Positions 1-28,276 of a stretch of 28,276 bases of DNA are shown one piece after another. How positions within the stretch are numbered: position 1 is the stretch's first letter; the number at the start of each line of letters is the position of its first letter. A program made the translations under genes and the position numbers. This DNA is from a virus: the IMG/VR virus record IMGVR_UViG_3300021964_000386, positions 1 through 28,276 of that record; one strand, 5' to 3'. The notes beneath the pieces are model-generated. The model was not told where the DNA came from. It was given only the letters and a program-made list of their open reading frames with translations, and searched no databases.

Positions 1-2
1 GT

Positions 3-422
3 GATGGTTTTAACATGACGGTTACCGGGGGATACAATTTAACCTCTACCGGTAATATGTCAATGACTACTTTACAGTCATACAATCTCACTTCACTGTT
101 AAATATGACACAAACTGCGGTTGGTAATTACCGAGCATCAGGCACAAGTATGTCATTGTTAGGTATTGCACAGCAGAAACTTGTAGGTGGTGCAGCACAA
201 TTGCTGGAAACAGGCGGAATGCAAACTATCAATGCTGGTTATCAAAAGACAACAGCAGGGGCAAGAAGTATTACTACAGGTATTACACAGCACACAGGTA
301 TGTATAGTATTACAGGACAGCTTACAGCCACTTCTGTGTTTACTGTTACTGGTGTTGGACTTGCTACACACAAACACATAGCAATATCTCTCGGTAAACC
401 TACTACACCTTCTATACCATAG
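3..422 (+). CDS. gp5: Baseplate central spike (gp5-like), C-terminal part, 5' truncated
   Basis: The reading frame is open to the left edge, so this is the 3' end of a larger gene; the first in-window ATG is at 15. The visible ~139 residues are a repetitive Thr/Ser/Gly-rich stretch (pattern like xxxTGxYxxTxxGN) expected of a triple-stranded beta-helix needle. Near the end is ATHKHI, an HxH pair (H119 and H121 counted from ATG 15), followed by GKPTTPSIP. Phage and VgrG-type spikes often end in such an HxH apex that binds a metal ion at the trimer tip. In T4-like phages gp5 forms the membrane-piercing hub needle, and the location just before gp25 and gp6 fits. The lysozyme domain of T4 gp5, if present, would lie outside the window. 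Assignment to gp5 rather than another spike protein is inferred from order and the apex motif. Confidence 0.65.
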   Translation, partial: DGFNMTVTGGYNLTSTGNMSMTTLQSYNLTSLLNMTQTAVGNYRASGTSMSLLGIAQQKLVGGAAQLLETGGMQTINAGYQKTTAGARSITTGITQHTGMYSITGQLTATSVFTVTGVGLATHKHIAISLGKPTTPSIP

Positions 423-430
423 GATAATAT

Positions 431-1174
431 ATGAGCTGCGGACTAAACGATCAACAACAAGAAGTTTTAGACAAACTCACAAGTCTTTCTTCTGCTGATG
501 GTATCCTTGGATTATTAGATGCTTTTCCCATGCCTTTTCCCACAACTGGCCAAGGTATTGCTGAGGCACTTGGTGTTGGTGCGCAGTACGCTACACTTAT
601 AACTGAAATACAAAAGGTAGAACAGTTTATTACCGATATTGAAAATGGTATGTTGCCTATACCTGACAATTTGATACCGCCAGAATTAAAGTCATTACAA
701 AGTGATGTACAGGGCCTCGTTGATAAAATAAAACCTTTGGCGTCTTCTGCAACAGATGTTGTATTGTCAGCAGAACAAATAAAAAATGAAGTAAAGAATT
801 TAAAAACTAAGTGGGGTGATATTGATGCTGGCGCCGGCGGTATAGAGAACTTGCCAAATCTTATTAAAGAAGGTGCTGTTACTTTAGAAAATTTGTGTAA
901 GAAAGTAGAGAACCTTCAAAAATCTGCCGAGGATTTTTCTAATGTAATCAAAGGAACTCCTATTACCGCACCAAAAGAAGCGCCTGAAAATATAGAAGAA
1001 GGTGACCCTGTACCCGAAATACCCAAGCCAAGCGTAACACAAGATTTTGAGAGGCGGGCCAAAGAGATAGCAGATGAGTTTGCAGATATTGAACCACCTA
1101 AGTTATTTGATAAATTAGAAGCCAACGAGAGAATGAAAATTTTACAGCAAATTGCTGGTGCAATAGACATTTAA
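431..1174 (+). CDS. Unknown predicted helical protein in the baseplate cluster
   Basis: I do not recognise this 247-residue protein. It starts at an ATG 8 bases after the spike gene. The N-terminus has a short Gly/Pro-rich segment (LDAFPMPFPTTGQGI, about residues 29-43). The rest is mostly predicted helical and acidic, with heptad-like stretches at about 90-125 and 140-175 (for example LCKKVENLQKSAEDF). A Pro/Glu-rich linker lies at 176-200 and a charged helical tail follows. There is no signal peptide or membrane segment. Position between a gp5-like spike and gp25 suggests a virion or assembly protein of the hub or wedge. It could be a tail-associated coiled coil or a chaperone; no catalytic motif is visible. 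Confidence 0.6.
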   Translation: MSCGLNDQQQEVLDKLTSLSSADGILGLLDAFPMPFPTTGQGIAEALGVGAQYATLITEIQKVEQFITDIENGMLPIPDNLIPPELKSLQSDVQGLVDKIKPLASSATDVVLSAEQIKNEVKNLKTKWGDIDAGAGGIENLPNLIKEGAVTLENLCKKVENLQKSAEDFSNVIKGTPITAPKEAPENIEEGDPVPEIPKPSVTQDFERRAKEIADEFADIEPPKLFDKLEANERMKILQQIAGAIDI

Positions 1175-1177
1175 TGG

Positions 1178-1185
1178 TATAAATA
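1178..1185 (+). promoter_or_regulatory. T4-type late promoter box upstream of gp25
   Basis: Exact TATAAATA followed by CTAAC, in the 16-base gap between two genes. In T4 this box occupies about -13 to -6 and is read by RNA polymerase carrying gp55 and gp33 with the gp45 clamp. That spacing would put the start of transcription at about 1191, the A of the gp25 ATG. Its intergenic position and match to the extended T4 form (TATAAATACTAxx) make it more credible than the intragenic copies. Confidence 0.7.
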
Positions 1186-1190
1186 CTAAC

Positions 1191-1604
1191 ATGGCTATTT
1201 TAAAAGGTAAAATCAGTAAACTTTACAGCGATCTGGATTTAGAATTTACTAGAAATCCAGTTACCAATGATGTCTCAAAAAAGACGGATACTGCGGCTGT
1301 AAAACAATCACTAAGAATTTTGGTGCTATCAAACTTTTATGAAAGACCTTTTGCACATAAAAAGGCAGGTAATCTCAGAGGATATTTATTTCAGCCAATA
1401 GATGTTCTTGCTGCTCAAAGCATAAAGAAAAACCTCGAAAACTTAATTACAACTTACGATAAAAGAGTAAGAATTGTAGACATAGATGTACCTCTAGCAA
1501 GTGGTAATATAGATAGAAATGTTTTAAGTATTACTCTTTCTTATTATGTGGTAGGTATTCCAACTAAACAAGACTTGACTCTAAATTTAGAAAGGTTAAG
1601 ATAA
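1191..1604 (+). CDS. gp25: Baseplate wedge subunit gp25
   Basis: A 137-residue protein, close to the 132 residues of T4 gp25, of the GPW/gp25 family. The family signature is clear: NFYERPFAHKKAGNLRGYLF at 48-67, containing the conserved E51-R52-P53 core (the EPR motif). The N-terminus (ISKLYSDLDLEFTRNP) and the C-terminal alternating beta strands also fit. gp25 and its T6SS relative TssE form part of the wedge core that contacts gp6 and gp53 and helps trigger sheath polymerisation. The next gene, gp6, starts 2 bases after the stop, so the two are probably co-translated. No clear Shine-Dalgarno precedes the ATG, and the late promoter 6 bases upstream may produce a near-leaderless transcript. 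Confidence 0.93.
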   Translation: MAILKGKISKLYSDLDLEFTRNPVTNDVSKKTDTAAVKQSLRILVLSNFYERPFAHKKAGNLRGYLFQPIDVLAAQSIKKNLENLITTYDKRVRIVDIDVPLASGNIDRNVLSITLSYYVVGIPTKQDLTLNLERLR

Positions 1605-1605
1605 A

Positions 1606-3513
1606 ATGGCACAGTTAGACGTCACTGAATTAGATTTCACAACAATTAAGAATAATCTTAAAACATATTTGCAGGCGCAAGATGAGTTTTCAGATTATAA
1701 TTTTGAGGGATCTGCTCTCAGTGTTCTCTTAGATACCTTGGCATATAATACACACTATAATGCTATGCTAGCACACTTAGTTGCCAATGAATCTTTCTTA
1801 GACACAGCAATAAAAAGATCCTCAGTAGTTTCTTTAGCTAAGGCTCTCGGCTATACTCCTCGTTCCGCTAGAGGTGCTACTGCTACAATTAACTATAACG
1901 TCATACCACCAGACAGTGATAATAGAACCACACTAGATTTACCCAGAGATACTCCTTTTACAAGTAATGTCGGTGGCACTAACTATGTTTTTTATCCTAG
2001 GGCAACAACTACAGTTCAAAAAGAAATCAGAAATGGTGTAGCCGGATTTTACTTTGACAATATACAAATAACAGAAGGTACTAGAGTATCCAATAGTTTT
2101 GTAGTAACAAGCTCAACAGTTTCAGGCCCATTTAGTATTCCTAATGCAAATGTAGACACTGGCACATTAAGAGTGAGAGTACAAGAGTCTGCAACAGAAC
2201 TGACACTTAGTACGTATCTAAACTATCCAAGGATTACAGACGTAGGGGTTACTACAAAAGCATATTTTTTTGAAGAAGATGTGGATGGATTGTATGTTGT
2301 TCGTTTTGGTGATGATTATATAGGCAAAAAATTAACAGCGGGTAACATTGTTGTTATAGATTATATAACTACTAATGGCACTGGTGCAAACGGTGCTTCT
2401 ACTTTTTCTAATGCAACTACTTTTATATCCGCAAATGAAAGCAAAACACTTACTGTAGTTAATAATTCAGCAGGGGGACAAGATAAAGAAGGTATAGATT
2501 CTATTAGGAAGACTGCTCCTCGTTATAATCAGACAAAAAATAGGGCAGTAACCTCGTCAGACTATCAGAGTCTTATCTTAGCAAGTAATTCTAATGTTCA
2601 ATCTGTTTCTGTTTGGGGCGGAGAAGAAAATGATCCTCCTATATACGGAAAAGTATTTATTTCTTTAGATCCAATAGCTGGGCAAGTTATTACACAGGCT
2701 GACAAAGATGCAATACAAACTGGAATTATTGATCCTAAAGCACCCTTAGGTATTTTGGCCGAATTTGTAGATCCTACTTATATGTACATTCAGTTAAGAG
2801 TGGGTATAGAGTACGATCCTAAAGTCACTACTTTTACTCAAACCGAAATACAAACGGCAGTCACTTCTTCTATTAATGATTATTTTGAAGCTGATCTAAA
2901 CGTATTGAACAAAAACTTTTATTTGTCAAAACTACACAAGTACATAAAAGATACTTCACCTGCCATAATTTCTGCTAATATTAATCCGAAGTTACAAAAG
3001 AGAATATCAGCAACAACATTAGGCAAAGCAGAAACTTTTACTGTTCAGTTTCACAATAAACTAGAACCTAGGACCTTACACACAACTTGGTTCAATGCTA
3101 CTGTTGACGCAGGAACCTCAAAACTTAAACTAATAGACACCCCTAATACAGGGGTCGTTCCTCCAGATTATATCGGAAGCGGTGTTGTTAGTCTTCAAGA
3201 TGAATTAGGCAAATCTTTAGGCAATGTCGGTACGATAAATTATGATACTGGTGTGCTAACATTTACAGTTACTATTAGCAGTTATTTAAATTCAGAAACC
3301 TTTGTCAGAGTAAACTTTAAGCCACACGACAATGTGAAGGATATTAAAACACAGATTTTAACTAGAACTGCTGCTCCTTCTGGATCTAATGCTGTAGTGG
3401 CAACTCCCTCAAAGAATACAGTATTGTCTTTAGATGATACTGCCTTCAATTCAACTACAGGTGCTAGAAAAGGTTTAGAAATAATCACAACTCAATACGT
3501 AGAAAATGATTAA
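1606..3513 (+). CDS. gp6: Baseplate wedge subunit gp6 (Baseplate_J family)
   Basis: 635 residues, compared with about 660 for T4 gp6. The N-terminus carries the conserved helical motif in which [15 protein letters not shown] (about 41-55) and the following [20 protein letters not shown] match the gp6 / J-family start, leading into SARGATATI. The middle holds a J-like segment including [23 protein letters not shown] (split across about 300-322) and [13 protein letters not shown] (about 334-346). gp6 dimers knit the six wedges into the inner baseplate ring and contact gp25, gp53 and gp7. The gene begins just after the gp25 stop, and its stop TAATG overlaps the next start, so it lies within one late operon. 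Confidence 0.92.
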
Positions 3514-6257
3514 TGTCCCATAATAACACAATACCTAGTTATTACAGGTACGTACAGTCAATAACAATTGACAATGCGGGAAGCGGATATGATTCTGCTA
3601 ATCCTCCTGCCATTACAATTTCAGGTGGGGGAGGTTCCGGTGCAACTGCAACGTGTACTGTAGTTGGTGGACAGATATCTACTGTTACAGTTACAAATAT
3701 AGGTAATGGATATACTTCTGCACCGACAGTTACCGTTGCAGGATCCGGCGGCGCCTCTCTTACTGCTGTTTTATCTTTTGCCTCAGGACCATCAAGCCAT
3801 TACCTTGCTGTTAACGGAACAGTTACAGATAAATTACCTGAGTTTATAAAGGAAGAGTACACTACCTTTGTATCATTTATAGAAAAATATTATGCGTGGA
3901 TGGACCAAGAAGATAATCCTATTCACATTCTTTTAAACCGGCATTATAATGATATTGACGACTCTACTGACACTGAGTTAGAAAAATGGCGACTATTGCT
4001 AGCTGAAAAGTGGCCGACAAAAATACCAGCTGACAAAAGATTTTTCTACAAAAGAATTAAAGATATCTATGAGAGCAAAGGGACAAAATCTTCTATTGAA
4101 ACTTTTTTCCGTTTGTTTTATGCTGAAGATGTAGATGTACTATATCCTAGTAAAAATATTCTTAGAACCTCTGATGGTAGATGGCAACAAAAACAATCAG
4201 TAAAAGCTACTTCAGCTAATAATTATGAAGTGTTACAGTTACAAGGTTCATTGATAGACATTTACTATTATACTACAACAGGATCTATTACTAAAACAGA
4301 AAAAATAGAAGCAACTGTTTCTGAAGTATTGAAACTTGCATATACTTCTCCTCAACAATATGAAGTTTTCCTAAACTTTAATACACTCAGGAGCACTATA
4401 CCAGGTGCTGGCACTGATGGTGAGGCTAGTATTGTTTTCGAGGGTCCTATTGCTACTGTAGATACAGTGAGTGCTGCTGATGCAAGTCGTTTGGCAGGCA
4501 CGTATGCAATTGGAGCCTCTGATTGGTCTTCAGATGGCGCAGGCTCAAATGCTGAGTTTAGCGTTGTTGTCGATGGATCGGGTGCTGCTACTGTTACTAT
4601 TACCACTGATGGTGAAGGATTTGTAATAGATGAAACTATTACTATTACAGACGCGAACTTAGGTGCCGGCGGTGCTGCAAATCTCACCTTTGATGTTGCC
4701 ACTCTTTTAGATGGTGAGTTAAAGATTAATGATATTACTTTACTAGATGCCGGACAAGATTATCTTGCAGCGCCTGTTGTTACGATTACAGATCCGAGCG
4801 GAGGAAGTGGAGTAGAGGCAAGAGCTACTGTTGAAAATAGTCTGATAAGTGATTTTGTTATCACTGAAAAAGGCTCAGGCTATGATTCTACTACCACTAC
4901 AATCTCACTTGAGACTGATACAGTAAGATCTTATATTACATTAAGAGGTGAGGAGACTGTAAGAGCGTATTTAGATAGAAGTTTAACGTCTATTTCTTCT
5001 ACTACATATTCAGGTTCTAATGCAGGGTTTAATGTTGGTGAAATTTACGTTATTAACGAACTAGGTGATGATGCTAGAGGATATGCTTTAGATTATTTTG
5101 CTGAAGATTATGTTCTTATAGGTGGAGCAAATAATGCTTTTGGTAGGGTAACTGCCATCAAGAGTACAAATGTACCTGATAAGTGGTCTATTGTTAATCC
5201 TGGTTATGGTTTTAATATTGGAAGCACAAATATAAATTTGACTTCTTCTACCGGTGTAATTATAACAGTTACAATTGAAACAGGGTACTTATTCTCATAC
5301 GAGGGGCAGTATTTAGATGACAGAGGAAAGTTATCAGACGTAAATAGATTACAAGACAATGATAAGTATCAAGTATATTCCTACGTAATCAAATCTACAA
5401 ATCCTCAAAGTGATTGGAATCAAATTCTAAAAGAAACAATTCACCCGGCTGGATGGGAAGTATTTGGTGAACTTAGTATTACAAATGAAATTTCTTTTGC
5501 AAGTAATCTTGAAATTGTTTCACCTGGTTATCACATCAGGTTCTTTGAAGAAGATATATTTGCAGGTGAAGGCGGAGAAACCTCTGAAGCCGTAGCAATA
5601 GAATATAATTTGACTATACCTACAGATACTGCAACAGCTACAGAAGCAGATGTTAAGAATGTAGGAAAAACTTTATCAGACGGTTTGGTTAATGGCGTAG
5701 ATGATACAGGTGATCAAACATATTTTGCTGAAGATTATATGTTGTTACCCGAAACTTATGTTTCTGAAGGCGGCTTCATAAAATTATTTAGAGGAGTCCA
5801 ATCAGACGTTTCGTCGGTTGTAGATAATCTTGTTCCTGTAACTACATGGGACAGAGAATTTACCGATAGTGTTACTGTATCTGAAGTTGTTACAACAGAA
5901 TTGTTGTTACAAAGAGCTTTTTCTGATTCGACAAATATAGTAGATAATGGATTTACTTTAAGATGGAATAAAGACTTTAGTGATACAGCATCAGCTGCGG
6001 AAAATTTAAATAGTATTGATACTGAAATAAATAAATCAGATACTGCTACAACTTCACAAACTTTAGTTATAAATACAAGTAGCGGGATTTCAGACACAGG
6101 CACTGCCTCTGAATCATCAGCTAAGAATTTTACAACATCACGGTCTGACAGTGCAACAACATCAGACAGTGGAACAATAAACGGGCCTCAAGATTATGTA
6201 GATGCTACCTACTTTGCAGAAGACTACATGGTAGGAACTACATTAGGCACATTCTAA
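3513..6257 (+). CDS. gp7: Baseplate wedge protein, gp7-like, with inserted repeat modules
   Basis: 914 residues, between gp6 and gp8 and of a size near T4 gp7 (1032). A GxGYxxxP repeat block occupies about 16-90. A conserved phage structural segment follows: [20 protein letters not shown] at 109-127, then [15 protein letters not shown] at 189-203 and [14 protein letters not shown] at 211-224. A second GxGY-like block lies at about 400-465. A further conserved piece at about 597-659 includes [16 protein letters not shown] and [11 protein letters not shown]. The hexapeptide YFAEDY occurs three times (528, 737, 900). The C-terminal stretch 784-887 is built of degenerate SDTATxS repeats and may be a surface extension. 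Calling it gp7 rests on gene order and size; I see the conserved phage segments but cannot align it to T4 gp7 by eye. Confidence 0.62.
3558..3782 (+). repeat. GxGY repeat module in gp7-like protein (first copy)
   Basis: Encodes two units of the pattern [37 protein letters not shown] (residues 16-90). It lies upstream of the conserved core domain, so it looks like an N-terminal addition. Confidence 0.7.
4710..4907 (+). repeat. GxGY repeat module in gp7-like protein (second, degenerate copy)
   Basis: Residues 400-465 repeat the same pattern in weaker form: [16 protein letters not shown], then a Gly-rich turn with EARATV, then [15 protein letters not shown]. Confidence 0.55.
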
Positions 6258-6272
6258 TTTTGGAGAAACAAA

Positions 6273-6722
6273 ATGTTTAATAAAGAAAAAATGAAAGCGA
6301 CAGGGCAGGTAAATGTCGTAGTACGTGATGATAGCGGTAATGTTAAGCAGGAGTTTACCGTACCGAACCTTGTTGTTGATACGGGTCTTGATTTCATTGC
6401 CTCACGTATGAAAGATGCAACTGCCACTGCTATGTCGCATATGGAAGTTGGTACTGATACCACAGCAGCAGGTGCTTCTGATACAGCTCTCGGTGCTGCA
6501 GTTGCCGCTTCTCGGGTAACTTTAGACTCTACTACTGTTACTGATAACGCTGTTGCATATGTAGCAACATTCCCTGCAGGAACAGGTACTGATGCACTTA
6601 CAGAAGCAGGTATTTTCAATGCTTCTTCAGGCGGCACAATGCTTTGTCGTACTGTATTTTCAGTAATCAACAAAGGTGCTTCTGACAGCATGACTATTAC
6701 TTGGACTATTACTATTTCTTAA
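6273..6722 (+). CDS. Conserved small virion protein between gp7-like and gp8
   Basis: 149 residues. The start ATG follows the Shine-Dalgarno TGGAGA (6261-6266). The protein has a layout common in short phage tail proteins: a beta-rich opening (TGQVNVVVRDDSGNVKQEF), then VPNLVVDTGLDFIASRM, a block reading MSHMEVGTDTTAAGASDTALG, and a C-terminal ITWTITIS strand. Proteins of this general pattern are found among baseplate or tail-fibre genes of many phages, but I know of no assigned biochemical role. No signal peptide, membrane segment or catalytic motif is visible. Its place in the late operon argues for a structural or adhesion function. It may be the equivalent of a small wedge-peripheral subunit. 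Confidence 0.65.
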   Translation: MFNKEKMKATGQVNVVVRDDSGNVKQEFTVPNLVVDTGLDFIASRMKDATATAMSHMEVGTDTTAAGASDTALGAAVAASRVTLDSTTVTDNAVAYVATFPAGTGTDALTEAGIFNASSGGTMLCRTVFSVINKGASDSMTITWTITIS

Positions 6723-6734
6723 TAGGAAAAAATA

Positions 6735-8426
6735 GTGGCTATTATTCTTACAAGACAGGGCAGGCTTGGGTTGACAAGATCTTTTCGCAGGGATCTTGTC
6801 AATGCCAACGACTATTTTTATCTAGCTGTGGGCAAAACTACTGCCTGGGATGATGAAGAAAATCCTGATACTCCTGTGGACAGTGTGTATAATTTAAATG
6901 AAGTTAAAAGAAATATTATATTTGTACAAAACGCAGACAGTGCTGATATATGTCATCTTGCAAGAAGAATAAACTGGGTATCAGGCACAGTATATGACGC
7001 ATATGATGATTCTTATGGTAGGTCATATGTAGACGTAAAAGGTTCAGCAGACCCTTTAGGTAGTGTTACTTATTCTGCTGCGTCAGGGGCAACTTCTTTA
7101 GCTGATGCAAACTTTTATGTAATGACAGATGAGTATAAAGTGTACAAGTGCTTAGATAATAATTTAGGTGCAGCTAGCACAGTTAAACCTACAAGCACAG
7201 GAACTTCTGCTTTAACACTTTCTGATGATTACAAGTGGAAGTTTATGTTTCAAATCTCTTCATCAGATCAGACAAAATTTTTAACCACACAATATATTCC
7301 TGTCAGAAAGTTTACCACAGAGCCTTACGGTGATGTTAACGGTGAGCTAGATAGTATCACTGTCACTAATGGAGGAAGCGGATATACATCTGCTCCAACA
7401 GTCACTATTGCAGGTGACGGTACAGGTGCAACAGCTACAGCAGATCCTGCAAAAATTACAGCAGGAGTTCTTGATGCAGATGCTATTACTGTAACCAATG
7501 CAGGTTCAGGTTATTCATATGCGCGAGTCACAATATCTGGCGGAGGCGCGACTACAGACGGTACTGCAACTGCAAACGTAGGAGATATTGATTCTCTTCC
7601 CGCATTACAAGCAGCAGTCGAAAGTACAACCGTTGGTGGTACTATTGATAAGATTGAAATTTTAGACGCTGGTGCTGATTATATTCCAAACAATGTAAAA
7701 GTTGTCATAACAGGTGATGGCCTCGGAGCAGAAGCATCTGCTACTGTAGATGCCAACACAGGACAAATTACAAAAGTGGACGTAACAGACGCGGGTGTAG
7801 GGTATTCTTTTGCAGATATTACTTTCACCGATTTAGCAGGAGCAGAAAATCCAGCAGATACAAAATGTTTGGCTAGAAGTATTGTTTCGCCTACAGATGG
7901 ACATGGCGCGCATCCTATAAATGAGTTGTATGCAAATAGAATTGCTATTGTAGTGAATTTAGACGACAATTTAAATTCAGATCTTTTTTTAGATAATGAT
8001 TTTAGACAGGTGTCATTAATAAGAAATTTAAAACAATATGATAGTGAAACAGTTAATTATACTGCGAATACAGGAACGAACACCCATAGAATTGAAGTAG
8101 GATCATCTACAGAACACGCAAAATATACTGAAGATGATATTATAACTACTGATGACGGCGGCAAATTTAGAGTGATTCAAAAGAAAGTAGACGGTTCAAA
8201 TTACTATGTTTACTTACAACCAATTATAGACATTATATCCGCTGTTAGTACATTAACAAATAATAATACGAGTGTTACTGGGTTGAGTATAAATAGTTAT
8301 ACTGCTGCAACAGACGCTCCAGAAATAAATGTGTTTTCAGGTGAATTAGTGTATGTTGAAAACAGAGCTAAGATAAACCGACAAGAAGATCAAGTAGAAA
8401 CTATCAAGGCAATTATTACTTTTTAG
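6735..8426 (+). CDS. gp8: Baseplate wedge subunit gp8 with a large GxGY repeat insertion
   Basis: 563 residues against 334 for T4 gp8. It starts at a GTG 7 bases after the Shine-Dalgarno TAGGA. T4 gp8 landmarks are visible on both sides of an insertion: FYLAVGKTTAW (28-38), YKVYKCLDNN (134-143), YKWKFMFQI (166-174), then DFRQVSLIRN (422-431) and GELVYVENRAKINRQ (536-550) running to the terminal ITF. gp8 dimers sit on the outer wedge and bind gp7 and gp10. Residues about 203-375 are three or four GxGY repeat units absent from T4 gp8, accounting for most of the extra length. Because the repeats enter between two conserved halves, they probably form a loop or arm projecting from the wedge surface. 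Confidence 0.88.
   Translation: MAIILTRQGRLGLTRSFRRDLVNANDYFYLAVGKTTAWDDEENPDTPVDSVYNLNEVKRNIIFVQNADSADICHLARRINWVSGTVYDAYDDSYGRSYVDVKGSADPLGSVTYSAASGATSLADANFYVMTDEYKVYKCLDNNLGAASTVKPTSTGTSALTLSDDYKWKFMFQISSSDQTKFLTTQYIPVRKFTTEPYGDVNGELDSITVTNGGSGYTSAPTVTIAGDGTGATATADPAKITAGVLDADAITVTNAGSGYSYARVTISGGGATTDGTATANVGDIDSLPALQAAVESTTVGGTIDKIEILDAGADYIPNNVKVVITGDGLGAEASATVDANTGQITKVDVTDAGVGYSFADITFTDLAGAENPADTKCLARSIVSPTDGHGAHPINELYANRIAIVVNLDDNLNSDLFLDNDFRQVSLIRNLKQYDSETVNYTANTGTNTHRIEVGSSTEHAKYTEDDIITTDDGGKFRVIQKKVDGSNYYVYLQPIIDIISAVSTLTNNNTSVTGLSINSYTAATDAPEINVFSGELVYVENRAKINRQEDQVETIKAIITF
7341..7859 (+). repeat. GxGY repeat insertion in gp8
   Basis: Residues 203-375: units [49 protein letters not shown] and DAGVGYSFADITF, with intervening GAxATA strands. 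The same module occurs in the proteins on either side. Confidence 0.75.
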
Positions 8427-8435
8427 GAATAAAAG

Positions 8436-11400
8436 ATGGCACTTAACTTAAATACATCACCGTATTTTGATGACTTTGATTCAACAAAAAATTACAACAG
8501 GATTCTTTTTAAGCCTGGTGTCGCTGTACAAGCAAGAGAACTAACGCAGCTTCAAACTATTCTTCAGAATCAAATTACATCTTTAGGAAGTTTCTCGTTA
8601 AAAAACGGTGCCATTATCAGTGGGTGCGAAGAATCCCAAAGCCTTGTTTCATATATTAAAATCACAGACGATTATTATATTCAGGGTGCTTCTACTTCAT
8701 CTGCTCTCTCCAATGGTGATCTTTCAAAATATATTGGCGAAAAACTACAAGGTGTTTCTTCAGGTATTACAGGAAGAATTGTAGAGATAGCTGAGGGTAG
8801 TTTAGCCGGAAGACCAGCACTTAAAGCTTTTTATATTGCTTATGATGGTTTAAATGCAGGTTCAACGACTCATTTTACTGCTGGAGAAAGATTAAAAGTA
8901 ATATCCAATGGTAACTACAAAGATACTGAGTTTGTTGCTAGCAGTTTAGTTTCATCGCCAGAAACTCTTTCAGATAGATATTACGGAAAAGCTACAAAAA
9001 TACAGCTTTCACCTGGTGTAATTTATATTAAAGATCAGTTTGTTACTACTGAAAAAATTTCTACTTTTGTACATCCTTTTAGTAATTCAGTAAAACAAAG
9101 AATAGGATTTGAAGTTACCGAAGCAGTAAAAACTTCAGTAGACGATTCCTCATTGCTTGATCCTGCAAGTGGTTCTTATAATTATAATGCTCCGGGCGCT
9201 GACAGATACAATCTTTCAGTTGCGTTGAAGTCATATGCAGCAAGTGCCAAGGTTCCGGAGACATTTTTTGAATATGCGATGTTTGAATATGGAGCCTTGA
9301 TCAGGCACAAGATACAAGAGGATCCCTTAAATAAAATAAGCGATATAATTGCTCAAAAGTTTTATGATACCCATGGTAACTATGTTATCAATGGAATGAA
9401 AATAAAACTTAGAGAACATTTGAATCAGAACAATAACGGTGGCGTATATACATCAGCCCAGGGCGGAGATATAGACAAACTTGTAGTTGAAATTTCTCCA
9501 GGTATCGCAGAAGTTGCAGGTTATAGGCGAGAACTAAAGGCACCGAAACTCATTGCATTTGATAAACCTACAGAAACTTTTAATGTACAAGATCAAACTC
9601 TTACTACTTCATATGGTAACTATGTTCTTGTAGATGAAGTGTGTGGCGTTTGGGATATTGCAGACTCCTCTACAGTAAATCTATACGACACCGCGGCTGA
9701 CGCTGTAACATCAGGCACATATTCTGCAACCTCACCGACTGGTAATATTATTGGTACTGCTAGAGTAAGACACCTAGTACATGAATCAGGTACAGCAGGC
9801 GCCGCAGCTGCCCAGTTTAGGTTATACTTGTATGATATTGATATGACCTCAGGTGAATTTGCAGATGTAAAAACAATTTACTATAACGATACAAATGCTG
9901 ATGGGTTTGCAGACTGTGTGCTAGAAAGCTCAAAAGCAGTCCTAAAGGAAACTGACTACAATAGATTAGTGTTTCCTTTGTCCACAAGCTACACAAAAAC
10001 ATTAATTCCTTACGATTACGATTTCCAATACACAAAAGAATTTGGTCCTAGTACAGTCGCAGATGCCGATGGTACAGTAGGTATTTCAGTATCAGGTAAT
10101 GAAACATTCCCATATAGCACAGGTGCTATGAATGATACTACAATTCTTGCAAACATTACAGTAGTAGCTTTAGATAGTTTCTCAACAACTAGCCCATCTG
10201 AAAGCATTACTGCAGGACAAGTTATTGACCTAACAGCTTCTGGTAGAAGTGTTACTGTAGATAGTTCTACACAAATTACAATTGATTTAGGTGCTACTGC
10301 TTCAGGTGCCGCGAGACGGGTAAAAATTTACGCTAATGTTCAAGTAGCTGATGAAACACCTATTAGTAAGAACTTAATAACAAACCAATATGTTAAATTT
10401 TTAGTAGACGGCACAGACACTTACGCTACTTCGGATACAGATTTTTGTTTAGGTGTAGCAGATATTTTACGTATTTCTGAGATTAGAGTACATAGTTCTG
10501 CATTTTCAACTGGGTCAGAAGGTACTGATGTTACCTCTCAGTTTAGATTTGATAACGGACAAAAAGATAATTACTACGGTTTAGGATATATTCGTAAGAA
10601 GGCAACTTCTACTGTAGATTTCTCTACTACTCCTTATATGTTAGTTAAATTTGATTACTTTGACGTACAGCCTAATGGAGCGTCTTTTGCTTGTGTTGAT
10701 TCATACGCATCAGGTATTTCTGATGGCAATATGACAATACAAGAAATTCCTTTGTTTACACGATCAAATGGTATTGTAGTAGATCTAAGAGATTACCTTG
10801 ACTTTAGGCCTTACGCAACAAACACGGCGACACCTACAGGAACATTGGGATCAGCTACATCCAACCCTTCAAGTGTTAGAACAATTGTGGGTGGATTGAC
10901 AAATCCAGTACCAGTGCAAGAATTTACTACAGATATAACAGCATATTTAGCACAGGCATTTAGACTTGCTCTTGGATCTTCACAAGGCCATTTTAAACTA
11001 ATAGAAGGAACGCCTGCATTAAGGGTAATTGTTCCTCCTATAGACAATGTTAAAGATATGACATTGGCCACATTTAAGTTGAAACCGTATCCTAGCTTAG
11101 CACCTCAAGCAGCTAAAGTAGCTAATCGCCCAGACTTGAGTTCAAAATTAACTCAGGTAGAAAATCCTCGTTACACTATGCGCCAAATTGGAGCGTTAGA
11201 AAAGAGAATACAAAATCTTGAGTATTACACTTCGCTTTCCATTTTAGAAGAACAAGCAAGAAATGAAAAATTCTTTGATTCTACAGGCGTTGATAGATTT
11301 AAAAATGGTCTGTTGGTAGATCCTTTTAATTCGTTTGCTGTTTCAGCAGTAATGAATCCTGATTACAATTGTTCATTAGACTTAACTAAGTCAGAAATGC

Positions 11401-14400
11401 GAGCATATTACACAGACGATAGTATTCAGTGGGTACCAAATAGATCAGGTGCCACAAACGAGGCAGCTCAAACAGGGAAAATACATCACATTCCTTTTGT
11501 AGATGTAGTGTATACTCAAAATCTACAAGCTAGCAAATTTGAAAGTATTGTTACAGAGTTGCTGTATGACACGGTTGAAGAGACACCTCCACCACCTCCG
11601 CCACCGCCACCGTCTCCAGAGGCCATATATAGCTTAATTAGATCTGCAACAGCTGTAGATGAAGGCGGCACAATTAGTATTGATATTCAAACTGAAAGAG
11701 TTCCTCCTGGGGCAACTGTAACCTGGACACTGACAGGATCTGGATACACATTGCTTGTTGGGGATCTTGCATCAGGAGCACTTTCAGGTACCGCTACAGT
11801 AGGTGATTCAGGTACTACTACTGTTAGTTGGGCTTTTGCAAACGACACAGGAATTACGTCGGACACTACCCTCACTTTCCAGTTAGCAGCTACAGACAGT
11901 GACGGTAATTCTACACTTGTTGACGGTAGTGCTTTATCTACAACATTTACTTTAAATAATACCACCACAGCCGCCGGACCTTGTGCAGCACCTTACGTAC
12001 TAAACGCAGCAGGAACAGCTTGTGTACCACCTCCGTGTGCGGCTGGTTATTCATGGGATGCCGCATCTCAAACTTGTAAGAAAGATATTATCAGAGATGA
12101 TAAGACTTATTTTGGTAATTTGCATTTATCACCTGCATCGGACTCTTGGTCAGACACTGAGTACGCAGACCCGATTTATAACAATAAGGGCTCTCACGAC
12201 AATTTTGAATATGAAGATGCTTGGCATCGTGAATGGAAGAGCTGGACTCAAACTGATACTATTTGGGAAGAGGAATTTATAGGGTCTGAAGAAAAACTTA
12301 TTGATTCATATGAATTGTATCTTGGTACGGAAGAATACAGAGGATCTGGATACTATGAAGAGGCTGATCTATATCAGACTATAGAAACTTATCAGCAGCA
12401 AGACACCTATGTTAGGAACCGAATTGATGTAGGATACAACACGTATGAGGAAACTTATACTGGTGCATTGCCTGAATCTACAACTACATATGTAGGTGAA
12501 AAGAAATTGGGCACTGAATATGTTGCATATACTCGCGCACAAACTATAACTTTTGGTGCAACTGGTTTGATGCCAAATACCCTTCACACGTTACACATGG
12601 GTGGAGTAAATAAAGGCACATGGACTTCTGATAATCAAGGCAGAGCTGGTGGTTATGTTGAGGTACAGCAGGGTGAGTTTGCGACCGGTGTGATTGAGTT
12701 GACGCTAGAATGTTCGGGTACCACTTCCTATGGTTCATTTGTCTCAGTAGCCACAGCATATTTTAGTTCTGGTGGAGGCGAGATTGTAACCAAAGCTAAA
12801 GAGTATGATGTTGTAACTCCTGTAATGCCAGCAACAAGAACTGTAGATGTTCCAGCAACAGTTCCTATGGTGGGTCCAAGTAATGATATTAGAATAGAAT
12901 ATGGCACTCCTTATGAAGTTCCTGGTGATGTTAGAACTGATTATAGAACTGATCCGACCTATGTAGATCCTAATTCTAATCCGACATTCACATTTGCTAG
13001 TTACCCCGATTCAGCAACAACAACTACTACATTAACTGAAATTGCAACCGATCAAATCTTTAGGTCTACAAATACCAACAGTGCCGATTATCTCGGCGGT
13101 GGTAATGCTGAAGACTTCAGTGAAGGTGTTGCTACTTTTGAATTAACACTTTTAGCATATGATGCCGCAACAGCTAGTTCATCTAATAACTATACACAGC
13201 CTGCAGATACTACTACTCCTGTTGTAAATTCTGCTTCTAAAGACATACTAGCAGACTATGATCTTACTAATTTTGCCATTGAATTTTCTAGGGCGGAACT
13301 TGGTTTTGGCAATGAGTTTAATCTTTACGGTGCCTGTGGACTCGGTTGGGATCCAATGGCACAAAGTTTTAAAGTAGACGGTTTCGATGGTGGCATATAT
13401 GTGCCTAGTGTAGATATATTCTTCTATTCAATTTCAGAAGAAACAGACAATAATGGAATTGTGCTTGAAATTAGAAATATGGTAAATGGATATCCGGGCC
13501 CTAAAGTTTTAGGACAGACTCGAAAAGAAAGAAGTCAATGTAAAGTGTCTACTGATAACGGCGACGGTACATTTGCTATTGACGGCGGTACTAAATTTAC
13601 CTTCCCACAACCAGTTTACTTAGAATCTGGTCAAGAGTATTGTATTGTTCCTATCCCAGAAAATGATGATCCTAACTACAGGGTTTGGATTGCAGAACTT
13701 GGTAAGCCAAAACACGGCACTACCACAATTATTAGTAAGCAGGCACATACAGGTGTTCTGTTTACTTCAGCTAATAATAGAACTTGGTCTGCAAGACAGA
13801 AAGAAGACTTAGCATTTAATATCAATAGGTGTTCATTTAGGTCTAATGTAGATTACAAAGTTAAACTTGCTAATGCTAAACAGGATTGGATTACGTTTAC
13901 CAACTTTAGTGACAGTAGTCTTAAATTTGGTATAGGTGACGTATTACATAACTTTACATTTAGTATTGACACAGCTGGTACAGGATATTCTTCGGCACCA
14001 ACGGTAACAATTACTGACAGTACAGGAAGAGGAACAGGAGCTACTGCAACTGCAACAGTTGATACTGGTACTGGCGAACTAACAGGTATCACTCTTACAA
14101 ATCCAGGTACCGGCTATACAGGTGCTTCTAACCTATCTGTTACACTTACAAGCGGCGGATTTACTACTGCGGCTGAAGTATCGGCTACTCTTAATCTTGG
14201 TAAGGTGTTGTACAACTATGATTCTTATGACTACACTTCAACTATAAAGGTGGTGTTAGGTAGATTCTATGGTTCAAATACTACAGCTAATCCAGCGCAT
14301 ACACTTGTTGGTAACGGCACTAAGACAGCAACTGTTGGTACTATACATAACAGAGTAGTAAACGCATACGCAATGAAACTTCCAGTTTCTAATCATGGTT

Positions 14401-15392
14401 CATACGGTACAGTAACACCTAAGATAGCATTGACAACCTCAGGGGCCTCTACAGCAAACACTACATTTGAAACAGCATACTTAGGCAAAACAATTTCACT
14501 AGAAGAAGAAAAAACTATTCTGAGTTATTCTAATGAAATTGAAACTTATGCGGGTAGTGCTATAAATGACGCAAGACCTGACCAAACACCTTCAGCTCAA
14601 TTTGAAATTACTTTGAGAACTCCTTATAATCATTTGAGTCCTATGATTCAGGGTGAAGAAACTATACTCGGTATTTACAAAAACGAAATCAACAATCCGG
14701 TTACAGTAGAAGAAGAAGTACGTACAGGTGGTAATGCTACAACCAAATATATTTCTAGGTTGGTTAAACTTGCACAGGGTCAAGATGCTGAAGATCTAAA
14801 AGTTATACTAAATAACAAGATTCCTGCAAGCGGAGGTGTGAAAGTATACTATAAAGTTAGGCACAGCGAAGATGATCAAGCGGATTTTGTAGAAGATATT
14901 TTCTGGCGTGAAATGGTAATTGAAGACCAGCCTTTCAATACTGCAAGCACTGGTTGGGGCGAGTATACATATAAAGTATCCGATAAAGGTTCTAACACTT
15001 ATGGGTTGAATGGTAGTGGAATATTTGAATATGATGTGACAGGTGTTGCCTCTATTTCAGGTATCACTGGAGGCAGTGGTTACACTTCAACTCCAACAGT
15101 TACAATTACTCATAGTGGGAATGGATACGGTGCTACAGCAACAGCAACAGTTTCAGCTGGAGCAGTGACAGCGATTACTGTGACAAATCCAGGTAGAGGC
15201 TACGAAGGAGGAACTATTACTGTTTCAATTAGCGGTGGCGGCGGCACAGGTGCAGCGGCAAGTACAGCAACTACACAGGTCACGACTTATACTGGATTCA
15301 AGTATTACGCAATTAAAATTGTACACACTAGTTCTAATACTTCGCTTATTCCTAAATCAACAAACCTTAGAGCATACGCATTGCAGGCATAA
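8436..15392 (+). CDS. Giant DUF4815-type baseplate/fibre structural protein
   Basis: 2318 residues. The N-terminus SPYFDDFDSTKNYNRILFKP and the following AVQARELTQLQTILQNQI are hallmarks of the DUF4815 family found in T4-like marine phages. A conserved coiled segment RQIGALEKRIQNLEYYTSL lies near 914-932. P1051-P1059 are nine consecutive prolines, a stiff linker. About 1062-1178 is an Ig-like beta-rich stretch. C1183, C1196, C1201 and C1214 form two CxxxxxxxxxxxxC units. Near 1639 DPMAQSFKVDGFDGGIYVPS begins another conserved phage segment, with PVYLESGQEYCIVPIP further on. GxGY repeats occur at about 1839-1909 and 2203-2278. It follows gp8 where T4 has gp9-gp12, so it probably connects baseplate to fibres; the exact role is unknown. 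Confidence 0.82.
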   Translation: MALNLNTSPYFDDFDSTKNYNRILFKPGVAVQARELTQLQTILQNQITSLGSFSLKNGAIISGCEESQSLVSYIKITDDYYIQGASTSSALSNGDLSKYIGEKLQGVSSGITGRIVEIAEGSLAGRPALKAFYIAYDGLNAGSTTHFTAGERLKVISNGNYKDTEFVASSLVSSPETLSDRYYGKATKIQLSPGVIYIKDQFVTTEKISTFVHPFSNSVKQRIGFEVTEAVKTSVDDSSLLDPASGSYNYNAPGADRYNLSVALKSYAASAKVPETFFEYAMFEYGALIRHKIQEDPLNKISDIIAQKFYDTHGNYVINGMKIKLREHLNQNNNGGVYTSAQGGDIDKLVVEISPGIAEVAGYRRELKAPKLIAFDKPTETFNVQDQTLTTSYGNYVLVDEVCGVWDIADSSTVNLYDTAADAVTSGTYSATSPTGNIIGTARVRHLVHESGTAGAAAAQFRLYLYDIDMTSGEFADVKTIYYNDTNADGFADCVLESSKAVLKETDYNRLVFPLSTSYTKTLIPYDYDFQYTKEFGPSTVADADGTVGISVSGNETFPYSTGAMNDTTILANITVVALDSFSTTSPSESITAGQVIDLTASGRSVTVDSSTQITIDLGATASGAARRVKIYANVQVADETPISKNLITNQYVKFLVDGTDTYATSDTDFCLGVADILRISEIRVHSSAFSTGSEGTDVTSQFRFDNGQKDNYYGLGYIRKKATSTVDFSTTPYMLVKFDYFDVQPNGASFACVDSYASGISDGNMTIQEIPLFTRSNGIVVDLRDYLDFRPYATNTATPTGTLGSATSNPSSVRTIVGGLTNPVPVQEFTTDITAYLAQAFRLALGSSQGHFKLIEGTPALRVIVPPIDNVKDMTLATFKLKPYPSLAPQAAKVANRPDLSSKLTQVENPRYTMRQIGALEKRIQNLEYYTSLSILEEQARNEKFFDSTGVDRFKNGLLVDPFNSFAVSAVMNPDYNCSLDLTKSEMRAYYTDDSIQWVPNRSGATNEAAQTGKIHHIPFVDVVYTQNLQASKFESIVTELLYDTVEETPPPPPPPPPSPEAIYSLIRSATAVDEGGTISIDIQTERVPPGATVTWTLTGSGYTLLVGDLASGALSGTATVGDSGTTTVSWAFANDTGITSDTTLTFQLAATDSDGNSTLVDGSALSTTFTLNNTTTAAGPCAAPYVLNAAGTACVPPPCAAGYSWDAASQTCKKDIIRDDKTYFGNLHLSPASDSWSDTEYADPIYNNKGSHDNFEYEDAWHREWKSWTQTDTIWEEEFIGSEEKLIDSYELYLGTEEYRGSGYYEEADLYQTIETYQQQDTYVRNRIDVGYNTYEETYTGALPESTTTYVGEKKLGTEYVAYTRAQTITFGATGLMPNTLHTLHMGGVNKGTWTSDNQGRAGGYVEVQQGEFATGVIELTLECSGTTSYGSFVSVATAYFSSGGGEIVTKAKEYDVVTPVMPATRTVDVPATVPMVGPSNDIRIEYGTPYEVPGDVRTDYRTDPTYVDPNSNPTFTFASYPDSATTTTTLTEIATDQIFRSTNTNSADYLGGGNAEDFSEGVATFELTLLAYDAATASSSNNYTQPADTTTPVVNSASKDILADYDLTNFAIEFSRAELGFGNEFNLYGACGLGWDPMAQSFKVDGFDGGIYVPSVDIFFYSISEETDNNGIVLEIRNMVNGYPGPKVLGQTRKERSQCKVSTDNGDGTFAIDGGTKFTFPQPVYLESGQEYCIVPIPENDDPNYRVWIAELGKPKHGTTTIISKQAHTGVLFTSANNRTWSARQKEDLAFNINRCSFRSNVDYKVKLANAKQDWITFTNFSDSSLKFGIGDVLHNFTFSIDTAGTGYSSAPTVTITDSTGRGTGATATATVDTGTGELTGITLTNPGTGYTGASNLSVTLTSGGFTTAAEVSATLNLGKVLYNYDSYDYTSTIKVVLGRFYGSNTTANPAHTLVGNGTKTATVGTIHNRVVNAYAMKLPVSNHGSYGTVTPKIALTTSGASTANTTFETAYLGKTISLEEEKTILSYSNEIETYAGSAINDARPDQTPSAQFEITLRTPYNHLSPMIQGEETILGIYKNEINNPVTVEEEVRTGGNATTKYISRLVKLAQGQDAEDLKVILNNKIPASGGVKVYYKVRHSEDDQADFVEDIFWREMVIEDQPFNTASTGWGEYTYKVSDKGSNTYGLNGSGIFEYDVTGVASISGITGGSGYTSTPTVTITHSGNGYGATATATVSAGAVTAITVTNPGRGYEGGTITVSISGGGGTGAAASTATTQVTTYTGFKYYAIKIVHTSSNTSLIPKSTNLRAYALQA
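13950..14162 (+). repeat. GxGY repeat module in giant structural protein (first copy)
   Basis: Residues about 1839-1909: TAGTGYSSAPTVTITDSTG, then GATATATV, then LTNPGTGYTGASNLSVTL. It is one complete two-strand unit pair. Confidence 0.7.
15042..15269 (+). repeat. GxGY repeat module in giant structural protein (C-terminal copy)
   Basis: Residues about 2203-2278: TGGSGYTSTPTVTITHSG, GATATATVSAGAVTAITV, NPGRGYEGGTITVSISGGGG. It lies about 40 residues before the C-terminus. Confidence 0.72.
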
Positions 15393-15394
15393 CT

Positions 15395-15634
15395 ATGGGA
15401 TACGAACTAGTCAAAGATTCACCAGAACTCATAAGAGATACTAGTAATCAAGCAATTTTAAATAGGGACATCAAAGGTCTAAAGGAATACAGACAGAAAA
15501 AAAATATGAGATTAAGTCAAAATAATGAAATTGTACAATGTCAAGATGATATAAATACACTAAAGAATGAGATAAAAGACATTAAGAAAATGTTTGGTCA
15601 GATTCTTGGTGCAATAAATTCAAAGGAAAAGTAA
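15395..15634 (+). CDS. Small coiled-coil protein of the fibre operon
   Basis: 79 residues. The start ATG follows AGG at 15386-15388. The first half, LVKDSPELIRDTSNQAILNRDIKGLKEYR, is charged; the second half is a probable coiled coil running from about residue 45 to 72 (NNEIVQCQDDINTLKNEIKD and onward, L/I at heptad spacing). It sits 2 bases after the giant gene and ends exactly where the next fibre-like gene begins. Small proteins of this kind (charged start, short coiled coil) recur beside fibre genes in marine T4-like phages, as far as I recall, but no function is assigned. Assembly chaperone or trimerisation aid is a guess. Confidence 0.7.
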   Translation: MGYELVKDSPELIRDTSNQAILNRDIKGLKEYRQKKNMRLSQNNEIVQCQDDINTLKNEIKDIKKMFGQILGAINSKEK

Positions 15635-16117
15635 ATGTCAACTATAACTACACGATCCGGTAAAGGTAGTCCGTTAACAAACTCTGAAGTTGACGCTAAC
15701 TTTACCAATCTAAACTCAGATAAGTATGAATCTGGCGACAGTATTGTTGCAGATGATTTGACCACTTCCGGAGATATTACTGCTGCAACCGCATCAAGTA
15801 TAACTGCAGCTGGTACAATCCAAGGAGATGCTACTGCTTTAACAAAAACATACAATGTTGTCGCTACTGCAACTGCTGATCAAGGAGTAAAACTTCCTAC
15901 AGCTGCGTCTGGTTTGGTATATAATGTTATTAATGCAACATCGGTAAGTATTAAATTGTACCCGAATACTTCAGGTACAATAAACTCAGGTACAGCTAAT
16001 GCTGCTATAAACATTCCAGCAGGTACTTCGGCTCAATTGGTAGGTACTTCAAGTTCAAATTGGAACACATTAGTAGAAACCATAGTATATGACTCGTCTG
16101 GCACCAGACTAAATTAA
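15635..16117 (+). CDS. Short tail-fibre-like protein
   Basis: 160 residues. The start is supported by AAGGAA at 15624-15629. The N-terminus carries RSGKGSPLTNSEVDANFTNL, a motif common at the start of phage tail-fibre proteins (the pattern xLTxxEVDxNFxxLN). A GDITAATASSITAAG-like stretch, as in repetitive fibre shafts, follows. The C-terminal ~90 residues form alternating beta strands ending in ETIVYDSSGTRLN. There is no enzyme motif. It lies among late structural genes, with the next start 12 bases downstream. It is most likely a small fibre or fibre-attached protein; whether it is trimeric or decorates a larger fibre cannot be told. Confidence 0.72.
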   Translation: MSTITTRSGKGSPLTNSEVDANFTNLNSDKYESGDSIVADDLTTSGDITAATASSITAAGTIQGDATALTKTYNVVATATADQGVKLPTAASGLVYNVINATSVSIKLYPNTSGTINSGTANAAINIPAGTSAQLVGTSSSNWNTLVETIVYDSSGTRLN

Positions 16118-16129
16118 GGAAATTTATAA

Positions 16130-17395
16130 ATGCGCCCATTAAGAATTAAAGCATCAGGTAGCCCCCCTAGTAGTGCAAACTTTGAAGGTTTGCAGGAAAT
16201 GTCAGACGCTAATATCCAGCAATATGTCTCATATGTAATTACAAATAAGTTTGCGACAGATTGGGACGGCACAGGCACTGCTGAATTGAACATGGATACC
16301 GCAAATGCTCTTAGTGGTTCTTCTATAGGCACATTTACAGACACAACTAGAGATGATGCCATCGGTACTCATCCAACAGCCGGCGCTACTACGGATACAA
16401 CTTATTATTTTAAACAAGTAACTTCAGCTGCTACAGAAAATATTACCAATCGAATGGTAGGATATGACACATCAATCAAAGAATTCACAGATGCAGAACT
16501 AGACACAGATATACTTGATAAAGTTATAGGTGATATGGTTGCTGAGTCTGATTACACAGTAGGCCAGTTTCATTTAGCAGCATCATCGCCTTCAGGTGGT
16601 ACTTGGACCTCTAGATATACTATTACAGACACAGTACAAAGTGGAAACAACACAACAAGACTTTGGCAAAAAACAGCTCCTACAACTGCTGCTAATAGCG
16701 ATCTTGCTTCACTTAAGCATGACGGTGGTCTTAAGATGATGACTGCTGCTGAGATTGAACAAGTAGTTCCTAATTTTAGAAATAGAATTGTTGAGGGTTA
16801 CGGCTCAACTCCTGGCATAGGTTGTTATCTAGTACAAGCATCTTCACCCACCGAAACTGGTACGTGGACACAGATGGGAGATGTTGCTGGGTTTTCAGAC
16901 ACTAGACAAGAAGTAGATACTTCTACATATGAAGGTTCATACATAGGAGCCTTTAGTGGTGATTTTGCTTCTGACTTTTCTGGCGAATTCTCCGGAGACA
17001 AATCATATACTGGTTCATATACAGGCACTTTCAGCGGTGACTATACCGGAGATTATGTAGGAACTTCAGCTTATACTGGTGCATATACTGGTGACTTTAC
17101 TGGTGAATATATTTTGTACTACTCAGGTTTTGTAGGGGCATACTACTCCGGAACATATCAACAGGACTTTACTGGTTTCTTTGAAGGTCCTAAGACATAT
17201 ACTGGTACATATACTGGCGAGTTTGATCAAGCATTCACTGGTGATTATGTAGGCACTTCAAACTATTCTGGTACCTATACTGGTTCATTTACTGGATTTT
17301 TCTCATCGAGCTTTACAGGTACTTATTCAGGTGATGTTGTTAAAGCAACAACTGAAACTGTATCTACTATCAAACTTTGGTTAAGAACTGCTTGA
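16130..17395 (+). CDS. Structural protein with C-terminal aromatic-x-Gly repeats
   Basis: 421 residues, preceded by AAGGAA at 16117-16122. Residues 1-265 are a non-repetitive domain that opens MRPLRIKASGSPPSSANFEG and contains GLKMMTAAEIEQVVPNFRNR (200-219). Residues 267-402 are a four-residue repeat dominated by [Y/F]-[T/S]-G-x (for example SYTGSYTGTFSGDYTGDY at 292-309). A short hydrophobic tail follows, VSTIKLWLRTA. The regular aromatic/Gly pattern points to a stacked beta structure in a fibre. The Ser/Thr content makes the repeat a conceivable glycosylation target of the enzymes encoded next to it, which is inference only. The stop codon TGA overlaps the -35 element of the downstream promoter. 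Confidence 0.7.
   Translation: MRPLRIKASGSPPSSANFEGLQEMSDANIQQYVSYVITNKFATDWDGTGTAELNMDTANALSGSSIGTFTDTTRDDAIGTHPTAGATTDTTYYFKQVTSAATENITNRMVGYDTSIKEFTDAELDTDILDKVIGDMVAESDYTVGQFHLAASSPSGGTWTSRYTITDTVQSGNNTTRLWQKTAPTTAANSDLASLKHDGGLKMMTAAEIEQVVPNFRNRIVEGYGSTPGIGCYLVQASSPTETGTWTQMGDVAGFSDTRQEVDTSTYEGSYIGAFSGDFASDFSGEFSGDKSYTGSYTGTFSGDYTGDYVGTSAYTGAYTGDFTGEYILYYSGFVGAYYSGTYQQDFTGFFEGPKTYTGTYTGEFDQAFTGDYVGTSNYSGTYTGSFTGFFSSSFTGTYSGDVVKATTETVSTIKLWLRTA
16928..17335 (+). repeat. Coding tandem repeat, 12-base period ([YF]-[TS]-G-x)
   Basis: About 34 degenerate 12-base units such as tatactggttca and tttactggtgac. Codon-level variation is high, so the array is maintained by protein-level selection or is old, not a recent identical expansion. 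Confidence 0.8.
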
Positions 17396-17420
17396 CAACT
17401 TGACTATATAGTATTACAAT
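17392..17420 (+). promoter_or_regulatory. Sigma70-type promoter at the start of the modification island
   Basis: TTGACA at 17392-17397, a 17-base spacer, then TACAAT at 17415-17420. The -35 is perfect and the -10 matches five of six positions, with optimal spacing. Predicted start of transcription is near 17427. It would drive the + strand genes at 17446, 17918 and 18628. A 7-base AT-only inverted repeat (17403-17409 with 17419-17425) overlaps the -10 and is followed by a T run, so weak terminator or operator activity is also possible. Confidence 0.7.
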
Positions 17421-17445
17421 ATAGTTTTTAATTATGGAGAATATT

Positions 17446-17943
17446 ATGGAAGCAGAATTATCTGTACCTGTTGATACCTCAGTTACCGAGGTTGAAAACA
17501 CCCCACCTAAAAAGACATACAAAGATCCTTATTGGTCAAATAGGGAAAATCGTCATCTTATAGTTACTATTATTCAACCAAACGGCAAAGAAAGTTTGGC
17601 GTCTATACACGACAAAGAAGGAACTAATCCGGATATGTTGGCTGTATTAGAACAATATACAGAGGAACAAATAGATGAAAATACAAACAACGCACTAGAA
17701 AGAAGAAATGAAAACATTAGAAGAAGTGCGGAAAGAAGAGAATCAAAAAGAGCTAGAGCAAAACAAGAAGCGTTGTTTGCCGCTAAACTTGAAGCATTTG
17801 AAGTTGATGCTGTAAAAAATTCTAAAAATACTGAATTGAAAAGACTGATTAGAAAATCTAAATCTATTTTAGAAGCTCAAGCATATGCTACTATTTTAAT
17901 GATGAAGGAACTTGAAAATGCCGAAGAAGAAAAAACAGACTAA
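17446..17943 (+). CDS. Unknown charged protein, first gene of the island
   Basis: Two in-frame ATGs exist, at 17434 and 17446. I choose 17446 because GGAGA (17436-17440) sits at the right distance from it, giving 165 residues beginning MEAELSVPVDTS. An N-terminal Pro/Thr segment leads to KTYKDPYWSNRENRHLIVTI and a short beta region (about 38-55, IVTIIQPNGKESLASI). Residues about 75-160 are a long, highly charged helix rich in Arg, Lys and Glu (ERRNENIRRSAERRESKRAR). I do not recognise the family. The end overlaps the following glycosyltransferase-like gene by 26 bases, implying coupled translation. It could be a small structural, scaffold or assembly protein; nothing enzymatic is visible. Confidence 0.6.
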   Translation: MEAELSVPVDTSVTEVENTPPKKTYKDPYWSNRENRHLIVTIIQPNGKESLASIHDKEGTNPDMLAVLEQYTEEQIDENTNNALERRNENIRRSAERRESKRARAKQEALFAAKLEAFEVDAVKNSKNTELKRLIRKSKSILEAQAYATILMMKELENAEEEKTD

Positions 17944-18631
17944 GGGTTTCTTAATTGTTGCTTCTAAACAAAAAGGATTTTATCGTTACTCTAAATATCT
18001 AGCAGAATCAATTAAAGACTTTTGGCCTGAGGCAAACATTACATTCTTTACACACGAAGAATGGGTACAATCTGAAGATTATGATTTGTTTGACAATATT
18101 ATTACTGAAGGTATTCCAGATCATATCAGAGCTAAACTGTGGGCGTTGAATAAAACACCTTATGATATTACAGCATACTTAGATGCAGATATGATATGTG
18201 AACATGAGGACATCAAAAATATTTTTGATGAATTGCCTGAAGAATTAGATTTAGTTTTCACTAAAAACAGACCTTACAATGCCAAACTAACTAAACTTTC
18301 TGCTACAGAAGAAATGACTTGTCATTGTGGTTTCTTTATTTATCGTAAAACTCCTGCTGTTATGGATCTTATGGGTGCTTGGTGGACAGAATATTTAGCA
18401 CAACGAAAACCAGATTATGACATTGCACATTATCCTAAGTCTGCGGTACAATGGGACACATTTACAATGTGGAAACTATTAACATATGGCGAACACGATG
18501 TAAAATGGGGATACATTAAAGACCCAGATGCACGTTGGAACTTTATCAACGGATACCATTTTGAAGAACTACAAGGCACAGATATTGTTTTGTACCATCA
18601 TACTATTCCTAAGGATCAATTAAAAGAATGA
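17918..18631 (+). CDS. GT-A-like glycosyltransferase with DxD motif
   Basis: The ATG at 17918 is preferred over a TTG six bases upstream, because AAGGAA at 17905-17910 lies 7 bases before it; 237 residues. The fold signature is that of nucleotide-sugar transferases: a beta strand GFLIVASKQKGFYRYSKYLA (10-29), an acceptor-proximal strand, and YDITAYLDADMIC (82-94) with D89-A90-D91, the metal and nucleotide-sugar binding DxD. A later block MTCHCGFFIYRKTPAVMDLM resembles the second half of such enzymes. Sugar donor and acceptor cannot be read from sequence. It differs from the four minus-strand paralogs in its opening and around the DxD. The stop overlaps the next start (ATGA at 18628), so it is co-translated with the oxygenase-like gene. 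Confidence 0.68.
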   Translation: MPKKKKQTKGFLIVASKQKGFYRYSKYLAESIKDFWPEANITFFTHEEWVQSEDYDLFDNIITEGIPDHIRAKLWALNKTPYDITAYLDADMICEHEDIKNIFDELPEELDLVFTKNRPYNAKLTKLSATEEMTCHCGFFIYRKTPAVMDLMGAWWTEYLAQRKPDYDIAHYPKSAVQWDTFTMWKLLTYGEHDVKWGYIKDPDARWNFINGYHFEELQGTDIVLYHHTIPKDQLKE

Positions 18632-19284
18632 AGTGGATTGATATAAAAAACGAAGAAGTTCTACAGTTGCTAACTGATTATAGTGACTGGTTTTTCAATT
18701 CAGATCTCGTAAAGCTAACAGAGATTGCAAATGGAAAAGAAAGACACCAAGGAATGTTGTTAGAAGAAGCCTGCGGTGAGGAATATTTAAAGGAAATTGT
18801 GGATAAAGATGGTAAACACATTGGATACCCTGAAAGAACTCTTTCGGTGGATATTAATACTTCAGAAAATGCACCACTAGAACACAAAGAGAAAAGAAAC
18901 AAACTAGCAGCTGAGTTATGTTCTTATTTAGGTGCTCGCAATCAGGCAGTAAATGTATTCTATCCTGAGGGAGGATACATGGGCTGGCACAATAATTGGA
19001 ATGCTTCTGGTTATAATATACTATTGTCGTATTCACCTACAGGCAATGGTTTCTTTAGATACATGGATCCTCTCACCAAAGAAATAGTAACTATGGAAGA
19101 CAAGCCAGGTTGGACTTGTAAAGTAGGATACTATGGCAGAGGCAGAGAACCCGACAAAGTTTATTATCACTGTGCCGGGTCCTATGAGCCTCGTATTACT
19201 TTAGGATTTGTTGTTCCTCACTTAGAAATATGGCGTAGTATGATTGAGGATATATCAGAAGAAGACGCTACTTCTTTCCAATAG
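18628..19284 (+). CDS. 2OG-Fe(II) oxygenase-like protein
   Basis: 218 residues, starting at the ATGA overlap. The core looks like a double-stranded beta-helix dioxygenase: NVFYPEGGYMGWHNNWN (109-125), ILLSYSPTGNGFFRYMD (131-147), then VYYHCAGSYEPRITLGFVV (178-196). Candidate ligands are H121 and H181, with R189 eight residues after the distal His as the 2-oxoglutarate anchor. The usual HxD carboxylate would be N123 here, so the metal site is HxN or uses another acid; catalysis is therefore uncertain. Such enzymes hydroxylate proteins, sugars or small molecules, and they are frequent in marine T4-like phages. Its 3' end overlaps the convergent methyltransferase-like gene by 17 bases. The family call is from motif reading only. 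Confidence 0.6.
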   Translation: MKWIDIKNEEVLQLLTDYSDWFFNSDLVKLTEIANGKERHQGMLLEEACGEEYLKEIVDKDGKHIGYPERTLSVDINTSENAPLEHKEKRNKLAAELCSYLGARNQAVNVFYPEGGYMGWHNNWNASGYNILLSYSPTGNGFFRYMDPLTKEIVTMEDKPGWTCKVGYYGRGREPDKVYYHCAGSYEPRITLGFVVPHLEIWRSMIEDISEEDATSFQ

Positions 19285-19924
19285 CCATAAACCTGTCAAA
19301 GAAAACTTTACCTTCCCAGTTATAATAAAACTGTTCTATTTGTCCTGTGTATAGCGGTTTTGTTATGCCTGTGTTTTCTAAATGGCCTTCAATACTATTG
19401 ACACAATTTATGCCGTACATTTCTTGTATGACATTACTAGTTTGTAAGGCAAACAAACATTCAGGGTTAGATGTTGTCATGTCTTTTAATGGATACATTT
19501 GTTCACATCCCAATGAAATAACAATGTCAGCATCTAGTGCATTAATGTCGTGGAAGGCAAAAGGTATATCTAACTGAAGATGATTTATATCAACCCCGTT
19601 ATCAGTGTAATACTTATTGAATACTTTAGACAATTCAAGAGCTTCACGGTCAATATCAATAAGGTCCATATGTTTAATCTTAATATTCTCACAAATAAGA
19701 GGCACAAGAGGAAAGCCTAACCACGAGTTTAATACAATTATATTATATTCTTTGTCCGGGTCTAACTGTTTTACTAATTCTTCCATCATCCAAACAGAAG
19801 CATCCATAGTGTTTGGATTCATAGATTTACGAAAGTCCTCATGTTTGTGAGGCATTTCATGTTCTATTTTATCCAGGGCCATTCCCCAATATCTGAAACT
19901 AGTCAGAAAGTTTAATTTTAACAT
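19268..19924 (-). CDS. Class I SAM methyltransferase-like protein
   Basis: 218 residues on the minus strand, last gene of the five-gene cassette. A Rossmann-like succession is visible: strand NIIVLNSWLGFPLVPLI (61-77, in place of motif I), strand HMDLIDIDREALELSK (85-100) with acidic D90/D92 where the SAM ribose would bind, and ADIVISLGCEQM (132-143) in the motif IV region. The first motif lacks the usual GxGxG, so the SAM loop is atypical. The ATG at 19924 overlaps the end of the upstream glycosyltransferase by 26 bases. A plausible role is methylation of a sugar or of a fibre residue, given the neighbours. Alternatives are a non-catalytic Rossmann protein or small-molecule methyltransferase. 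Confidence 0.6.
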   Translation of the reverse strand: MLKLNFLTSFRYWGMALDKIEHEMPHKHEDFRKSMNPNTMDASVWMMEELVKQLDPDKEYNIIVLNSWLGFPLVPLICENIKIKHMDLIDIDREALELSKVFNKYYTDNGVDINHLQLDIPFAFHDINALDADIVISLGCEQMYPLKDMTTSNPECLFALQTSNVIQEMYGINCVNSIEGHLENTGITKPLYTGQIEQFYYNWEGKVFFDRFMAIGKK

Positions 19925-20603
19925 CTTCAGGTCTCTCCATCGAATCGTATAAACATATAAAAGGTGTTTCTCTGTATTTAAATTCTTCTACATCATTCGG
20001 ATATTGGTATCCATAGTTATAACTGTACACCCAACCACTAGGGAATGTTTTTATTTGATCTTGATCAAATCTATTATAAAATAAATTATCTAAACCTCTG
20101 TAATAAAAAAACATCTGACTAGGATAGTCTTTAGTCATTTTTAAAAATCTTTTCATTTCTTCTGTTTCTAACAAATAGTCGTTCCATCTCAAAATACTAG
20201 AGTTTAATTCAGTATATGCGTGTGGTATATGTTTAGTATCTTCTTTTATTTTTTTCAAATTGTGCCATTCTGTTTTAACAAATACAAGTTTATCTTCACA
20301 TGGATAATCAATAAACGCATTTAGATTTCTTTGTATGATAATATCTAAATCTAAAAATAATTTTTCTCCTTCTTGCCACACAATGTTTTGATCAAACAAA
20401 TACATCTTGTTCCACCACTTTTCGTAGTAGTTGGTTTCAGGTATTTTTAACACAACTACATTAGGATCTAAATCAGTAGGATCCTCTGTGATACAATAAA
20501 ACTTAAAGTTTCTAGTAACATGAGTTCTACATTGTTTGTAGATTTCATTTACATGAGAACTTGGGTACTTTGTTCCCCATTTAACTGTATAAATGTGTAT
20601 CAT
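19899..20603 (-). CDS. Glycosyltransferase-like paralog 4 of the tandem array
   Basis: The ATG at 20603 overlaps the preceding stop as ATGA. An in-frame TTG six bases upstream would give two more residues but is less likely. From the ATG the protein is 234 residues. It shares the array template: IHIYTVKWGTKYPSSHVNEI at the start, FKFYCITEDPTDLDP, then GEKLFLDLDIIIQRNL with the DLD metal-binding motif (D85-L86-D87), NSSILRW, and the C-terminal SGWVYSYNYG followed by FKYRETPFICLYDS. This looks like a GT-A-fold enzyme family with a nucleotide-sugar donor. The upstream gene is its paralog and the downstream gene the methyltransferase-like protein. Donor and acceptor are unknown. Confidence 0.7.
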   Translation of the reverse strand: MIHIYTVKWGTKYPSSHVNEIYKQCRTHVTRNFKFYCITEDPTDLDPNVVVLKIPETNYYEKWWNKMYLFDQNIVWQEGEKLFLDLDIIIQRNLNAFIDYPCEDKLVFVKTEWHNLKKIKEDTKHIPHAYTELNSSILRWNDYLLETEEMKRFLKMTKDYPSQMFFYYRGLDNLFYNRFDQDQIKTFPSGWVYSYNYGYQYPNDVEEFKYRETPFICLYDSMERPEDVKIKLSD

Positions 20604-21418
20604 TTCCAATGCGCCAATAATTCAGGGTCTGCTAAATCATCTTGTTTTGTATGCCCTCTACTTTTATCTTCAAATGGCAACAAATCAATGTTGAATACAC
20701 AGAGTATAGCACCCGGACGATAAGTGTCTACTCTCAGGTCATCTTCATCCCACGAACGGCCTCTGTTATATGAGTATGCCATCCAACTTGGGAAATGTCC
20801 CCATAGCTTTTCTTTACTAAACTCACCCCAACGCCAACTGTGATAGTTATCAGTGCCGTCAGTGAATGTAAACCATATCATCTCTTGGTGTTTTAGCACA
20901 TCGTGCCAAATACATTCAGTTTGATCGTCACTCCACACCATACATGAACCATTAGTGTAAGCACCGTGAGCAAGTTTAAACTGTCTTGTTTTCATTGGAC
21001 GAGGGTCTTGCCACCAACTTCTGAGTTTTGTTGGCCTATCTAAGTCGTGTGTAATAATAGGACCCATGTCATTTTGTATGACCACATCTAAATCTAGGAA
21101 AACGAAACGCCCCGTAGGCTTATCGTCAGCGAAGTTATGAGTATTAAAGATAAAAGTTTTAGGACGATCCCAGCAGCGAGCCATTCCATATTTAAAGCTG
21201 TCAGAACCAAACCAATACTTAGGATGAATATTAGGAATGTCAGGGAAGTCAATAACTTTAATCCCAGGATCAAGGCCTTCAGGAAGATCCGTGTAACAGT
21301 AAAAATGAAAGTCAAATATGCTATCATCAGTGTTACGTTTAGCCATTGAATATAATTTATTGACATAATGTGGTCCATACTTTGTGCCCCATTTACAGCA
21401 GATATAATTTACTCGCAT
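20600..21418 (-). CDS. Glycosyltransferase-like paralog 3 of the tandem array
   Basis: Two ATGs occur, at 21424 and 21418. GAGG lies 8 bases before 21418 and only 2 before 21424, so 21418 is chosen (272 residues). It is the longest paralog. The template is intact: VNYICCKWGTKYGPHYVNKL, FHFYCYTDLPEGLDPG, GRFVFLDLDVVIQNDMGPI with the DLD motif (D109-D111), NGSCMVWSDDQTE, and FPSWMAYSYNRGRSWDEDD near the end. Compared with paralog 4 it carries extra residues around 70-100 (a segment with CWDRPKTFIFNTHNF also seen in paralog 2). Paralogs 2 and 3 share more with each other than with 1 or 4, suggesting a recent duplication. Confidence 0.7.
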   Translation of the reverse strand: MRVNYICCKWGTKYGPHYVNKLYSMAKRNTDDSIFDFHFYCYTDLPEGLDPGIKVIDFPDIPNIHPKYWFGSDSFKYGMARCWDRPKTFIFNTHNFADDKPTGRFVFLDLDVVIQNDMGPIITHDLDRPTKLRSWWQDPRPMKTRQFKLAHGAYTNGSCMVWSDDQTECIWHDVLKHQEMIWFTFTDGTDNYHSWRWGEFSKEKLWGHFPSWMAYSYNRGRSWDEDDLRVDTYRPGAILCVFNIDLLPFEDKSRGHTKQDDLADPELLAHWK

Positions 21419-22164
21419 CTCCATAACCTCAACAATTCTTTGTCTTTCAATCCTTCTAATTTAATTTGTTTTTTTGCTCCGGGATCAGGTGTGTTGTCTA
21501 CATTAAATAAACACACTTTAGCATCAGGCCTATACTTAAATGGTTCAATGTCATTCGGATATTTCATTCCTCTATTGTAACTGTACACCCAATCATGCGG
21601 AATGTTTTTCCAAAAATCACGCTGTCTCCAATAGTGATAATTGTCAGAGCCTTTATAGAATGTAGTGAATATTATCTCATCTTCCATCAAAACATCATAG
21701 TATATATTTTTAGTTTGTTCCTCATTCCATAGCATCATGCTTGAATTATAAAATGTGCCACGCATTTCAATGAATAGTCTTTCGTGTTTTTGTTTACCCG
21801 GTTGCCATTCAACGTGTATCATTCTAGGTTTTTCAGCAAGAGCTTCTATTTCATCTATGTTGTTTTGAATAATAACATCTAAATCAAAGTAGCACCATTT
21901 GCCTTCATGTCCTAACCATTCATGTGAATTAAACACTAAAAACTTAGCTCTATCCCAACAATACTTCTCTTTACCAAACCAATATTTAGGATGAAGTACA
22001 CCGTCATCAGGTATAGGATGTGTGTCACATTCTAATCCTTCTGCGTCATCAGTATAACAGGTAAAGGTAAACGGTTTCGTATAGTTCTTTTTAACCATAC
22101 GAAATAGATTGTTTACATAATTGGGAGTATACTTATCGCCCCACTTTATACATACGAAATTCAT
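21409..22164 (-). CDS. Glycosyltransferase-like paralog 2 of the tandem array
   Basis: The longest frame starts at a TTG (22179); I choose the ATG at 22164, giving 251 residues and a 32-base overlap with the upstream paralog. Motifs in order: MNFVCIKWGDKYTPNYVNNL, FTFTCYTDDAEGLE, HPKYWFGKEKYCWDRAKFLV, WCYFDLDVIIQNNIDE with the DLD motif (D94-D96), YNSSMMLWNEEQT, GSDNYHYW, IPHDWVYSYNRGMKYPNDIE and ACLFN-like ending (AKVCLFNVDNTPDPG). A nucleotide-sugar-dependent transferase is the best guess. The HPKYWFG block is shared with paralog 3 and absent from 1 and 4. Overlap with both flanking paralogs indicates a single transcript and coupled translation. Confidence 0.7.
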   Translation of the reverse strand: MNFVCIKWGDKYTPNYVNNLFRMVKKNYTKPFTFTCYTDDAEGLECDTHPIPDDGVLHPKYWFGKEKYCWDRAKFLVFNSHEWLGHEGKWCYFDLDVIIQNNIDEIEALAEKPRMIHVEWQPGKQKHERLFIEMRGTFYNSSMMLWNEEQTKNIYYDVLMEDEIIFTTFYKGSDNYHYWRQRDFWKNIPHDWVYSYNRGMKYPNDIEPFKYRPDAKVCLFNVDNTPDPGAKKQIKLEGLKDKELLRLWRCE

Positions 22165-22783
22165 TATAATATTCTTCAACTAAGTTAGGAAAGTCTGCTT
22201 GACCGTTTAGTAATGCTATAGTGGCTTCAGGTTTATATCTGTTACCATCAAACTTGTATGAATATATTTCATCTTTAGGCCAACATTCAAATTCAAAGTC
22301 CTCGTGGAATAAAAATCTATCATCACCTGCGTACTTTACCATATAATAATCTTGATCTTTTTTCCAATAATTATATATATGCCTTGCATCTTCCCACAAC
22401 ATTACACTAGAATTGTAATTACTAAGATAATTATAAGACCAACGATCATCTTTATGATTGGGAAAATTTTTATCCTTCCAATAAGTATAACAAATCATAG
22501 GGTGTTTGTCAACAAAATCAAACAAATGATCTAAATCTTTTTGTATGGCTATATCTAAATCTAAATATAAAGTTTTACCGAAATAGTATTGAAATAGTTT
22601 CACTTTCTCCCAGTGGCCGTCAGGTTCACCGTCAATCAAAATAGTATAAATATCAGAACGTAATCCTTCAGGGTTATCAGTCACACATACATAATTATAC
22701 CTGCCGTTGGTGTCGAGGTATATACGGTTTACATCATCTGACGTATATTTGTCACCATATTTTAAGGTCAAAATAGTTTTCAT
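22133..22783 (-). CDS. Glycosyltransferase-like paralog 1, first gene of the minus-strand cassette
   Basis: 216 residues, the shortest and most divergent of the four. The start ATG at 22783 has a weak GGA 8 or so bases upstream. Motifs: ILTLKYGDKYTSDDVNRIYL, YVCVTDNPEGLRSD, KTLYLDLDIAIQKDLDHL with the DLD motif (D75-D77), NYNSSVMLWEDARH, GDDRFLFHEDF and IYSYKFDGNRYKPEATIALL. It lies closest to the minus-strand late promoter at 22834-22841, so it is probably the promoter-proximal gene of the five-gene operon. Function in the cell (which sugar, which acceptor) cannot be read; a late-expressed role in decorating virion proteins is inferred. Confidence 0.7.
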   Translation of the reverse strand: MKTILTLKYGDKYTSDDVNRIYLDTNGRYNYVCVTDNPEGLRSDIYTILIDGEPDGHWEKVKLFQYYFGKTLYLDLDIAIQKDLDHLFDFVDKHPMICYTYWKDKNFPNHKDDRWSYNYLSNYNSSVMLWEDARHIYNYWKKDQDYYMVKYAGDDRFLFHEDFEFECWPKDEIYSYKFDGNRYKPEATIALLNGQADFPNLVEEYYNEFRMYKVGR

Positions 22784-22799
22784 TACAAGTCCAAAATGT

Positions 22800-22807
22800 T
22801 ATAAATA
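22800..22807 (+). promoter_or_regulatory. Rightward T4-type late promoter for the fibre array
   Basis: Exact TATAAATA in the divergent intergenic gap, 33 bases before the ATG at 22841. By T4 geometry transcription would begin near 22813. It would serve the downstream fibre genes 22841 to beyond the window end. Confidence 0.72.
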
Positions 22808-22833
22808 AGTAGAACACACTAATACTTATAAGA

Positions 22834-22841
22834 TATTTATA
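22834..22841 (-). promoter_or_regulatory. Leftward T4-type late promoter for the glycosyltransferase cassette
   Basis: Exact TATAAATA read on the minus strand; its first base pairs with the A of the ATG of the rightward gene. By T4 geometry transcription would begin near 22828, about 45 bases before the ATG of the first glycosyltransferase-like gene. It faces the rightward late promoter 26 bases away. Confidence 0.68.
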
Positions 22842-23167
22842 TGGCTACAGTAAACAATATTGTAATAGATCAAGGAACGACCTTTAGCTTTACTTTCAGC
22901 TTGGATAATGCTGACGGCACTAATAAAGATCTTACTGACTATACTGTAAATGCTCAAATAAGAAAAAGTTATTATACGTCTACTAAGGTTGATTTTACTA
23001 CAGCAAAAGTAGATGCAACTGGTGAGATTACTCTAAGTCTAACAGCGGCAGAGACTTCGACCTTGAAAGCTGGTAGATATGTATATGATATTGAAATTGT
23101 TAGCAGTAGCGAAACGATTAGAGTATTAGAGGGCATTATAACTGTAACCCCTGAGGTAACTCGATAA
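22841..23167 (+). CDS. Small beta-rich structural protein (Ig/BppU-N-like)
   Basis: 108 residues. The sequence NIVIDQGTTFSFTFSLDNAD followed by LTDYTVNAQIRKSYYTSTKV and a strand-rich end (GRYVYDIEIVSSSETIRVLE, then GIITVTPEVTR) is a pattern recurring in many phage baseplate and fibre accessory proteins, similar to the N-terminal module of lactococcal BppU as I remember it. It is the first gene after the rightward late promoter and its stop overlaps the next ATG (TAATG). No clear Shine-Dalgarno is present, only AAGAT. A role as an adaptor or attachment module for the fibre proteins that follow is plausible but unproven. Confidence 0.68.
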   Translation: MATVNNIVIDQGTTFSFTFSLDNADGTNKDLTDYTVNAQIRKSYYTSTKVDFTTAKVDATGEITLSLTAAETSTLKAGRYVYDIEIVSSSETIRVLEGIITVTPEVTR

Positions 23168-23412
23168 TGGCTGTCAAAGTAACTTTAGCTAGCTCAAGTT
23201 CTAGCACAAGAATCCCTAAAGTAGTAACATCTTCTTCTAGGGTACAAACTGCAACAACACTTGAAGGTTTGGCAAATGTTGATCTAGCAGGAGCCGAAGA
23301 TGGTTATACATTTACATTTGATGCAGACACAAACAAATGGGTTGCTACTCCGGTATCTGGGTTGGCAATAGATTCAAACAATATTACAACACTAGATGGC
23401 GGCACTTTTTAA
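23167..23412 (+). CDS. Small fibre-array protein ending in LDGGTF
   Basis: 81 residues starting at the TAATG overlap. The N-terminal half is Ser/Thr-rich (VTLASSSSSTRIPKVVTSSS). The middle, GLANVDLAGAEDGYTFTFDA and NKWVATPVSG, resembles the phage-fibre pattern in which DGYTFTFDxxTNKWVxxP leads a short domain. It finishes NNITTLDGGTF, the C-terminal signature shared with three other genes of this array (24877 end LDGGSY, 25844 end LDGGTF, and a looser LDYGSL at 25620). Function unknown; probably a structural piece of the fibre assembly. Confidence 0.65.
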   Translation: MAVKVTLASSSSSTRIPKVVTSSSRVQTATTLEGLANVDLAGAEDGYTFTFDADTNKWVATPVSGLAIDSNNITTLDGGTF

Positions 23413-23455
23413 TAATAACAATTAGTTTTTTTAAACCCAAAAACGAGGAAATAAC

Positions 23456-24877
23456 ATGGCAACAGTCATTCAAATTAAACGCTCTTCAGGCTCAACTGCT
23501 CCAACTACGGCAGCTCTTGCAGAAGGCGAATTAGCATATGCACAGGACCAGAGTGGTTCAGGCGCGGCCGCTAAACTTTACATTGAGTCTCTTGGCTCAG
23601 ACGGTAGCACTCCGGAAATTCACGCAATTGGTGGTAAGTTTTACACTGATGCAATTGACGCAGCTACTGACTCAAACACAGCAAGCGCTATTGTAGAACG
23701 TGACGCTTCTGGTGACTTCAGTGCAGGAACTATCACTGCTAGCCTTACTGGTGATGTAACTGGTGACGTAACCGGTGATGTAACTGGTAACGCAGACACT
23801 GCTACAGCACTGGCAACAGGACGTACAATATCTATCTCAGGTGACTTGACTTATACTTCATCTTCTTTTGATGGTACTGGCAACGTAACTGCTGCAGGTA
23901 CTCTTGCAACTGTAAACAGCAACGTAGGTTCATTTGGTTCTACTACTAATGTTCCTGTTGTAACAGTAAACGCAAAAGGCCTTGTAACTGCTGTCACTAC
24001 AGCGTCAATCGCTACTTCATTTGATGTTGCAGCTGATACTGGTACTACTGATACAGTAGCTGGTGGCGAAACACTTACTTTTGCTGGCGGCACTGGTGTA
24101 GATACTACTGTTTCTAATAACAATGTATCTTTTGCTATTGGTCAGGCAGTAGGCACTGGTGACAGCGTAACTTTCGCAGATGTCACTGCTGATCTTGCAG
24201 GTGACGTAACTTCTACTGGTACTTCTACTTTCACAACTGTAGATATCAACGGCGGTGCTATTGATGGTACTGCAATCGGTGGATCTACAGCAGCAGCTGG
24301 CTCTTTCACTACACTCGGCTCTTCTGGTAACCTTTCTGTTGGCGGTAACGCTACTATCACCGGTGACCTGACTGTAAACGGTACAACTACTACTATTTCT
24401 ACAAATAACACTGTTGTTTCTGATACATTGCTAGAACTTGGTAACGGCACAAGTGCAGCTGCTAACGATTCAGGTCTTGTTATTGAACGTGGTAGCACAG
24501 GCGACAACGCTTTCATGGGTTGGGATGAGTCAGAAGACAAGTTCACCATGGGTACTACAACTGCTACAGGTGCATCTACTGGCAACCTTACAATCACTGT
24601 TGGTACTTTGGTTGCTAACATTGAAGGTAACGTAACTGGTAACGTAACAGGTGACGTAACTGGTTCAATTACTGGCGGTACTGTTTCAGGCTTGACAGCA
24701 GATATTGCTGTTGCAGACGGTGGTACTGGTGCAGGTACATTTACTAGCAACGGTATTCTTTACGGTAACGGAACTGGCGCACTTCAGGCTACTGCTGCAG
24801 GTACTGATGGCTACATCTTGTACTCAAACAGTGGTACTCCTGATTGGACTAACACTCTAGACGGCGGCTCTTACTAA
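23456..24877 (+). CDS. Tail-fibre protein with GDVTG repeats
   Basis: 473 residues, with AGGAA at 23447-23451 before the ATG. The N-terminal module (ATVIQIKRSSGSTAPTTAAL followed by AEGELAYAQDQ and KLYIES) belongs to the same kind as the next fibre genes. The middle holds short repeats GDVTGDVTGDVTGNADTATA (about 99-118) and a beta-rich shaft with GRTISISGDLTYTSSSFDG, a widespread phage-fibre motif. A block AIGQAVGTGDSVTFADVTA is shared with the 25855 gene, as is LTVNGTTTTIS. It ends DWTNTLDGGSY. Codon choice looks richer in C-ending codons (aac, ggc) than in flanking genes, hinting at high expression or separate origin. It is probably a trimeric receptor-binding or shaft protein. Confidence 0.78.
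   Translation: MATVIQIKRSSGSTAPTTAALAEGELAYAQDQSGSGAAAKLYIESLGSDGSTPEIHAIGGKFYTDAIDAATDSNTASAIVERDASGDFSAGTITASLTGDVTGDVTGDVTGNADTATALATGRTISISGDLTYTSSSFDGTGNVTAAGTLATVNSNVGSFGSTTNVPVVTVNAKGLVTAVTTASIATSFDVAADTGTTDTVAGGETLTFAGGTGVDTTVSNNNVSFAIGQAVGTGDSVTFADVTADLAGDVTSTGTSTFTTVDINGGAIDGTAIGGSTAAAGSFTTLGSSGNLSVGGNATITGDLTVNGTTTTISTNNTVVSDTLLELGNGTSAAANDSGLVIERGSTGDNAFMGWDESEDKFTMGTTTATGASTGNLTITVGTLVANIEGNVTGNVTGDVTGSITGGTVSGLTADIAVADGGTGAGTFTSNGILYGNGTGALQATAAGTDGYILYSNSGTPDWTNTLDGGSY
23750..23785 (+). repeat. Three tandem 12-base units encoding GDVT
   Basis: Units ggtgatgtaact, ggtgacgtaacc and ggtgatgtaact; the first and third are identical. Further diverged units occur at about 24628-24666 in the same gene. 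Confidence 0.8.
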
Positions 24878-24908
24878 TATTATTTAATTTAAATTTTGAG
24901 GATATATT

Positions 24909-25307
24909 ATGGATTCTAGTAAACAGTTTAATGAAGAGCTAATTAATGAATATATTAATTTGCTAGCAAAAAAATATAATGAAACTTCTATAGAAGTCGT
25001 TACTTTGCAAGCTAGAAGCGCTTACGTAAGTAAGGAGAATGAGAAACTTCAAAATATTATCTCGGAAAGAAATACTGAGATAGAAGACTTAAAAGAACTT
25101 CTACAGGCGGAAAAAGAAAAACCGCCTGTGGAAGTCATTAAAGAGGTTGAAGTTATCAAAGAGGTGGAAAGATCTGACGACTCTCTTGTAAAAGAGAATA
25201 GTTACCTCAAAAAAGAATTAGGTATGTTAGAAAATAAGATTAAAAAGCTAAAAGAGGATAGAACAAATGGCGATAGTTCTCAAGCCGAAAAGATCAGAAA
25301 CAGCTAG
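24909..25307 (+). CDS. Coiled-coil protein between fibre genes
   Basis: 132 residues, with GAGGA 7 bases before the ATG. Almost the whole sequence is predicted helical: LINEYINLLAKKYNETSIEV, then NEKLQNIISERNTEIEDLKE as a clear heptad stretch. A Pro break with the direct repeat VEVIKEVEVIKEVE (about 73-86) follows, and then a second coiled coil ENSYLKKELGMLENKIKKLK. The last 41 bases overlap the start of the next fibre gene in a different frame. It is neither fibre-like nor enzymatic. By analogy to T4 gp38/gp57A-type helpers it could be an assembly chaperone for the fibres, but there is no sequence evidence for that beyond the coiled coil and the location. Confidence 0.7.
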   Translation: MDSSKQFNEELINEYINLLAKKYNETSIEVVTLQARSAYVSKENEKLQNIISERNTEIEDLKELLQAEKEKPPVEVIKEVEVIKEVERSDDSLVKENSYLKKELGMLENKIKKLKEDRTNGDSSQAEKIRNS

Positions 25308-25620
25308 TTCCGTACCTACAACAAGTGATCTTGCAGTAGGCGAAATTGCTGTAAATACAGCAGACCAAAAGCTATATATCAGAGACTCTGGTAATAATAT
25401 TAAAGCTATTGGCGGTGGTTTAAACGTAACAGATACAGACACTACCGTATCAGGTGCGTCTACTATTCAGTTTAATGACACATCAACAGCTTTGATGACA
25501 ATAACTGACGCCGGGTCAGGTACATCAACTGTTGCAGTAACCATTAACGCAGATCAAGATTATGGCCTTATAACCGATTCGGTAGGCGTTGGCAACAATC
25601 TTGATTACGGGAGTCTCTAA
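25267..25620 (+). CDS. Short fibre protein, KPKRSETASS module
   Basis: 117 residues. The start is set by GAGGA at 25254-25258, inside the end of the coiled-coil gene. The N-terminal module MAIVLKPKRSETASSVPTTS followed by DLAVGEIAVNTADQKLYIRD is nearly repeated in the 26861 gene, so the two are paralogs. The rest is a beta-rich domain (SGASTIQFNDTSTALMTITD). It ends GVGNNLDYGSL, a loose version of the LDGGTF ending. The stop overlaps the next ATG. It is most likely a small trimeric fibre or fibre-tip component; the receptor is unknown. Confidence 0.72.
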   Translation: MAIVLKPKRSETASSVPTTSDLAVGEIAVNTADQKLYIRDSGNNIKAIGGGLNVTDTDTTVSGASTIQFNDTSTALMTITDAGSGTSTVAVTINADQDYGLITDSVGVGNNLDYGSL

Positions 25621-25844
25621 TGGCAACTAGAATAAAATTTAGACGAGGCACAACAGCGCAGCACGCATCTTTTACAGGAGCGGCTGCTGAAATAACAGTC
25701 AACACAAGTAAAAACACGGCAGTCGTACATGACGGCTCAACGGCAGGTGGCTTTGAATTACTAAGATTTGATCTTGATAATTTAGATGCGGCCGCCACTA
25801 TCCCGGGATCACAGGTCGATACACTCGATGGCGGAACATTTTAG
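25620..25844 (+). CDS. Stand-alone Mtd N-terminal-like domain protein
   Basis: 74 residues starting at the TAATG overlap. FRRGTTAQHASFTGAAAEIT followed by VNTSKNTAVVHDGSTAGGFE is strikingly like the N-terminal domain of Bordetella phage BPP-1 Mtd, which as I recall reads FRGGTTAQHATFTGAAREIT and continues with VVVHDGATAGGF. In Mtd that domain mediates trimerisation and attachment, ahead of the variable C-type-lectin domain. Here the lectin part is absent: after a short linker (NLDAAATIPGSQ) the protein ends VDTLDGGTF. It may cap or link neighbouring fibre proteins. It is a truncated relative or a naturally minimal module; no frameshift remnant of a longer gene is visible in the 10 bases before the next start. 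Confidence 0.75.
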   Translation: MATRIKFRRGTTAQHASFTGAAAEITVNTSKNTAVVHDGSTAGGFELLRFDLDNLDAAATIPGSQVDTLDGGTF

Positions 25845-25854
25845 GAGATAAATT

Positions 25855-26850
25855 ATGCCAACAGTATTACAATTAAGACGTGGAACCACCGCCGAGCATT
25901 CCTCATTCACGGGAGCAGAGGGTGAAGTCACAGTCAATACAACTAAAGACACCCTGGTAGTCCATGACGGTTCTACTCAGGGTGGTTTTGAAATAGCCCT
26001 TGCAGATTTAACGAATACTTCTGCAATTGCACTAACAGATCTTAGCGGAGGCACCGGTGTTACGTATAATAATAGCACAGGTGCAATAGCTATTGGACAA
26101 GCAGTAGGAACAGGCGATAGTGTTACCTTTGCAGGTGTCACAGCACCTCTTACAGGAAACGTAACAGGTAATGTTACAGGTGACTTAACTGGTGCTGTTA
26201 CAGGAAACGTAACAGGTGATGTTACAGGTGACTTAACTGGTAATGTAACTGGTAACGTAGATGGTATTGTTGGTGGAACAACTCCAGCAGCCGGCACGTT
26301 TACTACTGTCAATACCTCGGGTGCTTTAACAGTAGGTGGAAACTTAACTGTTAATGGTACAACTACAACTATTAACTCAACCACACTTACAGTAGATGAC
26401 AAAGAGGTTGTTCTTGCATCAGGTGCAGCAGATTCAGCAGCGGCTGATGGTGCAGGTATATCAGTAGATGGAGCAGGAGCTTCTATACTGTACGACCACA
26501 CAGGAACTCAGTGGGAAATTAATAAACCACTTGAAGTTACAGGTTCTGTTCTTCCTGCAGCAAACATAACATATGACCTAGGTTCTGCAAGTTTACGATG
26601 GCGTGACTTGTATTTGTCAGGCAGTACACTTGACCTAGGCGGGCAGACAATCTCAGTAAGTGGTAGTGCTTTTGAAATGTCTGAATTGGGTGTTACTTCT
26701 ACATTTACCCTTGATAGTGTAGGACTTACAGCAATACAGACAAGTGGAGAGTCTTTTGCTGATAATGACACAAGTGTTATGACTTCAGCAGCAGCTAATG
26801 ATAGATTTAGAATTGACATTTACGATTCTACAGGAACCTTGTTGAACTAA
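25855..26850 (+). CDS. Fibre protein with Mtd-N-like domain and GNVTG repeats
   Basis: 331 residues, with GGAG at 25844-25847 before the ATG. Residues 8-45 (RRGTTAEHSSFTGAEGEVTV, then KDTLVVHDGSTQGGF) are the second Mtd-N-like domain in the array. After LTDLSGGTGVTYNNSTGAI and the shared block AIGQAVGTGDSVTFAGVTA come GNVTGDLTG-type repeats (about 100-138). Then comes a beta-rich section including LTVNGTTTTINSTTLTVDDK and DLGSASLRWRDLYLSGSTLD, the latter a motif typical of phage fibres. The end is a small domain FRIDIYDSTGTLLN, echoing the SSGTRLN end of the 15635 gene. It is a probable receptor-binding or shaft subunit, paralogous in part to the 23456 gene. Confidence 0.77.
   Translation: MPTVLQLRRGTTAEHSSFTGAEGEVTVNTTKDTLVVHDGSTQGGFEIALADLTNTSAIALTDLSGGTGVTYNNSTGAIAIGQAVGTGDSVTFAGVTAPLTGNVTGNVTGDLTGAVTGNVTGDVTGDLTGNVTGNVDGIVGGTTPAAGTFTTVNTSGALTVGGNLTVNGTTTTINSTTLTVDDKEVVLASGAADSAAADGAGISVDGAGASILYDHTGTQWEINKPLEVTGSVLPAANITYDLGSASLRWRDLYLSGSTLDLGGQTISVSGSAFEMSELGVTSTFTLDSVGLTAIQTSGESFADNDTSVMTSAAANDRFRIDIYDSTGTLLN
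26152..26241 (+). repeat. 42-base direct repeat, 48-base period, within the fibre gene
   Basis: Copies at 26152-26193 and 26200-26241 differ at a single base. Each is itself built of 12-base units encoding TGNV/TGDL. This near-identity indicates a recent duplication, unlike the more diverged units elsewhere. Confidence 0.82.
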
Positions 26851-26860
26851 GGAATAAACT

Positions 26861-27172
26861 ATGCCGGTAATACTGAAACCAAAAAGAAGTGAGACTGCTT
26901 CCTCTATCCCAACAACAAGTGATCTTGCTGTTGGGGAGATTGCTGTAAACACATCGGATAAAGTTCTTTATACCAAAACATCGGCCGGCAATGTTGTTCA
27001 AATTGCCAACTATGCACTGTCGGACCCTTCCTTAATATTTCCAACAGGGGATTTAGGAAACTTAGATGCTGCTCAGACTGATGCGTTTGGTCAAACATTA
27101 GGGGGGTCTTTTGATAATTTAGACACCCCTAATGGTAGTTTATCTACACAGGATTTAGGGGCACTATCTTAA
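26861..27172 (+). CDS. Short fibre protein, paralog of the 25267 gene
   Basis: 103 residues, with AAGGAA at 26849-26854 before the ATG. The first 45 residues (VILKPKRSETASSIPTTSDL, then AVGEIAVNTSDKVLYTK) match the 25267 protein almost residue for residue; at DNA level 17 bases are identical (25318-25334 and 26912-26928). After ~50 residues it diverges: the C-terminus GNLDAAQTDAFGQTLGGSFD followed by NLDTPNGSLSTQDLGALS is Asp/Gly-rich, with loose LGGSF and NLDxxNGS echoes of the family ending. The stop overlaps the next start (TAATG). It is probably a small fibre subunit whose N-terminal module anchors it in the array. Confidence 0.72.
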   Translation: MPVILKPKRSETASSIPTTSDLAVGEIAVNTSDKVLYTKTSAGNVVQIANYALSDPSLIFPTGDLGNLDAAQTDAFGQTLGGSFDNLDTPNGSLSTQDLGALS

Positions 27173-28276
27173 TGGCAGATCGCAGAACCAGAGTAAATAC
27201 TAAAACAGCGTCCACATGGACTTCAACGAATACTGTTTTGGCAGAAGGTGAAGTAGGGCATGAGTCTGATACAGGAAAAATAAAAGTAGGCGATGGTTCT
27301 ACTGCCTGGTCGTCTTTGAGTTACACTTCAGCTACAGCAGACACAGCTTCTGCTACTAACTTCACAAACACATTACAAGTTAATGGTAGTGATGTTACTA
27401 CAGATGCTGACATAGGATCAACTATACAGGCATACGATGCTAACCTAACAGGGTTTGTAGCTGCGTGTAATCTACCAACATCAGATGGTACTGCGGATCA
27501 AGTTTTAAAAACTGACGGAGCAGGCACAATATCATTTGCTACACAGTCCGGCGGTTCACTCTCAGACCAAGGGGTAACAGCATCAGTAGCTGAACTTAAT
27601 TACTGTGATGGTGTAACAAGTAATATCCAAACACAGCTTGACGGTAAGCAGGCAGCAGATTCCAATCTATCATCATTTTTGACAGCGTTAGACCTGCCAA
27701 CTTCTGATGGTACATCAGGGCAAGTATTGTCAACTGACGGAGCGGGTAATATATCTTGGTCTTCAGCTGGTGCCGGTGCAAGTTCTTCAGGCAGTGTATC
27801 ATACAGCTCTTTACCAATTCAAATCGGTGATGGCTCTGGTGGTTTTACAAACAACGCAAATCTAACCTTGTCTGGTGATACTACCCCCCAACTACAGGTT
27901 GGCCAGCATAGTGGCTCAAATCATGTTTCCTATGTTGCTACTTGGGGTATAACCGGAGCAGGCCAAGGTGGAACTCTTCAAAATCAAGTTAGAGCTCCTG
28001 GGTTGTATATTAAAACGTGGAATCAAAGCCGTGTTGCAGAGGATACTCCTGTATTTCTGTTAGGCGCACAGAACAATTACACCGGTGGTGTTAATTTGGT
28101 TCAAAAGTATATACAGCAATATGGTGTAATATGGGCAACAAGTGAGGATGATTATGGCTACCAAGGGTTTGATGCTAATACTTATAAAGGCGCATACATC
28201 AAAACCGGTAAGGTAATAGATAGAAATACTACAGTATCAGGCAACGGCACACAAACATATGATTGTGAATATGGTT
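27172..28276 (+). CDS. Tail-fibre protein, 3' truncated at the window edge
   Basis: The frame starts at the TAATG overlap and stays open for 368 codons to the end of the window, so it is a partial gene. It begins MADRRTRVNTKTASTWTSTN, followed by LAEGEVGHESDTGKIKVGDG and STAWSSLSY, an N-terminal module found at the start of many phage fibres. A duplicated pair LPTSDGTADQVLKTDGAG / LPTSDGTSGQVLSTDGAG and VAELNYCDGVTSNIQTQLDG, a classic tail-fibre repeat, follow. From about residue 200 a new region begins (SLPIQIGDGSGGFTNN, then LQVGQHSGSNHVSYVATWGI), which may be the receptor-binding head. It is the likely main host-recognition candidate in the window; the rest lies downstream. Confidence 0.78.
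   Translation, partial: MADRRTRVNTKTASTWTSTNTVLAEGEVGHESDTGKIKVGDGSTAWSSLSYTSATADTASATNFTNTLQVNGSDVTTDADIGSTIQAYDANLTGFVAACNLPTSDGTADQVLKTDGAGTISFATQSGGSLSDQGVTASVAELNYCDGVTSNIQTQLDGKQAADSNLSSFLTALDLPTSDGTSGQVLSTDGAGNISWSSAGAGASSSGSVSYSSLPIQIGDGSGGFTNNANLTLSGDTTPQLQVGQHSGSNHVSYVATWGITGAGQGGTLQNQVRAPGLYIKTWNQSRVAEDTPVFLLGAQNNYTGGVNLVQKYIQQYGVIWATSEDDYGYQGFDANTYKGAYIKTGKVIDRNTTVSGNGTQTYDCEYG

Follow-up and report, generated by a model that had tools for sequence, protein, structure and literature searches.

The divergent junction and its facing boxes

The window, by which we mean the whole stretch of DNA analysed here, is the 28,276-nt viral record IMGVR_UViG_3300021964_000386. Megablast found no near relative of it in phage records; its wider relatives are T4-like marine phages. 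A gap of only 57 nt separates two divergent genes, a minus strand ORF at 22133-22783 and a plus strand ORF at 22841-23167. The plus strand gene encodes a 108-aa LtfC-like protein of the L-shaped tail fibre assembly family that matches phrog_1084 (3e-28) and phrog_3304 (8.5e-25), although its score against the Pfam LtfC model (20.9 bits) is under the cut-off of 27. The minus strand gene encodes a 216-aa glycosyltransferase-like protein whose match to phrog_1962 (4.5e-9) is confined to residues 1-91. It is the first in a run of five minus strand ORFs (19268-22783), four of which have no PHROGs or Pfam match. The gap region, taken as 65 nt, has a G+C content of 22% (78% A+T).

Two exact copies of the 8-bp T4-type late promoter box TATAAATA lie in this region, each with a same-strand gene downstream. 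The plus strand copy, at 22800-22807, is 33 nt from the ATG of the LtfC-like gene, and the minus strand copy, at 22834-22841, is 50 nt from the ATG of the glycosyltransferase-like gene; both distances are inside the usual range of 20-60 nt. The boxes are separated by 26 nt, and the minus box shares base 22841, the A of the plus gene's ATG. The boxes stand face to face, on opposite strands and pointing at each other, as putative promoters of divergent genes. In T4 the late box occupies positions -13 to -6 relative to the transcription start (PMC1524935). With this numbering, the predicted starts are at 22813 on the plus strand and 22828 on the minus strand, and the two predicted transcripts would have a 16-nt stretch (22813-22828) in common. 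Thus the boxes and the 57-base divergent gap reported in the preliminary description were correct when their coordinates were rechecked, and its predicted starts, with 5' ends complementary over about 16 bases, were reproduced. That each predicted transcript would cross the other promoter, as it also stated, follows from the order of the boxes and the directions of the genes.

Over the whole window there are seven TATAAATA boxes compared with 3.7 expected, a number reached by 9 of 100 shuffles, and a single box in the window is unremarkable. The pair is a different matter. When the 65-nt gap region is shuffled with its dinucleotides preserved, the plus box appears in 4.6% of cases, the minus box in 2.8% and the face-to-face pair in 0.03%. 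A third exact plus strand box is found at 22645-22652, within the minus strand gene and 155 nt upstream of the plus promoter. It falls on Ile-Tyr codons that are kept in several relatives, and may be a late promoter, whether tandem or antisense, or a coincidence of coding.

Recurrence of the layout in relatives and other phages

The junction was compared among 80 relatives of the plus strand gene, whose loci were merged by identical gap into 30 distinct gaps. Of these, 27 have an exact plus box whose distance to the ATG is 23-33 nt. At the window's position, six distinct gaps carry an exact minus box (those of L048 and of the clade L001-L010, L012 and L013), and L011 has it with one mismatch; at any position, an exact minus box is found in 12 of the 30. 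In four gaps (L028, L029, L031 and L046), two overlapping boxes are instead merged back to back into the palindrome TATTTATAAATA; in L050 and L062 the exact minus box is slightly inside the plus gene. Judged by its motif, a late-type minus box recurs at shifting positions at the LtfC-like junction, and elsewhere among the relatives the minus strand gene may have weaker or other promoters. Conservation of both boxes, proposed earlier as a check, has a split outcome: the plus box is kept in nearly all relatives, but the position of the minus box is kept only in the clade and L048. The TATTTATAAATA palindrome upstream of the LtfC-like gene would amount to one symmetric late promoter with the potential to work in both directions.

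We also scanned 50 relative records for box pairs 10-39 nt apart. Ten records have face-to-face pairs, at 11 places in all, no back-to-back pair of equal spacing occurs in any of the 50, and a reversed control pattern is present in two of them. These counts exclude a collection-wide scan, in which unrelated AT-rich viruses were mixed in. Every face-to-face pair in the fetched genomes sits at a divergent gene junction. Besides the LtfC-like junction, the places inspected in these genomes belong to a second one, where the head completion gene 4 (phrog_218) stands opposite a gene 48-like gene for the baseplate tail tube cap (phrog_230). Of 80 IMG/VR loci returned by a gene 4 search, 63 carry facing late-type boxes ahead of gene 4, and their cores come in 22 different sequences. 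As in the window, the minus box of these loci often reaches or overlaps the ATG, here that of gene 4, in the form TATTTAT-ATG. The boxes are kept at this junction while the intervening sequence and its length vary, from 7 to 26 nt. Among cultured cyanophages, the pair is found before gene 4 in Syn9, Syn33, P-SSM2, S-CAM4, ACG-2014d and ACG-2014f, and is absent there from S-CAM1. These gene 48/4 junctions of the Kyanoviridae resemble the window in having facing late-type boxes in short divergent gaps, with a minus box that touches or overlaps the ATG. They differ from it in their genes and in that the boxes often read CTAAATA, a late box form that has been described for phage Aeh1 (PMC1524935).

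The layout extends to T4 itself. The 47-bp gap between the divergent late genes 4 and 53 of T4 reads TATAAATA-7 nt-TATTTATA, and like the window it has two exact TATAAATA boxes facing each other. The T4 boxes, however, are only 7 nt apart compared with 26 nt in the window, the predicted starts do not overlap, and the genes are different. This pair was found by direct reading of the gap, since an exact-pattern search for spacings of 10-39 nt in T4 and five cultured phages misses it; a relaxed pattern (8-37 nt) recovered T4 homing endonuclease starts and the ACG-2014d gene 4 gap. The same gene 4 layout is found in Krischvirus, Proteus phage Pm5461, Acinetobacter phage PhaR5 and Escherichia phage HY126. 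The GenBank record of Pm5461 already annotates both facing promoters at gene 4/53, which are 9 nt apart, the annotation being based on the motif and not on mapped starts. The preliminary description remarked that T4 late promoters are not usually described in this form; the T4 gap and the Pm5461 annotation contradict the idea that it is foreign to T4. Literature searches found no discussion of face-to-face or divergent T4 late promoters. Boxes of the CTAAATA type stand back to back in the 66-bp gaps of Vibrio phage V05 and Aeromonas phage Aswh_1, and boxes are also back to back in a 169-bp gap of a further genome (G008). The crossed layout at the gene 4 junction is old.

Promoter function and packing in short gaps

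To judge whether boxes in both directions behave as promoters, we counted NATAAATA in the intergenic gaps between mechanically called ORFs of 11 related genomes. Divergent gaps contain 26 boxes in 4,286 bases, both strands included. Tandem gaps contain 109 sense and 11 antisense boxes in 30,744 bases, and convergent gaps contain none in 2,461 bases. Per strand, this amounts to about 3.0 boxes per kb in divergent gaps versus 3.5 (sense) and 0.36 (antisense) in tandem gaps. Because the density in divergent gaps is near the sense rate, boxes in both directions appear promoter-like. This is the strongest evidence that bears on the question, and both promoters in the window are probably real. The minus box might instead be a chance AT-rich match at a start codon, with no promoter role. 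The base composition of the gap, the frequency with which shuffles produce the minus box alone and its lack in most other relatives at this junction all speak for such a coincidence. Yet the box is kept in the clade while the adjacent bases vary, the same TATTTAT-ATG overlap is seen at the unrelated gene 4 junction, and on either strand of divergent gaps boxes are about eight times as dense as in the antisense background. We regard a chance match as unlikely.

Distances from box to ATG in the 11 related genomes have a broad mode of 20-45 nt and a median of about 35 nt. Roughly 20-50 nt must separate each box from its own ATG, and in a gap of only 57 nt this is probably what crosses the boxes of the window. 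We modelled this packing by drawing two box-to-ATG distances independently, from a sample to which the few crossed promoters also contributed. In gaps of 36-60 bp, 73-98% of the draws are crossed, with a median spacing of 14-23 nt; in gaps of 100 bp, 84% are back to back. Both the spacings observed in marine phages (11-26 nt) and the back-to-back arrangement in the 66- and 169-bp gaps agree with these values. According to the model, the layout needs no special function.

The reading that we favor, and consider likely, is that the junction contains two ordinary gp55-dependent late promoters that have been crossed by genome compaction. RNA polymerase with the late sigma factor of the phage, gp55, would occupy only one of the boxes at any moment. 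Bound at 22800-22807, it would start near 22813 and transcribe the LtfC-like gene; bound at 22841-22834, it would start near 22828 and transcribe the glycosyltransferase-like operon. The use of both starts, the late timing of the minus strand operon and the steric exclusion of polymerases are all predictions from sequence. A face-to-face pair would then be the default result of compact divergent late genes and not proof of a regulatory circuit. The layout is widespread among T4-related phages, from those of E. coli to those of the ocean, and since T4 has it at genes 4/53, competition of crossed late promoters can be addressed there through box mutations.

Hairpins, bidirectional promoters and regulation

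At T4 gene e and I-TevI, early read-through RNA forms a hairpin that prevents its translation, and the late box is part of the 5' arm (PMC3014915). By this precedent, only the plus box in the window would be a promoter; it would also form the 5' arm of an RNA hairpin with the second box as its 3' arm. Read-through RNA would hide the start codon, and RNA from the late promoter, without the 5' arm, would be translated, as in the two T4 genes. Gene e and I-TevI also have a late box and then its complement near the start codon, the minus box in the window overlaps the ATG, and T4 has two further face-to-face matches, one at the start of I-TevI and one at that of segB, each of which encodes a homing endonuclease. 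However, the stem at I-TevI runs past the box, and the gene upstream there shares its strand. In the window, the flanking gene points away, so there is no same-strand read-in from next door, yet the exact plus box inside it at 22645-22652 could give rise to read-through RNA. The next four inner positions pair 1/4 in the window and 0-3/4 in the relatives, which is near chance, compared with 4/4 at I-TevI and 2/4 at segB. The predicted RNA fold is no stabler than those of shuffles (z 0.60), and in it the boxes are not paired with each other. A translational hairpin was rejected because the pairing is confined to the boxes and shuffled sequences fold at least as well, and we consider it highly improbable here.

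Two crossed promoters of the kind we favor leave room for regulation. Mutual exclusion of two polymerases in the gap is physically likely given the predicted geometry, and the T4 late complex also bears a sliding clamp upstream (PMC2988020). Coupling or alternate repression of the two genes is possible. The layout could be a regulatory device in which crossed promoters couple or alternate the genes through polymerase exclusion, pairing of complementary leaders, or both. Its geometry forces polymerase competition, the crossed layout is old at the gene 4 junction, and in bidirectional promoters of E. coli strong transcription one way can repress transcription the other way, the competition mattering only when transcription is strong (PMC12825309). 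But neither the spacing nor the length of the overlap is conserved: the predicted transcripts overlap by -3 nt in T4 and by up to 16 nt in the window and L281. In addition, packing accounts for the layout, and relatives at the window's own junction use TATTTATAAATA or a minus box inside the plus gene instead. We find a regulatory device of this kind unlikely. The antisense RNA duplex at the leaders, also raised in the preliminary description, is unsupported as a conserved feature, the varying overlap ruling it out. There is likewise a small chance that crossed late promoters at divergent T4-related junctions are kept as an exclusion switch, admitting one polymerase at a time. If so, the switch would set the ratio of two assembly products, head completion versus baseplate at gene 4, and tail-fibre assembly versus sugar-modifying enzymes in the window.

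The bacterial bidirectional promoters of Warman et al. resemble the window in that divergent transcripts arise from one short segment and steric exclusion is expected. They share one pseudo-symmetric sigma-70 -10 element, whereas the window has two separate gp55-type boxes, 26 nt apart, and no shared symmetric element. Palindromic relatives such as L028 and L046 are closer to the bacterial promoters than the window is.

Late boxes near start codons were also noted at two other places. At T4 71917-71947 (L359), segB resembles I-TevI in that a late box and the complement of that box stand at its start, which by analogy suggests that it is under the same translational hairpin control. At 1178-1191 of the window, a copy of TATAAATA is followed after exactly 5 nt by the ATG of a gene 25-like baseplate gene, a spacing that puts the predicted transcript start on the A of the ATG. 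Among boxes that precede a start codon in the 11 related genomes, about one-seventh have the same 5-nt spacing, homologues being counted repeatedly, which suggests that some late mRNAs may be leaderless.
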